Shown here: positions 1-64,000 of the stretch, one piece after another
How the letters are laid out: each line of letters opens with the position of its first letter
Position numbering within the stretch: the stretch's first letter is position 1
Assembly: GCA_029846755.1 (NCBI GenBank)
Contig: JARWBI010000005.1
Span: forward strand, 1 to 64,000
From: Falsirhodobacter flavus
Lineage (GTDB): Bacteria > Pseudomonadota > Alphaproteobacteria > Rhodobacterales > Rhodobacteraceae
Reading direction: 5' to 3'
DNA length: 64,000 nucleotides
The notes under the pieces: generated by a model
Seen by the model: only the letters and a program-made list of their open reading frames with translations
The model's database searches: none
What the model was told of the DNA's origin: nothing
Program-made: the position numbers and the translations under genes

Positions 1-426
<426 letters not shown>

Positions 427-501
427 CGGGGGGTGGCGTCCGGCTCAGGCCCGACGGGCCATCGCCGGACGCCGCTGCCGCGCGCTTGGGGAGAGGGCGG
501 A

Positions 502-1137
502 ATGAACATCATTTTCGATCTGGACGGGACGTTGGTGGACAGCCTGCCCGACATTCACGCCGCAGCGGGCGCGATGCTGGTGGAGCTGGGGCACGCGCCG
601 CTGGACGTGACTACGATCCGCAGCTTCATCGGCAATGGGGTCGAGGCGCTTGTCGTCCGGGTGATGGAGGCTGTCGGCACCTCGGACGACCGGGCGGCCT
701 GGGTCGAGTGTTTCGGGCGGCATTATAGTGCGGACAGTGCGACACTGACGCGGGCCTTCGATGGGGTGCCCGAGGCGCTGGCCGCATTGGCGGGGCATAG
801 GCTGGCGGTGTGCACCAACAAGCCCGAGGCACTGGCGCTTGCGGTGCTGGAGGCGCTGGATCTGGGGCCGTTCGATGTGGTTCTGGGTGGCGACAGCCTG
901 CCGTTCCGCAAACCGCATCCCGAGCCTTTGCTGGAGACGGCGCGGCGGCTGGGCGACGGGCCGGTGCTTTACGTCGGCGACAGCGAGGTGGACGAGGCGA
1001 CCGCCAAGGCGGCGGGCATCGATTTCGCCCTGTTCACCGGCGGCTATCGCCATACCGAGCCGGAGGCTATGACCCACCGTTTCCGTTTCGACGACTACGC
1101 CGAATTGCCCGGAATCGTTTCGCGGCTGACCCGCTGA
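502..1137 (+). CDS. gph: Phosphoglycolate phosphatase (HAD superfamily)
   Basis: This 211-residue HAD hydrolase probably dephosphorylates 2-phosphoglycolate. The start ATG at 502 follows a purine-rich GAGAGGGCGG; an in-frame GTG at 433 is rejected because it adds a non-conserved tail. HAD motif I is FDLDGTLVDS with nucleophile Asp6 and acid/base Asp8. Motif II is TNK at 105-107, the motif III lysine is Lys137 in FRKPHPEP, and motif IV is GDSEVD at 159-164. A helical cap lies between motifs I and II. Its 3' end overlaps the convergent P450 gene by 43 bases. The family is certain; the exact substrate is inferred from close similarity to Gph. Confidence 0.88.
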   Translation: MNIIFDLDGTLVDSLPDIHAAAGAMLVELGHAPLDVTTIRSFIGNGVEALVVRVMEAVGTSDDRAAWVECFGRHYSADSATLTRAFDGVPEALAALAGHRLAVCTNKPEALALAVLEALDLGPFDVVLGGDSLPFRKPHPEPLLETARRLGDGPVLYVGDSEVDEATAKAAGIDFALFTGGYRHTEPEAMTHRFRFDDYAELPGIVSRLTR

Positions 1138-2378
1138 ATCCGGATGCGCACGCCCGAGGCGGGCCGGGCGGGCACGCGGTTCAGCGCGACGCCAATATCC
1201 TGCGGCGGCAGCGTGTATTCCATCCGGCAGCACAGCATCCGCACGGCAGAGGACATCAGCGCCAGCGTCGCCATCTCTCCGGGGCAGCGGTGCGAGCGTT
1301 CGACCTTGCCGGCGCCCTGCGGGATGAAGCAATCGTCCTGCGCCGTCCAGTCCAGCATCCGTTCGGGGCGGAAGCGTTCGGGCATGGGGAAATGCCGCGC
1401 ATCGCGGTTCGTGCCGAACAGGTCCAGCAGCAGCCAGCTTCCCTTGGGGATGATCGCGCCCTGCCAGACCAGTTCCTCGGTGGCGATGGCGGCGGCGGCC
1501 GGAAAGAAAGGGGCGGTGCGGCGCACCTCCTCGCAGAAGTCGGCGATGTAATCGTCGTTGCCGCTGCGGAAGAGTTCGCACCACATCGGATGTTCGTGCA
1601 GCGCCTTGGCGGCGAAGGCGATGTAGCGGCCGATGGCGACCACGGGGCGCAGGATGTTCAAAAGCTCCACCGCTGCGGTTCCAGGCGGCAACTCGCGCGC
1701 AAGGACGGCCAGTGGCGTATCGCCCGTCGCATCCCGCATGGCGCTGCGAAGCTGGCGTTCCAGCGCCCGGCGCTGCCACAGGGTCGCGACGGTACCGGGC
1801 CCGAAATGGCCGCTCCGGTCGCTCATCCGGAACAGGATGCGGGTCATGCGGGCGATGTCGCGTTCCGAGAGGTCCAGCCCGGCCCAGCCGCAGACGGCCC
1901 GGGTCAGGGCGGTGTTGGCATGGTCCAGCACCGTGATCTCGCAATCGGGGGTCAGCCCGCGCATCCACGCCTGTTCGAACCGGCGGGTCAGATCATCCAC
2001 GCGGGCGGGGTCCATGACCAGCCGGATGAACAGCGCCTTGCGGCGGCGATGCGCCTCGCCTTCAAGCTGCTGGACGCTGCCTTTGTCCTGCAGCAGGCGC
2101 AGAACGGTCGTCGGCATCGCGCCGACACGAGTGGTGCCGGATCGGCCGTAAAGCAGGGCCGCCGCCTCGGGTCCGCGCAGGCAGAACGCCTCGCGCAGCA
2201 TCAGGCGGGCGCGGAACCCGTCGACGCCCAGCCGGTCGCAGGTCTGGCCGATGAAGGGATAGCCGCTGTTCAGAAAACGCAGGGTATGATCGAGACCGGG
2301 CAGCCGCGGCAGGCTTGCGGGGATCGCGGCGCTCGCACCTCCACGGGAGCCGAAGCTCTCGGGATCCTGTCTCGTCAT
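1095..2378 (-). CDS. Cytochrome P450, CYP152-type fatty-acid peroxygenase
   Basis: A 427-residue cytochrome P450. The proximal heme cysteine is Cys365 in HRCPGE, preceded by the GAGKVERS segment that resembles the GGG-rich loop of CYP152 enzymes rather than the FxxG loop of classical P450s. EVRR (284-287) supplies the ExxR motif. In the I-helix, LRPVVAIGRY places Arg244-Pro245 where BS-beta and SP-alpha peroxygenases have the Arg-Pro that binds the fatty-acid carboxylate. CYP152 members use hydrogen peroxide directly to hydroxylate or decarboxylate fatty acids and need no reductase, and no reductase gene is adjacent. Start ATG at 2378 has an AGGGAGA ribosome site. Confidence 0.87.
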   Translation of the reverse strand: MTRQDPESFGSRGGASAAIPASLPRLPGLDHTLRFLNSGYPFIGQTCDRLGVDGFRARLMLREAFCLRGPEAAALLYGRSGTTRVGAMPTTVLRLLQDKGSVQQLEGEAHRRRKALFIRLVMDPARVDDLTRRFEQAWMRGLTPDCEITVLDHANTALTRAVCGWAGLDLSERDIARMTRILFRMSDRSGHFGPGTVATLWQRRALERQLRSAMRDATGDTPLAVLARELPPGTAAVELLNILRPVVAIGRYIAFAAKALHEHPMWCELFRSGNDDYIADFCEEVRRTAPFFPAAAAIATEELVWQGAIIPKGSWLLLDLFGTNRDARHFPMPERFRPERMLDWTAQDDCFIPQGAGKVERSHRCPGEMATLALMSSAVRMLCCRMEYTLPPQDIGVALNRVPARPASGVRIRIQRVSRETIPGNSA

Positions 2379-2515
2379 CTGATGTCTCCCTGAAGGCCTT
2401 GGGCTGCACGGCGCAGCTTCTCGGCGCGGAAACGTGGGACGGCGGAAAAGGTTCCCGGAAAAAAGCGAAAGGCGTGCCAGGTTTCCCTGCCGCGCCTGAT
2501 ATTTGTGCAGATGCC

Positions 2516-3085
2516 CTAGCGGCGGCGGTCGCGCCGCGCGCTCATCGGTTGGAAGGCAACGCCGACATGGGCCTCGCAATACGGCTTTCCGGCGGTGGAG
2601 GGCAGGCCGCAGAACCAGAAATCCTCGGTCGCAGGATCACCGATGGGCCATTTGCAGGTCCGCTCGGTCAACTCCATCAGCGTCAGACGGCGGGCGCGCT
2701 TTTCCACCTCGCGCACCGAGGCCAGCGCCTCGGGGCTGATCTCGTTCGCCGAAGGCTGCGGCGGCAGCGGTTGCCCGGCGGGGATGATCGCCTTGCGGAC
2801 CGGAACCGGGGCAGGGGCCGCGCGGGGCGCAGGGGCGGGCTCCGGCTCGCGCACGGGTTCGGCGCGCACCGGCTCGGGGCGCGGGGCGGGCGCGGGTTCG
2901 GGGATGGCGGCGGCTTCAGGCTCGTCAGCCTCGGATCCGGCGCGGTTCGACAGGCCCAGACGGTGGACCTTGCCGATCACGGCATTTCGCGTGACCCCGC
3001 CCAGTTCCTTGGCGATCTGGCTGGCGGACTGGCCTTCGATCCACATCCGCTTGAGGGTTTCGACGCGTTCATCGGTCCAGGACAT
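2516..3085 (-). CDS. gcrA: GcrA family cell-cycle regulator
   Basis: GcrA binds sigma-70 and methylated GANTC promoters in alphaproteobacteria. The protein is 189 residues: an N-terminal helix-turn-helix region (MSWTDERVETLKRMW, then SASQIAKELGG and NAVIGKVHRLGL, residues 1-48), a Pro/Ala/Glu-rich linker (about 55-125), and the C-terminal sigma-contact region with CKWPIGDP, FCGLP and YCEAHV. The start at 3085 is chosen because family members begin MSWTDERV; an upstream ATG adding nine residues is possible. It stands alone on the minus strand with about 320 bases to the divergent argD. Confidence 0.93.
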   Translation of the reverse strand: MSWTDERVETLKRMWIEGQSASQIAKELGGVTRNAVIGKVHRLGLSNRAGSEADEPEAAAIPEPAPAPRPEPVRAEPVREPEPAPAPRAAPAPVPVRKAIIPAGQPLPPQPSANEISPEALASVREVEKRARRLTLMELTERTCKWPIGDPATEDFWFCGLPSTAGKPYCEAHVGVAFQPMSARRDRRR

Positions 3086-3334
3086 ATCGGTCTTTCCGCT
3101 GGTTTCCCGCACGCCGCCCGCGCGCGATGGGATCTTTGGTATCGGCGCATATTAGCGGCGCGAGGGGCGGAGATACAAGCCGCGTGCGTGATTTTCAAGG
3201 GCGCGCGGCGCAAAACGCTTGCACGGGGCAGGGCGGGGCGCTAGCACTTCGCAATGATCGCATGGACCGCCCTTTCCGCCCGTCCCCGACGTCGCTTCTG
3301 ACGTGTCGATCCCGCGTGCCCGGCACGCATCCCG

Positions 3335-3343
3335 TTATCCACG
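3335..3343 (+). other. DnaA-box-like 9-mer upstream of argD
   Basis: TTATCCACG, one base from the consensus DnaA box TTATCCACA, lies 60 bases upstream of the argD start. A single near-consensus box is weak evidence for binding. Confidence 0.2.
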
Positions 3344-3403
3344 ATTGACTTGAAGGCGGTGCTTTGGCACCCCTTGGTCGCCGAAGTTCCAAGGACCAAT
3401 CCC

Positions 3404-4561
3404 ATGATCACGCCTGTCCTGCCGACCTACAACCGCGCGCCGCTGTCCTTTGCCGAAGGGCGCGGAAGCTGGCTGACCACGACGGAGGGGGAGCGTTTCC
3501 TCGATCTGGGCGCAGGGATCGCGGTGAACGTCCTGGGCCACGCAGCGCCGGAACTGGTCGAGGTTCTGACGGCGCAGGCGAACAAGCTGTGGCATGTCTC
3601 CAACCTCTATACGATTCCAGAGCAGGAAAAACTGGCGCGGGCGCTGGTCGAGGCGACATTCGCCGATACCGTGTTCTTCACCAATTCCGGCACCGAGGCG
3701 GCGGAACTGGCCGTGAAGATGGCCCGCAAATACTGGTATGACAAAGGCGGGCGCAGCGACATCGTCGCGTTCGAGGGTGCGTTTCACGGCCGGTCCAGCG
3801 CGGCCATCGCGGCCTCGGGATCGGAAAAGATGGTCAAGGGCTTCGGCCCGCTGCTGCCCGGCTTCACGCAGGTGCCCTTCGACGATATGGCATCGCTGGA
3901 TGCCATCACCGACAGCACGGCGGCGGTCCTGATCGAGCCGATGCAGGGTGAGGGCGGAATCCGCGTCGCATCCGATGCGTTCCTGCGGGCGCTGCGGGCG
4001 AAATGTGATGCCACCGGCGCGCTGCTGATCTTCGACGAGGTGCAATGCGGCATGGGCCGGACAGGCAAGCTGTTCGCACATGAATGGGCGGGGGTCACGC
4101 CCGATATCATGATGGTCGCCAAGGGCATCGGCGGCGGCTTTCCCCTTGGCGCGGTTCTGGCGACCGAGGCGGCTGCGGCGGGGATGGTCGCGGGCACGCA
4201 TGGATCGACCTATGGCGGCAACCCGCTGGGCTGCGCCATCGGCGGCAAGGTGATGGAGGTCGTGAACGATCCGGCCTTCCTGACCGAGGTCAGCCGCAAG
4301 GCCGCGCTGTTCCGGCAGGGGCTGGAGGGGCTGGTCGCCTCGCATCCCGAAGTGTTCGAGGGCGTGCGCGGCCAAGGGCTACTGCTGGGCCTGAAATGCA
4401 AGGCGCAGGTCGCGGATGTGGTCAAGGCGGCCTATGCGCAGAACCTGCTGACCGTTCCGGCGGCGGACAACGTGCTGCGCCTTCTGCCCGCGCTGAACAT
4501 CCCCGACGAGGATATCGCCGAGGCCATCGCCCGGCTGGACAAGGCTGCCGCAAGTGTCTGA
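3404..4561 (+). CDS. argD: Acetylornithine / succinyldiaminopimelate aminotransferase
   Basis: A 385-residue class III PLP aminotransferase that makes N-acetylornithine in arginine synthesis and usually also serves lysine synthesis. Asp211 in [10 protein letters not shown] contacts the pyridine nitrogen, and Lys240 in MVAKGIGGG is the PLP Schiff-base lysine. TNSGTEAAE near 94-102 binds the phosphate. The start ATG at 3404 gives the family N-terminus [11 protein letters not shown]; an upstream in-frame ATG would add 18 unrelated residues. The next gene, argF, begins 78 bases downstream on the same strand, so the two probably form an arginine operon. Confidence 0.92.
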
Positions 4562-4639
4562 GACCGAGGACAGGGCCACCCGCGCATCGCGACGACAGGG
4601 AGGGTGCCGCCTTTCCCTGTCATCAACAAGAGCCTGAAA

Positions 4640-5566
4640 ATGAACCACTTCCTTGATATTCACACGACCGATCCAACCGCGCTGCGGGGGATGATCGACG
4701 ATGCGATCGCCATGAAGACGGCACGTAACGGCCGCCCCAAGGGCACGCCCGACGATGACCGTGTGCTGGACGGTCGCATGGTCGCGCTGATCTTCGAAAA
4801 GCCGTCCACCCGCACGCGCGTGTCCTTCGATGTGGGCGTGCGCCAGATGGGCGGGCAGACCATGGTGCTGTCCGGCAAGGAGATGCAGCTTGGTCATGGC
4901 GAGACCATCGCCGACACCGCCCGCGTGTTGTCGCGCTATGTCGACCTCATCATGATCCGCACGTTCGAGGAAGCGACCCTGCTGGAGATGGCGGAACACG
5001 CGACAGTTCCGGTCATCAACGGGCTGACCAACCGCACCCACCCCTGCCAGATCATGGCCGACGTGATGACCTATGAGGAACATCGCGGCCCGATCGCGGG
5101 CAGGAAAGTGGTCTGGGCCGGCGACGGCAACAATGTCTGCGCCAGCTTCATCCATGCGGCGGGGCAATTCGGGTTCGATTTCACCTTCACAGGCCCGCCG
5201 ACGCTGGACCCGGAACGCGAGTGGATCGACTTCGCGCGCGAGAAAGGCGTGACCGTCACGGTCGAACGCGATCCCGAGGCTGCGGTGGCCGGGGCCGACC
5301 TGATCGTCACCGACACCTGGGTGTCGATGCATGACCCGGATTCGGCGCGCGAGCGGCGGCACAACCAGCTTCGCCCCTATCAGGTGAACGAACGGCTCAT
5401 GGCGCTGGCGCGGCCCGATGCGCTGTTCATGCATTGCTTGCCCGCGCACCGCAACGACGAGGCGACGAGCGGCATCATGGACGGCCCGCATTCGGTCATC
5501 TTCGACGAGGCCGAAAACCGCCTTCACGCGCAGAAGGCGGTCATGCGCTGGTGCCTTGGCGTCTAG
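4640..5566 (+). CDS. argF: Ornithine carbamoyltransferase
   Basis: A 308-residue enzyme that transfers the carbamoyl group to ornithine to give citrulline. STRTR at 56-60 is the carbamoyl-phosphate binding motif, HPCQIMAD is the HPxQ motif, and FMHCLPAHR near 265 carries the catalytic cysteine and ornithine-site residues. Length fits the anabolic family. Start ATG at 4640. Its stop TAG shares the palindrome CTAG (5563-5566) with the stop of the convergent aldo/keto reductase gene. It is paired with argD; carB, which supplies carbamoyl phosphate, is elsewhere in this window. Confidence 0.95.
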
Positions 5567-6501
5567 GCCGCGTCCAACTCCCGCAGGCTTTGCGGCGACA
5601 GATCCAGCGTGACGCCGCGCGCCAGTTCCTCCACCTGCGCGGGGGAGCTGGCGGAGCAGAGCGCACCCACGACGCCGGGCTGCGCCACGGTCCATGCCAG
5701 CGCGATCTCGGTCAGCGAGGCGCCCTCGCGTTCGGCGGCGCGGTCCATCGCATGAAGGATCGCGCGGCCCCTGGCATTCATGTAGCGGCTGCGGATGCTG
5801 TCGGCGCGTTTCGACTGCGCCAGATCGTCCTCGGTCCGATACTTGCCGGTCAGGAACCCCGCGCCCAGCGAATACCATGGCAGCAGCGACAGCCCGTTCC
5901 CCTGCATCAGTTCCGCCATGTCGGTGGCGTAATGTTCGCGGGTGTAGAGGTTGAACTCGTTCTGCACCGATTGATACATCGGCAGCGCACCTTCCTTGGC
6001 GTGGCGGATCGCCCGGTCAAGCTGCGCGACGTTGTAGTTGGAACAGCCGATCCAGCGGATCTTTCCCGCCTCGACCAGACGGGCATAGGCTTCCAGCGTC
6101 TCCTCCTCGGGGGTGTCGGGGTCGGGCTGGTGGCTTTGATAGAGGTCGATATGGTCGGTCTGAAGCCGCGTGAGCGACTCCTCGACCGCCTCGACGATCC
6201 GCTTCGCGGACAGGCCCTTGCGCCCGTCGCCCATGTCCATCCCAGTCTTGGTGAAGATCTGGACGCGGCCCCGGTTGCCGCGGGCCTTCATCCAGCGGCC
6301 GATGATTCTTTCGCTTTCGCTGTCATTGCCGGGGACCCAGCGGGAATAGACATCGGCGGTGTCGAAGGCGGTGAAGCCCGCATCCACGAAGGCGTCGAAG
6401 GTCGCGAAGGATGTCGCCTCGTCCGCCGTCCAGCCCGCGGTGTTGGTGCCAAGCACCCACGGCTCGATCAGAAGGTCGGTCTGGCCAAGTCTGCGTTTCA
6501 T
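5563..6501 (-). CDS. Aldo/keto reductase
   Basis: A 312-residue NADPH-dependent oxidoreductase of the aldo/keto reductase superfamily, close to the YghZ/Kv-beta-type branch. The catalytic tetrad is visible: Asp47 and Tyr52 in FDTADVYS, Lys85 in FTKTG and His124 in YQSHQPD. Start ATG at 6501 lies eight bases after AGGAG; an ATG two codons earlier sits too close to it. The gene begins 11 bases after hrpB ends on the same strand, so the two are likely cotranscribed. The substrate is unknown. Confidence 0.85.
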
Positions 6502-6512
6502 CCTCATTCTCC

Positions 6513-8852
6513 TCAGGTTCCGCGCGGTTTGGCGCGCAGGGTGGGGGCGGCCTCCGCTGGGTTCTCCGGCCAGGGGTGGCGCGGATACTGGCCGCGCATG
6601 TCCTTGCGGACATCGGCATAGGAATTGGCCCAGAATCCCGGAAGGTCCATCGTTACCTGCACCGGACGGCGGGCGGGTGACAGAAGCGTAACGCGCAGGG
6701 GGCGGTTCGCCACGGTCGGATGGGCGGCAAGACCGAACAACTCCTGAAGCCGCACCTCGATCGCGGGCGTGTCGTCATAGTCGATGGGAACGCGGTTACC
6801 CAAGGGGGTGGTGAAATGCGAAGGGGTCAGACGGTCGATGGTCTGCACGCCGTCCCAGCCCAGATGTGCGCGCAGGGCTTCGGTCAGGTCCAGCGCGCGC
6901 AGGTCGGCCTCGCTGCGTTTGCCGGACAGGTAGGGCAGCAGCCAGTCGGGGTCCGCCAGCAGAGCCTCGTCCGACACGTCCATCAGATCGCACAGCCGGA
7001 TTCGGGCGCGCAGGCGAGCGGCGGCGGGCGTCCATGGCAGGCCGATCTGGCGCAGCCCGTCGAAGGCGGCACGGGCCATCGCCTCGGGCGGGGCGTCCCA
7101 GATGCGATCCTCCAGCACCAGCGCGCCCATCATCTCGCGCCTCCGGGCGGTGACGCGGCCCTCGCGCCGGGACCATTCGCAGACATCTTCCCAGCGGGTG
7201 GGATGGATCGCGCGTGCCTCGGCCTCGGTCAGGGGGACGGCCTGGCGGACCTTGGCCTCGCGCGGGTCGCCATCCAGATCGGTCGCCACGATCAGACGCT
7301 GGCCGGACAAGGGCTGCCCCGGCTCCATCGCCGCGCCCTTGCCGCCGGACAGCAGCCAGCGCGGCGCATCACCCTTGCGGCGCAGCCCGATGCGGTCGGG
7401 ATAGGCCAGCGCTGCCATCTGGCCCAGCGAATAGTCGCCCGTGCCTGCCATGCGCGACAGGCGTTTTGCCTCGGACCGGATGCGTTCGACGGTGGGGCGG
7501 TGGGTTTCCGCGAATCGCTGCGGATTGCGGACGGCATCCATGCGCCGGGCCAGATCGGCGGGCTGGCCGCGCAGGGGGTCGCGTTCGGCCAGAAGCGCGG
7601 CCAGCGTCGGCGCATCGCCCCCGGAAAGCGCCAGCATATGTGCAAGGCGCGGATGGAGCGGCGCACCGGCCAGTTTGCGCCCGTGATCGGTGATCCGCCC
7701 GTCCCGCAGCGCGCCAAGGTCGTGCAGCAGCGCCCGCGCCTCGGCCAATGCGCCTTCGGGGGGCGGCGTCAGGAAGGGCAGATCGCCCGAACCCCAGACC
7801 GCCAGTTCCAGCGCAAGGCCGGTCAGATCCGCGACCTCGATTTCCGCCGGGGGGAAGGCGGCCAGCGCGCCTTCCTCGCCGCGGGTCCAGAGGCGATAGC
7901 AGATGCCGGGGGCGGTCCGGCCCGCGCGGCCCCGGCGCTGTTCGGCCTCGGCCCGCGTCACGCGTTCGGTGACAAGGCGCGACATGCCGGATGCCGGATC
8001 GAACCGCGCCCGGCGCGCGCGGCCCCCGTCCACCACGACGCGGATGCCGGGGATGGTCAACGAGGTTTCCGCGATGGCTGTGGCAAGGATGATCCGCCGC
8101 GCGGGCCCGCCCGCCAATGCCGCCCGCTGCGCTGCGAAATCCATTGCGCCGAACAACGCGCGCACATCGCCGTCCAGCAGCGACTGGACGCGGCGGATCT
8201 CTCCCTCTCCGGGCAGGAAGGCAAGGATGTCGCCCTCGGTCTCCTCCAGCGCCTGACGGATCGTGGCAGCCATCTCCGGCTCCAGCCGATCCGCAGGGCG
8301 GGGCAGCCAGCGGGTTTCGACCGGATACGCGCGGCCGGCCGAGGTCACAACAGGCGCACCCATCAGCGCCGCCACGGGGTCCGCATCCAGCGTGGCGGAC
8401 ATGACGACCACTACCAGATCCTCGCGCAGTGCCGCCCGCGCCTCCAGCACCAGCGCCAGACCCAGATCGGCATTGAGCGAGCGTTCGTGGAATTCGTCGA
8501 AGATCACCGCTGCGATCCCGTCCAGCGACGGGTCGGTCTGGATCATGCGGGTCAGGATGCCTTCGGTCACCACTTCGATGCGGGTGCCGGGGCGGGAATC
8601 GCCGCGGATGCGATAGCCGACGGATTGGCCGACCGTCTCGCCCAGTTCCTCGGCCAGCCGTTCGGCGGCGGCGCGGGCGGCAAGGCGGCGGGGTTCCAGC
8701 ATGACGATGCGGCCCGGCAGATGCAGCAGGGCCAGCGGCACGCGGGTCGTCTTGCCCGCGCCGGGCGGGGCCTGAAGCACGGCCATCCCCTGCATGTCCA
8801 CGGCATCGCGAAGGGCGGGCAGAGCCTCGTCTATGGGAAGGGGCGTTCGCAT
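6513..8852 (-). CDS. hrpB: ATP-dependent helicase HrpB
   Basis: A 779-residue DEAH/DExH-box RNA helicase-like protein. Walker A is APPGAGKT (GAGKT at 31-35) and the DExH box is DEFH at 119-122. Motif III is MSATLD, and motif VI is QRRGRAGRTAPG. A C-terminal HrpB domain follows, with the typical ending that mentions PVQVTMDLPGFW. Length and order fit the family. Its cellular role is poorly defined even in Escherichia coli. It lies 31 bases downstream of the Lrp-type regulator and just upstream of the aldo/keto reductase, all on the minus strand. Confidence 0.93.
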   Translation of the reverse strand: MRTPLPIDEALPALRDAVDMQGMAVLQAPPGAGKTTRVPLALLHLPGRIVMLEPRRLAARAAAERLAEELGETVGQSVGYRIRGDSRPGTRIEVVTEGILTRMIQTDPSLDGIAAVIFDEFHERSLNADLGLALVLEARAALREDLVVVVMSATLDADPVAALMGAPVVTSAGRAYPVETRWLPRPADRLEPEMAATIRQALEETEGDILAFLPGEGEIRRVQSLLDGDVRALFGAMDFAAQRAALAGGPARRIILATAIAETSLTIPGIRVVVDGGRARRARFDPASGMSRLVTERVTRAEAEQRRGRAGRTAPGICYRLWTRGEEGALAAFPPAEIEVADLTGLALELAVWGSGDLPFLTPPPEGALAEARALLHDLGALRDGRITDHGRKLAGAPLHPRLAHMLALSGGDAPTLAALLAERDPLRGQPADLARRMDAVRNPQRFAETHRPTVERIRSEAKRLSRMAGTGDYSLGQMAALAYPDRIGLRRKGDAPRWLLSGGKGAAMEPGQPLSGQRLIVATDLDGDPREAKVRQAVPLTEAEARAIHPTRWEDVCEWSRREGRVTARRREMMGALVLEDRIWDAPPEAMARAAFDGLRQIGLPWTPAAARLRARIRLCDLMDVSDEALLADPDWLLPYLSGKRSEADLRALDLTEALRAHLGWDGVQTIDRLTPSHFTTPLGNRVPIDYDDTPAIEVRLQELFGLAAHPTVANRPLRVTLLSPARRPVQVTMDLPGFWANSYADVRKDMRGQYPRHPWPENPAEAAPTLRAKPRGT

Positions 8853-8883
8853 GGCCCGCTTATCGCGCGGGCCGCTGAATCGT

Positions 8884-9357
8884 TCAATGGCTGGTGGTGT
8901 TGATAGGATAGACGGTCTGCGCCTTCACCTGCTCCATCACGAAATGGGCGGTCACGCGTTTGATCGCCAGCCCGTCGGTCAGATCGTTGTAGAAGCCGTC
9001 ATAGGCCGCCATGTCCGGCAGCACGACGCGCAGCAGGTAATCCAGATCACCCGCCATGCGGTTCACTTCCATCACCTGCGGAAGCGAAGCGATGACGCGG
9101 GTGAACTGGGTGCGCCATTCGGCGCTGTGCTCGGGCGCTTCGATGCCGACGAAGACGGTCAGGCCAAGGCCGAGGCTGGCCTGGTTTACCAGCGCCACGC
9201 GGCCCGTGATGATGCCCGCCGCCTGAAGCTTCTGCACCCGCTTCCAGCAGGGTGTCTGCGACAGGCCCACGCGGTCCGCCAGACGTGCGATCGGCACGGT
9301 TGCATCGCGCATGAGTTCGGCGAGGATCTTTCGGTCGATGAGGTCGAGTGTCTGCAT
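8884..9357 (-). CDS. Lrp/AsnC family transcriptional regulator
   Basis: A 157-residue one-domain regulator. The N-terminal winged helix-turn-helix (LDLIDRKILAELM, then LADRVGLSQTPCWKRVQKL) covers residues 3-50. A C-terminal RAM ligand-binding domain follows (MAGDLDYLLRVV). Such proteins bind amino acids and form octamers. ATG at 9357 gives the common start MQTLDLIDRKIL; an ATG ten codons upstream is less likely. It is divergent from the Rrf2 gene, with a 134-base AT-rich intergenic space that probably holds both promoters. Confidence 0.88.
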   Translation of the reverse strand: MQTLDLIDRKILAELMRDATVPIARLADRVGLSQTPCWKRVQKLQAAGIITGRVALVNQASLGLGLTVFVGIEAPEHSAEWRTQFTRVIASLPQVMEVNRMAGDLDYLLRVVLPDMAAYDGFYNDLTDGLAIKRVTAHFVMEQVKAQTVYPINTTSH

Positions 9358-9416
9358 GATCTGGTCCTTCCCGAATGTGGGAGGCACTCTGCCACATCCA
9401 AATTAAAAGTCTACTA

Positions 9417-9435
9417 CCTTGATCGTGTATTAAGG
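9417..9435. promoter_or_regulatory. Imperfect inverted repeat between Lrp and Rrf2 regulators
   Basis: CCTTGAT, five bases, then ATTAAGG form seven-base arms with one mismatch, inside an AT-rich stretch 57 bases upstream of the Rrf2 start. It could be an operator for either divergent regulator; no binding motif was recognised. Confidence 0.35.
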
Positions 9436-9491
9436 AATTAATTTTTGCGCGGCAGATTGATGTGGATCGCAGGGCAGGATAGGCAGGGAAC

Positions 9492-9959
9492 ATGATCTCG
9501 CAGCGAACGAAATATGCGCTGAAGGCGCTGATGACCTTGGCCGAGGCCGCCGTCCATGACGACGGCGCGCTGACGATCGAGGAGATCGCGCGTCGCTCGG
9601 GCACGCCCAAGAGGTTCCTTGAACATATCCTGATCGACCTGCGCAATGTGGGGTTGATTCGCAGCCGCCGGGGCAGGGCGGGCGGCTATGTGCTCATCAA
9701 GGAGCCGAACACGATTTCTATCGGCGAGCTGCTGCGCCAGATGGACGGTCCCATCGCCCCGCTGCCCTGCCTGTCGCGCCGCGCCTATCAGCCCTGCGAA
9801 GACTGCGTGGATGAGGAATCCTGCCGCATCCGGCAAATGTTCGGGCAGGTTTTCTGGGCCTATCTGCTGCTGATCGAATCCCTGACACTGGCCGATCTGA
9901 CCGAAAAATCGGACGTGATCGAGCGCCTCGCCTCTCCCATCGCCTCTGTCGGAGAATAA
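9492..9959 (+). CDS. Rrf2 family transcriptional regulator with possible Fe-S site
   Basis: A 155-residue Rrf2 regulator. The winged helix-turn-helix is at the N-terminus (RTKYALKAL, then IEEIARRSGTPKRFLEHIL) and the wing carries RSRRGRAGGY at 57-66. Cys93, Cys102, Cys105 and Cys111 form a four-cysteine cluster. In IscR- and RsrR-type members, three cysteines in this region bind an Fe-S cluster. The gene lies directly upstream of sulfate-import genes, so by analogy with CymR (an Rrf2 repressor of cysteine metabolism) it probably controls them. The four-Cys arrangement is seen; the cluster and the target are inferred. Confidence 0.88.
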   Translation: MISQRTKYALKALMTLAEAAVHDDGALTIEEIARRSGTPKRFLEHILIDLRNVGLIRSRRGRAGGYVLIKEPNTISIGELLRQMDGPIAPLPCLSRRAYQPCEDCVDEESCRIRQMFGQVFWAYLLLIESLTLADLTEKSDVIERLASPIASVGE

Positions 9960-9964
9960 TGTTC

Positions 9965-9976
9965 TACTTTGGTAGG
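9965..9976. promoter_or_regulatory. Short palindrome upstream of the sulfate-import genes
   Basis: CTACTTTGGTAG, with four-base arms CTAC/GTAG, lies in the AT-rich leader between the Rrf2 gene and the 72-residue ORF. A related CTACTACC occurs at 9411, before the Rrf2 gene. The pair is a candidate Rrf2 operator, but the evidence is only this resemblance. Confidence 0.25.
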
Positions 9977-10068
9977 ATAAAATGATCGATTTCTTTTGTT
10001 GAAAAAAAACGACCAACCTTGTCGTTATTAGCGGGAAGACGCGGTCACAGTCACGAAAGGAGGCCGTC

Positions 10069-10287
10069 ATGTTCGCAGCGTTCCGTCGATCTCCGCCAAA
10101 GGCAGGCATTCCCCCGTTGAACCCGATGTTCGAGGTCCAGCTTGTGGATTGCAGCCCCGTGGGGATGCCGCTGACGATTTTCACCAATGACCCGTTGCTG
10201 GTCGCGGACGAACTGATGCAGGGCCGCGATCCGGGACAATGGGATGTAACGATACGCGCCCTCGCCGCTGGCGAACGGCCGGTCTGA
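10069..10287 (+). CDS. Small conserved-looking protein upstream of the sulfate transporter
   Basis: A 72-residue protein of unknown function. The ATG follows a strong AAAGGAGG ribosome site at proper spacing, and the gene ends 17 bases before the sulfate-binding-protein start, so it looks genuinely translated and cotranscribed. No signal peptide or membrane segment is seen. The middle ([25 protein letters not shown]) is hydrophobic with one cysteine, and the end is acidic then basic. Its position between a sulfur-type regulator and the importer suggests a sulfur-related role, but no family was recognised. Confidence 0.65.
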
Positions 10288-10304
10288 ACTTCAGGGAGAC
10301 AGCC

Positions 10305-11282
10305 ATGAAAACCACGCTATCGCTGATCGCCGCGCTTGCCCTGGCGGTTCCCGCCTCGGCCGAGACGCTGCTGAACGTGTCTTACGATCCGACGCGCGAA
10401 TTCTATCGCGAATACAACGAATACTTTTCGGACTGGTGGGAAGGGCAGGGGCACGAGGCCGCGACCATCGACACCTCGCATGGCGGCTCGGGCGCGCAGG
10501 CCCGCGCGGTGATCGACGGTCTGAATGCGCAGGTCGTGACGCTGGCGCTGGCCGCAGACATCGACGCAATCGCGACAAACACCCAGAAGATTCCCGCCGA
10601 CTGGCAATCGAAGCTGGAGCATCAGTCCTCGCCCTATACCTCGACCATCGTGTTTCTGGTGCGCGAGGGGAACCCGAAGGGCATCGCCGACTGGGGCGAT
10701 CTGGTGAAGGAAGGCACGCAGGTCATCACGCCGAACCCGAAGACCTCGGGCGGGGCGCGCTGGAACTATCTGGCGGCCTGGGCCTGGGCGGAAAAGAACG
10801 GGCAGGACCCGCAGGCCTTCGTCGGTTCGCTGTATAAGAACGTGCCGGTGCTGGACACGGGTGCGCGCGGATCGACCACCACCTTCACGCAGCGGGGCAT
10901 CGGCGACGTGCTGCTGGCATGGGAGAACGAGGCATGGTTGGCGCTGGACGAGCTTGGCGAGGATCAGTTCGACATCGTGGTCCCCTCCGTGTCGATCCTG
11001 GCCGAACCGCCCGTTGCGCTGGTCGAGGGCAACATCGCCAATGACGCGCAGCGCGAGCTTGCGACCGCCTATCTGGCCCAGCTCTATTCCCCCGAGGCTC
11101 AGGCGCTGGCGCTGAAGCATTACTACCGCGCGTGGGACACTTCGGCGGCTGCGCCGGAAGACGTGGCGCGGTTCCCGGAGCTGGACCTCGTGACCATCGC
11201 AGATTTCGGCGGCTGGGCCAAAGCGCAGCCGGAACATTTCGGGGATGGCGGCATCTTCGACCAGATCTATTCGGGGAACTGA
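10305..11282 (+). CDS. Sulfate ABC transporter substrate-binding protein
   Basis: A 325-residue periplasmic binding protein for sulfate or thiosulfate. Residues 1-19 form a signal peptide ending PASA. The mature start ([15 protein letters not shown]) is the family signature, and [15 protein letters not shown] near 64-78 contributes to anion binding. [11 protein letters not shown] and the later [13 protein letters not shown] are also typical. Start ATG at 10305 follows CAGGGAGA. It leads a compact importer cluster with cysT, cysW and cysA. Whether it is Sbp or CysP cannot be decided by reading. Confidence 0.93.
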
Positions 11283-11283
11283 G

Positions 11284-12096
11284 TTGATCCACCGCCAGAA
11301 GTCCGCGATGCCGGGCTTCGGCCTTTCCATGGGGATCACGCTGACCATGCTTTCGGTCATCGTGATCCTGCCCATCGCGATGCTAATCGCGCGGGGCATC
11401 GCATGGGGCCCGGCCGAGGTCTGGAACATCGTCTCGTCGCAGCGCGTGCTGAATGCGCTGTTTCTGTCGTTCAAGCTGTCCTTCTTTGCGGCGCTGTTCA
11501 ATCTGGTGTTCGGCGTGGCGCTGGCATGGGTTCTGGCGCGCTATCCCTTTCCGGGGCGGCGGTTCATCGATGCCTGCGTCGATCTGCCCTTTGCGCTGCC
11601 GACGGCTGTTGCAGGGATCGCGCTGACGGCGCTTTATGCGCCGAACGGGGTGTTCGGATCGCTGTTCCCGTTCCGCATCGCCTATACCCAGATCGGCATC
11701 TTCATCGCGCTGGTCTTCGTCGGTCTGCCCTTCGTGGTCCGCACCGTCCAGCCCGTCATCGCCGAGATAGAGAAGGAGGTCGAGGAGGCTTCTGCCACTT
11801 TGGGCGCAACGCGGCTTTACACGCTTCGCCGGGTGATCCTGCCGATGCTGACGCCCGCCGCGCTGACCGGATTTGCCCTGTCGCTGGCGCGGTCGGTGGG
11901 CGAATACGGCTCCGTCATCTTCATCGCCGGCAACATCCCCAACCTGACCGAGATTGCCCCCCTGCTGATCGTCATCCGGCTGGAGGAGTTCAACTATGAC
12001 GCCGCCGCCGCCATCGGGATCGCGATGCTGCTGATTTCCTTCGCGATGCTGCTGGTCATCAACCTGATCCAGATGTGGAGCCGCCGTCATGTCTGA
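11284..12096 (+). CDS. cysT: Sulfate ABC transporter permease CysT
   Basis: A 270-residue inner-membrane permease with about six membrane helices. The EAA loop is EEASATLGATRLYTLRRVILP. LPTAVAGIALTALYAPNG is characteristic of CysT/CysU. The preferred start is TTG at 11284, two bases after the binding-protein stop, because RQKSAMPGFGLSMG aligns with the usual CysT N-terminus; ATG at 11308 is the alternative. The 3' end overlaps cysW by eight bases. Confidence 0.9.
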   Translation: MIHRQKSAMPGFGLSMGITLTMLSVIVILPIAMLIARGIAWGPAEVWNIVSSQRVLNALFLSFKLSFFAALFNLVFGVALAWVLARYPFPGRRFIDACVDLPFALPTAVAGIALTALYAPNGVFGSLFPFRIAYTQIGIFIALVFVGLPFVVRTVQPVIAEIEKEVEEASATLGATRLYTLRRVILPMLTPAALTGFALSLARSVGEYGSVIFIAGNIPNLTEIAPLLIVIRLEEFNYDAAAAIGIAMLLISFAMLLVINLIQMWSRRHV

Positions 12097-12946
12097 TGTC
12101 ACCACCTTCCGCGCCCCGACCGAGGAAGCGCCCATCGTCCGCCGCATCCTGATCGGCGTCGTCGTGGCGCTTCTGGCCGTGCTGGTGCTGGCCCCGCTGT
12201 TCGTCGTCTTTGCCGAGGCCCTGTCGCGCGGCGTGGGCGAAGCGGTCAAATCGCTCGGCTCGCGCGATGCGCTGGCGGCGATCCGGCTGACGCTGACCGT
12301 TGCCGCCTTCGCCGTCCCGCTGAACGCGATCTTCGGGCTGGCCGCGGCATGGGCGATCACCAAGTTCGACTTTCGCGGCAAGGCCTTCCTCATCACGCTG
12401 ATCGATCTGCCGTTCTCGGTCTCTCCGGTCGTGGCGGGGCTGTGCCTCGTGCTGCTCTTGGGCACCAACTCGACGCTAGGCGGGCTGCTGGTTGCGAACG
12501 GATATCCGATCATCTTTGCGCTGCCGGGGATCGTGCTGGCCACCGTCTTCGTGACCTTTCCCTTCATCGCGCGCGAATTGATCCCGGTGATGATCGAACA
12601 GGGCAAGGCCGAGGAAGAAGCCGCCCTGACGCTGGGCGCTTCGGGCTGGCGGGTCTTCCGCACCGTGACGCTGCCCAATATCCGCTGGGCGCTGCTGTAT
12701 GGCGTGCTGCTGTGCAACGCCCGCGCGATGGGCGAATTCGGCGCGGTTGCGGTCGTATCCGGCAAGATCCGGGGCGAGACGGCGACGATGCCCATCACCA
12801 TCGAGATGATGTATAACGAATACCTGTCCGTCGCGGCCTTTTCGCTGGCGGCGGTGCTTGCCTTGCTGGCGCTTTTGACGCTGGCGCTGAAGACCCTGCT
12901 GGAATGGCGCCACGCCGACGCCCTTGCCGCCACCGGAGGCCACTGA
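12089..12946 (+). CDS. cysW: Sulfate ABC transporter permease CysW
   Basis: A 285-residue permease that forms the heterodimeric channel with CysT. It has about six membrane helices, and the EAA motif is [33 protein letters not shown] and the closing [17 protein letters not shown] are CysW-type. Start ATG at 12089 overlaps the end of cysT, which implies translational coupling. The cytoplasmic ATPase gene follows after one base. Confidence 0.92.
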
Positions 12947-12947
12947 C

Positions 12948-13667
12948 ATGCATATCGAAATCGACGAGATCGCCAAATCCTTCGGAGAGACCACGGCGCT
13001 GCATCCGGTCAGCCTGCCGATCCCATCCGGCGCGCTGGTCGCGCTGCTTGGCCCGTCGGGCTCCGGCAAGACGACGCTGCTGCGGATCCTCGGCGGGCTG
13101 GAATTCCCCAGTTCCGGCCGCGTGCTGTTCGACGGCAAGGATGCGACCGGCCTGACGGTGCAGGAACGCCGGGCGGGCTTCGTGTTCCAAAGCTACGCCC
13201 TGTTCCGCCACATGACGGTGTTCGAGAATATCGCCTATGGCCTGCGCGCCCGGCCCCGTGCATCCCGCCCGCCGAATGCCGAGATCACCCGCCGCGTAAC
13301 CAAACTGCTGGAGCTGATCCAGCTGCCCGACATCGGCAAACGCTTCCCGACGCAGCTTTCGGGCGGCCAGCGGCAACGGGTCGCGCTGGCTCGCGCCTTG
13401 GCGATCGAGCCGCGGATGCTGCTGCTGGACGAACCCTTCGGCGCGCTGGATGCCCGCGTGCGCAAGGAACTCCGGACCGGGCTGCGCGAAATCCACGACG
13501 CCACTGGACTGACCACGGTCTTCGTGACCCACGATCAGGAGGAGGCGATGGAACTCGCCGACCTCGTCGTCGTCATGTCGATGGGCCGGATCGAGCAGAT
13601 CGGCAAGCCGTCCGACATCCGCGCTCGCCCGGCCACCGATTTCGTGCGCGAGTTCATCTCGGCCTGA
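12948..13667 (+). CDS. cysA: Sulfate ABC transporter ATP-binding protein, short form
   Basis: The ATPase of the sulfate importer, 239 residues. Walker A is GPSGSGKT (35-42), the signature is LSGGQRQR, Walker B is [11 protein letters not shown], and the switch histidine lies in VTHDQEEA. Typical CysA proteins are about 330-360 residues with a C-terminal TRAP-like/TOBE regulatory region. This one ends soon after the nucleotide-binding domain ([11 protein letters not shown]), so that region is absent. The stop is clean, with no sign of a frameshift, so the short form seems genuine. Confidence 0.9.
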
Positions 13668-13691
13668 CCCGCCGGGGCTGGGGCCCTGGCT

Positions 13692-13741
13692 CGGCCCAAC
13701 ATCGACGAGATGGCGAAGCCGTCGAGGAGTGGCGGGAGCGC
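13692..13741. repeat. Dispersed intergenic repeat, copy A
   Basis: About 50 bases starting CGGCCCAACATCGACGAGAT and ending GAGTGGCGGGAGCGC. It closely matches 27572-27622, with a few substitutions and a small length difference. It sits just after cysA, against the 3' end of the DUF2948 gene. Confidence 0.65.
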
Positions 13742-14214
13742 TACCCGTGCTGCGGTGCCTTGCGCGACGGGGCCAGATAGGGCCGCGTCACGTCCCGAAG
13801 CGTCGCATCGCAGGCTTCCATGTCCAGCGCTACGGCGCCATCGCCCGCCAGCGTGATCTCCACCGCGCCAGTGCCGTCCTCGCCCGCCTTCCATTCGACC
13901 GACAGGACCGACAGCACCGTATCGGCATCGCTGCGGTCGATCCCGTGGCTGCGGACTGCCAGCACGCCGTCGAAGGACAGCAGCGACTGCACCCGTTCGA
14001 CCCCACGGCCACTGCGTTCGGCTGCCTCGCGGTCCTCCCAGCGAAAGCGGTTCAGCAGCAGCGCGAACTGCCGTTTGGAGGGGCGATACTTCATCTCGGA
14101 AATCGGCAGCACCGCATCCTGCACCAGCGTCGAGATCACGCGCAGATCGTCCGCATCCTCGGCCCCGAGATAAAGCGGGCGTTCGTCGCCGTCTTCGAAC
14201 CGTGCATCAGCCAT
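13741..14214 (-). CDS. DUF2948 family protein
   Basis: A 157-residue acidic cytosolic protein of unknown function, matching the alphaproteobacterial DUF2948 family. Recognisable segments are LYLGAEDADDLRVISTLVQDAV near 14-35 and RFALLLNRFRWEDRE-like sequence near 47-62. No membrane segment is present. It lies 57 bases downstream of murA on the same strand, an arrangement I associate with Rhodobacterales, so it may be cotranscribed with this peptidoglycan gene. Confidence 0.8.
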   Translation of the reverse strand: MADARFEDGDERPLYLGAEDADDLRVISTLVQDAVLPISEMKYRPSKRQFALLLNRFRWEDREAAERSGRGVERVQSLLSFDGVLAVRSHGIDRSDADTVLSVLSVEWKAGEDGTGAVEITLAGDGAVALDMEACDATLRDVTRPYLAPSRKAPQHG

Positions 14215-14271
14215 CTTCGCGCCCCTTACGATGTTTCACGCAAACATATGGAGCGGGGCGCGAAGGGCAAG

Positions 14272-15534
14272 TCATCCGGCGATCCGTTCGATCAGCGCGC
14301 CGCAGGCCGACAGCTTCTCCTCGACCCGCTCATACCCGCGGTCGAGGTGATAGACGCGGCTGACCACCGTTTCGCCCTCTGCCGCCAGCGCCGCTAGGAT
14401 CAAGGACACCGAGGCCCGCAGGTCCGTCGCCATCACCGGCGCACCGCGCAGCTTTTCGACGCCGTGGACGGTCGCATGGCCACCCTGCACCTCGATCCGG
14501 GCGCCCATCCGGGTCAGTTCCGGGGCGTGCATGAAGCGGTTCTCGAAAATCTTCTCCTCCAGCACCGAAGTGCCCTCGGCGGTGCAAAGCAGCGCCATCA
14601 TCTGCGCCTGAAGGTCGGTGGGGAAGCCGGGAAAGGGCTCGGTCACCACATCCACCGCGCGGATGCGGCCGTTCTTGCGTGCGACGGTCAGCCCGCGCTC
14701 GGTTTCCGTCACCGACACGCCCGCCGCGTCCAGCTTCTCGCAGAATGCCGCGAGCAGGTCGATCCTCCCGCCGAGCAGCTCCACCTCGCCGCCGCAGATC
14801 GCGGGGGCAAGCATGTAGGTGCCAAGCTCGATCCGGTCGGTCACCACCGGATGCGTCGCCCCGCCCAGACGGTCCACGCCCTGAATGGTGATGGTCGATG
14901 TGCCTTCGCCCTCGATCTGCGCACCCATGCGGCGCAGACATTGCGCAAGGTCCACGATCTCCGGCTCGCGCGCGGCGTTCTTCAACACGGTCGTGCCCTT
15001 GGCCAGCGTCGCCGCCATCAGCGCATTCTCGGTCGCCCCAACCGACACGATCGGAAACTCGAACACTGCGCCCCGCAGTCCCGAGGTCTTTGCCCGCACA
15101 TAGCCGTCGCGCAGGTCCAGCTCCGCGCCCATCGCCTCCAGCGCCTTCAGGTGAAGATCGACAGGGCGCGCGCCGATGGCGCAGCCGCCGGGCAGGGACA
15201 CCTCGGCCTGCCCGAACCGCGCCAGAAGCGGCCCCAGCACCAGGATGGACGCGCGCATCTTCCGCACGATGTCGTAATCGGCATGCTGGCTGGTCAGGTC
15301 ATGCGAAGACATCGCCAGAACCTGTCCGCCCTGCAGCGCCACCACCTCGGCCCCCAGAGATCCCAGAAGCTGCGTCATCGTGCGGATGTCCGACAGGCGC
15401 GGCGCATTGGTCAGCGTCAGCGGCTCTTCGGTCAGAAGCGTTGCAGGCATCAGTGTCAGACAGGCATTCTTTGCGCCCGCAATGGGGATTTGCCCCTTCA
15501 AAGGGCCGTTGCCCCGAACCAGAATCGAATCCAT
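14272..15534 (-). CDS. murA: UDP-N-acetylglucosamine 1-carboxyvinyltransferase
   Basis: A 420-residue enzyme for the first committed step of peptidoglycan synthesis. It transfers enolpyruvate from PEP to UDP-GlcNAc. Lys22-Asn23 (GAKNACL) bind substrate, and Cys118 in [11 protein letters not shown] is the general acid and fosfomycin target. [15 protein letters not shown] near the C-terminus is typical. A 52-residue gene lies nine bases upstream on the same strand and the DUF2948 gene lies downstream. Confidence 0.96.
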
Positions 15535-15543
15535 GCCTGCCCC

Positions 15544-15702
15544 TTATTCGTTGTCTTCCGCCCGCGCTCGCGCCTGCGCCTTGCGCCGGGCCATATTGGC
15601 CTTCAGCGCCGCCTTCAACCTGTCTTCGCGGGTTTCGGGCGCAGGTTTCACACGCTTGGGCGCTTTCCCGCCCTGCGGAGTTTCGTCATTTTCACTGCTC
15701 AT
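15544..15702 (-). CDS. 52-residue basic protein upstream of murA
   Basis: A short gene with N-terminus MSSENDETPQGGKAPKRVK and C-terminus KANMARRKAQARARAEDNE. It is strongly charged: an acidic head, a Lys/Pro-rich middle, and a helical Arg/Ala-rich tail around EDRLKAALKANM. I recall similar small proteins next to murA in Rhodobacterales, but no function is known. It ends nine bases before the murA start. The basic tail could bind nucleic acid; that is inference only. Confidence 0.7.
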   Translation of the reverse strand: MSSENDETPQGGKAPKRVKPAPETREDRLKAALKANMARRKAQARARAEDNE

Positions 15703-15745
15703 TCCGTTTCTTTATCCCGGCGCGAAAAAACCGTCCAGTTGGGGG

Positions 15746-15774
15746 TTGCAAGGCCCCGAAATTAGTTCTAATCA
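15746..15774 (+). promoter_or_regulatory. Sigma-70-type promoter of tRNA-Thr
   Basis: TTGCAA at 15746-15751, a 17-base spacer, and TAATCA at 15769-15774 lie 32 bases upstream of the mature tRNA start. The other two tRNA genes of the window have equivalent -35/-10 pairs at matching distances. Confidence 0.6.
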
Positions 15775-15806
15775 GCCGCCACACCGCAGGAAACACCTGC
15801 ACCGGC

Positions 15807-15881
15807 GCTGCAGTAGCTCAGTGGTAGAGCACACCCTTGGTAAGGGTGAGGTCGAGAGTTCAATCCTCTCTTGCAGCACCA
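15807..15881 (+). tRNA. tRNA-Thr (anticodon GGU)
   Basis: Acceptor GCTGCAG pairs with TTGCAGC (one G-T pair). The D-arm is GCTC/GAGC, the anticodon stem CACCC/GGGTG encloses loop TTGGTAA with anticodon GGT, and the T-arm is GAGAG/CTCTC with TTCAATC. CCA is encoded at 15879-15881. The 3' 23 bases of the gene and the next five bases are duplicated at 21289-21316, so this tRNA is the integration site of the downstream island. Confidence 0.96.
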
Positions 15882-15886
15882 TCTTT
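15859..15886 (+). repeat. attL: 28-bp direct repeat at the tRNA-Thr 3' end
   Basis: This 28-base stretch, TTCAATCCTCTC through CACCATCTTT, is identical to 21289-21316. Flanking bases differ on both sides. It spans the 3' strand of the T-arm, the acceptor, CCA and five bases beyond, as expected for a tyrosine-integrase attachment core. Confidence 0.9.
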
Positions 15887-15938
15887 TCTCCTTTCGGATC
15901 AAAAAGATGCAAGCTAACAAGGGCTTGGACTGACTTCG

Positions 15939-15948
15939 GTGCTACACC
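15939..15948 (+). repeat. Decamer GTGCTACACC, copy 1
   Basis: First of two copies 13 bases apart, between attL and int. A third copy lies at 21217-21226 near attR. This is a possible arm-type integrase or excisionase site. Confidence 0.4.
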
Positions 15949-15951
15949 GGA

Positions 15952-15961
15952 GTGCTACACC
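15952..15961 (+). repeat. Decamer GTGCTACACC, copy 2
   Basis: Second left-end copy, 12 bases before the int start codon. In context GGAGTGCTACACCG it resembles the right-end copy GAAGTGCTACACCA. Confidence 0.4.
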
Positions 15962-15973
15962 GTGGTATTGCAG

Positions 15974-16708
15974 ATGGCTCGACCCTTCCCCCACCCGCGC
16001 ACCGGGGTCTTCTATTTCCGTCAGAAGGTTCCCGCCGATCTTCGGCATATACTTGGCAACAAGATCGTCTCGCGGTCCCTCCGCACAAAAGACCCAGCGA
16101 CGGCCAAGTTGCGGAACGTGGAAGAGGTGCGAAAGCAAGCCCTGATCTGGGAGCGGCACCGAAAGTCCCCCGAGCCAATCCCGCACAAGCAAATCGTGGC
16201 TCTCTCGGGGGTCGTCTATCGGGACTACATGGCGATGCTGGACCACGGCACCCTCTGCCTTCGGATCACGCCGGAAGCAGGGTCGGTGAAGACGGGTCGC
16301 TACAGGGTGGTGCCGATGCACCCGCAGCTTGTGGAGATGGGTCTGCCGGAGATGATCCGCAGCCTCCCTGATGGCCCGATCTTCTACTCGACGGCCCCCA
16401 TTCGCGGAAAGCCCGCCAATCCGGTTGAGCGCGCTCAGAGTGCTGGAGCGAAGGTCGGTCAGTGGGTGCGGAAGGTGGTCGGGATCACCGACCCGGACGT
16501 GCAGCCCAGCCATGCGTGGCGGCACAGGTTCAAGACCATAGCGCGGGAGGCCGGGATTGATGTGGAGATCCGAGACGCAATCCAAGGTCATGAAGACGGC
16601 AGGGCCGCAAGCGATTATGGAGAGGTCACGATTAGAGCCATGCGGGACGCGATCAGGCGTCTTGAGCCGATAGAGGTTGGTTCGTGGAGCCGGGAAGGGG
16701 CGACTTAA
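15974..16708 (+). pseudogene. Tyrosine recombinase (integrase) with an internal deletion
   Basis: The 244-codon frame joins two integrase ends. Residues 1-75 match the N-terminal arm region of tRNA-targeting integrases (FPHPRTGVFYFRQKVPADLR). From about residue 94 it matches the catalytic domain after its first half (LRITPEAGSVKTGRYR). Lys106, His180 and Arg183 (HAWRHR), His206 (GHEDGR) and nucleophile Tyr215 (ASDYGE) remain. The core-binding domain and the stretch bearing the first catalytic arginine are missing. Family members are about 400-450 residues. The join is in frame, so a short protein may be made, but it should be unable to recombine alone. Start ATG at 15974 is uncertain. Confidence 0.8.
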
Positions 16709-16750
16709 GCACCCCCTCTCGGTGTTCTACTACGTATGCCGGAGGGCGGA

Positions 16751-17263
16751 TTAGATCACTTCGCCCGTCTCCGGGTCGGGAGCCTTCCCCGTCACCCACT
16801 CCCAGACGCGACACCCCATGAGGCGGCGACAAAGCCTGTCAGCGACCACGGGCACCGGGGGATAGTGTCTCGACCTGCGGAAGCAGACACGCCGTCTCTC
16901 GTCTTCCTTGGGAGCGAAGAACAGCGGGTTCCCGAGGACGTGACGCATGTGCTTGTCTCCGGCCCGCGCACTTTGGAGCCAGCCATTCACCAACCCCAGC
17001 CGTTCCCCCGGAGGCGTCCCATAATAAGCCTCATTCAGCCATTGCAGCGTGGCATGGTCGCGGCGGCTGCGATGGCGCACGTCCCAGCTATCACCACGGG
17101 GACCGCAGCGGGACGTGTTGCGGGTGGTCTTCTTCTGGCACGGCGGAGTGCAGTAGCGTTGATTGCGGCGGTTCGGCGTGAAGGCGGTCGAGCAACCGGG
17201 GCAGACGTGCTGCCCGCCCCCATTGTCGCGAAGGATCAAGTTCAATGCTGTGATCCCGACCAC
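16751..17263 (-). CDS. Zinc-ribbon-like protein of unknown function (island cargo)
   Basis: A 170-residue basic protein. Near the N-terminus, HVCPGC then YCTPPCQK about 14 residues later form a CxxC-CxxxC pair, a likely zinc-binding finger of the kind seen in small phage and plasmid proteins. The remainder is rich in Arg and Trp (WLNEAYYGTPPGERLGLVNGWL) and matches nothing I recognise. The GTG start at 17263 overlaps the end of the RNase HI gene by 22 bases; a TTG overlapping the rnhA stop is an alternative. Overlap implies cotranslation with rnhA. Confidence 0.6.
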   Translation of the reverse strand: MVGITALNLILRDNGGGQHVCPGCSTAFTPNRRNQRYCTPPCQKKTTRNTSRCGPRGDSWDVRHRSRRDHATLQWLNEAYYGTPPGERLGLVNGWLQSARAGDKHMRHVLGNPLFFAPKEDERRRVCFRRSRHYPPVPVVADRLCRRLMGCRVWEWVTGKAPDPETGEVI

Positions 17264-17772
17264 AAAGCTTTTTCACCCTTTCGCGCTGCGCGGTAGGCCA
17301 GCTTGTCAGCTCGTTCGTTGTGCTCTGCTCCGTTGTGACCACGGACCCAGACAAACGCCACGTTGCGTCCATCGACCGCTGCCTCCAATCGGTCCCAGAG
17401 ATCGCGATTGGGCGGTGCCGATCCGTCGCTTTTCTTCCAACCCTTCGCCCTCCAGTTCGCCAGCCATCCGTTCATGGCGTTGGGAATGAGATTGAGGTCG
17501 CAGAAGACGGTCACAGGTTCGCCGCTCGGCACTCCTAGCTGTTCGATAGCGACACAGGCCGCCGTCATCTCCATGCGAATGTTGGTTGTGGGTTCAGCAA
17601 CGAATCCAGAGCGTTCACGCTCCTTCACGATGCCACCGTCTGCGGCGCGGCGGAGGGTCACAATGCCATAGCCGCCGGGGCCGGGGTTCCCGATGCTGGA
17701 ACCGTCTGTATAGATTTCAATGCGAGTCTGGCTGCTGTGCGGCTGGTCATCGCGGGTCGTGGTGGTCTTCAT
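17242..17772 (-). CDS. Ribonuclease HI (island copy)
   Basis: A 176-residue RNase HI that would cut RNA in RNA-DNA hybrids. Active-site residues are visible: Asp23 in YTDGSSIGNPG, Glu68 in MEMTAA, Asp92 in FCDLN and Asp146 in NERADKLA, with the loop histidine His136 in VRGHNGAEH. Start ATG at 17772 follows GGAG; an ATG four codons upstream is closer to no ribosome site. Being inside the tRNA island, it is probably accessory to a chromosomal rnhA. It leads the zinc-ribbon gene on the minus strand. Confidence 0.88.
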   Translation of the reverse strand: MKTTTTRDDQPHSSQTRIEIYTDGSSIGNPGPGGYGIVTLRRAADGGIVKERERSGFVAEPTTNIRMEMTAACVAIEQLGVPSGEPVTVFCDLNLIPNAMNGWLANWRAKGWKKSDGSAPPNRDLWDRLEAAVDGRNVAFVWVRGHNGAEHNERADKLAYRAARKGEKALWSGSQH

Positions 17773-18292
17773 GGTAAGCTCCATTGATGCTTTGATGGTG
17801 GATCAGGTCGAGGCCATCCCTCGGCACGGCACCGTCAGCGGCCCCACCACGAGCACCCGAAAGGCTGCGGAGAGACAGCCAGACGGGGTGCCAGCGGTGT
17901 CGTGCGAAGGAATGAAGGGGAAGGTCGGGGTTGCGCTGGGGGAGCGCTCGGTCGCTAAACACTAGATTTTGTGGATCGTGGTTCGGACTGCCGCGAGAGG
18001 TCCAAAGAGGGTATGTGTTCCTCCGATGGGGGGTGGTAATTGCCGATCCTCGGAGAGTTGTGGAGGGCAGCCCAGCGCCCCCGCGACTTTTCACCGTTCA
18101 GCGCCAAGCTTAAAGTGAGATGCCGCTCTACGGTGCTTCCTGTGGCCTGTGCGGGCGTCCGATCATTTGCGCTGGGTGGCACTGGTCGCTAGGTGTTGTG
18201 TGGTGCCGGATAGCAGGAAGCCCCCGAGGTGATCCCCGAGGGCCTTGAGCTGGTCCAGTGCTACGTCCTGTCCCCGTGAAGTTTGCGGGATG
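17773..18292. other. Gene-poor stretch inside the island
   Basis: About 520 bases without a supportable gene. Short open frames on both strands lack ribosome sites and recognisable composition. A near-duplicated CCCCGAGG pair lies around 18227-18241. The 5' leader of the minus-strand rnhA must lie at its left edge. Nothing else was identified. Confidence 0.5.
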
Positions 18293-18631
18293 CTAGTTCC
18301 TCATGTAGAAGATCGGCAACTCTTGCCACGTTCCGGCCATCCGCATCCGGCCTTCTTGCGCCTTGGCTTCCGCGATCCGCAGCGCCAGCGCCATCCCGTC
18401 CCCCACCTTTTCGCCCCTGACGGGTTCCCCCTTGGCGATCCTCTCGGCAGCTTCGTAGAGCGCATCTCCGGCTGTGATGAGGGCCAGCGCGGCCTCCATG
18501 CGGGCAGCGGCCTTGCGGGCCTTCTTCTTCCCGTGCGCCTCTCTGGTGGCCGTCACGGTGCCCTGTGCGGTGCCAAGGATGATCCCGGTGGCGGCGATCA
18601 GGTGGTCCGTGGTGGTGGTCGCGGTGTGCAT
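18293..18631 (-). CDS. Hypothetical protein, island cargo
   Basis: A 112-residue protein with no recognised family. The ATG at 18631 follows AGAGGGA at good spacing. The N-terminus is Thr-rich (MHTATTTTDHLIAATGIILG), followed by a basic Lys/Ala patch (HGKKKARKAAARMEAALAL) and an Ala/Glu-rich helical part ending LPIFYMRN. Overall it looks like a small helical, possibly nucleic-acid-binding or regulatory protein. It is encoded on the same strand as the recombinase, about 220 bases downstream of the 31-residue membrane ORF. Confidence 0.55.
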   Translation of the reverse strand: MHTATTTTDHLIAATGIILGTAQGTVTATREAHGKKKARKAAARMEAALALITAGDALYEAAERIAKGEPVRGEKVGDGMALALRIAEAKAQEGRMRMAGTWQELPIFYMRN

Positions 18632-18850
18632 AGCGTTCCCTCTGCGATGCGTGGTTGATGACATAGAATCGCATGGCCGATGAGGCCGCGTAAGTAGATG
18701 GTTCCGATATGAAAACTGCTTTGGCGATTAAGTCGGAGTGTGACTCATCCGCCACAGGTTGCGGGTGCGCCTCCTATGGCATGGTGCAATTGGCTCCAGT
18801 CTTGGTCCGGTGCAAAAACAGATAGTCAGACAGGGACGCGGTGCCGTGGA

Positions 18851-18946
18851 TCAGTCCGGCCCGAGGGCGTCCCATACCGCCAGAAGCCCACCTACGCCCA
18901 TCACGACCGCAACGGCGTAGTGGACGATTTCCAGCACCAGCAGCAT
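18851..18946 (-). CDS. 31-residue membrane microprotein coupled to the serine recombinase
   Basis: A short frame whose ATG overlaps the last base of the recombinase stop (TGATG at 18944-18948). It encodes one strongly hydrophobic segment: MLLVLEIVHYAVAVVMGVGG, then LLAVWDALGPD. The stop is TGA at 18851-18853. A one-base stop/start overlap plus a clean single transmembrane helix argues for a real translationally coupled peptide. No homologue is known to me. Confidence 0.5.
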   Translation of the reverse strand: MLLVLEIVHYAVAVVMGVGGLLAVWDALGPD

Positions 18947-19596
18947 CACGCAGCCTCCCCCTCGGCCCACTTCACCAGCACCGCCTCGGCCCCAGCCATG
19001 TCGTCCCGAAGGCGCTGGACGGTGGGGCGCGTCAAGCCCGTTGCCTTGGCGATCTGGGATGCTCCTGCGCCCTGTGCGAGCATGTCCCGCATGAGGTCGA
19101 GCTGGTCCCGTGTGTAGCTCGGCTTGCGGCCCCGATACTTCTGCGGGCTGGTGGCTCTGTGGTGCGCGATCCCGGCCTTCTGGGCTTCCTTCGTCGCCTC
19201 GGCCTGTGCCTGTGCCGTCGCTGCCATGAAGCCGATCAGCGCGTCCCTGACAGCCTCCTGCATGGGGTCTGTCGTGGCCCCGTCAAAGGTCATGTTGTTT
19301 ATCACGGTGCAAATGACCACGCCCTGCCGCATGAAGTGCCGGATCGTGTCCGTCACGTCCTGATAGTTCCGGCCTAGCCGATCCACCCAGCGGACGACCA
19401 GCACGTCCCCGTGCCGCAGCTTGTCGAAGAGCCGCCGACCCTCGGGACGATCCCGAAGCGGGATGCTGACGCCGGATACGCCCTCGTCCGCGATCACCTC
19501 GTCAATGGTGAAGCCCGCAGCCTCGGCCTGTTGGCGCTGGTGAGCGGTGGTCTGGTCTGCTGTGGAGACGCGGGCATAAAGGACGGTGCGGGACAT
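18946..19596 (-). CDS. Serine recombinase / resolvase-invertase family
   Basis: A 216-residue small serine recombinase. Catalytic Ser11 is in YARVSTADQ; DEGVSGVS and RWVDRLGRN complete the resolvase catalytic core (about 1-135). The C-terminal helix-turn-helix is SQIAKATGLTRPTVQRL near 185-200. Such enzymes resolve or invert DNA at short sites. The start at 19596 gives the family start MSRTVLYARVS; upstream ATGs add an unrelated tail. It is intact, unlike the tyrosine integrase, and has no transposase partner here. Its 3' end overlaps a 31-residue membrane peptide gene. Confidence 0.88.
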   Translation of the reverse strand: MSRTVLYARVSTADQTTAHQRQQAEAAGFTIDEVIADEGVSGVSIPLRDRPEGRRLFDKLRHGDVLVVRWVDRLGRNYQDVTDTIRHFMRQGVVICTVINNMTFDGATTDPMQEAVRDALIGFMAATAQAQAEATKEAQKAGIAHHRATSPQKYRGRKPSYTRDQLDLMRDMLAQGAGASQIAKATGLTRPTVQRLRDDMAGAEAVLVKWAEGEAA

Positions 19597-19948
19597 GGTA
19601 GCTCCTGCCAGAAAGGGTTGTGCCAGCATAGAGACCTGCCAACAATTCGATGCCAACCCTTATGGGCACCTCTGCGGGGACTTTCCGACCTGCCCATGTG
19701 GGCATACCCTGTGGGCATGGTGCTAGAGTATTGCGGGATAAATATGATCGTCACGCGGATGACGAAGCCTTGGCTCAGCTGTCGCAACTAATCCTATGGT
19801 GGGTGTCCTTACCGCAGCTGTAGGGTGCAGGAAATGGGGTGGCACGGGGGGCTGTGGGGAGCTAGAATAGTTTAGTTCGGCCCTTCGAATATTTTGGCCA
19901 AATTCTTGGTTGGTCGCTATAAATGCTCAGCACAGGCAAGGAGTCGAT
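19597..19948. other. Divergent intergenic region between recombinase and Mrr pair
   Basis: About 350 bases with no supportable gene. It lies between divergently read genes and should hold both promoters. The rightward promoter is listed separately. For the recombinase, only an AT patch around 19737-19750 stands out; no clear -35/-10 pair was found. An abrupt shift to A+T-rich sequence starts near 19860. Confidence 0.5.
19894..19923 (+). promoter_or_regulatory. Promoter of the membrane protein-Mrr pair
   Basis: TTGGCC at 19894-19899, an 18-base spacer, and TATAAA at 19918-19923. Transcription would start about 20 bases before the ATG at 19949, leaving a short leader that contains AAGGAG. Confidence 0.5.
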
Positions 19949-20209
19949 ATGTTTTTTTCTAAAGTTGGCCGAATAATTGCATGGGGCGCGGTCATCCTTG
20001 GTGTGATCCAACTATCGATGGGATTTATTGTCGGCTTCATGTTGGCTGGCTCTGAACATCCCGCTGCGGTGGTTGCAGCGACCCGGCGTTATCTTGGAGG
20101 AACACCCTCTGGACAGACGATAAATGAAGCCATATTTTTTATCGTGATTGGCGTGTCTATTGGTATTTTGACAGAGATTAGCAGAGCGATTTCATTGTCG
20201 AAAAAATGA
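19949..20209 (+). CDS. Small two-helix membrane protein upstream of mrr
   Basis: An 86-residue protein with ATG at 19949 after AAGGAG. Two hydrophobic segments are clear: IIAWGAVILGVIQLSMGFIV with following residues (about 7-32), and AIFFIVIGVSIGILTEI (about 62-78). They flank a polar loop (SEHPAAVVAATRRYLGGTPS). The C-terminus is basic (SLSKK). No family was recognised. It ends 16 bases before the Mrr-type gene and shares its low-GC composition, so the two look like a transferred two-gene unit. Confidence 0.7.
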   Translation: MFFSKVGRIIAWGAVILGVIQLSMGFIVGFMLAGSEHPAAVVAATRRYLGGTPSGQTINEAIFFIVIGVSIGILTEISRAISLSKK

Positions 20210-20225
20210 CCTGTGGAAAGTTTAG

Positions 20226-21188
20226 ATGTCTATTCCTGATTATGAAACGCTTATGTTGCCTGTCCTCCGTCTGTTCGCTGATGGGGTTTCAAATGTGGCA
20301 GCCTGTGTCCCCCGTTTGAAAGAGCAATTCAATATCTCTGACGAGGAAGCTGCTGAACTTATACCCAGCGGAACAACAACCATTCTACAAAGTCGCGCTC
20401 ACTGGGCTCGGACCTATCTAGCAAAGGCTGGTCTGCTTTCGTCACCAAAGAGAAACCTGCACGTCATCACTGACACTGGGCGAGCAGTTCTTGCGAGGAT
20501 GCCGACAAAAATTGACAACGCTTATTTGGCTAATTTCGACGGTTTCAATGATTGGATAGACCAATCTCGGGCAGGAAGTATTGCGACAGGCAATGATGGT
20601 GCGCTGGAGGGTGCGCCTAAAGAATCGAGACCCGACATTACGCCCATTGATGAGCGTCAGACACCAGAGGACGCCATGGAGGCAGCCTCTTCGCTTCTAA
20701 GTGCGGCCCTCAGAGATGAACTTTTAGCATTGCTCTATCAGGTAACGCCTCAGCGTTTTGAAAGGCTCATTCTCGAATTGCTCACGTCTATGGGTTACGG
20801 GGGCGGAGACGCTGCGCGTGGTATGACTACGAAAGCGACTGGTGATGGTGGCATAGACGGTATCATTCACGAGGACGCGCTGGGGTTGGATGCCGTTTAT
20901 ATACAGGCAAAACGGTATGCTGCTGACAGGAAGGTCGGTCGGCCTGATATTCAGCAATTCATAGGTTCATTGACGGGAGAGGGCGCAACAAAAGGTGTCT
21001 TCGTGACCACAGCGGACTTTTCTAGGGACGCACGCGATTTTTTACACCGCGTCCAGCAAAGGGTAGTTCTGATTAATGGCCAGAGGTTGGCGCAGCTAAT
21101 GATAGCTCACGGAGTCGGTGTTCGCGTAAGGCAGACTTACCTGATCCGATCCGTTGACGAAGACTATTTCTCTGACATCGCAACCTGA
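20226..21188 (+). CDS. Mrr-type restriction endonuclease
   Basis: A 320-residue protein with the Mrr architecture. The N-terminal winged-helix region (about 5-95) begins DYETLMLPVLRLFADG. A linker follows, then a C-terminal PD-(D/E)xK nuclease domain starting TPQRFERLILELLTSMGY. Catalytic residues are Asp211 in GDGGIDG and Gln227-Lys229 in YIQAKR. Mrr enzymes cut methylated foreign DNA and can be toxic on stress. The frame is complete, unlike the island integrase, which suggests selection for function. Codon use and composition are much more AT-rich than in host genes, a sign of transfer. Confidence 0.9.
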   Translation: MSIPDYETLMLPVLRLFADGVSNVAACVPRLKEQFNISDEEAAELIPSGTTTILQSRAHWARTYLAKAGLLSSPKRNLHVITDTGRAVLARMPTKIDNAYLANFDGFNDWIDQSRAGSIATGNDGALEGAPKESRPDITPIDERQTPEDAMEAASSLLSAALRDELLALLYQVTPQRFERLILELLTSMGYGGGDAARGMTTKATGDGGIDGIIHEDALGLDAVYIQAKRYAADRKVGRPDIQQFIGSLTGEGATKGVFVTTADFSRDARDFLHRVQQRVVLINGQRLAQLMIAHGVGVRVRQTYLIRSVDEDYFSDIAT

Positions 21189-21216
21189 TTTGCCTCGGCA
21201 CACGTGTCGCACCGAA

Positions 21217-21226
21217 GTGCTACACC
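21217..21226 (+). repeat. Decamer GTGCTACACC, copy 3 (right end)
   Basis: Same decamer and orientation as the two left-end copies, 63 bases inside attR. This is consistent with an integrase or excisionase arm site at the right end of the island. Confidence 0.4.
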
Positions 21227-21230
21227 ACCG

Positions 21231-21258
21231 TTGACAGGATGGCTAAAAAACCTATATG
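21231..21258 (+). promoter_or_regulatory. Outward promoter at the island right end
   Basis: A perfect -35 TTGACA at 21231-21236, a 16-base spacer, and TATATG at 21253-21258, directed toward attR. No gene follows in the chromosome on this strand. In an excised circle it would lie roughly 120 bases upstream of int. Confidence 0.55.
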
Positions 21259-21288
21259 AATCAAAGAGAAGTGGATTTATTCGCCGAA

Positions 21289-21316
21289 TTCAATCCTCTC
21301 TTGCAGCACCATCTTT
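21289..21316 (+). repeat. attR: 28-bp copy of the tRNA-Thr 3' end
   Basis: Identical to 15859-15886. Upstream is CGCCGAA, not a tRNA body, so this is the displaced chromosomal 3' end and marks the right boundary of the island. Confidence 0.9.
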
Positions 21317-21445
21317 CCCACCTGCCAAAACAAGATTTGCCAGTTTGACTGCGCGTTATGTCCGGGCTCGTTCAGGGTATTCGTCGCTGTGCAAGGGCCG
21401 CCGCTTGAGTTCGTCTGCTTGCGGGTGCGGTCCGGGAAGGATGTG

Positions 21446-21474
21446 AAAGGGCCGATCGCGATGATCGGCCCTTT
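21446..21474. terminator. Hairpin terminator downstream of carB
   Basis: AAAGGGCCGATC pairs with GATCGGCCCTTT around a short loop, almost a perfect palindrome, lying five bases past the carB stop. The flanking A/T runs are short, so it may act in both directions. It also insulates carB from the island promoter. Confidence 0.65.
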
Positions 21475-21479
21475 GTGAT

Positions 21480-24400
21480 TCACCCTTGCAGCGTCCGGAC
21501 GCCGATGCCCTCGCTACGGGCCTTCATCGCCTCGACTGCGGCGATCGACGCGGCGGCGGTGGTGAAGTAAGGGATCTTGTCGTAAAGCGCCACCGCGCGG
21601 ATGTCGCGGCTGTCGCTGACCGCCTGCGTGCCTTCGGTCGTGTTCAGCACAAGCGCGATGTCGCCGTTCTTGAGCATGTCCACGATGTTCGGGCGGCCCT
21701 CATAGACCTTGTTCGCCTGCGTCGCCTTGATGCCCTGCGCGGTCAGCCAGCTTGCCGTGCCGCGCGTTGCCACGATCTCGAAGCCCAGCGCCAGCAGATC
21801 GCGTGCGGCTGTGGCCAGCGCCTCGGTCTTGTCGGCATCCTTGACGGACAGGAACACGCGGCCCTCTTCGGGCAGATGCGTGCCTGCGCCCATCTGCGCC
21901 TTGAGGAAGGCGAGGGCGAAGTTGCGGTCCCAGCCCATTACCTCGCCGGTCGAGCGCATCTCCGGCCCAAGCAGCGTGTCGACGCCGGGGAAGCGGGCAA
22001 AGGGCAGCACCGATTCCTTGACCGAGAACCACGGCGTGATCGGATCGGCCAGCGTCATCGCATCGGCAAGCGGCAGCGCGCTGTCCGGCCCGACGCCGGC
22101 GGGGTAGGGCGCGCGCAGCGGGAAGTTCGACAACGGCTCGCCCGCCATCAGACGCGCAGCGATGGAGGCGATGGCGCTGTCGGTGGCCTTCGCCACGAAG
22201 GGCACGGTGCGCGACGCGCGGGGGTTCACCTCCAGCACATAGATCGTGCCGTCCTTGATGGCGAACTGCACGTTCATCAGCCCGACCACATTCAGCGCCT
22301 TGGCCATTTCGACCGACTGGCGCTTCAGTTCGGCAATCGTCTCCGCCGACAGCGAATGCGGCGGCAGGCAGCAGGCGGAGTCGCCCGAATGGACGCCCGC
22401 TTCCTCGATATGCTCCATGATGCCAGCGACGTGGACATTGGTGCCGTCGGACAGGCAGTCCACGTCCACCTCGATCGCGCCGGCAAGATAGCTGTCCAGC
22501 AGAACGGGGTTCTTGCCCGACACGTTCACCGCGGTGGTGATGTAGCGTTTCAGCTGGTCCATGTCGCGCACGATTTCCATCGCGCGGCCGCCGAGGACGT
22601 AGGACGGGCGGATCACCAGCGGGAAGCCCACGCGGGTCGCGATCTCCAGCGCCTGTTCATCGGACGAGGCGATGCCGTTGATCGGCTGCTTCAGGTCCAG
22701 ATCGACCAGCAGCTTCTGGAACCGTTCGCGGTCCTCGGCCAGGTCGATGGCGTCGGGCGTGGTGCCGAGGATCGGGATGCCTTCCTCTTCTAGCGCGTTC
22801 GCCAGTTTCAGCGGAGTCTGGCCGCCGAACTGGACGATCACGCCGTGCAGGGTGCCGTTCTCCTGCTCGACCCGCAGGATTTCCAGCACATGCTCCAGCG
22901 TCAGCGGCTCGAAATACAGACGGTCCGAGGTGTCATAGTCAGTCGAAACCGTCTCGGGGTTGCAGTTGACCATGATGGTCTCATAGCCAGCCTCGGTCAG
23001 CGCAAAACAGGCGTGGCAGCAGCAATAGTCGAACTCGATCCCTTGGCCGATCCGGTTCGGACCGCCGCCAAGGATGACGACCTTCTTCGCCGCCGAAGGC
23101 CGCGCCTCGCATTCCACGTCGCCCATGACGGGGGATTCGTAGGTGGAATACATGTAGGGGGTCTGCGCCTCGAACTCGGCAGCGCAGGTGTCGATGCGTT
23201 TGAAGACGGCGGTGACGCCAAGGTTGCGGCGGGCCTTGCGAACGGCCCCTTCGGTCTGCGCGGTCAGGTTCGCCAGACGCGCATCGGTGAAGCCGAACAT
23301 CTTCAGGCGGCGCAGGCCTTCGGCGGTGGTGGGAAGGCCGTTCGCGACGATCTTGGCCTCTTCCTCGACGATCTCGCGGATGCGGGCAAGGAACCACGGA
23401 TCGAAGCTGGTCGCCGCCACGATCTCGTCATCCGTCAGCCCGTGGCGCATGGCTTGGGCGATCAGGCGGATGCGGTCGGGGGTCTGGGCGCTGATCGCCT
23501 TGACGATGGCGGATTTTTCCGGCGCGCCTTCGATGGCGATTTCGTCAAAGCCGGTCAGGCCGGTTTCCAGCGAGGCGAGCGCCTTCTGCATGGATTCGTG
23601 GAAGGTCCGGCCGATCGCCATAACCTCGCCCACGGATTTCATCGCGGTGGTCAGTTCGGGTTTCGATCCGGGGAACTTCTCGAATGCAAAGCGGGGGATC
23701 TTGGTCACGACATAGTCGATGGACGGCTCGAAAGACGCGGGCGTGACCTTGGTGATGTCGTTGTCCAGCTCGTCCAGCGTGTAGCCGACGGCCAGTTTCG
23801 CGGCGATCTTGGCAATCGGGAAGCCCGTGGCCTTCGACGCCAGCGCGGACGAACGCGACACGCGGGGGTTCATCTCGATCACGACCATGCGGCCATCGAC
23901 CGGATTGATCGCCCATTGGACGTTGGACCCGCCGGTTTCCACCCCGATCTCGCGCAGCACGGCGATGGAGCCGTTGCGCATGATCTGGTATTCCTTGTCC
24001 GTCAGCGTCAGGGCAGGGGCGACGGTGATGCTGTCGCCCGTGTGCACGCCCATCGGATCGACATTCTCGATCGCGCAGACGATGATGGCGTTGTCCTTGC
24101 GGTCGCGGACGACCTCCATCTCGTATTCTTTCCAGCCCAGCAGCGATTCATCGACCAGAACCTGCGCGACCGGGGATGCGTCCAGACCCGAGCGCACGAT
24201 GCGTTCGTAATCGTCGCGGTTATAGGCGACGCCGCCGCCTGTGCCGCCAAGCGTGAAGGCGGGGCGGATGATGGCCGGAAGGCCGATGTCTTCGATGGCG
24301 GTCATCGCCTCGGCGACGCCCGCGTTGATGTCGTATTTCCCGTTCGGCAGCTTGGGCGCGGCGACGATGGTGGCGCGGGGGTTCTCGATCCCCAGACGGT

Positions 24401-24809
24401 CCATCGCCTCGCGGAACAGCTTGCGGTCCTCGGCCATCTCGATGGCTTCGCGATTGGCGCCGATCAGCTGGACGTTAAACTTCTCCAGCACGCCCATGTC
24501 GGCCAGCGCCAGCGCGGTGTTCAGGCCCGTCTGCCCGCCCATGGTCGGGAGCAGCGCGTCGGGACGCTCGGCCTCGATGATCTTGGCGACGACTTCGGGG
24601 GTGATCGGCTCGATATAGGTGGCGTCCGCAAGCTGCGGGTCGGTCATGATCGTCGCGGGGTTGGAGTTGACCAGCACCACGCGGTAGCCTTCTTCGCGCA
24701 GCGCCTTGCAGGCCTGTGCGCCCGAATAGTCGAATTCGCAGGCCTGGCCGATCACGATGGGGCCCGCGCCGATGATCATGATGGATTTGATATCGGTTCT
24801 TTTCGGCAT
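21480..24809 (-). CDS. carB: Carbamoyl-phosphate synthase large subunit
   Basis: A 1109-residue enzyme supplying carbamoyl phosphate for arginine and pyrimidine synthesis. It starts [20 protein letters not shown] and contains the expected internal duplication: two ATP-grasp halves, each with a [18 protein letters not shown] or [18 protein letters not shown]-type segment. A C-terminal MGS-like allosteric domain follows ([18 protein letters not shown]). Full length for the family. ATG at 24809 is preferred over one four codons earlier. The small subunit gene carA is not adjacent. A hairpin terminator follows. Confidence 0.97.
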
Positions 24810-24977
24810 TTTCGGCCCCATATGGCTGCCCCCGAGGCCGCACAGCGGTCGGATTCGGGTCGGCAGGGTTCAAGCAAATTGGCGCGGTTATAGAGATGCC
24901 GCCGCGCGGTGCAACCCCGATCCTTGGAACCCATTGCTCTCCGCTTACATTCAAGGTGGTGCGAGTGGAGAAGCATC

Positions 24978-25637
24978 ATGTCGGATATACGCCAGATCGG
25001 GATTGCGCGGGGCGCGCTCTGGGCCGAATTCATCGGCTTTTACGTCGTCATCCCGGTTCTGGTCGCGGTGTTCCTGCCGCCGGGACGGCTGTTCGAGGCG
25101 CTGTTCGTCTTCATGCTGGCGGGGCTGGCGCTTCTGGCCTTCACGCCGGGGTTCCAATGGAGGGAGCTCGTGCGCGGCTGGCGGGCCATCGACTGGTCCC
25201 GCGTGGGCGTGCTGGCGGCCGTGACGCTGGTTGCGGGGGTGATCGTGATGCAGATGGCGGCGCCCGCGCGGATGTTCTCGCTGCTGGATCGGCCGCAGAC
25301 GCTGCTGACCATCGCGGTCTTCTATCCTCTGCTGTCCGCCTTGCCGCAGGAGGTGGTGTTCCGCGCGCTCTATTTCCGCCGCTATCGCGACATCGTGCCG
25401 GACGGGGTGCCGGGGCTGCTGCTGAACGCCGCCCTCTTTTCGCTGGCGCATCTGATGTATTGGAACAGTGTCGTCATGGTAATGACCTTTGCGGGCGGCT
25501 TCGTCTTTGCCTGGGCGCATATGGTCCGGCGCAGTTTCCCGATGGCTTGGGTAATGCATTCGGTGGCAGGGCTGATCGTCTTCGCCTGCGGTCTGGGCAT
25601 CTACTTCTATTCCGGCAACGTGGTGCGTCCCTTCTGA
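24978..25637 (+). CDS. CPBP family intramembrane metalloprotease
   Basis: A 219-residue polytopic membrane protein with about six to seven hydrophobic segments, of the CAAX-protease/bacteriocin-processing (Abi) family. The core motif is [15 protein letters not shown]: the usual EExxxR appears as QEVVFR, with Gln for the first Glu. [10 protein letters not shown] and AWVMHSVAG supply the conserved histidine segments. Start ATG at 24978 follows GGAGAAG. Substrate is unknown. It is divergent from carB and 67 bases upstream of aspS. Confidence 0.8.
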
Positions 25638-25704
25638 AAGGGTTGACTTCGCGGGCCTGTCGGTATTCACGCAAGAGCGAATGTCCGAAGCCGGGAGCCC
25701 TTTC

Positions 25705-27477
25705 ATGCACGCCTATCGCAGCCATACCTGCGCCGAACTGACCGCTGCTGCCACCGGGCAGGATGTCCGCCTGTCGGGTTGGGTGCATCGTGTGCGCGAC
25801 CACGGGGGCGTGCTGTTCATCGACCTGCGCGACCATTACGGCATCACGCAGGTGATCTGCGACAGCGACAGCGCCGCTTTTGCCGATCTGGAGAAGGTCC
25901 GCGCCGAATGGGTCATCCGCATCGACGGATCGGTCAAGGCGCGGGACGCATCGCTGGTGAACCCCAAGCTGCCGACGGGCGAGATCGAAGTCTATGCCCG
26001 CGGCGTGACGGTTCTGGGCGCGGCGGACGAACTGCCGATGCCGGTCTTCGGCGAGGTGGATTATCCCGAAGAAACGCGCCTGACCTACCGCTTCCTCGAC
26101 CTGCGCCGCGAAAAGCTGCACCGCAACATGATGATGCGCTCGAACGTCGTTCGCTCGATCCGGAACCGGATGTGGGAGCAGGGCTTCAACGAATTCCAGA
26201 CGCCGATCATCACGGCATCCTCGCCCGAAGGCGCCCGCGACTTCCTCGTGCCGTCGCGGCTTCATCCGGGCAAGTTCTATGCCCTGCCGCAAGCGCCGCA
26301 GCAGTTCAAGCAGCTCATCATGGTGGCGGGGTTCGATCGCTACTTCCAGATCGCGCCCTGCTTCCGCGACGAAGACCCCCGCGCCGACCGCTCGCCCACC
26401 GACTTCTATCAGCTGGACATCGAGATGTCGTTCGTGGAGCAGGACGACGTCTTCGCCGCCGTGCAGCCGGTGATCCAAGGGCTGTTCGAGGAGTTCGCGC
26501 CGACGAAGAAGGTCTATGCCGACTGGCAGCGCATCGCCTACAACGACGCGCTGGCTTGGTATGGCTCGGACAAGCCGGACCTGCGCAACCCGATCAAGAT
26601 GCAGGTCGTGTCCGAACATTTCGCAGGCTCGGGCTTTGCGATCTTCGCCAAGCTGCTGGAGCAGGAGGGCACCGAGATCCGCGCCATTCCCGCGCCGACG
26701 GGCGGCTCGCGCAAGTTCTGCGACCGGATGAACGCCTATGCCCAGTCGCAAGGGCTGCCGGGGATGGGCTATATCTTCTGGCGCGCGGGCGATGCGGGGC
26801 TGGAAGCGGCCGGACCGCTGGCCAAGAATATCGGCCCCGAGCGGACCGAGGCGATCCGTCAGCAGCTCGGTCTGGGCGAGGGCGACGCGGCCTTCTTCCT
26901 CGGTGGCAAACCCTCGGCATTCGAAGCCGTCGCGGGCCGGGCACGGAACGTCATCGGTGAGGAGTTGGGGCTGACCGAAAAGGACTGCTTCAAATTCGCA
27001 TGGATCGTCGATTTCCCGATGTACGAGGCGGATGACGAAGGGAAGATCGACTTCAGCCACAACCCGTTCTCGATGCCGCAGGGCGGGATGGAGGCGCTGA
27101 TGGGCGATCCGCTGAAGGTTCATGCCTATCAGTATGACCTTGCTTGCAACGGGTATGAGCTGATCTCGGGCGGCATCCGCAACCACAAGCCGGAGATCAT
27201 GTTCAAGGCGTTCGAACTCGCGGGCTATCCGAATTCGGAAGTGGAGAAGCGCTTTGGCGGTATGGTCAAGGCGTTCAAATACGGCGCACCGCCCCACGGC
27301 GGCTGCGCGGCGGGGATCGACCGGATCGTGATGCTGCTGGCGGACGAGCCGAACATCCGCGAGGTCATCATGTTCCCGATGAACCAGCGCGCCGAGGACA
27401 TGCTGATGAACGCCCCGTCCGAGGCGACGAACGAGCAGCTGCGCGAGCTGCACCTGCGGGTCATTCCCAAAGAGTGA
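25705..27477 (+). CDS. aspS: Aspartyl-tRNA synthetase
   Basis: A 590-residue class II synthetase. An N-terminal OB-fold binds the anticodon ([21 protein letters not shown]). Motif 2 is [19 protein letters not shown] and motif 3 is [15 protein letters not shown]. The bacterial-type insertion (GAD domain) lies between them. The length is that of the bacterial enzyme. As there is no asparagine synthetase information here, discriminating or non-discriminating type cannot be judged. Start ATG at 25705 gives [12 protein letters not shown], as in relatives. Confidence 0.96.
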
Positions 27478-27521
27478 CTTGGCGGAATGCCGCCCCTTGC
27501 AGGGGCGACATGCGCCCAAGA

Positions 27522-27546
27522 GCATCATCCCGCCCCGGGATGATGC
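27522..27546. terminator. Perfect 11-bp hairpin after aspS
   Basis: GCATCATCCCG and CGGGATGATGC form an 11-bp stem with loop CCC. It is one of three consecutive palindromes between aspS and the acetyltransferase gene; the others are GCCCC/GGGGC near 27492 and GCCGCCGC-type near 27551-27570. No T-run follows, so intrinsic termination is uncertain. Confidence 0.4.
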
Positions 27547-27571
27547 GACTGCCGCCGCGGCAGCGGCGGCC

Positions 27572-27622
27572 CGGCCCAACGTCGAGGAGATGCCCGCAGG
27601 GCGTCGACGAGTGGCGGGAGCG
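27572..27622. repeat. Dispersed intergenic repeat, copy B
   Basis: Matches copy A at 13692-13741: begins CGGCCCAACGTCGAGGAGAT and ends GAGTGGCGGGAGCGC. Each copy contains two short direct units of the form TCGA(C/G)GAG. Confidence 0.65.
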
Positions 27623-27645
27623 CCCCCGCCCGTCTGGAGGATTGG

Positions 27646-28341
27646 ATGAGGATCGGCTTCCCGCTGCCCGATTGGACACCACCGCCCCCACCCACGGGCG
27701 AACCGTTGGAAGGTCGCTTCGTGCGGCTCGAAAGGCTCGACATCGCGCAGGCGGATCAGCTGTTCGACGCCTTTGCCGAAGGGGGCGACGCGCTTTGGAC
27801 CTACATGCCGCATGGTCCGTTCCAGCGCGGGTGCTTCCATGCCTGGATCCGCAAGATGCAGGGCAGCGCCGATCCGTGCTTCTATGCCATCCGCGATCTG
27901 GAGACGGGCCGTTTCGCGGGCATCTCCGCCTATCTTCGGATCGCGCCCGAGGCCGGGTCTATCGAAGTCGGTTGGCTGACCTTTTCGCCCAGTATCGCGC
28001 GCAGCCCCAAGACGACCGAGGCGATGTTCCTGATGATGGAATGGGCCTTCCGGGCGGGCTATCGGCGGTATGAGTGGAAATGCGACGCGCTGAACCTGCC
28101 GTCGCGGAGGGCGGCACAGCGGCTCGGGTTGTCCTATGAAGGCACGTTCCGGCAAGCCACCGTCTACAAGCAGCGCAATCGCGATACGGCATGGTTTGCG
28201 GCCATCGATGGCGAATGGCCCGCGCTGGAGACTGCGTTCCGCGAATGGCTCTCGCCCGCCAATCTGGACGGCGGGCAGAAGCGCTCGCTGTCGGAACTGA
28301 CCGCGCCGATTCTCGTGGCGCGCGATCCTGCTCTTGGTTAG
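27646..28341 (+). CDS. GNAT family N-acetyltransferase
   Basis: A 231-residue acetyltransferase of the RimJ/RimL-like branch. Recognisable parts are VRLERLDIAQADQLFDAF near 26-43, the acetyl-CoA region EVGWLTFSPSIARSPKTTEA, and the C-terminal KCDALNLPSRRAAQRLGLSYEG with GTFRQATV. The substrate cannot be read from sequence; relatives modify proteins or small amines. Start ATG at 27646 follows GGAGGATT. A short membrane protein gene follows nine bases later. Confidence 0.85.
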   Translation: MRIGFPLPDWTPPPPPTGEPLEGRFVRLERLDIAQADQLFDAFAEGGDALWTYMPHGPFQRGCFHAWIRKMQGSADPCFYAIRDLETGRFAGISAYLRIAPEAGSIEVGWLTFSPSIARSPKTTEAMFLMMEWAFRAGYRRYEWKCDALNLPSRRAAQRLGLSYEGTFRQATVYKQRNRDTAWFAAIDGEWPALETAFREWLSPANLDGGQKRSLSELTAPILVARDPALG

Positions 28342-28350
28342 GCTGCGCGA

Positions 28351-28620
28351 ATGACCATTACAGCCGCCATCGTCCTTTTCGCAGTCACTTGGTTCCTGAC
28401 CCTGTTTATCGTCCTGCCGCTGCGTTTCACCTCGCAGGCCGACGCGGGGCATGTGGTGCCGGGAACGCCGCCCTCGGCCCCCTCGACCGAGGTGGTGGGG
28501 CGCAAGATCAAGATCACCACCATTGTGGCGGTGATCCTGTGGTGCCTGATGGCGGGCGTGATCGTCTTCGGCGGGATCACGATCCGCGATCTGGATATTT
28601 CCGGCGTGATGGACCGCTAA
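28351..28620 (+). CDS. DUF1467 family membrane protein
   Basis: An 89-residue inner-membrane protein with two helices: IVLFAVTWFLTLFIVLPL (about 7-24) and TTIVAVILWCLMAGVIVFGG (about 56-75). Between them is a polar loop containing GTPPSAPSTEVVGRKIKI. This matches the short alphaproteobacterial DUF1467 family, whose function is unknown. The stop codon overlaps the 3' end of the convergent EI24 gene by four bases. Confidence 0.82.
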   Translation: MTITAAIVLFAVTWFLTLFIVLPLRFTSQADAGHVVPGTPPSAPSTEVVGRKIKITTIVAVILWCLMAGVIVFGGITIRDLDISGVMDR

Positions 28621-29300
28621 CGCGACAGGCGGTGGAACAGGTGGGTGAAGGTCGCCACCCCCAGCACCGGCACGATCAGATTCAGGATCGGCACCGACAG
28701 CGGCACCGCCATCATCGCCCCGGCGAGCCAGACCTGCGCGGCATGGCGGCGGCGCATCGCATAGGCCGCCTGCCGCCCGATCCGGCGCATCGCCACAAGC
28801 ACGAAATACTCGCGGCCCAGCAGAAACCCGTTCATCACGATGAACAGCAGCGGCGCGAAGGGTCCGGCAAACAAGAACACGAACAGGCCGATGATGTTGG
28901 CGACCAGAAGGATGCCGAAGGCGCCCGCCGCCTCGCGCAGCTGTTCGGACATTGGCAGCGGAGGCGCCGGGGGCAGGGTGTAATGCCGATCCTCTACCGC
29001 CGCCGCCACGTCTTCGAGGAACAGTCCCGTGAAGGCCGAGGCCACCGGCACCATCAGGAACACCGACGCCGCCAGCATCAGCAGCACCGAGCCCCAACCC
29101 GCCACCGTATCCAACCCGCCGACCGGGCCGATCCACGGCAGCACCACCTGATCCGGCACCAGCCAGACCACTGCCCAGTTCGCCAACCAGCCGAGGCCGA
29201 CCAGCAGCGCCAGCGTCAGTGCGACGCCGATCATCACGACGCGGCGAAAACGGCGGTCGCCGATCTGGCCCAGTGCCTTCAGGAAATCACCGAGGATCAT
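28617..29300 (-). CDS. EI24 domain (CysZ-like) membrane protein
   Basis: A 227-residue polytopic membrane protein of the EI24/CysZ family. Hydrophobic segments include VVMIGVALTLALLVGLGWLA (about 17-36), SVLLMLAASVFLMVPVASAF (about 70-89) and a pair near 130-165. The C-terminus carries PILNLIVPVLGVATFTHLFH, typical of the family. CysZ imports sulfate in other bacteria; whether this one does is unknown. The ATG at 29300 overlaps the nitroreductase stop as ATGA, which fixes the start and indicates coupling. Confidence 0.83.
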   Translation of the reverse strand: MILGDFLKALGQIGDRRFRRVVMIGVALTLALLVGLGWLANWAVVWLVPDQVVLPWIGPVGGLDTVAGWGSVLLMLAASVFLMVPVASAFTGLFLEDVAAAVEDRHYTLPPAPPLPMSEQLREAAGAFGILLVANIIGLFVFLFAGPFAPLLFIVMNGFLLGREYFVLVAMRRIGRQAAYAMRRRHAAQVWLAGAMMAVPLSVPILNLIVPVLGVATFTHLFHRLSR

Positions 29301-29872
29301 GCGTCGATCCATGTAGTGATCGCCGCCACGTCCGGGCGCGGGCGATCCGGCGGCGCCGAGGTTTCGGTGCCGATATGCACGATCCCGGCGACCCATTCCT
29401 CCGGCCGGAGGCCCAGCGCCTCGACAAAGCCGCGGTCATGGGCGGGCCAACCGGTCAGCCAGTTTGCGCCCCAACCCGCCGCCTCGGCCGCGTTCAGCAG
29501 CGAGAGGCACACGGCGCCGACCGAAAGCGTCTGTTCGATCTGCGGGATCTTGTCGGATTCCTTGGGACTGGCGACGACCATGACGGCAAGGTTGCCTTGG
29601 TCGAACTGCTGCCGACCCTTCGCGCGTTTTTCTTCGTCCAGCCTGAGGGTTGTGGCCCGTTCTTCAGTCAGTGCCGCAAGCCGTGCCATGGCGCCGGGAC
29701 CGATCACGACGAAGCGCCACGGCTCCAGCTTGCCATGGTCGGGGCTGCGGGCGGCGGCGGTCAGGATCGGGCCAAGCTCCTCCCGCGAGGGGACGGGCAT
29801 CGCCAGTGTCTTGGCGGGTCGGGACCGCCGGGACAGCAGGAATTCGGTGACGGCGGGCTTGGCTTGGGGCAT
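29297..29872 (-). CDS. Nitroreductase family protein
   Basis: A 191-residue FMN-dependent oxidoreductase close to YdjA-type minimal nitroreductases. The N-terminus has FLLSRRSRPAKTL (flavin phosphate site) and AARSPDHGKLEPWRFVVI. GAVCLSLLNAAEAAGWGANWLTG near 117-139 is the conserved dimer and flavin helix. The natural substrate is not predictable. It is coupled by a four-base overlap to the downstream EI24 membrane gene, and is the third gene of a minus-strand run starting at 30758. Confidence 0.85.
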   Translation of the reverse strand: MPQAKPAVTEFLLSRRSRPAKTLAMPVPSREELGPILTAAARSPDHGKLEPWRFVVIGPGAMARLAALTEERATTLRLDEEKRAKGRQQFDQGNLAVMVVASPKESDKIPQIEQTLSVGAVCLSLLNAAEAAGWGANWLTGWPAHDRGFVEALGLRPEEWVAGIVHIGTETSAPPDRPRPDVAAITTWIDA

Positions 29873-29922
29873 CGGTGTCTCCTTCGCCCGCAGATTTGGG
29901 CGACGGGGGCCGAGGGGTCAAG

Positions 29923-30531
29923 TCATTCGCTGCAAACGTAAAGCGCACCGCCCACGGCCACGACGGAAACCGCCGCTGCTGCCAGCCCCACGGGCGTTGC
30001 CAAAGCCGCGCTGGCTGCCGTGCCCGCCGTGCCGATCGCCCCGGAAACGGCCGAGGTTGCGCCCGACAGCACCACCGCGCCGCCCGGATGCACCGCCGCC
30101 GTCGCGCCGTTGATCGTCGCCACCGTGTCTGCGGTCTGCGCGGCCAGCCCCGCCACCTGCCGCGATGCCCCGACCGAGGCATTCACACGCTCGCAGAAGC
30201 TGCGGCTGGGCTTGCGGCACGCAAGGTAGGCGTCGCGCGGGCCTTCGGCATAGCCGGCATAGGTCTGCGCGCCCTCGTCCCATTGCAAACAGAACGGGCT
30301 GCGCTGGGCATCGGTCAGATCCGGCGTCAGGTGGCGCAGCGTCACATATCCGGGGCAGCCATCGCCGAAGCGGCCCGTCAGCGCCTCGCGGTAGCTGCGG
30401 TTGGCCGACAGCTCCTCGTCGTTCGGTTCATAGAACAGGTCCATCCGCAGCCCGCTGACCGATGTGGTGCAGGTGCGCGGTTCGGCCAGCGCCATCGTCG
30501 GCAGCAGGAAAAACAGGGCGGCGAGTTTCAT
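29923..30531 (-). CDS. Exported protein of unknown function
   Basis: A 202-residue protein with a signal peptide (MKLAALFFLLPTMALA, residues 1-16). Six or more cysteines in the first 120 residues (RTCTTSVS, DGCPGYVTL, SPFCLQWDE, YLACRKPS, SFCERV) suggest periplasmic disulfides. The last 70 residues form an Ala/Gly/Val-rich hydrophobic stretch ending ALYVCSE, perhaps a membrane anchor. I do not recognise a named family. The start ATG overlaps the upstream 76-residue gene as ATGA. Confidence 0.7.
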   Translation of the reverse strand: MKLAALFFLLPTMALAEPRTCTTSVSGLRMDLFYEPNDEELSANRSYREALTGRFGDGCPGYVTLRHLTPDLTDAQRSPFCLQWDEGAQTYAGYAEGPRDAYLACRKPSRSFCERVNASVGASRQVAGLAAQTADTVATINGATAAVHPGGAVVLSGATSAVSGAIGTAGTAASAALATPVGLAAAAVSVVAVGGALYVCSE

Positions 30532-30758
30532 TTCGCGATCCGGTAGCTGCCTTCGGGCAGGTTCAGCGCGGCGGCAAGATCGCGCGCCTGCGCCATGGAC
30601 AGTGTCAGGCGCATCGGCTCTCCGGTGATGGCATCAAGCTGTTCCAGCGTGATGCATTCCTCGAAGGCGCAGATGGTGACGTCTTCCTCAAGCGAGGCGC
30701 TCCCCTCGTCGATGAGGGTGATGACGGTCGCGTCGAAATCGTGCTCGATGGTGAACAT
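30528..30758 (-). CDS. Small acidic protein of unknown function
   Basis: A 76-residue acidic cytosolic protein: MFTIEHDFDATVITLIDEGS, then ECITLEQLDAITGEP and LTLSMAQARDLAAALNLPEG. The predicted mix is beta-rich at the front and helical at the back. No known family. The four-base overlap with the following exported protein gene makes translation likely. It heads a minus-strand run of four genes. Confidence 0.65.
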   Translation of the reverse strand: MFTIEHDFDATVITLIDEGSASLEEDVTICAFEECITLEQLDAITGEPMRLTLSMAQARDLAAALNLPEGSYRIAK

Positions 30759-30858
30759 GCGGCAAGGTTACGCCGCAACGCCGCGAAAGGCCACCGGAAT
30801 GTGTGTTTCCCGCGCCCGCGCCCGTGATACATCTGACCCACCCTTGATGGAGGAATGA

Positions 30859-31581
30859 ATGCGCTGGATCGGACTGGTTTCTGGATTTGCCCTGCTGGGG
30901 GCATGCGCCCCGATCCCGGCGCAATATGGAAGCGAGCAGGTGCCGGTATACGAGGCCGTGGACAGCGGCCCGCCGATGGGTGCCTCCGTCGCCCGGTCCA
31001 CTTTCAACACGGTCGTGCGCCGGGTGCAGCCCGTGGCGGAACGGATGTGCCGAGAGCGGACCCGAGGGGCGTCCTGCGATTTCCAGATCTCCATCGACCC
31101 GAAGCCGGGCCAGCCAGCCAACGCCTATCAGACCGTGGATGCTCAGGGGCGGCCCGTGATCGGCTTCACCCAGGCGCTGATCGCCGATGCGCGCAACGCG
31201 GACGAATTGGCCTTTGTGCTGGGCCACGAGACGGCGCATCATATCGCAGGCCACCTGAACCGCCAGCAGACCAGTGCCATGGCGGGCGCGGTTCTGGGCG
31301 GGCTGATCGGGTCCATCGGCGGACTGGATGCGGGGACCATCGAATCGTTGCAACAGGCGGGGGCGGGGCTGGGCCAGCGGACCTATTCCAAAAGCCACGA
31401 GCTGGAGGCCGACGCGCTGGGCACCGACATCGCCATCGCGGCGGGATACGATCCGGTGCGGGGTGCGGCCTTCTTCAGCCGTCTGCCCGATCCGGGCGAC
31501 CGTTTCCTTGGCACCCACCCCGCCAGCGGCCAACGGATCGACGTGGTGCGCCGACGCGCGCAGCAGGTCCGCGGATACTGA
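30859..31581 (+). CDS. M48 family metalloprotease lipoprotein
   Basis: A 240-residue zinc protease. The N-terminus is a lipoprotein signal with lipobox LLGAC (Cys16). The zinc motif is HETAH at 123-127, followed by SHELEAD at 179-185, which provides the third ligand Glu. This is the Oma1/LoiP/BepA-like type, expected to act in the periplasm on damaged outer-membrane proteins. Two cysteines (Cys64 and Cys73) may form a disulfide. The stop TGA overlaps the next ATG by one base, coupling it to the YigZ-type gene. Confidence 0.88.
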   Translation: MRWIGLVSGFALLGACAPIPAQYGSEQVPVYEAVDSGPPMGASVARSTFNTVVRRVQPVAERMCRERTRGASCDFQISIDPKPGQPANAYQTVDAQGRPVIGFTQALIADARNADELAFVLGHETAHHIAGHLNRQQTSAMAGAVLGGLIGSIGGLDAGTIESLQQAGAGLGQRTYSKSHELEADALGTDIAIAAGYDPVRGAAFFSRLPDPGDRFLGTHPASGQRIDVVRRRAQQVRGY

Positions 31582-31934
31582 TGCTGCAACTGGAAGGGAT
31601 CATCAGCGACCGGGGATCGAAATATTCTGTCTCGGGCGGGGCAGTCGCCAGCCGCGCCGATTGCGATGCGTTTCTGACCGACCTGCGCCGGGTCAAGAAA
31701 TACGCCAAGGCCACGCATAACAGTTGGGCGGCCATCCTGCCCGATGGCGGGATCAAGGCGGATGACGGCGAAGCGGGGGCGGGCGCGGCGATCCTGCGGA
31801 TGCTGGAGCGCGAGGGGCTGGCGGCCCATATCGTCGTCGTCACGCGCTGGTATGGCGGGGTGCAGCTTGGCGGCGACCGCTTCCGCCATGTGACCGACAG
31901 CGTGCGCCAGTATCTGGCTGCCTTGGAACCCTGA
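31581..31934 (+). CDS. YigZ/IMPACT family protein (UPF0029)
   Basis: A 117-residue protein with the single IMPACT N-terminal fold: SRADCDAFLTDLRRVKKYAKATHNSWA, then DDGEAGAGAAILRMLE and VVVTRWYGGVQLGGDRF. YigZ proteins usually have about 200 residues with a C-terminal RNA-binding-like domain; here that domain is absent. Cellular function is unclear; eukaryotic IMPACT affects translation control. The ATG at 31581 uses the last base of the protease stop. Confidence 0.82.
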   Translation: MLQLEGIISDRGSKYSVSGGAVASRADCDAFLTDLRRVKKYAKATHNSWAAILPDGGIKADDGEAGAGAAILRMLEREGLAAHIVVVTRWYGGVQLGGDRFRHVTDSVRQYLAALEP

Positions 31935-31979
31935 CCGCCCGAAGACGTTGATTTGACGAACCATCGAACGGAGGAAACG

Positions 31980-32318
31980 ATGAGCAGCGTCATTTCGAGC
32001 ACCGATGTCAATGGCACCACCGTCTACAGCCCCACGGGCGAACATCTGGGCAGCATCGACCATCTGATGATCGACAAACAGTCCGGCAACGTCGCCTATG
32101 CGGTGATGGGCTTCGGTGGATTTCTGGGCCTGGGCGAGGCGCACCACCCCGTGCCGTGGCGCAAGCTGCGCTATGACACCTCGCTGAACGGCTACGTCAC
32201 CGACATCACCAAGGAACAACTGGAAGGCGCCCCGGCGCGGCCCGACGACTGGAGCGACAACCGCGATTACGCAACTTCGGTCTACGGCTATTACGGCGTC
32301 GCGCCTTACTGGCTCTAA
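31980..32318 (+). CDS. PRC-barrel domain protein
   Basis: A 112-residue protein with one PRC-barrel: GEHLGSIDHLMIDKQSGNVAYAVMGFGGFLGLGEAHHP spans residues 19-56, followed by VPWRKLRYD. The remainder is polar and Tyr-rich (SVYGYYGVAPYWL). Such stand-alone barrels are common in alphaproteobacteria and often stress-linked. Start ATG at 31980 follows GGAGGAAACG. Confidence 0.82.
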   Translation: MSSVISSTDVNGTTVYSPTGEHLGSIDHLMIDKQSGNVAYAVMGFGGFLGLGEAHHPVPWRKLRYDTSLNGYVTDITKEQLEGAPARPDDWSDNRDYATSVYGYYGVAPYWL

Positions 32319-32716
32319 TTCGTGCGGCGGGGCGGCAGGAAGGGCAGGGGCGCGACGGGGATGCCGTCCTCGATCAGCGCCTTGGCATCTTCGGGCCTCG
32401 CCTCGCCATAGATCGACCGGCCCGGCGCATCGCCGTCATGGATGCGCCGGGCCTCGGTCGCGAAGTCGGTGCCGACATATTCCGAATTCGCCTCTACCTT
32501 CGCGCGAAGCTCGGCCAGCGCTTTTTCACGGTCGGTGGCGGGCTCGCTCAGCGCTTGGCGGACGGCGGGCGCCATCAACGCCTTCTTCACCTGCGTATCG
32601 CCGCATTCGGGGCAGATGACGTGTTTCGCGCCGTGCAGCCGCTCGAACGCCTCGCCCGACGCGAACCAGCTTTCGAACGCATGCCCGTTCGCGCATTTCA
32701 AACTGTAGCGGATCAT
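32315..32716 (-). CDS. DUF1178 family zinc-ribbon protein
   Basis: A 133-residue protein starting MIRYSLKCANGHAFESWF. Cys8 with the later CPECG pair (about 36-39) makes a probable zinc ribbon near the N-terminus. The acidic helical middle and the end RSIYGEARPEDAKALIEDGI PVAPLPF are the DUF1178 signature. Function unknown. It overlaps the PRC-barrel gene end by four bases, convergently. Confidence 0.85.
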   Translation of the reverse strand: MIRYSLKCANGHAFESWFASGEAFERLHGAKHVICPECGDTQVKKALMAPAVRQALSEPATDREKALAELRAKVEANSEYVGTDFATEARRIHDGDAPGRSIYGEARPEDAKALIEDGIPVAPLPFLPPRRTN

Positions 32717-32765
32717 GCGTCCCGTCCCGTCGATCGCCCGTCAGATAAGCAAACGGGCGAAAAGA

Positions 32766-33326
32766 TCAAGCAGGCTCGAACGCCGCGATCAATTCCGAAA
32801 GCTGCGGCTCGTTCACCAGCGATGCCGCTTTCATAGGAGAGAACCAGCCGCGCTTGCGCTGCTTCGCCTCGGGGTATTTGCGCGCCAGATCGGACACTTC
32901 CATCGGATAGACTTCCACACGACAGGGCAGTGCGACCTCTATCTTTAACTCCCGCGACACGATCTTGGCATAGTCGAACGTCCCAATCACCGCCGGCGCG
33001 ACCGCACCCGTCACGCCCGCTTCTTCCCAAGCCTCACGCGCTGCCATGTCGGGGTCGGACACGCCATCCTTCGGCCAGCCCTTCGGGATGACCCAACGCC
33101 CCGTCTCGCGGCTGGTGATAAGAAGAATGCGAACGCGGTTATTCTTTCGCTTCCAACAAAGGGTGCCAAGCTGGCGATGCATGTCCAGCCCAATATCAAT
33201 ACGGTCGAGTTTCAATCCACTGCCTCCGCCGCGTGGCCCCGTCTCCGGGTCCGCAGTTCTTTTTTGTTCTGTGATGATTGTCGCGTGATTTGCGAAGGTT
33301 TCAAGACAGTGCGACATTTTTTCCAT
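32766..33326 (-). CDS. NUDIX hydrolase
   Basis: A NUDIX pyrophosphohydrolase of up to 186 residues. The Nudix box is GWPKDGVSDPDMAAREAWEE then AG: catalytic REAWEEAG is intact, but the Glu normally seven residues before REUxEE is Val, as in some diphosphoinositol-type members. PKGWP before the box is typical. The first 48 residues are not conserved-looking. Starts at 33326, 33317 or an internal Met are all possible, and no good ribosome site decides among them. Substrate unknown. Confidence 0.78.
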   Translation of the reverse strand: MEKMSHCLETFANHATIITEQKRTADPETGPRGGGSGLKLDRIDIGLDMHRQLGTLCWKRKNNRVRILLITSRETGRWVIPKGWPKDGVSDPDMAAREAWEEAGVTGAVAPAVIGTFDYAKIVSRELKIEVALPCRVEVYPMEVSDLARKYPEAKQRKRGWFSPMKAASLVNEPQLSELIAAFEPA

Positions 33327-33397
33327 CTGGCGGTATGGATTGATCCGGCAGTTGCGTGGTCTAGGTCGTCAACTGCCGGTTTCGCAGGATGTTTCAC

Positions 33398-33907
33398 ATG
33401 CGGATGATTTTGCTTTGCGTGTTTCTGCCTGGCGCGGCGCTGGCCGCAATGCCGCATGGGCTGCATTTCGACTCCATCGACGGAGGAGAGATTGCGATGG
33501 ACGGGCTGCGCGGTCGCCCGATCCTCGTGGTGAACACGGCCTCCCGTTGTGCCTTCACGGCGCAATACGACGATCTTCAGGCGCTGGCGGATCGGTATCC
33601 GGCCCTTGCGGTGCTGGCCGTGCCGTCCGGCGACTTCCGGCAGGAACTTGCAAGCGGGGCCCAAGTGGCCGAATTCTGCGCGATGAATTTCGATCTGGCG
33701 ATACCAATAACCGACATCACGGCGGTAACCGGAACCTTGGCCCACCCGCTTTACGCCTGGCTTCGGCAGGAACATGGGTTCACGCCGGGATGGAACTTCA
33801 ACAAGGTGCTGATCGCCCCGGATGGGGAGCTCGATGCCACGTGGGGTTCGGCAGTCTCGCCTCGCAGCCCCGAGGTCATCCGCCGGATCGAGGCGCTTCT
33901 GCCGTGA
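33398..33907 (+). CDS. Exported glutathione peroxidase family protein
   Basis: A 169-residue thiol peroxidase of the GPx family. A signal peptide (MRMILLCVFLPGAALA) implies periplasmic location, unlike most bacterial GPx proteins. The peroxidatic cysteine is Cys51 in NTASRCAFT, and WNFNKVL near 130 supplies the Trp and Asn of the catalytic tetrad. The usual FPCNQF segment is changed to VPSGDF, so the catalytic Gln is not where expected. ATG at 33398 is preferred; ATG at 33389 adds three residues. The stop overlaps the next gene by four bases. Confidence 0.82.
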   Translation: MRMILLCVFLPGAALAAMPHGLHFDSIDGGEIAMDGLRGRPILVVNTASRCAFTAQYDDLQALADRYPALAVLAVPSGDFRQELASGAQVAEFCAMNFDLAIPITDITAVTGTLAHPLYAWLRQEHGFTPGWNFNKVLIAPDGELDATWGSAVSPRSPEVIRRIEALLP

Positions 33908-35022
33908 CACCCGTCTTCATCGGGTCCGAGATTTATCGCCATTCCAGCTATGGCCGGGCGCATCCCCTGCGCGTGCCGCGCGTGTCCACGGTAATGGACC
34001 TGTGCCGCGCGATGGGATGGTTCGCGCAGGGGCAATATCGCACCAGTCCCCGCGCGCGCCCCGCCGCGCTGGCGACATGGCACACGCCCGACTACATCGC
34101 CGCGCTGGAACGGGCCGAGGGGATGGCCGACCCGACGCCCGAAATGCACGACCGCCACCATCTTGGCACGCTGTCCAATCCGATGTTCGCCGAGATGTTT
34201 CGCCGCCCTGCCACCGGCGCGGGCGGGGTGATGCTGGCGGCGGAACTGGTGCGGGATGGGGGCGTCGTGCATGTGCCGGGGGGCGGGACGCATCACGGGA
34301 TGCCCGACCGCGCCAACGGGTTCTGTTATCTGAACGACTGCGTTCTGGGGATGCTGGCACTGCGGCGGCTGGGCGTCCGGCGGATCGCCTATGTCGATAT
34401 CGACGCGCATCACTGCGACGGGGTGCAGACTGCCTTCGCGGGCGACCCCGAGGCGCTGTTGATCTCCAGCCATGAGGAGGGGCGCTGGCCCTTCACGGGG
34501 CTTCTGGCCGATGACGGGGGCGGCAACTGCTTCAACCTGCCGGTGCCGCGCGGGTTTGGGGATGCGGGGATGGCGATGGTGCTGCATCGGCTGATCCTGC
34601 CGCGCCTTGCCGAATTCGCCCCGGATGCCGTGATCCTGCAATGCGGCGCGGACGGAGTGGACGAGGATCCGCTGTCGCGCCTGTCCATGTCCAACAACGC
34701 GCATTGGTCGGTGGTGGCGGCGCTGCGGGGGATCGCGCCGCGATACATCGTGCTGGGGGGCGGGGGGTATAACCCGTGGACGGTCGGGCGGCTTTGGTCC
34801 GGCATCTGGGCGGTGTTGGCGGGGCATGAGGTGCCGGACCGTCTGCCCGAGGATGCCTCGGCGGTGCTGTCGGCATTGGACTGGGGCGGCGGCGCGCGCC
34901 CGCCGCCGGACCCGCGCCTGCTTGTCACCCTGCGCGACGATCCCAGGCCGGGGATCGTGGACCCCGCGCTGCGCGAGCGGCTGGACTTTCTGGAAAGACG
35001 ATGCGCTGTTTCATTGCTCTGA
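33904..35022 (+). CDS. Histone deacetylase family amidohydrolase (AcuC-like)
   Basis: A 372-residue zinc-dependent deacetylase-like protein, relative of AcuC and acetylpolyamine amidohydrolases. Conserved pieces are PGGGTHHGMPDRANGFCYLND (active-site His pair) and YVDIDAHHCDGVQ (zinc Asp and His), followed by LQCGADGVDEDPLSRL and GGGGYNPWTV. Likely substrates are acetyl-lysine or acetylated small amines. GTG at 33904 overlaps the peroxidase stop (GTGA); the first residues MTPVFIGSEIYRH fit the family. It overlaps the downstream thpR by 22 bases. Confidence 0.88.
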   Translation: MTPVFIGSEIYRHSSYGRAHPLRVPRVSTVMDLCRAMGWFAQGQYRTSPRARPAALATWHTPDYIAALERAEGMADPTPEMHDRHHLGTLSNPMFAEMFRRPATGAGGVMLAAELVRDGGVVHVPGGGTHHGMPDRANGFCYLNDCVLGMLALRRLGVRRIAYVDIDAHHCDGVQTAFAGDPEALLISSHEEGRWPFTGLLADDGGGNCFNLPVPRGFGDAGMAMVLHRLILPRLAEFAPDAVILQCGADGVDEDPLSRLSMSNNAHWSVVAALRGIAPRYIVLGGGGYNPWTVGRLWSGIWAVLAGHEVPDRLPEDASAVLSALDWGGGARPPPDPRLLVTLRDDPRPGIVDPALRERLDFLERRCAVSLL

Positions 35023-35525
35023 CCCTGCCGGACGACATCCGATCCGCGCTGACGGTCCAGCAGTTCCTGCTGCCCTTGCCGCGCAAGGTGGAGCCCGAGG
35101 ATTTCCACATCACGCTGGCCTTCCTTGGCGACGCGGACCCCGCCCGGCTGGAGGAACTGCATGACGCGCTGGAACGTCTGCGCCTGCCGGCCCCTGAATT
35201 GCGGCTGGACGGGCTGGGCCTGTTCGGCGGCGGAAAGCCCCGGTCGGTCCATGCGCTGATCGCGCGGACGCCGGCGCTGGAGCATCTTCAGGCCAAGGTC
35301 GAACAGGCCGCGCGGATGGCGGGCTTTGCGCTGGAGCACCGGCGTTTCATCCCGCATGTGACGCTCGGGCGTTTTCCGCCGCCTGCAGCCGAGCTTGCCA
35401 TGCGGATCGAACGGCTGGTCGCGGCGACACCTCTGGCTTCGCGCATCTTTACCGCGCCGGATGTGGTGCTGTTCCAGTCCCGCCCGTCGGGATACGAGGC
35501 GCTAGCGCGCTATCCGCTGGATTAG
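35001..35525 (+). CDS. thpR: RNA 2',3'-cyclic phosphodiesterase
   Basis: A 174-residue 2H phosphoesterase (LigT family). The two HxT motifs are His36-Thr38 in FHITLAFLG and His119-Thr121 in PHVTLGRF, at family spacing. The N-terminus MRCFIALTLPDDIR is typical. It hydrolyses 2',3'-cyclic phosphate RNA ends; the physiological role is unclear. The 5' end overlaps the deacetylase gene and the 3' end overlaps the convergent Kdo transferase gene. Confidence 0.9.
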   Translation: MRCFIALTLPDDIRSALTVQQFLLPLPRKVEPEDFHITLAFLGDADPARLEELHDALERLRLPAPELRLDGLGLFGGGKPRSVHALIARTPALEHLQAKVEQAARMAGFALEHRRFIPHVTLGRFPPPAAELAMRIERLVAATPLASRIFTAPDVVLFQSRPSGYEALARYPLD

Positions 35526-36665
35526 GCGGTCCAGCGCCTCGACCACCGGGGTCGGGTCGGACCGGGGCAGGGCGGTGCGCGCGGCATCGGCAAGCTGGCG
35601 CTGGCGATCGGGGGTCAGCGCGTCCAGCGTCGCAGCCAGCGTTTCCGGCGTGACAGGCAGGACGGAATCGCCCAGGGCGGCGAAGACCTCGGTGAAGTTG
35701 AACAGCGACGGGCCGTGAAGAACTGCCGACCCCGCTGCGACCGGCTCGAACGGGGTGTGGCCGCCCTTTTCCACGAAGGTCGCGCCGATGAATGTCGCGC
35801 CGGCCATGCCATACCACGTCGCCATCTCGCCCAGCGTGTCGGCGATATAGACCTGCCCGCCCGGTGCATCCCCGGCGGAGCGCAGTCGCACGTCCAGCCC
35901 CATCCCGCGCGCCAGCTCCGCGATCTGCGGCCCGCGTTTCGGATGGCGCGGCGCAAGGATCAGCCAGCGGAACCGCGATTGCGCGGCAAAGGCGGCAAGG
36001 ATCGGCGCGTCCTCGCCTTCGTGCGTGGATGCCGCCAGCAGGGTTTCTTCGCGCGGGACCGGGCCGTTCGTCGGGACGCCCGCCTCGGCGGTCTTCAGCA
36101 TCAGGCGGGGGCCAAGACGGTCCGGGGGCAGGCCCAACGCCACCAGCCGCGCCTCGCTTTGCGCGTCCTGCGCGCTGACCCATGACAGCGCCCCCAGCAT
36201 CCGGCGCATCAGCGGCACCTTTTGCCAGCGGCGGGCCGAGCGTTCCGACATCCGCGCCCCGATGGCCAGCACGGGCATCCGGTGGGCCGCGGCGGTGATG
36301 CGTTCGGGCCAAAGTTCGTTCTCGATCACGACCAGCGCGCGGGGTTGCCAGCGGCGCAGGAACCGCCGCACCGTCGGCATGTCGTCGAACGGGGCAAGGC
36401 GGGTGGTGACGCCGACGCCCCAGCCTTCGACCATCGCCTTGGCGGTCGGGTTGTTACAGGTGACCAGCACCCGGTCCCCCCGCGCGGCCAGCGCCTCGAT
36501 CACGCGGCGGGCGGATGTGATCTCGCCATTGCTGGCGCCGTGGACCCAGATCGCGCCAGGGATGGCGGGGCCAAGCGCCAGACGGTCGCGAAGCGCCCCG
36601 CGCCGCCATGCGTGCAGGCAAAGAAGCGGCAGGGCCAGAAGCAGGACGAGGCGGTAAAGGATCAT
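35502..36665 (-). CDS. waaA: 3-deoxy-D-manno-octulosonic acid transferase
   Basis: A 387-residue inner-membrane-anchored glycosyltransferase that adds Kdo to lipid A. The N-terminal hydrophobic anchor is MILYRLVLLLALPLLCLHAW. WVHGASNGEITSARRVIEAL is the acceptor-side motif, IENELWPE carries the essential Glu, and LILAPRHPKRG, then EKGGHTPFEPVAAGSAVLHGP are the donor-domain signatures. ATG at 36665 is used; a TTG two codons earlier is less likely. It indicates lipopolysaccharide synthesis, hence a Gram-negative envelope. Confidence 0.92.
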   Translation of the reverse strand: MILYRLVLLLALPLLCLHAWRRGALRDRLALGPAIPGAIWVHGASNGEITSARRVIEALAARGDRVLVTCNNPTAKAMVEGWGVGVTTRLAPFDDMPTVRRFLRRWQPRALVVIENELWPERITAAAHRMPVLAIGARMSERSARRWQKVPLMRRMLGALSWVSAQDAQSEARLVALGLPPDRLGPRLMLKTAEAGVPTNGPVPREETLLAASTHEGEDAPILAAFAAQSRFRWLILAPRHPKRGPQIAELARGMGLDVRLRSAGDAPGGQVYIADTLGEMATWYGMAGATFIGATFVEKGGHTPFEPVAAGSAVLHGPSLFNFTEVFAALGDSVLPVTPETLAATLDALTPDRQRQLADAARTALPRSDPTPVVEALDRLIQRIAR

Positions 36666-36718
36666 GCCCAACCGCTTAGCGCAATGACAGCGGATGCGCC
36701 AACCGCTATGATCGGGGC

Positions 36719-37471
36719 ATGCGACTTGCCGCCCTTTTCCTTGCGCTGATCCCGTGTCTTGGCCATGCCGAACCCCGCGTGGTGTCGATCAACCTGTGCA
36801 CCGACCAGATCGTGATGATGCTGGCCGCGCCGGGGCAGATCGCGTCGGTGTCGTGGCTTGCGCGCGATCCGATGCTGTCTTCGATGGCGGCGGAAGCGGC
36901 GGGTTTCCCGGCGAACCGGGGGCAGGCCGAACAGGTGTTTCTGATGCGCCCCGACGTGGTGCTGGCCAGCCCATATTCCTCGCGCCCGGTGATCGACCTG
37001 CTGCGCCGTCTGGGCCTGCGGGTCGATGAGATCCCGCCCGCGATGACGCTGGACGACGTGCCCGCGCAGATCATCGCCACAGGTCGCGCGATGGGCCGCG
37101 AGGCGGAGGCCGAGGCGCTGGTGGCCGAGTTTCGCGCGAACCTGTCCGCCATTCCGCTGGCGCGGGGCACGGCGGCCAGCTACCAACCCAACGGCCATAC
37201 CGCCGCGCCCGGCACGATGGGCGACGGGATCATGGCGCAAGCAGGCTGGCGGAACGTCGCGACCGGGAACGTCCTGCCGCTGGAGGAGCTGATGCTGGCG
37301 GAGCCGGACCTTCTGATCCTTGCCCAGACTTATCCCGGCACCTCGCGATCAGAGGAGATGCTGCGTCATCCCGCGCTTTCGGCGCTGAACGCCCGCATCG
37401 AAAGGTCGGGCGCGGATTGGATCTGCGGCACGCCACATGTGCTGCGCGCGATTGCCGCGCTCAGTCGGTGA
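36719..37471 (+). CDS. ABC transporter substrate-binding protein (BtuF/FhuD-like)
   Basis: A 250-residue periplasmic class III binding protein. The signal peptide is MRLAALFLALIPCLGHA (1-17). The mature part begins EPRVVSINLCTDQIVMML, as in cobalamin and siderophore binding proteins. Later come RPDVVLASPYSSRPVIDLL, the long linker helix, and EELMLAEPDLLILAQ. No permease or ATPase gene is nearby, so it is an orphan and the ligand is uncertain. It is divergent from waaA. Confidence 0.82.
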   Translation: MRLAALFLALIPCLGHAEPRVVSINLCTDQIVMMLAAPGQIASVSWLARDPMLSSMAAEAAGFPANRGQAEQVFLMRPDVVLASPYSSRPVIDLLRRLGLRVDEIPPAMTLDDVPAQIIATGRAMGREAEAEALVAEFRANLSAIPLARGTAASYQPNGHTAAPGTMGDGIMAQAGWRNVATGNVLPLEELMLAEPDLLILAQTYPGTSRSEEMLRHPALSALNARIERSGADWICGTPHVLRAIAALSR

Positions 37472-37760
37472 TCGCGACCTCTTGGCGCAGGGTGCCGTCG
37501 GGGGCGAAGATCAGGATGCGGCGATCATCCGTGACCACGGCGACGAAGCCATGGCCGAAGGTCACCGCCTGCGGGCTGGCACCGTCCGGCAGCGAAATCG
37601 TCTTCGGCAGCTCCGGCCCCGCGCGCATCGCCTGCGGCAGTTGCGTGACAAGCAGCCAAACGACCGTTATGACCCCCGCGATCATCGCGACCAGAAGCAC
37701 GGTCACGAGCGTTTTCAAAAGCCGCAATCCCGGCGGCAGTTCCTGCGGAGCCTGATCCAT
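37461..37760 (-). CDS. DUF6476-like single-pass membrane protein
   Basis: A 99-residue protein with one helix (LLKTLVTVLLVAMIAGVITVVWLLV, about 14-38) and a periplasmic tail. The tail reads LPDGASPQAVTFGHGFVAVVTDDRRILIF and resembles a single beta-propeller blade repeat. The start ATG at 37760 has GGAAGG eight bases upstream. It shares CATG with the divergent rluD start, and its 3' end overlaps the binding-protein gene. I recall this as a Rhodobacterales family (DUF6476); no function is known. Confidence 0.72.
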   Translation of the reverse strand: MDQAPQELPPGLRLLKTLVTVLLVAMIAGVITVVWLLVTQLPQAMRAGPELPKTISLPDGASPQAVTFGHGFVAVVTDDRRILIFAPDGTLRQEVAITD

Positions 37761-38796
37761 GACCAATCCTTCCGGCGCCGATGCGGGCCAACTTCTGATT
37801 ACCATCGGGGCAGAGCCGCCCGAGCGCCTTGATAAGGCGCTGGCGCGCGAGGTGCCAGAGGATGCGGCGCTTTCACGTTCGCGCCTGATGAAGATGATCG
37901 CGGAAGGCGACGTGACGCTGGACGGCACCGCGATCACCGACCCAAAGTTCCGCCCCGAGGAAGGGCAGGTCTTCGCCCTGCGCCTTGCCCCCGCCGTGGA
38001 TTACGCCGCGCTGCCCGAGGATATCCCGCTGGTGGTGGTCTATGAGGACAATGACCTGATCGTGGTCGACAAGCCGGTGGGGATGGTCGTGCATCCCGCG
38101 CCGGGCACGCCATCGGGAACGCTGGTCAACGCGCTGCTGCATCATTGCGGCGATACGCTGTCGGGCATCGGCGGGGAAAAGCGCCCCGGCATCGTCCACC
38201 GGATCGACAAGGACACGTCGGGCCTTCTGGTCGTGGCCAAGACCGACCGCGCCCATCACGCCCTTGCCGCCCAGTTCGAGGCGCATAGCGTCAATCGCCA
38301 CTACCTCGCGCTGATCCATGGTGTGCCCGACGCCGCCGATCCGCGGCTGCGCGGCATCAAGGGCGTCAGCTTCGAGCCGGGGGGGATCCTGAAGATCGCC
38401 ACCTATCTGGACCGTCACCGCACCGACCGGCAGAAGCAGGCCGTCACCGTCCAAGGCGGGCGCCACGCCATCACCCGCGCCCGCGTGGTCGAGGATATGG
38501 GCGCGGCGTCGCTGGTCGAATGCTGGCTGGAGACGGGGCGCACCCACCAGATCCGCGTCCACCTGAGCCATGTCGGCCATGGGCTTCTGGGCGATCAGAC
38601 CTATGGCGGCAAGCGCAAGGTCGCGGCCAAGGTCGTGGGCGAGGAAGCTGCCCGCGCCGCCGCCGATTTCCCCCGTCAGGCGCTGCATGCGGCAACGCTG
38701 GGCTTCATCCATCCTGTCACCGGCGAGGAGCTTTCCTTCGAGTCGCCGCTGCCCGAGGACATGCAGCACCTGCTCGATCTGCTGCGGAACTGTTGA
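37759..38796 (+). CDS. rluD: Pseudouridine synthase, RluA/RluD family
   Basis: A 345-residue RNA pseudouridine synthase. An N-terminal S4 domain (PPERLDKALAREV and SRSRLMKMIAEGDVTLDG, about 20-60) binds RNA. The catalytic Asp150 is in HRIDKDTSGLLVVAK. ETGRTHQIRVHLSHVGHGLLGD is the second family signature. Proteins of this size with an S4 domain usually modify 23S rRNA helix 69 (RluD); the exact site is inferred. The start overlaps the divergent DUF6476-like start by three bases. Confidence 0.9.
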   Translation: MTNPSGADAGQLLITIGAEPPERLDKALAREVPEDAALSRSRLMKMIAEGDVTLDGTAITDPKFRPEEGQVFALRLAPAVDYAALPEDIPLVVVYEDNDLIVVDKPVGMVVHPAPGTPSGTLVNALLHHCGDTLSGIGGEKRPGIVHRIDKDTSGLLVVAKTDRAHHALAAQFEAHSVNRHYLALIHGVPDAADPRLRGIKGVSFEPGGILKIATYLDRHRTDRQKQAVTVQGGRHAITRARVVEDMGAASLVECWLETGRTHQIRVHLSHVGHGLLGDQTYGGKRKVAAKVVGEEAARAAADFPRQALHAATLGFIHPVTGEELSFESPLPEDMQHLLDLLRNC

Positions 38797-38880
38797 AATC
38801 TGCAACAAAGCCCCCACATCGGGAACTTCCGCGTGAGCGCGCGCAACAAAAGCGCATTTGCGACGGTTTCCCCGGCATCC

Positions 38881-38893
38881 TGCGTTAAACGCA
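38881..38893. promoter_or_regulatory. Palindrome upstream of rpoH
   Basis: TGCGTT-A-AACGCA, a perfect 13-base palindrome 84 bases before the rpoH start and about 17 bases upstream of the proposed -35. Possible operator; no known motif. Confidence 0.3.
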
Positions 38894-38909
38894 TATGAAA
38901 GCAGCGCCC

Positions 38910-38937
38910 TTGCACCGCTCGGGCCCGTTGCATAAGT
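38910..38937 (+). promoter_or_regulatory. Candidate rpoH promoter
   Basis: TTGCAC at 38910-38915, a 16-base spacer, and ATAAGT at 38932-38937. The CTTG at 38909 could equally belong to a heat-shock-type promoter, so autoregulation by RpoH is possible but not shown. Confidence 0.4.
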
Positions 38938-38976
38938 CATGTCCCCGCAATCCGGCGGGCATCAGGAGGTCCGACG

Positions 38977-39870
38977 ATGGCAAGCTATACCAATCTTCCC
39001 GCACCGAGTCCCGAACAGGGTCTGAACCGCTACATGCAGGAGATCCGCAAGTTTCCCCTGCTGGAGCCGGAGGAAGAATACATGCTGGCCAAGCGTTGGG
39101 TAGACCATCAGGACACCGGGGCCGCGCACCAGCTTGTCACTTCGCACCTGCGTCTAGCCGCCAAGATCGCCATGGGCTACCGCGGCTACGGCCTGCCGCA
39201 GGCCGAGGTGATTTCCGAGGCGAACGTGGGTCTTATGCAGGCGGTCAAACGCTTCGACCCCGAAAAGGGCTTCCGCCTTGCGACCTATGCGATGTGGTGG
39301 ATCCGGGCGTCGATCCAGGAATACATCCTGCGGTCGTGGAGCCTTGTGAAGCTGGGCACGACATCGGCCCAGAAGAAGCTGTTCTTCAACCTTCGCAAGG
39401 CCAAGGCCAAGGTCGGCGCGTTGGAGGAGGGCGACCTGCGCCCCGAAAACGTCGCCCGCATCGCCACCGATCTGAACGTGTCCGAGGAGGAGGTCATCAG
39501 CATGAACCGCCGCCTTTCGGGCGGTGACGCATCCCTGAACGCCACGGTCGGCTCCGAGGATGGCGGCGCGCAGTGGCAGGACTGGCTGGAGGACGAGGAC
39601 AGCGACCAGGCGGCCGATTATGCCGAACGCAACGAGCTGGAAACCCGCCGCGAGCTGCTGGAGCAGTCGATGGAAGTGCTGAACGAGCGCGAGCGCGACA
39701 TCCTCGTGCAGCGTCGCCTTTCGGACGAGCCGGTGACGCTGGAGGACCTGTCAGACACCTATGGCGTCAGCCGCGAACGCATCCGCCAGATCGAGGTCCG
39801 CGCCTTCGAGAAGCTTCAGAACCGGATGCGCGACCTTGCCGCCGGCAAGGGCATGATGATCCCGGCCTGA
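38977..39870 (+). CDS. rpoH: RNA polymerase sigma-32 factor
   Basis: A 297-residue heat-shock sigma factor. Region 2 contains SEANVGLMQAVKRFDPEKGFRLATYAMWWIRASIQEYI. The RpoH box QKKLFFNLRK (132-141), diagnostic for sigma-32, follows. Region 4 ends with [17 protein letters not shown]. Start ATG at 38977 has AGGAGG eight bases before it. It is a single gene with a 180-base leader. Rhodobacterales often carry two RpoH paralogues; only one is in this window. Confidence 0.96.
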   Translation: MASYTNLPAPSPEQGLNRYMQEIRKFPLLEPEEEYMLAKRWVDHQDTGAAHQLVTSHLRLAAKIAMGYRGYGLPQAEVISEANVGLMQAVKRFDPEKGFRLATYAMWWIRASIQEYILRSWSLVKLGTTSAQKKLFFNLRKAKAKVGALEEGDLRPENVARIATDLNVSEEEVISMNRRLSGGDASLNATVGSEDGGAQWQDWLEDEDSDQAADYAERNELETRRELLEQSMEVLNERERDILVQRRLSDEPVTLEDLSDTYGVSRERIRQIEVRAFEKLQNRMRDLAAGKGMMIPA

Positions 39871-39892
39871 ACATTCCCGCGCCATGAGCCCC

Positions 39893-39921
39893 TTGCACAT
39901 GGCGCGGAGCTTCGCTAAACC
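39893..39921 (+). promoter_or_regulatory. Promoter of tRNA-Cys
   Basis: TTGCAC at 39893-39898, a 17-base spacer, and TAAACC at 39916-39921, ending 17 bases before the tRNA. Confidence 0.55.
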
Positions 39922-39938
39922 GCAGCTACCTCATGGCT

Positions 39939-40012
39939 GGCGGGTTGGCGGAGAGGTTACGCAGCGGATTGCAAATCCGTGAAGACCGGTTCGATTCCGG
40001 TACCCGCCTCCA
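39939..40012 (+). tRNA. tRNA-Cys (anticodon GCA)
   Basis: Acceptor GGCGGGT pairs with ACCCGCC. The anticodon stem GCGGA/TCCGT encloses TTGCAAA with anticodon GCA. The T-arm is CCGGT/ACCGG-type around TTCGATT. The discriminator is T and CCA is encoded at 40010-40012. It lies 68 bases downstream of rpoH. Confidence 0.96.
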
Positions 40013-40154
40013 CAAAATCATCGCATTCGCAATATATGACCCGGTTTGGCGCAGGCCTTTGCCGGTTTTGCGGCATGCGGTCTGCGGCCCTTGACTGCGA
40101 AGGGCGCAGCGGCAAGAACCGTCCCGTGACCCGAGGCCCTGCAGGAGAGCCCCA

Positions 40155-42443
40155 ATGAAATTCCGTTTCCCCATCGTCATCATCGACGAGGATTTCCGCT
40201 CTGAAAATTCCTCGGGTCTGGGCATTCGTGCCATGGCCGAGGCGATCGAGAAAGAAGGCTTCGAGGTTCTGGGCGTCACCAGCTATGGCGACCTTTCGAC
40301 CTTTGCGCAGCAGCAGTCCCGCGCCAGCGCCTTCGTTCTGTCTATCGATGACGAGGAGTTCAGCCCCGGCCCGGATCTCGACCCCGCCGTTCTGAACCTG
40401 CGCAACTTCATCGAGGAAGTGCGCTGGAAGAACGCCGACGTTCCGATCTATGTCTATGGCGAGACGAAGACCTCGCGCCACCTGCCCAACGACATCCTGC
40501 GCGAGCTTCACGGCTTCATCCACGCCTTTGAGGACACGCCCGAATTCGTCGCCCGCCACATCATTCGCGAGGCGAAAAGCTACCTCGAAGGCATCCAGCC
40601 GCCGTTCTTCAAGGCGCTGCTGGATTATGCCGAGGACGGGTCCTACAGCTGGCACTGTCCGGGGCATTCGGGGGGCGTCGCCTTCCTCAAATCCCCCATC
40701 GGCCAGATGTATCACCAGTTCTATGGCGAGAACATGCTGCGGGCCGACGTGTGCAACGCGGTCGAGGAACTGGGCCAGCTTCTGGACCATAACGGAGCCA
40801 TCGGCGCGTCGGAACGCAATGCCGCGCGCATCTTCAACGCCGACCACTGCTTCTTCGTGACCAACGGGACCAGCACGTCGAACAAGATGGTCTGGCACCA
40901 CACGGTCGCGCCGGGCGATGTGGTCGTGGTGGACCGCAACTGCCACAAGTCGATCCTGCATTCGATCATCATGACGGGCGCGATCCCGGTCTTCCTGCGC
41001 CCGACGCGCAACCATTTCGGCATCATCGGCCCGATCCCGCATTCCGAGTTCGAGATCGAGACGATCAAGGAGAAGATCCGCGCCAACCCGCTTCTGGAAG
41101 GCGTCGATGCCGATACTGTCAAGCCGCGCATCATGACGCTGACCCAGTCCACCTATGACGGCGTGCTCTACAACACCGAGGTCATCAAGGGCCTGCTGGA
41201 CGGCTATGTCGAGAATCTGCATTTCGACGAGGCCTGGCTGCCCCATGCCGCGTTCCACCCGTTCTATGGCAGCTATCATTCGATGGGCCGCAAGCGTGGG
41301 CGCACCGAGCATTCGGTGACCTATGCCACGCAGTCGATCCACAAGCTGCTGGCGGGGATTTCGCAGGCCAGCCACGTTCTGGTGCAGGACGCGCAGAACA
41401 CCAAGCTGGACCGGCACCTGTTCAACGAATCCTATCTGATGCACACTTCGACCAGCCCGCAATACAGCATCATCGCAAGCTGCGACGTGGCTGCGGCGAT
41501 GATGGAGCCTCCGGGCGGGACGGCGCTGGTCGAGGAATCCATCGCCGAGGCGCTGGATTTCCGCCGCGCCATGCGCAAGGTGGATGAGGAATTCGGCGAA
41601 GGCGACTGGTGGTTCCAAGTTTGGGGCCCGGATGAGCTGTGCGAGGAAGGCATCGGATCGACCCGCGACTGGGTCCTGCGCCGCACCGACAGCGAGGGCG
41701 TCCAGCGCGACGGCGAGGATGCGTGGCATGGCTTCGGGGACATGGCCCCCGGCTTCAACATGCTGGACCCGATCAAGGCGACCATCATCACCCCCGGTCT
41801 GAACCTTGAAGGGCAGTTCGGCGAATGGGGTATTCCCGCGTCGATCGTGTCGAAATATCTGGCCGAACACGGGGTCGTGGTCGAAAAGACCGGGCTTTAC
41901 AGCTTCTTCATCATGTTCACCATCGGCATCACCAAGGGCCGCTGGAACACGCTTCTGGCCGCGTTGCAGCAGTTCAAGGACGACCACGCCAAAAACCAGC
42001 CCCTGTGGCGCGTGATGCCCGAGTTCTGCGCCAAGCATCCGCGATACGAGCAGATGGGCCTGCGCGATCTGTGCGCGCATGTCCACGCGCTCTATTCGCG
42101 TTACGACGTCGCGATCCTGTCGACCGAGATGTATCTATCGGCGCTGGAGCCGGCGATGAAGCCCTCGGACGCCTTCGCCTGCATCGCACAGCGCAAGACG
42201 GACCGCGTGGCCATCGACGATCTGGAAGGGCGCATCACCACCAGCCTCGTGACTCCCTATCCGCCGGGCATCCCGCTGCTGATCCCGGGCGAGGTATTCA
42301 ATCGCAAGATCGTCGAATACCTGAAGTTCAACCGCGAATTCGCCCGCGAATGCCCCGGCTTCGAGACCGACATCCACGGTCTGGTGCAGGAGGTGGGGCC
42401 GGACGGCCAGATGCATTACTTCGCGGACTGCGTGGCCAAGTAG
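40155..42443 (+). CDS. Orn/Lys/Arg decarboxylase (PLP-dependent)
   Basis: A 762-residue fold-type I decarboxylase of the large inducible type. An N-terminal response-regulator-like wing domain (about 1-130) begins FPIVIIDEDFRSENSSG. The PLP domain has WHCPGHSGG, NGTSTSNKMVWHHTV, Asp358 in HFDEAWLPHAAF, and Lys397 in TQSIHKLLAG as the Schiff-base lysine. The C-terminal domain ends with PYPPGIPLLIPGE. Reading does not separate arginine from lysine or ornithine specificity. No antiporter gene is adjacent, so biosynthetic polyamine formation is as plausible as acid resistance. Confidence 0.92.
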   Translation: MKFRFPIVIIDEDFRSENSSGLGIRAMAEAIEKEGFEVLGVTSYGDLSTFAQQQSRASAFVLSIDDEEFSPGPDLDPAVLNLRNFIEEVRWKNADVPIYVYGETKTSRHLPNDILRELHGFIHAFEDTPEFVARHIIREAKSYLEGIQPPFFKALLDYAEDGSYSWHCPGHSGGVAFLKSPIGQMYHQFYGENMLRADVCNAVEELGQLLDHNGAIGASERNAARIFNADHCFFVTNGTSTSNKMVWHHTVAPGDVVVVDRNCHKSILHSIIMTGAIPVFLRPTRNHFGIIGPIPHSEFEIETIKEKIRANPLLEGVDADTVKPRIMTLTQSTYDGVLYNTEVIKGLLDGYVENLHFDEAWLPHAAFHPFYGSYHSMGRKRGRTEHSVTYATQSIHKLLAGISQASHVLVQDAQNTKLDRHLFNESYLMHTSTSPQYSIIASCDVAAAMMEPPGGTALVEESIAEALDFRRAMRKVDEEFGEGDWWFQVWGPDELCEEGIGSTRDWVLRRTDSEGVQRDGEDAWHGFGDMAPGFNMLDPIKATIITPGLNLEGQFGEWGIPASIVSKYLAEHGVVVEKTGLYSFFIMFTIGITKGRWNTLLAALQQFKDDHAKNQPLWRVMPEFCAKHPRYEQMGLRDLCAHVHALYSRYDVAILSTEMYLSALEPAMKPSDAFACIAQRKTDRVAIDDLEGRITTSLVTPYPPGIPLLIPGEVFNRKIVEYLKFNREFARECPGFETDIHGLVQEVGPDGQMHYFADCVAK

Positions 42444-42482
42444 GGTTCTGGACTTAGGGCGCGGTTGGGCGGATAAGGGCAT

Positions 42483-44387
42483 ATGTCGCTTCCGCCCAAC
42501 TTCCTCGATGAACTTCGCACGCGCGTCTCGCTGTCGCAGGTGGTGGGGCGCAAGGTCATTTGGGATGCGCGCAAGTCCAATCAGGGCAAGGGCGACATGT
42601 GGGCGCCCTGTCCGTTCCATCAGGAAAAATCCGCGTCATTCCATGTGGATGACCGCAAGGGCTTCTATTACTGCTTCGGCTGCCACGCCAAGGGCGACGC
42701 GCTGAGCTTCGTGCGCGAGACGGAAAACGTCGGCTTCATGGAGGCGGTGGAAATCCTTGCCCGCGAGGCCGGGATGCAGATGCCCGCCCGCGATCCGGTG
42801 GCCGCCAAGCGTCAGGACCGCCGCAGCGAATTGATCGCGGTGGTGGAGGAGGCGGTGAAGCATTACCGCTTGATGCTGCGCTCGGGGCAGGGGGCGTCTG
42901 CGCGCGACTATCTGGCGGCGCGCAAGCTGTCCCCCGAAGCGCAGGATCGGTGGGAGATCGGGTTCGCCCCCGACACGCGCGGGGGGCTGTTTCAGGCGCT
43001 GACGGGCCGGGGGATCGCGCCCGACCTTCTGGTGGATTCAGGCCTGTGCATCCGGCCCGACGACGGCGGCACCCCTTATGACCGTTTCCGCGGCCGCATC
43101 ATCTTTCCGATCCGCGATGCGCGGGGGCGGGCGATCAGCCTTGGCGGGCGGGCGATGGACCCGAACGCGCGGGCGAAATACCTGAACGGGCCGGAGACGG
43201 ACCTTTTCGACAAGGGGCGCAACCTCTACAACCACGCGCCAGCGCGGCAGGCGGCGGGCAAGGGCCAGCCGCTGATCGTGGCCGAAGGCTATATGGATAC
43301 GATCGCGCTGTCCGAGGCCGGTTTCGGCGCCACGGTCGCGCCGTTGGGCACCGCCATCACCGAGGATCAACTGCGCCTGATGTGGCGTATCTCGCCCGAG
43401 CCGGTGATCGCGCTGGACGGCGATGCCGCAGGCATCCGCGCCGCGCTGCGGGTGGTCGATCTGGCACTGCCGCTGCTGGAGGCCGGGAACGGGCTGCGCT
43501 TTGCGGTGCTGCCGCCCGGACAGGACCCCGATGATCTGGTGAAGACGCAGGGGCCGCAGGGATTCCAGAGGGTGCTGGATGGCGCGCTTCCGATGGTCAC
43601 GCTGCTGTGGCGGCGGGAGACCGAGGGCAAGGTTTTCGACAGCCCCGAACGCCGCGCCGCGCTGGACAAGACCTTGCGCGCCGCCATCGCCCGTATCGCC
43701 GATCCCTCGATCCGCAACCACTATGGCGAGGAGATCAAGCGCCTCCGGTGGGAGCTGTTCGGCACCCGCCGTACCAAGACCCCCTTCGTAAAGGGAGCCA
43801 AGCCCGCCGCGGTGCCGATGTCGGCCACGCGGCAGTCGATCCTTGCCTCCAGCGGCGATGTGGAGGATCTGCGCATCGCGATGATCCTTTCGGGGCTGGC
43901 CGTCCATGCCGGGCTGATCGCCTCGTTCGAAAGCGCGCTGGAACTGATGGACCTGCGCCATCCCGACCACCGGGCGCTTCGCAGCGCGCTTCTGCGGGCT
44001 GGCCATTCGGACCACCCGCGCCGCGTGATCGCCGAGGAGGCGGGCGAGGCCCTTGAAAGGCTGATGTCTCTGACCCATGTTCGCATCTCGCCGCCGATCC
44101 GGAACCCGGAGGACGTCGACCTTGCCCGCATGTGCCTTGCCGAGGAGCTTGCCAAGCTGGAGGCCGAGCGCGGCGTGCGGATGGAGGTCGAGGAGGCGAT
44201 GGAGGATCTGACCGGCCTTGCCGACGAAGGGCTGACATGGCGCCTTGCACAGGCGGCAGAGGCGAAGAATCGCGCCGGGCGATCCCGGATGGACCACGGA
44301 TTGGACCTGGGCGAAGACCGCGCAGCCATGTCGAAACACCTCGACAGCCTCATCAAAGGCGAGGTGTGGATAAAGAAAAGAGGCTGA
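42483..44387 (+). CDS. dnaG: DNA primase
   Basis: A 634-residue primase. The zinc-binding domain has Cys43, His46, Cys64 and Cys67 in CPFHQEKS and YYCFGCHAKGD. The TOPRIM core contains VAEGYMDTIALSEAG and ALDGDAAG. A C-terminal helicase-binding region follows. It synthesises RNA primers for replication. With rpoD 93 bases downstream it keeps the classic dnaG-rpoD macromolecular synthesis order, but rpsU is not upstream. A perfect DnaA-box match lies at its 3' end. Confidence 0.96.
   Translation: MSLPPNFLDELRTRVSLSQVVGRKVIWDARKSNQGKGDMWAPCPFHQEKSASFHVDDRKGFYYCFGCHAKGDALSFVRETENVGFMEAVEILAREAGMQMPARDPVAAKRQDRRSELIAVVEEAVKHYRLMLRSGQGASARDYLAARKLSPEAQDRWEIGFAPDTRGGLFQALTGRGIAPDLLVDSGLCIRPDDGGTPYDRFRGRIIFPIRDARGRAISLGGRAMDPNARAKYLNGPETDLFDKGRNLYNHAPARQAAGKGQPLIVAEGYMDTIALSEAGFGATVAPLGTAITEDQLRLMWRISPEPVIALDGDAAGIRAALRVVDLALPLLEAGNGLRFAVLPPGQDPDDLVKTQGPQGFQRVLDGALPMVTLLWRRETEGKVFDSPERRAALDKTLRAAIARIADPSIRNHYGEEIKRLRWELFGTRRTKTPFVKGAKPAAVPMSATRQSILASSGDVEDLRIAMILSGLAVHAGLIASFESALELMDLRHPDHRALRSALLRAGHSDHPRRVIAEEAGEALERLMSLTHVRISPPIRNPEDVDLARMCLAEELAKLEAERGVRMEVEEAMEDLTGLADEGLTWRLAQAAEAKNRAGRSRMDHGLDLGEDRAAMSKHLDSLIKGEVWIKKRG
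44365..44373 (-). other. DnaA-box consensus match at the dnaG 3' end
   Basis: TGTGGATAA, reverse complement of TTATCCACA, within the last codons of dnaG and 108 bases upstream of rpoD. Confidence 0.3.
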
Positions 44388-44405
44388 GGCGCTTTCACCT
44401 TCTGT

Positions 44406-44469
44406 GATTCGCGCTATTGATTCGATAAACCGACCCCGGCGATTCGCGCTCGCCGAGGTCATTCGCGTT
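44406..44469 (+). promoter_or_regulatory. Iterated GATTCGCGCT elements before rpoD
   Basis: GATTCGCGCT occurs at 44406-44415 and 44441-44450, and a degenerate ATTCGCGTT at 44461-44469, all within the 93-base dnaG-rpoD gap. They could be operator repeats for the rpoD promoter; no regulator is known. Confidence 0.35.
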
Positions 44470-44480
44470 TAGGAGCACCC

Positions 44481-46462
<1,982 letters not shown>

Positions 46463-46466
<4 letters not shown>

Positions 46467-46828
46467 AACGGCTTGCGATCATCCTCGCCTTGGCGGCATC
46501 CCCTGCCAGCGCCTACATCACCAAGGAAGGTTACTTCGTCGAAGGCGACGCGCAGCGCTTCCATGTGCGGTACGAGCCCGGCTCGGCAGCGCGCGACTAC
46601 TGGTGCGCGGCGGGGCAGTTCATCGACAACTATCTTGGGATGTTGCCGACGACCGACATCTACCGCATCTCTCCGCGTCCCTTGGCGCGCGGAGAGGGGA
46701 TGACCTTCTCGCTTTCCGCCGAAGGGGCGTTCCCGGAAACCGGGGTCGCGATCTTCCCGGCATCCGACCATATGTCCGCCGGTTTCGCAGCCGCGCTTTG
46801 CCCCGAGCCCTTCCGCCGTCTTCGGTGA
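46463..46828 (+). CDS. Small exported protein coupled to rpoD
   Basis: A 121-residue protein with signal peptide [17 protein letters not shown]. The mature part ([51 protein letters not shown]) has two cysteines that may pair. Unknown family. Its ATG overlaps the rpoD stop (ATGA), and its own stop overlaps the yjbQ start (GTGA), making an unusual chain of couplings behind the primary sigma gene. Confidence 0.7.
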
Positions 46829-47226
46829 TCTTTTCGGTCGAAACCTCCGGGGCGGGTCTTTACGAGATCACGCCCCGGATCGCCGCCTGGGTGCAGGGCG
46901 ACGGGCTGCTGACGCTGTTCGTGAGGCATACGTCAGCCTCGCTGCTGATACAGGAAAACGCCGACCCCGAGGTCCGGACGGATCTGCAAGAGTTCCTCCG
47001 CAGGCTCGTCCCGCCGTCGAACCATCCGGCGATGTCCTATCTGACGCATACCTATGAAGGGCCGGACGACATGCCCGCCCATATCAAGGCGGCGCTGCTT
47101 CCCGTCAGCCTGTCGATCCCGGTCATAGGGGGCAAGCTGGCCTTGGGTCGCTGGCAGGGCATCTATGTCTTCGAACATCGGAGCGCCCCGCATCGCCGCG
47201 AAGTGGTTGCGCATCTGAGTCCCTGA
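46825..47226 (+). CDS. YjbQ family protein (UPF0047)
   Basis: A 133-residue protein of the YjbQ family (secondary thiamine-phosphate synthase-like enzymes). The motifs RHTSASLLIQENADPEV (25-50 region), then SYLTHTYEGPDDMPAHIKAAL and GRWQGIYVFEHR hold the conserved His, Asp and Glu residues. GTG at 46825 overlaps the preceding stop. True function is unsettled; thiamin-phosphate synthase activity has been reported only as a side activity in E. coli. Confidence 0.85.
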   Translation: MIFSVETSGAGLYEITPRIAAWVQGDGLLTLFVRHTSASLLIQENADPEVRTDLQEFLRRLVPPSNHPAMSYLTHTYEGPDDMPAHIKAALLPVSLSIPVIGGKLALGRWQGIYVFEHRSAPHRREVVAHLSP

Positions 47227-47299
47227 CGCCACAATCCCGATCAACATGCGGTGGGTGCGTTTTGACGCTGGCCCAGACCTGCGCTTTGCGGCTAAGGTC

Positions 47300-47308
47300 T
47301 GTGGATAA
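47300..47308 (-). other. DnaA-box consensus match upstream of nrdR
   Basis: TGTGGATAA, a perfect inverse match to TTATCCACA, 49 bases before the nrdR start. NrdR controls ribonucleotide reductase genes, so DnaA input would be sensible, but one box proves little. Confidence 0.3.
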
Positions 47309-47356
47309 CAGCGGGGACAACCCCTGTATCTGATTGGGACAGTTCAGGAGACGGCG

Positions 47357-47824
47357 ATGCGCTGCCCGTTTTGCGGAAATATCGACACGCAGGTGAAGGA
47401 CAGCCGCCCGGCCGAGGATCATGTATCCATCCGCCGCCGCCGCTTCTGCCCGGCCTGCGGCGGGCGGTTCACCACATATGAGCGGGTGCAGCTTCGCGAT
47501 CTGGTCGTCATCAAATCCAGCGGCAAGCGCGAGGATTTCGACCGCAGCAAGCTGGAACGGTCCATCCGTATCGCAATGCAGAAACGCCCGGTGGAGCCTG
47601 AACGGATCGATCAGATGATCTCGGGCATCGTGCGGCGTCTGGAATCGCTGGGCGATACCGACATCCCGTCGAAAGTCATCGGCGAGATCGTCATGGAAAG
47701 CCTCGCCCGGATCGACACGGTGGGGTATGTCCGTTTCGCAAGCGTTTACAAGAACTTCCAGGCGGCGGGGGACTTCGACAAGTTCGTGGCCGAACTGCGC
47801 CCCAGCACCATAGCGGAAGAGTGA
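47357..47824 (+). CDS. nrdR: Transcriptional repressor NrdR
   Basis: A 155-residue repressor of ribonucleotide reductase genes. The N-terminal zinc ribbon uses Cys3, Cys6, Cys31 and Cys34 (CPFCGN and FCPACGGRF). The ATP-cone domain follows ([20 protein letters not shown]). Full length. Its stop overlaps the ribD GTG start (GTGA), the widespread nrdR-ribD pairing. Confidence 0.96.
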
Positions 47825-48903
47825 CCGACGAAATACACATGCGTCACGCGCTGGGCCTTGCCCGGCGCGGTCTTGGGAACGTCTGGCCCAACCCGACCGT
47901 CGGCTGCGTGATCGTCGCGGGGGGCAGGGTGGTCGGGCGCGGCTGGACCCAGCCCGGTGGGCGACCGCATGGCGAGGTGCGGGCGCTGATGCAGGCGGGC
48001 GACTTGGCCCGTGGCGCCACCGCCTATGTCACGCTGGAGCCTTGCGCCCATTACGGCAAGACGCCTCCTTGCGCCAATGCGCTGGTTGCGGCGGGCGTTG
48101 CGCGGGTCGTCAGCGCCGCGACCGACCCCGATCCGCGCGTGGCGGGCAAGGGCCACGCTATCCTGCGCGATGCCGGGATCGAGGTGACCGAGGGCGTGCT
48201 TGGCGATGCCGCTCGCGAACTCAACGCGGGGTTCCTGAAACGCATGACGCGGGGGCTGCCGCTGGTCACGCTGAAACTGGCGGCAACGCTGGACGGGCGC
48301 ATCGCCACCGCTTCGGGCGAAAGCCGCTGGATCACGGGGCCGGAGGCGCGGCGCGCGGTCCATGCGATGCGACTGACCCATGATGCGGTGATGGTCGGGG
48401 CAGGGACGGCGCTGGCCGACGATCCCGACCTGACGGTGCGCGAGATGGGCGCGCCCCGCCAGCCGCTACGGGTGCTTCTGGACAGCAACCTGCGTCATTC
48501 GCCGCAAAGCCGCCTCGGGCGGACGGCAGCGCAGCATCCGGTCTGGATCTTCCATGCGGGGGCTGCCCCCGCCGCCGCACGCAATGCGTGGCGCGAAGCC
48601 GGGGCGCGGCTGTTCGAACTGGGTGAGACGCGCGTGCCCCTGCGCGACGCGTTACACGGCCTTGCGGCCGAGGGCGTCACGCGCGTGCTGAGCGAGGGGG
48701 GCGCGACGATGGCCGCAGCGCTTCTGCGCGAGGAACTCGTGGACGAGCTTGCCGTGTTTTCGGCCGGGAAGATCATCGGCGGCGACGGCGTTCCCGCAAT
48801 CGCCCCGATGGCGCTGGCCCATCTGGCCGAAGCGCCGCGTTTCCGTCTGCAACAGGTGCAGACGATGGGCGGCGATATCCTGTCGCGCTGGCGTTACCAG
48901 TGA
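47821..48903 (+). CDS. ribD: Bifunctional riboflavin deaminase/reductase
   Basis: A 360-residue RibD. The N-terminal cytidine-deaminase-like domain binds zinc through HGEVRAL and [11 protein letters not shown] (about 45-85). The C-terminal reductase starts near 145 ([21 protein letters not shown]) and has the NADPH region [11 protein letters not shown] and [12 protein letters not shown]. It carries out steps two and three of riboflavin synthesis. No FMN riboswitch was found upstream, as expected for an internal operon gene. Start GTG at 47821. Confidence 0.93.
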
Positions 48904-49316
48904 CCCGTGTTCTCCATCGAGGACCACGGCTCGGCCGGTGCGAGGGCGTCGCCCTTCTGTAGCAGCTCGATCGAGATGTTGTCGGGGCTGCGCACGAAGG
49001 CCATGTGCCCGTCGCGCGGCGGGCGGTTGATCGTCACGCCATTGGCCTGCAAATGGGCGCAAAGCGCATAGATGTCGTCGCATTCATAAGCCAGATGGCC
49101 GAAATGGCGGCTGTCCGAGGGCAGCCCGTCGTCGCCGTCCCAGTTGTAGGTCAGCTCCACCGGCGTTTCGTGCTGGCCCGGCGCGGCCATGAAGACCAGC
49201 GTGAACCGACCGCCCTCGCTGTCGCGGCGGCGGATCTCTTCCAGCCCCAGAAGATTGAAGAACGCGATGCTCGCGTCGAGGTCTTTGACCCTGACCATCG
49301 TGTGAAGGTATTTCAT
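48894..49316 (-). CDS. gloA: Lactoylglutathione lyase (glyoxalase I)
   Basis: A 140-residue VOC-fold enzyme removing methylglyoxal as its glutathione adduct. Metal ligands are visible at His5 (YLHTMVRV), Glu54 (VELTYNWD), His74 (HFGHLAYEC) and Glu117 (SIELLQKG), the pattern of bacterial Ni-type GloA. It converges on ribD with a ten-base overlap and lies downstream of folA. Confidence 0.9.
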   Translation of the reverse strand: MKYLHTMVRVKDLDASIAFFNLLGLEEIRRRDSEGGRFTLVFMAAPGQHETPVELTYNWDGDDGLPSDSRHFGHLAYECDDIYALCAHLQANGVTINRPPRDGHMAFVRSPDNISIELLQKGDALAPAEPWSSMENTGHW

Positions 49317-49340
49317 GGTGGTCTCCTTTCGTCTGGGAAG

Positions 49341-49841
49341 CTAATGCCCGCCGCCAGATTTCCAAACGCCGCGTCGCAGGTATTCGACGGCGGTGCAGGG
49401 CGGGTCCGCGGCGCGCAGCGGGGTGCTGCCGATCCGCACCCAGTCATCGGGGTCCAGCGGCGGGAAAAAGGTGTCGGCATCCGGAACGTCGATATCCACC
49501 TCGGTCACCAGCAGGCGGTCCGCCATGGGCAGGAACGCGGAATAGATCGCCGCTCCGCCGATGGCATAGATGCGGCGGTATCCGCGATCCCCGGCGGCGC
49601 GAATCGCATCCTCGGGGGTGGGGAAAACGTCAGGCCCCTCCATCGTGGTCGACACGACCAGATTGAGCCTGTCCTTCAGCGGCTTGAACGGAAGACTGTC
49701 CCATGTGCGCCGCCCCATGATGACGGCCCCGCCCAGCGTCTCGCGTTTGAAGAAGGCCAGATCCTCCGGGGCGCGCCAGGGGATGTCGTTGCCCCGTCCG
49801 ATGGCCCCGTTCCGGGCGCGCGCGACGATGATGCTTATCAT
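49341..49841 (-). CDS. folA: Dihydrofolate reductase
   Basis: A 166-residue DHFR. The active-site acid is Asp27 in [13 protein letters not shown], followed by [15 protein letters not shown] (NADPH region) and [13 protein letters not shown]. It recycles the dihydrofolate made by thymidylate synthase, whose gene overlaps it by four bases upstream; the pair is a classical operon. Confidence 0.95.
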
Positions 49842-50620
49842 ACCGCCACCGGAGCGCGGATCGCAGGATCGGGGTCGTAGTCCAGAAACTCGAAATCCTC
49901 GTATCGGAAATCGAAGATCGAGCCGACCTCGCGGCGGATGCGAAGCTTCGGCAGCGGTTTCGGGCTGCGGGAAAGCTGGGTCTGCACCTGTTCCAGATGG
50001 TTGGAATAGATATGTGCGTCGCCGATGGAATGGATGAACTCGCCGGGTTCATACCCCGTGACATGCGCCAGCATCGCCAAAAGCAGCGCATAGGAAGCGA
50101 TGTTGAACGGAACGCCCAGGAACATGTCCGCCGACCGCTGATAGAGTTGCAGATGCAGCCGTCCGCCAAGGATGCGCACCTGCCACAGCGTATGGCAGGG
50201 CGGCAGCGCCATCTGCGAGACTTCGGCCGGGTTCCAGGCTGACACGATCAGCCGCCGGCTGTCGGGCGTGCGGCGGATCGCGTCCACAAGGGTCGCGATC
50301 TGGTCGACCCCGCCGGTGAAGTCGCGCCACTGTCGGCCATAGACAGGGCCGAGATCGCCATTCTCGTCCGCCCATTCATCCCAGATGGAGACGCCGTTCT
50401 CCTTCAGATAGCGGATGTTGGTGTCGCCCGACAGAAACCACAGCAGCTCGTGCACGATCGACCGCAGATGCAGCTTCTTCGTCGTCACCAGCGGAAAGCC
50501 GTCCGCAAGATCGTATCGCGCCTGCAATCCGAAGTGCGAAAGGGTTCCCGTTCCCGTCCGGTCGGACGAGGCGATGCCCTGCGTCAGAACGGTCCGAAGC
50601 GCGTCGTGATACTGCTTCAT
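49838..50620 (-). CDS. thyA: Thymidylate synthase
   Basis: A 260-residue ThyA. The nucleophile is Cys142 in [10 protein letters not shown]-terminal [14 protein letters not shown] holds the phosphate-binding Arg, and [14 protein letters not shown] and [13 protein letters not shown] are family segments. ATG at 50620 gives the normal start MKQYHDAL; a start 20 codons upstream is rejected. It is translationally coupled to folA. Confidence 0.96.
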
Positions 50621-50738
50621 GTCGAAGCCCCCTTTCTTGTCGTGCCGACGAGTCTTACGGGCGCTTGGGGTCGCTGCCAAGTGGCCCGGCGCGTCCGGCG
50701 CGCTAGCTGTTGGTCGTCATCATACCGGAGGTTCCCCC

Positions 50739-51041
50739 ATGATCCGCATCGCCGCCCTTGCCTCGCTTCTTGCCGGTCCCGCGCTTGCCCAGGTCCCGTC
50801 CACGATCATGGTGCCGCATTACATGGCGCCTTATGTCGCCTATGTCGGGGTCGGCGGCGGATCCTATACCGTCAACACCGTTCCGGGTTTCATCTCGGCG
50901 CAAGAGGCGGCGCGGATCATCCAGCCGTTCTGCGCAGCGGGCGGCACGCTTGCCCATGCCCGCGTCGAACAGGACACGCGGCTCGTAACCGACGGTGTCA
51001 CGGGCGAGATGCTGCTCTCGCGCCGGGTCACATGTCGCTGA
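50739..51041 (+). CDS. Small exported protein
   Basis: A 100-residue protein with signal peptide MIRIAALASLLAGPALA. The mature chain (VPHYMAPYVAYVGVGGGSYTV, then FCAAGGTLAHARVEQDTRLVT and LLSRRVTCR) is beta-like with two cysteines. No recognised family. It is divergent from thyA and overlaps the DUF1810 gene by ten bases, so it probably heads a three-gene operon with it and the ArsC-like gene. Confidence 0.68.
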   Translation: MIRIAALASLLAGPALAQVPSTIMVPHYMAPYVAYVGVGGGSYTVNTVPGFISAQEAARIIQPFCAAGGTLAHARVEQDTRLVTDGVTGEMLLSRRVTCR

Positions 51042-51439
51042 CACGCTTCACCAAGGCGCAGGAGGGCGTGTGGCCCACGGCGCTGGCCGAACTTCGGGCA
51101 GGGCAGAAGGAAACCCACTGGATGTGGTTCATCTTTCCCCAGCTTCGGGGATTGGGCCGCAGCGAGACGGCACGCTTCTACGGCATAGCCGATATGGCCG
51201 AGGCGCGCGCCTATCTGGCCGACCCCGTGCTTGGCCCCCGGCTGGCAGAGGCGGCCGCGGCGGTGCTGGCCCACCCCGGCCCCGCGGACCGCATCATGGG
51301 GCATGTCGATGCGCTGAAGTTGCGATCCTCGGCCACGCTTTTCGCTGCCGCAGGGGGCGGCGATGTGTTTGAACGCGTGCTTGCGCAGTTCTATGATGGC
51401 CCCGACCCCGCAACCCTTTCGCTGATCGAGACATCATGA
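51032..51439 (+). CDS. DUF1810 family protein
   Basis: A 135-residue protein matching DUF1810: RFTKAQEGVWPTALAELRAGQK, then HWMWFIFPQLRGLGRS, ending with the Phe- and Asp-rich FERVLAQFYDGPDPATL. These proteins relate to calpastatin-like or macro-domain-associated families of uncertain role. ATG at 51032 lies within the end of the preceding exported protein gene; the stop overlaps the next gene as ATGA. Confidence 0.85.
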   Translation: MSLTRFTKAQEGVWPTALAELRAGQKETHWMWFIFPQLRGLGRSETARFYGIADMAEARAYLADPVLGPRLAEAAAAVLAHPGPADRIMGHVDALKLRSSATLFAAAGGGDVFERVLAQFYDGPDPATLSLIETS

Positions 51440-51753
51440 TCCTTTACGGCATATCCACCTGCGACACCTGCAAGAAGGCGCTGAAGGCGCTCGACGGTCG
51501 CGCGACCTTCCGCGACGTGCGGGCCGACCCGCTGACCGAGGCCGAGATCGCCGAGCTCGTGGCTGAGTTCGGAGATGTGATCGTGAACCGCCAGTCGACC
51601 ACCTGGCGCGGCCTGTCCGACTGGCTGAAGGCGTCGGAACCCGAGGCCCAGATCGCCGCGCAGCCGACATTGATGAAACGCCCGGTCATCCGCGACGGCG
51701 ATGCGCTGCATCTGGGATGGGGCGCGGACGTGCAGGCGAAACTGGGCGTCTGA
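51436..51753 (+). CDS. ArsC/Spx-family thioredoxin-fold protein
   Basis: A 105-residue protein with the CxxC at Cys9-Cys12 (YGISTCDTCKKAL). It has the ArsC-fold body DVIVNRQSTTWRGLSDWLK and the cis-Pro region TLMKRPVIRDGDALHLG. It is most like the YffB branch. Arsenate reduction is not implied because no ars genes are nearby; a redox or glutathione-dependent role is more likely. Confidence 0.83.
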   Translation: MILYGISTCDTCKKALKALDGRATFRDVRADPLTEAEIAELVAEFGDVIVNRQSTTWRGLSDWLKASEPEAQIAAQPTLMKRPVIRDGDALHLGWGADVQAKLGV

Positions 51754-51761
51754 AAAGCGAA

Positions 51762-51785
51762 CGACCCGCCGGGCAGGGCGGGTCG
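51762..51785 (-). terminator. Rho-independent terminator of the cold-shock gene
   Basis: CGACCCGCC and GGCGGGTCG make a nine-base stem with a six-base loop. On the minus strand it is followed by TTCGCTTTT, so it ends the cold-shock transcript. It may also stop the convergent ArsC-like operon. Confidence 0.7.
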
Positions 51786-51805
51786 CTCGTCGTCTTGGGC
51801 TTCGA

Positions 51806-52012
51806 TCAGAGAAGGCGCAGATCGCCGGCCGAGGCGCGACCGTCGCGGCCCGACTGCAGTTCGTAGCCGATCTTCTGGTTGTCGTTCAGCCCTTTCAGCC
51901 CGGCCCGTTCCACAGCCGAGATGTGGACGAACACGTCCTTGCCGCCATCGTCCGGCGCAATGAAGCCGAAGCCTTTGGTGCTGTTAAACCATTTTACGGT
52001 GCCCGTCGGCAT
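51806..52012 (-). CDS. Cold-shock protein (CspA family)
   Basis: A 68-residue single-domain cold-shock protein with RNP1 KGFGFIAPD and RNP2 VFVHISAVE. It binds single-stranded nucleic acid. The sequence starts MPTGTVKWFNSTKGFG. The ATG follows GAAGGAGAG. The region upstream (52013-52229) is long and may encode a structured leader as in other csp genes; no clear promoter was read. Confidence 0.95.
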   Translation of the reverse strand: MPTGTVKWFNSTKGFGFIAPDDGGKDVFVHISAVERAGLKGLNDNQKIGYELQSGRDGRASAGDLRLL

Positions 52013-52229
52013 GCCGTCTCTCCTTCATCAGTCCCCCCGCTGCGAGATTGCCACGGGACGTGCAGCCAGGTCCTCCGCGTGCTGCCTTGAATCAGGGAAG
52101 CGTCAGAACGTCTGTTGTCACGCGAAAAAGGATGCCCAAAGGAAAACGAAAATCAAGCAGGATGATAACAGAGGGCGGATGCAGCGGATTTATTTGCAAA
52201 ATGCACAATATCACCGTCAAAATACGGGC

Positions 52230-52258
52230 TTGAAGCTGCCCGGCGAATAAGGTTAGAC
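52230..52258 (+). promoter_or_regulatory. Promoter of tRNA-Ser
   Basis: TTGAAG at 52230-52235, a 17-base spacer, and TTAGAC at 52253-52258, ending ten bases before the tRNA. Confidence 0.6.
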
Positions 52259-52268
52259 ACCCGCCTAC

Positions 52269-52358
52269 GGACAGGTGGCCGAGTGGTCGAAGGCGCACGC
52301 CTGGAAAGTGTGTAGGCGGGGAACCGTCTCGAGGGTTCGAATCCCTCTCTGTCCGCCA
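52269..52358 (+). tRNA. tRNA-Ser (anticodon GGA)
   Basis: A 90-base class II tRNA. Acceptor GGACAGG pairs with TCTGTCC, the anticodon stem CACGC/GTGTG encloses CTGGAAA with anticodon GGA, and a long variable arm follows (TAGGCGGGGAACCGTCTC). The T-arm is GAGGG/CCCTC. The discriminator is G, and CCA is encoded at 52356-52358. Confidence 0.95.
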
Positions 52359-52696
52359 TCATCATCGCATCCGGTATCGACGGCGCGCCACCATCGGCGC
52401 GCATTTGGCATCTATGAATCGGCGGCATGCGACTGTATGCTGAAAGCGTCTCGAAAGGATTCGCCGCAGCGCAGAATCATCTTGCAGGACCGCTTCGCCC
52501 TGCTGCGCAACACCGAAGGCGCTTCGGGCTTTTCCCCCAACGATTTCAACAGCCCTGCGCGCGGGTGCAAATTCGTCTTGTCAATGGGCCGGTTTGTCCA
52601 AGTCGTTCATTGACCATGGCACGGGCAGGGGATACATGGGGCGCAGCAACTTATCGCGCGTGCCGAAAGAAGGCCCGCTGGCCGAAGGAGCCACTC
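52359..52696. other. Leader region of the nuo operon
   Basis: About 340 bases without a supportable gene between tRNA-Ser and nuoA. It should contain the nuo promoter. TTGTCA at about 52578 is the best -35 candidate, but no convincing -10 follows at 16-18 bases. A GGCC-CGCT-GGCC hairpin lies immediately before the nuoA ribosome site. Confidence 0.5.
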
Positions 52697-53062
52697 GTGG
52701 ACGATCTTCTCCGAGAGTATTTCCCGATCATCATCTTCCTCGCGATCATCGTCGCGCTCGGCCTCGTGCTGATGCTGGCGGCGGTGGTTCTGGCAGTCCG
52801 CAACCCGGATGCCGAGAAGGTGTCGGCCTATGAATGCGGGTTCAACGCCTTTGACGACGCGCGGATGAAGTTCGACGTCCGGTTCTATCTCGTCTCCATC
52901 CTGTTCATCATCTTCGACCTCGAGGTCGCGTTCCTGTTCCCATGGGCGGTCGCCTTCGGGGATCTGTCGATGGTCGCCTTCTGGTCGATGATGGTCTTCC
53001 TTGGCGTCCTGACCGTCGGCTTCGTCTATGAATGGAAGAAGGGGGCGCTGGAATGGGCGTGA
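52697..53062 (+). CDS. nuoA: NADH-quinone oxidoreductase subunit A
   Basis: A 121-residue membrane subunit of complex I with three helices. The start is GTG at 52697 ([19 protein letters not shown]), eight to ten bases after AAGGAG. The conserved [26 protein letters not shown] loop sits between helices 1 and 2, and [14 protein letters not shown] is in helix 2. It opens the nuo operon and overlaps nuoB by ten bases. Confidence 0.95.
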
Positions 53063-53586
53063 TCACATCTGCGAACCATGCGGGGGCCGATCCGGAATTC
53101 GCCACGCAGAAGCTGAATGCCGAACTTCAGGACAAGGGCTTCCTGCTCACCTCGACCGAGGATATCATCAACTGGGCGCGCACCGGCTCGCTGCACTGGA
53201 TGACCTTCGGCCTGGCCTGCTGCGCGGTCGAGATGATCCAGATGTCGATGCCGCGCTATGACATCGAACGCTTCGGCAGCGCGCCGCGCGCCTCGCCGCG
53301 CCAGTCGGACCTGATGATCGTCGCGGGCACGCTGACCAACAAGATGGCACCGGCGCTGCGCAAGGTCTATGACCAGATGCCCGAGCCGCGTTATGTCATC
53401 TCGATGGGCAGCTGCGCCAATGGCGGCGGCTACTATCACTACAGCTATTCGGTGGTGCGGGGCTGTGACCGCGTGGTTCCGGTGGACGTCTATGTTCCCG
53501 GCTGCCCGCCCACGGCCGAGGCGCTGCTTTACGGCATTCTTCAGTTGCAGCGGAAGATCCGCCGCACCGGCACCCTGACCCGGTAA
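53053..53586 (+). CDS. nuoB: NADH-quinone oxidoreductase subunit B
   Basis: A 177-residue peripheral-arm subunit that carries the terminal cluster N2. Its four cysteines are the tandem pair in [16 protein letters not shown] and [11 protein letters not shown] at 53053 gives [11 protein letters not shown]. It hands electrons to quinone at the interface with NuoD. Overlaps nuoA. Confidence 0.97.
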
Positions 53587-53596
53587 GGAGCGAGTG

Positions 53597-54196
53597 ATGA
53601 GTGAAGCCCTGACCGAACTTGGCGCCCATATCGCCTCGCGCTGTTCCGATGCCGTGCTTGGCCAGAAGATCGCCTTTGGCGAGCTGACGCTGGATGCGAC
53701 CGTGGCCGGGATCGTGCCGCTGGTCGATTTCCTGAAGAACGATGCGACCTGCCGCTTCTCGACGCTGGTGGACATCACGGCGGTGGATCATCCCGAACGC
53801 CCCCAGCGGTTCGATGTGGTCTATCATTTCCTGTCGATGTTCCAGAACCACCGCATCCGCGTGAAGGTCGCGCTGCGCGAAGATGAGATGATCCCGTCGC
53901 TGGTCGGCATCCATCCCTCGGCCAACTGGTTCGAGCGGGAGGTGTTCGACATGTTCGGCATCCTGTTCTCGGGGCATCCGGACCTGCGCCGCCTGCTGAC
54001 CGATTACGGCTTCCGCGGCTATCCGCTGCGCAAGGATTTTCCGACCACCGGCTATACCGAGGTCCGCTATGACGAGGCGCAGAAGCGCGTCGTCTACGAG
54101 CCCGTGCGGCTGGTGCAGGAATATCGGCAGTTCGATTTCATGAGCCCGTGGGAAGGGGCCGAGTATATCCTTCCCGGTGACGAGAAGAAGGCGTGA
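53597..54196 (+). CDS. nuoC: NADH-quinone oxidoreductase subunit C
   Basis: A 199-residue 30-kDa-type subunit, separate from NuoD (not the fused enterobacterial form). Signature [15 protein letters not shown], then [42 protein letters not shown] at 53597 follows AAGGAG by six bases; a GTG one codon earlier is possible. The 3' end abuts nuoD. Confidence 0.96.
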
Positions 54197-54198
54197 GC

Positions 54199-55407
54199 AT
54201 GGACGGCGGCATCAACGACGGTCTTGCGGGCGAACAGAAGATCCGCAACTTCAACATCAACTTCGGCCCGCAGCACCCGGCGGCGCACGGGGTTCTTCGC
54301 CTCGTGCTGGAGCTTGACGGCGAGATCGTGGAACGCTGCGATCCGCATGTCGGCCTGCTGCACCGCGGCACCGAGAAGCTGATGGAGAGCCGGACCTATC
54401 TCCAGAACCTGCCTTATTTCGACCGGCTGGATTATGTGGCGCCTATGAACCAGGAGCATTCCTGGTGCCTTGTGATCGAGAAGCTGACTGGGACGGGCGT
54501 TCCGCGCCGCGCACAGCTGATCCGCGTGCTGTTCTCGGAAATCGGGCGTCTGCTGAACCACCTGATGAACATCACCACCGGCGCGATGGACGTCGGCGCG
54601 CTGACCCCGCCGCTGTGGGGCTTCACCGCGCGCGAAGAACTGATGGTGTTCTATGAACGCGCCTGCGGTGCGCGTCTGCACGCCGCCTATTTCCGTCCCG
54701 GCGGTGTCCATCAGGACCTTCCGACGAAGCTGATCGATGATATCGACGTCTGGTGCGACAAGTTCCCGGCGCTGGTCGACAATATCGACGAGCTGCTGAC
54801 CGAGAACCGCATCTTCAAGCAGCGCACGGTGGATATCGCCGTCGTCTCGCAACAGGAAGTGCTCGACTGGGCGTTCTCGGGCGTGATGGCACGGGGATCG
54901 GGCATGGCGTGGGACCTGCGCCGCTCGCAGCCCTACGAATGCTATGACGAGTTCGACTTCCACATCCCGGTCGGCAAGAACGGCGACTGCTACGACCGCT
55001 ATCTGTGCCGTATGGCCGAAATGCGCGAGTCGACCAAGATCATCAAGCAATGCTGCGCCAAGCTGCGGGCCGAACCGGGTGACGTGCTGGCGCGCGGCAA
55101 GATCACCCCGCCGAAACGGGGCGAGATGAAGACCTCGATGGAAGCGCTGATCCATCACTTCAAACTCTACACCGAAGGCTTCCACGTCCCGGCGGGCGAG
55201 GTCTATGCCGCGGTCGAGGCGCCGAAGGGCGAATTCGGCGTCTATCTCGTGGCCGATGGCACCAATAAACCCTACCGCGCCAAGATCCGCGCGCCGGGCT
55301 ATCCGCATCTTCAGGCGATGGATCACCTCGCCAAGGGCCACCAACTTGCCGACGTTTCGGCCATCATCGCCACGATGGACATCGTGTTCGGGGAGATCGA
55401 CCGCTAA
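54199..55407 (+). CDS. nuoD: NADH-quinone oxidoreductase subunit D
   Basis: A 402-residue 49-kDa-type subunit forming the quinone site with NuoB. Signature [22 protein letters not shown] and [12 protein letters not shown]. The chain ends with [10 protein letters not shown]. It is related to [NiFe]-hydrogenase large subunits but lacks their metal cysteines. ATG at 54199; a GTG at 54193 that overlaps the nuoC stop is an alternative. The stop TAA overlaps the nuoE ATG. Confidence 0.96.
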
Positions 55408-56336
55408 TGCTCCGCCGCCTGCATCCGATCCAGCCCGAAGGCTTTGCCTTCACGCCAGCGAACCTCGCATGGGCCGAAGGGCAGATCACGAAATACCCCG
55501 AGGGCCGTCAGGCTTCGGCCATCATTCCGCTTCTGTTCCGCGCGCAGGAACAGGAAGGCTGGCTGTCGCGCCCCGCCATCGAATATGTTGCAGACATGCT
55601 GGGCATGGCCCGCATTCGCGCGCTGGAAGTGGCGACGTTCTACTTCATGTTCCAGCTACAACCCGTTGGTTCGGTTGCCCATATCCAGATCTGCGGCACC
55701 ACGTCCTGCATGATCTGCGGGGCCGAGGAGCTTATCGCGGTCTGCAAGGAAAAGATTTCGGCCCAGCCCCATGCGGTGTCCGCCGATGGCAAGTTTTCGT
55801 GGGAAGAAGTCGAATGCCTCGGTTCCTGCACGAACGCGCCTATGATGCAGGTGGGCAAGGATTACTACGAAGACCTGACCCCCGAGGTTCTACGCAACCT
55901 GATCGACCGTTTCGCCGCGGGCGAGGCGCCGCTTCCGGGTCCGCAGAACGGGCGCTATGCGTCCGAGCCGAAGGGCGGGCCGACCAGCCTGACCGAATAT
56001 GTCGAGGGCCGGAACCAGTATAACGGTTCGGTCCATCTGGCGGTGGAGATCGGCGACGTGCTGAAGCGCATCGACGGGACCGAGGTTCCGCTGCGCACCC
56101 CGTGGCAACGCCAGCCCGAAGTGGCCGATGTTCCGCATGACGAGCCGCGCCCCGGCGCAGGTCATCCGGTGGACGAGACCGGCGTGACCACCCAGGAGGC
56201 TCCGGTGAAGCCCGCCGCCGACGTGAACCCCGGCGGCGCGGCCCCCGGTGGCACGGCAACGGCGGAACCGGGACAGCCGGTGGCCGACGATGACAAGGAC
56301 GACGCCACGACCCAACGCGGGAAGGGCGGCGAGTGA
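55407..56336 (+). CDS. nuoE: NADH-quinone oxidoreductase subunit E with long C-terminal tail
   Basis: A 309-residue 24-kDa-type subunit. Residues 1-175 form the thioredoxin-like [2Fe-2S] N1a domain with ligands in CGTTSCMIC and CLGSCTNAP. After about residue 178 comes an extension absent from E. coli NuoE: a short conserved piece ([33 protein letters not shown]), then a disordered Pro/Gly/Asp-rich tail. Rhodobacter NuoE is also known to be extended. The start overlaps the nuoD stop by one base. Confidence 0.94.
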
Positions 56337-56563
56337 CAAGGCGCGCCCCGACCCCCGGTGAACGCAAGGATGCCGCCATGGCGCGGTTCCTCGGGCTGTT
56401 CATCGCGGCGGTCATGATCCTGTGGATCGGGGCGCAATGGCTGGGCGGGCAGATGGGCTGGGAAGCTCGCTATGCCTTCCTGTTCGATATGATCGCGATT
56501 GCTGCCTTTGTCTGGGCACTGGTCGCAACCTGGCGGATCTGGCGCAAGCGCCGGGAGAATTGA
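56333..56563 (+). CDS. DUF5337-like small membrane protein in the nuo operon
   Basis: A 76-residue protein with two helices ([19 protein letters not shown] about 19-37, and [19 protein letters not shown] about 49-67) and basic ends ([22 protein letters not shown]). The GTG start overlaps the nuoE stop (GTGA); ATG at 56378 is an alternative. Uncharacterised genes at this place are known in Rhodobacter nuo operons. An assembly or membrane-arm role is inference. Confidence 0.75.
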
Positions 56564-56572
56564 GGGCACAAG

Positions 56573-57868
56573 ATGCTGAAGGATCAGGACCGGATCTTCA
56601 CGAACCTCTACGGGATGCATGACCGCTCCCTCGCTGGCGCGCGCAAGCGTGGCCACTGGGACGGAACGGCCGGCATTCTGGCGAACGGGCGTTCGTGGAT
56701 CATCGATCAGGTGAAGGCTTCGGGGCTGCGCGGCCGGGGCGGCGCGGGATTTCCGACGGGTCTGAAATGGTCCTTCATGCCCAAGGAATCGGATGGGCGC
56801 CCGGCCTATCTGGTCGTGAACGCCGACGAATCCGAACCCGCGACCTGCAAGGACCGCGAGATCATGCGTCACGATCCGCATACGCTGATCGAAGGCTGTC
56901 TGATCGCCGGTTTCGCGATGGGTGCGGTTGCCGCCTACATTTACATTCGTGGCGAATACGTGCGCGAGAAGGAGGCCCTGCAGGCCGCCATCGACGAATG
57001 CTATGACGCGGGCCTGCTGGGCAAGAACGCGGACGGGTCGGGTTATGAGTTCGACGTCTATCTGCACCACGGCGCGGGCGCTTATATCTGCGGCGAGGAA
57101 ACGGCGCTGCTGGAAAGCCTTGAGGGTCGCAAGGGCATGCCGCGCATGAAGCCGCCGTTCCCGGCGGGCGCGGGTCTTTACGGCTGCCCGACCACGGTGA
57201 ACAACGTCGAATCCATCGCCGTCGTCCCGACCATCCTGCGGCGCGGGGCGGAATGGTATGCCAGCTTCGGGCGCCCGAACAACACGGGCGTCAAGCTGTT
57301 CGCCATGACCGGCCACGTCAACACGCCCTGCGTCATCGAAGAAGCCATGTCGATCCCGATGCGCGAGCTGATCGAGAAACATGGCGGCGGCGTGCGCGGT
57401 GGGTGGAAGAACCTCAAGGCCGTGATCCCCGGTGGCGCAAGCTGCCCCGTGCTGCCCGCGCATCTGTGCGAGGATGCGCTGATGGATTACGACTGGATGC
57501 GCGAGAACCGCTCTTCCTTCGGCACGGCCTGCATGATCGTGATGGACCAGTCCACCGACATCATCAAGGCAATCTGGCGTCTGACCAAGTTCTTCAAGCA
57601 CGAAAGCTGCGGCCAGTGCACGCCCTGCCGCGAAGGCACCGGCTGGATGATGCGCGTCATGGACCGTCTGGTGCGCGGCGAGGCGGAACCCGAGGAGATC
57701 GACATGCTGCTGGCCGTGACGAAGCAGGTCGAAGGCCACACGATCTGCGCGCTGGGCGACGCGGCGGCCTGGCCGATCCAGGGCCTGATCCGTCACTATC
57801 GCGAAGAAATCGAAGACCGCATCAAGGCCAAGCGCACCGGGCGCATGGGCGCGATGGCGGCGGAGTGA
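56573..57868 (+). CDS. nuoF: NADH-quinone oxidoreductase subunit F
   Basis: The 431-residue NADH-oxidising subunit. The NADH/FMN sites show as [15 protein letters not shown] and [18 protein letters not shown], with [12 protein letters not shown] following. The [4Fe-4S] N3 cluster uses [12 protein letters not shown] plus a distant Cys in [16 protein letters not shown] at 56573. A lipoprotein-like gene intervenes before nuoG. Confidence 0.97.
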
Positions 57869-57872
57869 GGTC

Positions 57873-58181
57873 ATGCGCGTTTTGGGCATCATGGCGGTGA
57901 TGGGGGCAGGGGCGGTCGCCTCCTGCGCGCCCGCGCCCGTGCCCGAGACGCTGGACTTTCCGGCCCGCTTCGCGCCCGGCACCGGCCATGCGCTGACCCG
58001 TGACGGTGCGGCCCCGGTCGTCGGCACGACGGTCGCGGTGACCGGCCCCGGCTATGACGGCGGTCTGGCAGCGAAGGAACTGGCGGCACGGGCCTGCGCA
58101 TCACGCGGGCTGACACTCGACTCGGCGGCGGTTGGCCGCTTCGCATCCCCCGAATGGGTTTTCGCGGGGGCCTGCGCATGA
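57873..58181 (+). CDS. Small lipoprotein-like protein in the nuo operon
   Basis: A 102-residue protein beginning MRVLGIMAVMGAGAVASCAP: a short signal with Cys18 in a plausible lipobox (AVASC). The mature part (TLDFPARFAPGTGH, GTTVAVTGPGYDGGLAAKELAARACASRGLTL, EWVFAGACA) has a predicted mixed fold and two more cysteines. No recognised family. It lies four bases after nuoF. Confidence 0.65.
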   Translation: MRVLGIMAVMGAGAVASCAPAPVPETLDFPARFAPGTGHALTRDGAAPVVGTTVAVTGPGYDGGLAAKELAARACASRGLTLDSAAVGRFASPEWVFAGACA

Positions 58182-58226
58182 ACAGACACGAAAAGGCGCC
58201 CCTGTCGGGGATGGCGGAGTAAGGCG

Positions 58227-60218
58227 ATGAGCAACCTCAAGAAAATCATCATCGACGGGATCGAGCTCGAAGTCGACGGCGCGATGACGATCATTCAGGC
58301 AGCCGAAGTCGCAGGGGTCGAGATTCCGCGCTTCTGCTATCACGAGCGGCTGACCATCGCGGGCAACTGCCGCATGTGCCTTGTAGAGGTCGTCGGCGGC
58401 CCGCCGAAACCGGCTGCTTCCTGCGCGATGCAGGTGCGCGATCTGCGGCCCGGCCCGGAAGGCCAGCCGCCGGTGGTCAAGACCAACTCGCCCATGGTGA
58501 AGAAGGCCCGCGAAGGGGTGATGGAGTTCCTGCTCATCAACCACCCGCTGGACTGCCCGATCTGCGATCAGGGCGGCGAGTGCGACCTTCAGGATCAGGC
58601 GATGGCTTACGGCGTCGATTTCAGCCGCTATCGCGAGCCGAAACGCGCGTCCGAGGATCTGGATCTGGGCCCGCTGGTGAAGACGGCGATGACGCGCTGC
58701 ATCTCCTGCACGCGCTGCGTCCGCTTCACCACCGAGGTTGCGGGCATCCACCAGATGGGCCAGACCGGCCGGGGCGAGGATGCGGAGATCACCTCCTATC
58801 TGAACCAGACGCTGGATTCGAACCTTCAGGGCAACATCATCGACCTTTGCCCGGTCGGTGCGCTGACCTCGAAACCCTATGCCTTCACCGCCCGCCCGTG
58901 GGAGCTGACGAAGACCGAGACCATCGACGTGATGGACGCTCTGGGCTCGTCGATCCGCGTGGACACCAAGGGCCGCGAAGTGATGCGCATCCTGCCGCGC
59001 AACCATGACGCCGTGAACGAAGAGTGGATCAGCGACAAGACCCGCTTCGTCTGGGACGGCCTGCGCCGCCAGCGGCTCGACACGCCCTATATCCGCGAGA
59101 ATGGCCGTCTGCGCAAAGCCGGTTGGGGCGAGGCGCTTGCCGCCGCCGCTGCCGCGATGAAGGGCCGCAAGGTCACGGGTCTGGTCGGCGATCTGGCCCC
59201 GGTCGAGGCTGTCTTCGCTTTGAAGACGCTGGTCGAAGGCTTGGGTGGCCGTGTCGAATCCCGCACCGACGGTGCGCGTCTGCCTGCGGGCAACCGTTCC
59301 GCCTATGTCGGCAACGCGACGATCGAGGATATCGATACGGCGAAGACGATCACGCTGATCGGCACTGATCCCCGGGTCGAGGCTGCGGTGCTGAACGCCC
59401 GCATCCGCAAGGCGTGGACGATGGGCGCGACGGTCAACGTTATTGGCGCGGCGACGGACCTGACCTTCGATTACACCCACCTTGGCACGGGGCGCGACGC
59501 GCTGACCCGCGCGGTGCGGGAAGGCTTCGATGCCGGGCTGGTGATCGTCGGGCAGGGCGCGCTGAACGAAACCGATGGCGAGGCTGTCCTGTCGCAGGCG
59601 ATGGCTCTTGGCGGCAAGCTCTTGGTGCTGCACACGGCGGCATCGCGCGTCGGTGCGCTGGACGTGGGTGCCGTGACCGAAGGCGGGCTGAAAGCCTCGC
59701 TGGAGGGGGCCGAGGTCATCTACAACCTTGGTGCGGACGAGGTCGAAATCGCGCCGGGCGCCTTCGTGATCTATCAGGGCAGCCATGGCGACCGCGGCGC
59801 GCATCGGGCGGACATCATCCTGCCGGGCGCGGCCTATACCGAGGAAAACGGGCTGTTCGTGAACACCGAAGGTCGTCCGCAACTTGCGCTGCGTGCCGGT
59901 TTCGCACCGGGCGAGGCCAAGGAAAACTGGGCGATCCTGCGGGCGCTTTCGGCTGAACTGGGCGCGACGCTGCCCTTCGACAGCCTTGGCGCGCTGCGGG
60001 CGAAACTGGTCGCAGCCGTCCCGCATCTGGGCCGCATCGACGAGGTTCCGGTGAACGAGTGGCAGCCGCTGGACCTGCGCGAGCCTGCGAATGCCGATTT
60101 CCGCGTGGCGGTGAAGGACTTCTATCTGTCCAACCCGATCGCGCGGTCTTCGGTGCTGATGGCGGAATTGTCGGCGGGCTATGCCGCGCGCCGCTCCGCG
60201 CCCTTGGCGGCGGAGTGA
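58227..60218 (+). CDS. nuoG: NADH-quinone oxidoreductase subunit G
   Basis: A 663-residue 75-kDa-type subunit. An N-terminal [2Fe-2S] ferredoxin domain ([19 protein letters not shown]) is followed by [14 protein letters not shown] and then [10 protein letters not shown], ligands of N1b, N4 and N5. The molybdopterin-oxidoreductase-like domain fills the rest, without a cofactor Cys. The E. coli-specific N7 cluster cysteines are not apparent. A one-base stop/start overlap links it to the next lipoprotein-like gene. Confidence 0.96.
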
Positions 60219-60607
60219 TGCGGATGGCTGCGCTGGCCCTTGTCGCCCTTGCCGGATGCGAGGCGCACCAGCCCTCGCAGACCGAGGCCGAGGAAGTGCC
60301 GCGCGAATATCTGGGGATCGAGACCCGGATGATGGACGACGAACTGGTCAATATCCGCACCGCCATGAAAGGCGCGCGGGGGGCCGAGGACATCGACGCC
60401 TATACCGATTGCGCAGTCGCGCAATACGCGCAGGTGAAGGGTTACGGCTTTGCGCGCAAACTGCGCACGAAGCTGTCGGAACGGGGTGGCGTATTCAACG
60501 CCGATGCGATTTACACCCTTTCGGCAGAGATGCCGCGGGGGATCAGGATCATCGAGGCCGACAAGGCAATCGCGGACTGCAATGCGCAGTCGATACCGAC
60601 GGTATGA
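60218..60607 (+). CDS. Lipoprotein-like protein between nuoG and nuoH
   Basis: A 129-residue protein with lipoprotein signal [18 protein letters not shown] (lipobox Cys14). The mature part is helical and charged: EYLGIETRMMDDELVNIRTAM, DIDAYTDCAVAQYAQVKGYGFARKL, then SAEMPRGIRIIEADKAIADC. The two later cysteines may pair. Family unknown. The ATG uses the last base of the nuoG stop (TGATG), so coupled translation with complex I is likely. Confidence 0.72.
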   Translation: MRMAALALVALAGCEAHQPSQTEAEEVPREYLGIETRMMDDELVNIRTAMKGARGAEDIDAYTDCAVAQYAQVKGYGFARKLRTKLSERGGVFNADAIYTLSAEMPRGIRIIEADKAIADCNAQSIPTV

Positions 60608-60631
60608 TGAAGGACGGGCTGAGGAAACATC

Positions 60632-62572
<1,941 letters not shown>

Positions 62573-62576
<4 letters not shown>

Positions 62577-63187
62577 CCGTCGCTGATCTGGCATTCTATG
62601 CCTTTGCGATCGTGACCGTGGTGGCGGGTGTGCTGGTGACGATGTCGCGCAACCCGGTCCATTCGGTACTGTGGCTGATCCTGGCCTTCCTCTCCTCGGC
62701 TGGGCTGTTCGTCCTTCTGGGGGCGGAATTCGTCGCGATGTTGCTTATCATCGTCTATGTCGGGGCCGTCGCGGTTCTGTTCCTTTTCGTCGTCATGATG
62801 CTGGACATCGACTTTGCCGAATTGAAGGGCGAGATGGCGAAATACATGCCGCTGGGTTTGCTGGTCGGGGTGATCCTGCTGATGCAGCTTTCGCTGGGTC
62901 TTGGCGCTTGGGTTCAGGCCGAAGGCGCGATGGGGCTGCGCCAGTCGGTGACCCCGGACATGTCGCAGATCGACAACACCCGCGCGCTGGGCCTGCTGAT
63001 GTATGACCGCTATCTGCTGGTGTTCCAGCTTGCGGGGCTGGTGCTGCTGGTCGCGATGATCGGGGCGATCGTGCTGACGCTGCGCCACCGGACGGATGTG
63101 AAGCGCCAGAACGTGCTGCACCAGATGTGGCGCGATCCGGCCAAGACGATGGAAATGAAGGACGTGAAGCCGGGTCAGGGTCTCTGA
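62573..63187 (+). CDS. nuoJ: NADH-quinone oxidoreductase subunit J
   Basis: A 204-residue membrane subunit with five helices. Signature [49 protein letters not shown]-type region covers residues about 23-70, with the pi-bulge helix in [19 protein letters not shown] at 62573 overlaps the preceding stop. Confidence 0.95.
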
Positions 63188-63237
63188 CCCCGCGCCTCTG
63201 ACAGAATAATGACGCGCAAGGGCGCGGAGGGACGACA

Positions 63238-63543
63238 ATGGTGGGACTGGAACATTACCTCACGGTGGCGGCGGCGCTTTTCGTCGTCGGCATCTTCGGC
63301 ATCTTCCTGAACCGGAAGAACGTGATCGTCATTCTTATGTCGATCGAGCTGATGCTGCTGGCGGTGAACATCAACTTCGTCGCCTTCTCCAGCTACTTGG
63401 GCGACCTGACGGGGCAGATCTTCACGATGCTGGTTCTGACGGTGGCAGCGGCCGAGGCTGCGATCGGGCTTGCGATCCTGGTCACCTTCTTCCGCAACAA
63501 GGGTTCCATCGACGTCGAAGACGTCAACGTGATGAAGGGCTGA
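63238..63543 (+). CDS. nuoK: NADH-quinone oxidoreductase subunit K
   Basis: A 101-residue three-helix subunit of the proton-translocating arm. Two buried glutamates are in [16 protein letters not shown] and [15 protein letters not shown] at 63238 follows GGAGGGACGAC. A 50-base gap separates it from nuoJ. Confidence 0.96.
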
Positions 63544-63547
63544 GCCG

Positions 63548-64000
63548 ATGGCGACGATCATCCTATTGGCGCCGCTGGTCGGCGCGCTGATCTGCGGCTT
63601 CGGCTGGCGGTTCATCGGCGAGAAGCCTGCGCAGATCGTGGCGACCTCGCTGGTGTTTCTGGCGGCGATCCTGTCCTGGATCGTGTTTCTGGGCTTCGAC
63701 GGGCAGACGCAACAGATCGTGCTGCTGCGCTGGATCGAAAGCGGAAGCCTTTCGACCGAATGGGCGATCCGGTTGGACCGTCTGACCGCGATCATGCTGA
63801 TCGTGGTGAACTCGGTATCGGCGCTCGTGCATCTCTACAGCTTCGGCTACATGGCGCATGACGACAACTGGGGTCACCACGAGCATTACCGCGCGCGCTT
63901 CTTCGCCTATCTGTCGTTCTTCACCTTCGCGATGCTGACGCTGGTGACGGCGGACAACCTTGTGCAGATGTTCTTCGGCTGGGAAGGGGTGGGGGTCGCC
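63548..64000 (+). CDS. nuoL: NADH-quinone oxidoreductase subunit L, N-terminal part
   Basis: The first 151 codons of the antiporter-like distal subunit; the window ends inside the gene. The start is ATG at 63548 ([20 protein letters not shown]). [31 protein letters not shown] and the ending [11 protein letters not shown] are the NuoL/ND5 signature, including the conserved Glu of helix 5. Confidence 0.95.

Follow-up and report, generated by a model that had tools for sequence, protein, structure and literature searches.

A defective tRNA-Thr island in Falsirhodobacter flavus, apparently one of a widespread family of resolvase-bearing elements

Borders and gene content of the island

The window, the whole 64,000-nucleotide stretch of Falsirhodobacter flavus DNA analysed here, contains a tRNA-Thr(GGU) gene at 15807-15881 on the forward strand (ARAGORN, GGT; Rfam tRNA), the integration target of the island. 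An exact 28-bp repeat, comprising the last 23 bases of this tRNA plus five following bases, had been predicted to bracket about 5.4 kb. Its two copies, attL at 15859-15886 and attR at 21289-21316 (both forward strand), were recovered by repeat search with no third copy in the window; the ARAGORN boundary places 23 bases in the tRNA and 5 past its end, and the island measures 5,458 bp. A search for the 28-mer with up to 3 mismatches gave no extra copies in the window and none in 100 shuffles, and the match grows to 31 bp with one mismatch when started at 15856 and 21286. The tRNA gene remains intact, since the element supplies its 3′ end anew, and a direct repeat of that end is present at the far end of the element. 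Across the 51 contigs of the 4.02-Mb genome, a search with the tRNA (E 0.001) returned the tRNA-Thr gene, the attR copy and one weakly similar place, and an Rfam scan at E 0.5 returned the tRNA and one sub-threshold match on its opposite strand. Putative integrase arm sites were identified as two forward copies of GTGCTACACC on the left (15939-15948 and 15952-15961) and one on the right (21217-21226, forward strand), near which 21204-21218 pairs with 15933-15947 as an inverted repeat. The right third, predicted to be AT-rich, has a GC content of 48-52% over 19,750-21,249, compared with 58-67% over 15,750-19,749.

A truncated tyrosine integrase (244 aa, 15974-16708, forward strand) is followed on the reverse strand by a 170-aa protein (16751-17263) with a cysteine motif by our own reading and weak NinG/HNH-type matches only, the NinG match of a relative having an E value of 6e-4, below cut-off. 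RNase HI (17242-17784, reverse strand; RNase_H HMM), which has one further match in the genome, is separated by an ORF-poor stretch (17785-18263), aligning with 88% identity to Rhodobacter xinxiangensis, from a 123-aa protein (18293-18664) and a 216-aa serine recombinase (18946-19596), both on the reverse strand. On the forward strand lie an 86-aa small protein (19949-20209), probably a membrane protein by our reading, and, 16 bp downstream, mrr (20226-21188). The 320-aa product of mrr contains both Mrr_N and Mrr_cat domains (HMM), matches PADLOC mREase_IV at 3e-81 and is of the type IV methyl-directed restriction type; the gene is predicted to be an anti-phage restriction gene, presumably active in defence.

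HMM searches matched the damaged integrase, RNase HI and Mrr enzyme of the original prediction, which had also described the element as free of phage and conjugation genes. In agreement with this, the seven island proteins match no capsid or relaxase family, and profile searches with them returned no relaxase or conjugation gene and no AlpA-type regulator or primase family. The sole phage-packaging matches reflect a weak HTH resemblance of the serine recombinase to terminase-small-subunit profiles (phrog_309, E 0.003).

Truncation of the integrase and occupancy of the tRNA site

The sister species R. xinxiangensis carries a whole integrase of 510 residues at the same insertion site, and comparison with it bears out the damage predicted for the window gene. 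The window gene fuses residues 1-90 of the 510-aa protein in frame, at about 16240-16243, to residues 362-507; about residues 91-361 are absent, and the gene does not encode a complete integrase: DUF6538 is retained with a partial Phage_integrase match that lies below cut-off (HMM search). A search of the genome at 1e-8 found no second integrase of the same kind. The missing middle takes in the stretch around the first catalytic arginine, so mobility of this copy would be expected only if a related integrase were supplied in trans. Judged from its sequence, the element is a defective member of the tRNA-targeted tyrosine-integrase islands, although the gap may be an assembly error. The in-frame deletion, together with the bias of 14 synonymous to 1 non-synonymous change relative to R. 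xinxiangensis over the first 90 codons, leaves room for a retained function, for example that of a regulator or excision factor made of the N-terminal DUF6538 and C-terminal parts. However, we consider such a working product improbable. The divergence from R. xinxiangensis may mostly be older than the deletion, the frame is kept by chance in one of three deletions, and the sole other two-piece integrase among the 36 delimited elements described below (L174) is split differently.

The tRNA-Thr-carB junction of relatives had been proposed as the place to look for empty sites. With the tRNA and the carB end as queries, none of the six other genomes of the genus proved to have an empty junction. 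In five of them carB does not adjoin the tRNA, lying 30-245 kb off in four and on another contig in the fifth; in the sixth, R. xinxiangensis, the tRNA-Thr site is occupied by a homologous island with the repeat present, and a relic of another integrase lies beyond attR. Homology to 10 other relatives ends at 15881-15894, and in an 11th (G014) the tRNA alone was matched. At another tRNA, empty sites of an element of the L177 type were found in 4 of the 37 genomes of its genus. The corresponding search for the L146 element, in the seven genomes of the genus of G405, yielded no empty site, the matches outside G405 being limited to the left flank and weak tRNA-like sequences. The homology break, the sister-species island with its repeat and the empty sites of a family member support the predicted tRNA-Thr island, which is bounded by attL and attR, has a damaged integrase and shows no recognised transfer genes.

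The serine recombinase, its res-like site and its relatives

The recombinase listed among the contents of the island is present and belongs to the resolvase/invertase type rather than to the integrases. Both the catalytic and the HTH domain were detected (Resolvase, PF00239, and HTH_7, PF02796; HMM), and the nearest solved chains are the Tn552/Sin and gamma-delta resolvases. A conserved three-part res-like site (19606-19717, reverse strand) adjoins the gene, with putative site III at 19606-19625, site II, which contains a -35-like hexamer, at 19637-19668, and site I at 19691-19717. An inverted site I of 27-28 bp, accompanied by sites II and III on the upstream side of the gene, is shared with the Tn3/gamma-delta and Sin/Tn552 resolvases, which belong to the same family. 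However, the hosts here are integrative elements and small plasmids, not a replicative transposon, and the site III halves look directly repeated by our own reading. In Sin, the site II halves are direct repeats.

Relatives of the serine recombinase are encoded on 245 stretches, mostly from Alphaproteobacteria, of which the best 80 were surveyed; these loci were picked by their resolvase, hence its conservation partly reflects selection. Gene calls came from a simple caller of our own. Repeats of a tRNA end delimit 36 islands including the window's (35 of the 80 surveyed loci; 45 were not delimitable), with sizes of 3.7-18 kb and repeats of 16-37 bp. This count leaves out L153, which looks tandem and has its resolvase outside the repeat pair, and L167, where the repeat is not at a tRNA end. 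Integrases or integrase pieces occur in 35 of the 36 elements, and 27 of the 36 have a 10-mer common to both ends (putative arm sites) against 1.8 expected. A tRNA lies in the available DNA at 53 of the 80 loci, and in 47 of these 53 the 3′ end of the nearest tRNA faces the resolvase; the other 27 loci have no tRNA in the available DNA, which amounts to at least 20 kb at 15 of them.

Upstream of the resolvase gene, 121-141 bp from the match, a Tn3/Sin-like site I could be assigned in 78 of 81 loci, and each of the 32 elements (of 36) passing the threshold has a single site-I position. In the window itself, site I scores under the family threshold, owing to a divergent half-site. The same three-part layout occurs on the small Methylobacterium nodulans plasmids pMNOD06 and pMNOD07, whose resolvases are of the same family. 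The placement of site I in the family and on the two plasmids makes multimer resolution the most likely role of the protein. Its top PHROG match is labelled DNA invertase (phrog_125), and its top NCBIfam match is also an invertase, far under its cut-off, which would suit an enzyme that switches genes of the element. Such a role is extremely unlikely and was rejected on the single site I in each of these 32 elements; the upstream position of that site, the layout common to plasmids and a solved-structure ranking led by resolvases all speak against it. The plasmids differ from the islands in being circular, with annotated primase-type genes and no integrase found; the primase-type gene of pMNOD06 has no NCBIfam match, and the resolvase gene of pMNOD07 appears split over two frames. 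That small plasmids have the res unit too points to a free stage in multimeric form.

The integrase phylogeny follows the tRNA and the resolvase phylogeny does not, which argues that integrases have been exchanged and illustrates how a lineage can come to insert at a different site. In these trees 28 of the 36 rows are delimited elements, and the hybrid integrase of the window was omitted. The window's island is a member of a widespread and apparently unnamed family in which one small recombinase is kept and insertion enzymes are swapped. The broken integrase, and the relic of another integrase past attR in R. xinxiangensis, could alternatively be what is left of a larger prophage or conjugative element after decay around the tRNA. 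The 36 delimited elements make this very unlikely: relatives with whole integrases share the compact plan at many different tRNAs, and the window retains both ends, the arm repeats and the res-like site.

Cargo, comparison with known elements and a proposed life cycle

By sequence matches, the cargo of the family is rich in defence genes: 125 proteins from 34 elements match 378 PADLOC models, compared with 26 for 125 controls. The controls were taken from 288 flanking genes, a few of them from neighbouring elements, an admixture that tends to weaken the contrast. The cargo count omits the window, proteins below 150 aa, integrase, resolvase, ParB-like, RNase HI and NinG-like proteins and five doubtful small-ORF families, and L137 contributes none.

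Among the closest known systems are tRNA/tmRNA islands without transfer genes, the phage defense elements of Vibrio included. Phage defense elements are named as examples in a description of this class, whose members share with the present family the tRNA target, direct repeats, a tyrosine recombinase and the absence of autonomous transfer (PMC12595487, available portion). They differ in that the common part here is a resolvase with a res-like site; neither "resolvase" nor "serine recombinase" appears in the available portion of PMC12595487. The PICMI satellites of Vibrionaceae likewise are small, with a minimal gene set, defence cargo and concatemeric DNA (PMC10803314, in the part available), concatemers being only presumed for the window's family. 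However, PICMIs have alpA and prim and sit at fis, whereas in the window neither gene is recognised and the site is a tRNA; the accessible text of PMC10803314 has 0 mentions of "resolvase" and of "tRNA". In the portion of the open-licence PMC literature covered, no description of a resolvase-res tRNA island family was found, and DUF6538 together with integrase gave no result in the open-licence PMC literature.

The family might itself consist of phage satellites, with a helper phage inducing the elements, copying them as concatemers and packaging them, and the resolvase monomerising injected DNA before integration. Their size and defence cargo would fit, as would accessory genes of phage type (NinG-like proteins, RNase HI and, in 6 of 36 elements, a BRO-N antirepressor cluster), the parallel of the PICMIs, which are packaged as concatemers and bear defence genes (PMC10803314, same part), and relatives at 57% identity or more on twelve IMG/VR contigs. 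We regard this origin as possible but unlikely: 50,697 phage records gave no match at 1e-30, on which ground a phage origin was rejected, and no capsid or terminase is among the 25 commonest of the 118 PHROG families matched by the 125 cargo proteins. The lack of a recognised primase or AlpA in the window also counts against it.

With good confidence, the island can be described as an integrative element of the tRNA-targeting kind, present in an immobilised copy; the resolvase, with its own res site, is the part that defines the lineage. In the proposed cycle, a tyrosine integrase would bind the arm sites near the two ends and recombine attP with the tRNA 3′ end, the function of the tRNA surviving as the element supplies that end. 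Excised DNA would form a circle, with dimers or concatemers being reduced to single circles by the resolvase at res, in the manner of small plasmids. Since HMM searches recognised no replication gene in the window's element, we infer a replicating circle only from its relatives and the plasmids. A broader proposal, in which our confidence falls short of even, is that the family is a class new to description and widespread in Alphaproteobacteria. Its members would alternate between tRNA-integrated and plasmid- or concatemer-like states, the fixed resolvase-res unit keeping the free form monomeric and swappable integrases shifting the lineage from tRNA to tRNA with its defence cargo, possibly as helper-phage satellites. 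The transfer of islands that carry defence genes from one bacterium to another is poorly understood, and one diagnostic gene, the resolvase, with its res site offers a handle for counting such carriers in Alphaproteobacteria. A defence gene, Mrr in the window, would sit between res and attR. RNase HI, ParB-like and NinG-like proteins would probably serve replication or upkeep of the circular form. The cluster of the 170-aa NinG-like protein occurs in 4 of the 36 elements, the window's included, and the closest relatives of RNase HI (61%) are found in two genomes, with a resolvase adjacent there.

The tRNA-Thr island and its target site

The island spans 5,458 bp, both repeats counted (15859-15886 and 21289-21316). 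The 28-bp repeat of the original prediction is real and exact, and its left copy forms the end of tRNA-Thr(GGU). The predicted damaged integrase, recombinase, RNase HI and Mrr are all present among seven genes, which encode the truncated integrase, a 170-residue weakly NinG-like protein, RNase HI, a 123-residue protein, the serine recombinase (18946-19596, minus strand; here the resolvase), an 86-residue protein and Mrr (20226-21188, plus strand). The right third is AT-rich as described, with GC down to 48-52% over 19,750-21,249. The island is a defective member of a family of tRNA-targeting, resolvase-marked elements that carry defence genes. The broad class of tRNA-targeting islands is already known; no description of a resolvase-res unit with exchangeable integrases was found in the literature searched.

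The sister species R. xinxiangensis has a related island at the same tRNA, spread over two contigs and with the repeat matching at 30 of 31 positions; its flanks are 92-93% identical to those of the window. Protein identities are 94% for the resolvase, 98% for Mrr and 99% for integrase residues 1-90, and a ParB-like gene occupies the place of the 170-residue protein and RNase HI. An ORF-poor stretch (17785-18263), for which Rfam gave no match, is 88% identical and more conserved than the adjacent 123-residue protein gene (64% protein identity). The gene of the 86-residue protein, probably a membrane protein, stops 16 bp upstream of mrr (19949-21188 together); the protein evolves faster than mrr, and among the 80 loci scanned (best 80 of 245) its homologues occur in R. 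xinxiangensis only.

The window integrase consists of residues 1-90 and 362-507 of the 510-residue R. xinxiangensis integrase, fused in frame. It retains the HxxR and tyrosine boxes and lacks the region of the first catalytic arginine. Its C-terminal piece is 73% identical, against 99% for the N-terminal piece, so that it appears to be a hybrid of two integrases, such as recombination between adjacent elements could yield. No further integrase of the same kind was found elsewhere in the genome at 1e-8.

Homology to the left flank, running in from a gene read as murA, ends at 15881-15894, the tRNA end, in 10 relatives besides R. xinxiangensis; in genome G014 the match is confined to the tRNA itself. 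The empty tRNA-carB junction sought by the original prediction, from which we take the name carB, was not found in relatives: carB lies 30-245 kb away in G001, G002, G003 and G006 and on another contig in G005. In R. xinxiangensis a second-integrase relic between attR and carB (L032 324-970) is a sign of repeated insertion at tRNA-Thr. Integrase pieces also adjoin tRNA-Thr in G005, together with a ParB-like piece, and in G006, which makes this tRNA a repeated target. G006 has a broken integrase at the tRNA and a 29-bp copy of the tRNA end 29 kb away (L034 6168-6196), which marks a different and larger element at this target.

A resolvase-marked family

After alignment of the resolvase with eight relatives, a search of GTDB genomes gave 245 stretches coding for a relative. 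Of these the best 80 were used; by record title they are Alphaproteobacteria nearly throughout, with one MAG titled Alteromonadaceae. A tRNA lies within the examined DNA of 53 of the 80, and the 3' end of the nearest one faces the resolvase in 47 (binomial 2.9e-9). Repeats of 16-37 bp beginning in the tRNA end delimit elements in 35 of the 80 loci and in the window. Thirty-five of these 36 elements contain an integrase (the truncated one of the window and the split one of L174 included), beside the tRNA in 30 and at the far end in 5; other genes are ParB-like (14), RNase HI (9), BRO-N (6) and a NinG-like cluster (4). In 27 of 36 elements a 10-mer is common to the terminal stretches of the two ends, compared with 1.8 expected from internal stretches. 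These 10-mers, GTGCTACACC in the window, look like integrase arm sites. Microvirga roseola carries two consecutive resolvase-RNase HI-ParB-integrase sets at one tRNA-Leu (L183 1730-14943).

The 538-base joined flanks of the L177 element (tRNA-Leu GAG) were compared with 37 genomes of its genus. The probe is unbroken, from base 122-134 to 536-538, in four (G416, G417, G418 and G440), is split by the element in G200 and matches only partially in the remaining 32. The resolvase was detected in 8 of 72,556 plasmid records at 1e-40 and in none of 50,697 phage records at 1e-30; IMG/VR holds 45 resolvase loci, 12 at ≥57% identity and 33 at ≤36%. Distant matches to the primase-type gene of the M. nodulans plasmid pMNOD07 occur in L148, L149 and L205, and L149 additionally has a short integrase next to tRNA-Ser. 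The circular stage, the resolution and any transfer route of these elements are inferred.

The res site and exchange of integrases

A conserved stretch of ~125 bp upstream of the resolvase comprises an inverted site I of 27-28 bp, a site II with a TTGAC that resembles a -35 element, and a site III; the same layout occurs on the small circular M. nodulans plasmids pMNOD06 and pMNOD07. In 78 of 81 loci, scripted placement set site I at a distance of 121-141 bp upstream of the match; it picked site II in L133, though site I is visible there, and failed in L169 and L200. Exactly one above-threshold site I is present in 32 of the 36 delimited elements; in L134, L136, L137 and the window it is sub-threshold, with TGCCCA-like half-sites, not TGTCCG. 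Across the window's res stretch (19606-19717) and loci L132-L211, half-sites vary between subfamilies: the branch that includes the window has TGCCCA and most others have TGTCCG, which may reflect a switch in the specificity of the resolvase HTH. Among solved proteins, the Tn552/Sin and gamma-delta resolvases are nearest. Inversion was considered as the role of the recombinase and rejected, since the presence of one res in each element agrees with resolution of multimers instead.

Integrase and resolvase trees were built from 36 loci with a long integrase beside the tRNA, the window left out; removal of one of an identical pair left 35 rows with 16 tRNA labels. The integrase tree requires 19 label changes, against a shuffle mean of 26.8, and 0 of 1000 shuffles gave so few. 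The resolvase tree requires 26, again with a mean of 26.8, and 391 of 1000 shuffles gave as few. Leaving out L153 (its resolvase is part of the next element) gives 19 (0 of 1000) and 26 (676 of 1000). As 5 of 32 inner branches of the resolvase tree are starred, it shows a lack of association only and no dated history. The integrase tree follows the tRNA label and the resolvase tree shows no association with it, so integrases are exchanged in the family. Roseobacter sp. MED193 carries two elements (L142 and L147, at tRNA-Val and tRNA-Ser) with 90% identical resolvases and no significant similarity between their integrases.

Defence cargo

At 1e-10, 125 cargo proteins from 34 elements matched 378 PADLOC models versus 26 for 125 flanking proteins, figures that do not count systems because many models overlap. 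Pfam families among the cargo include N6_Mtase (6), DNA_methylase (6), ResIII (5), Bro-N (5), AAA_21 (4) and TIR_2 (3). Ten large cargo proteins were inspected one by one: those of L163 match Mokosh MkoA and MkoB, that of L177 a type IIG R-M protein, that of L191 Dsr2 and those of L196 PbeA and PbeC. The L179 protein gave a single weak match, and those of L175, L206 and L211 gave none in this inspection. In L201 an ATPase domain occurs together with DUF4435, which scores below its cut-off, the combination known from PARIS. Given this defence-rich cargo, Mrr of the window island is typical of the family.
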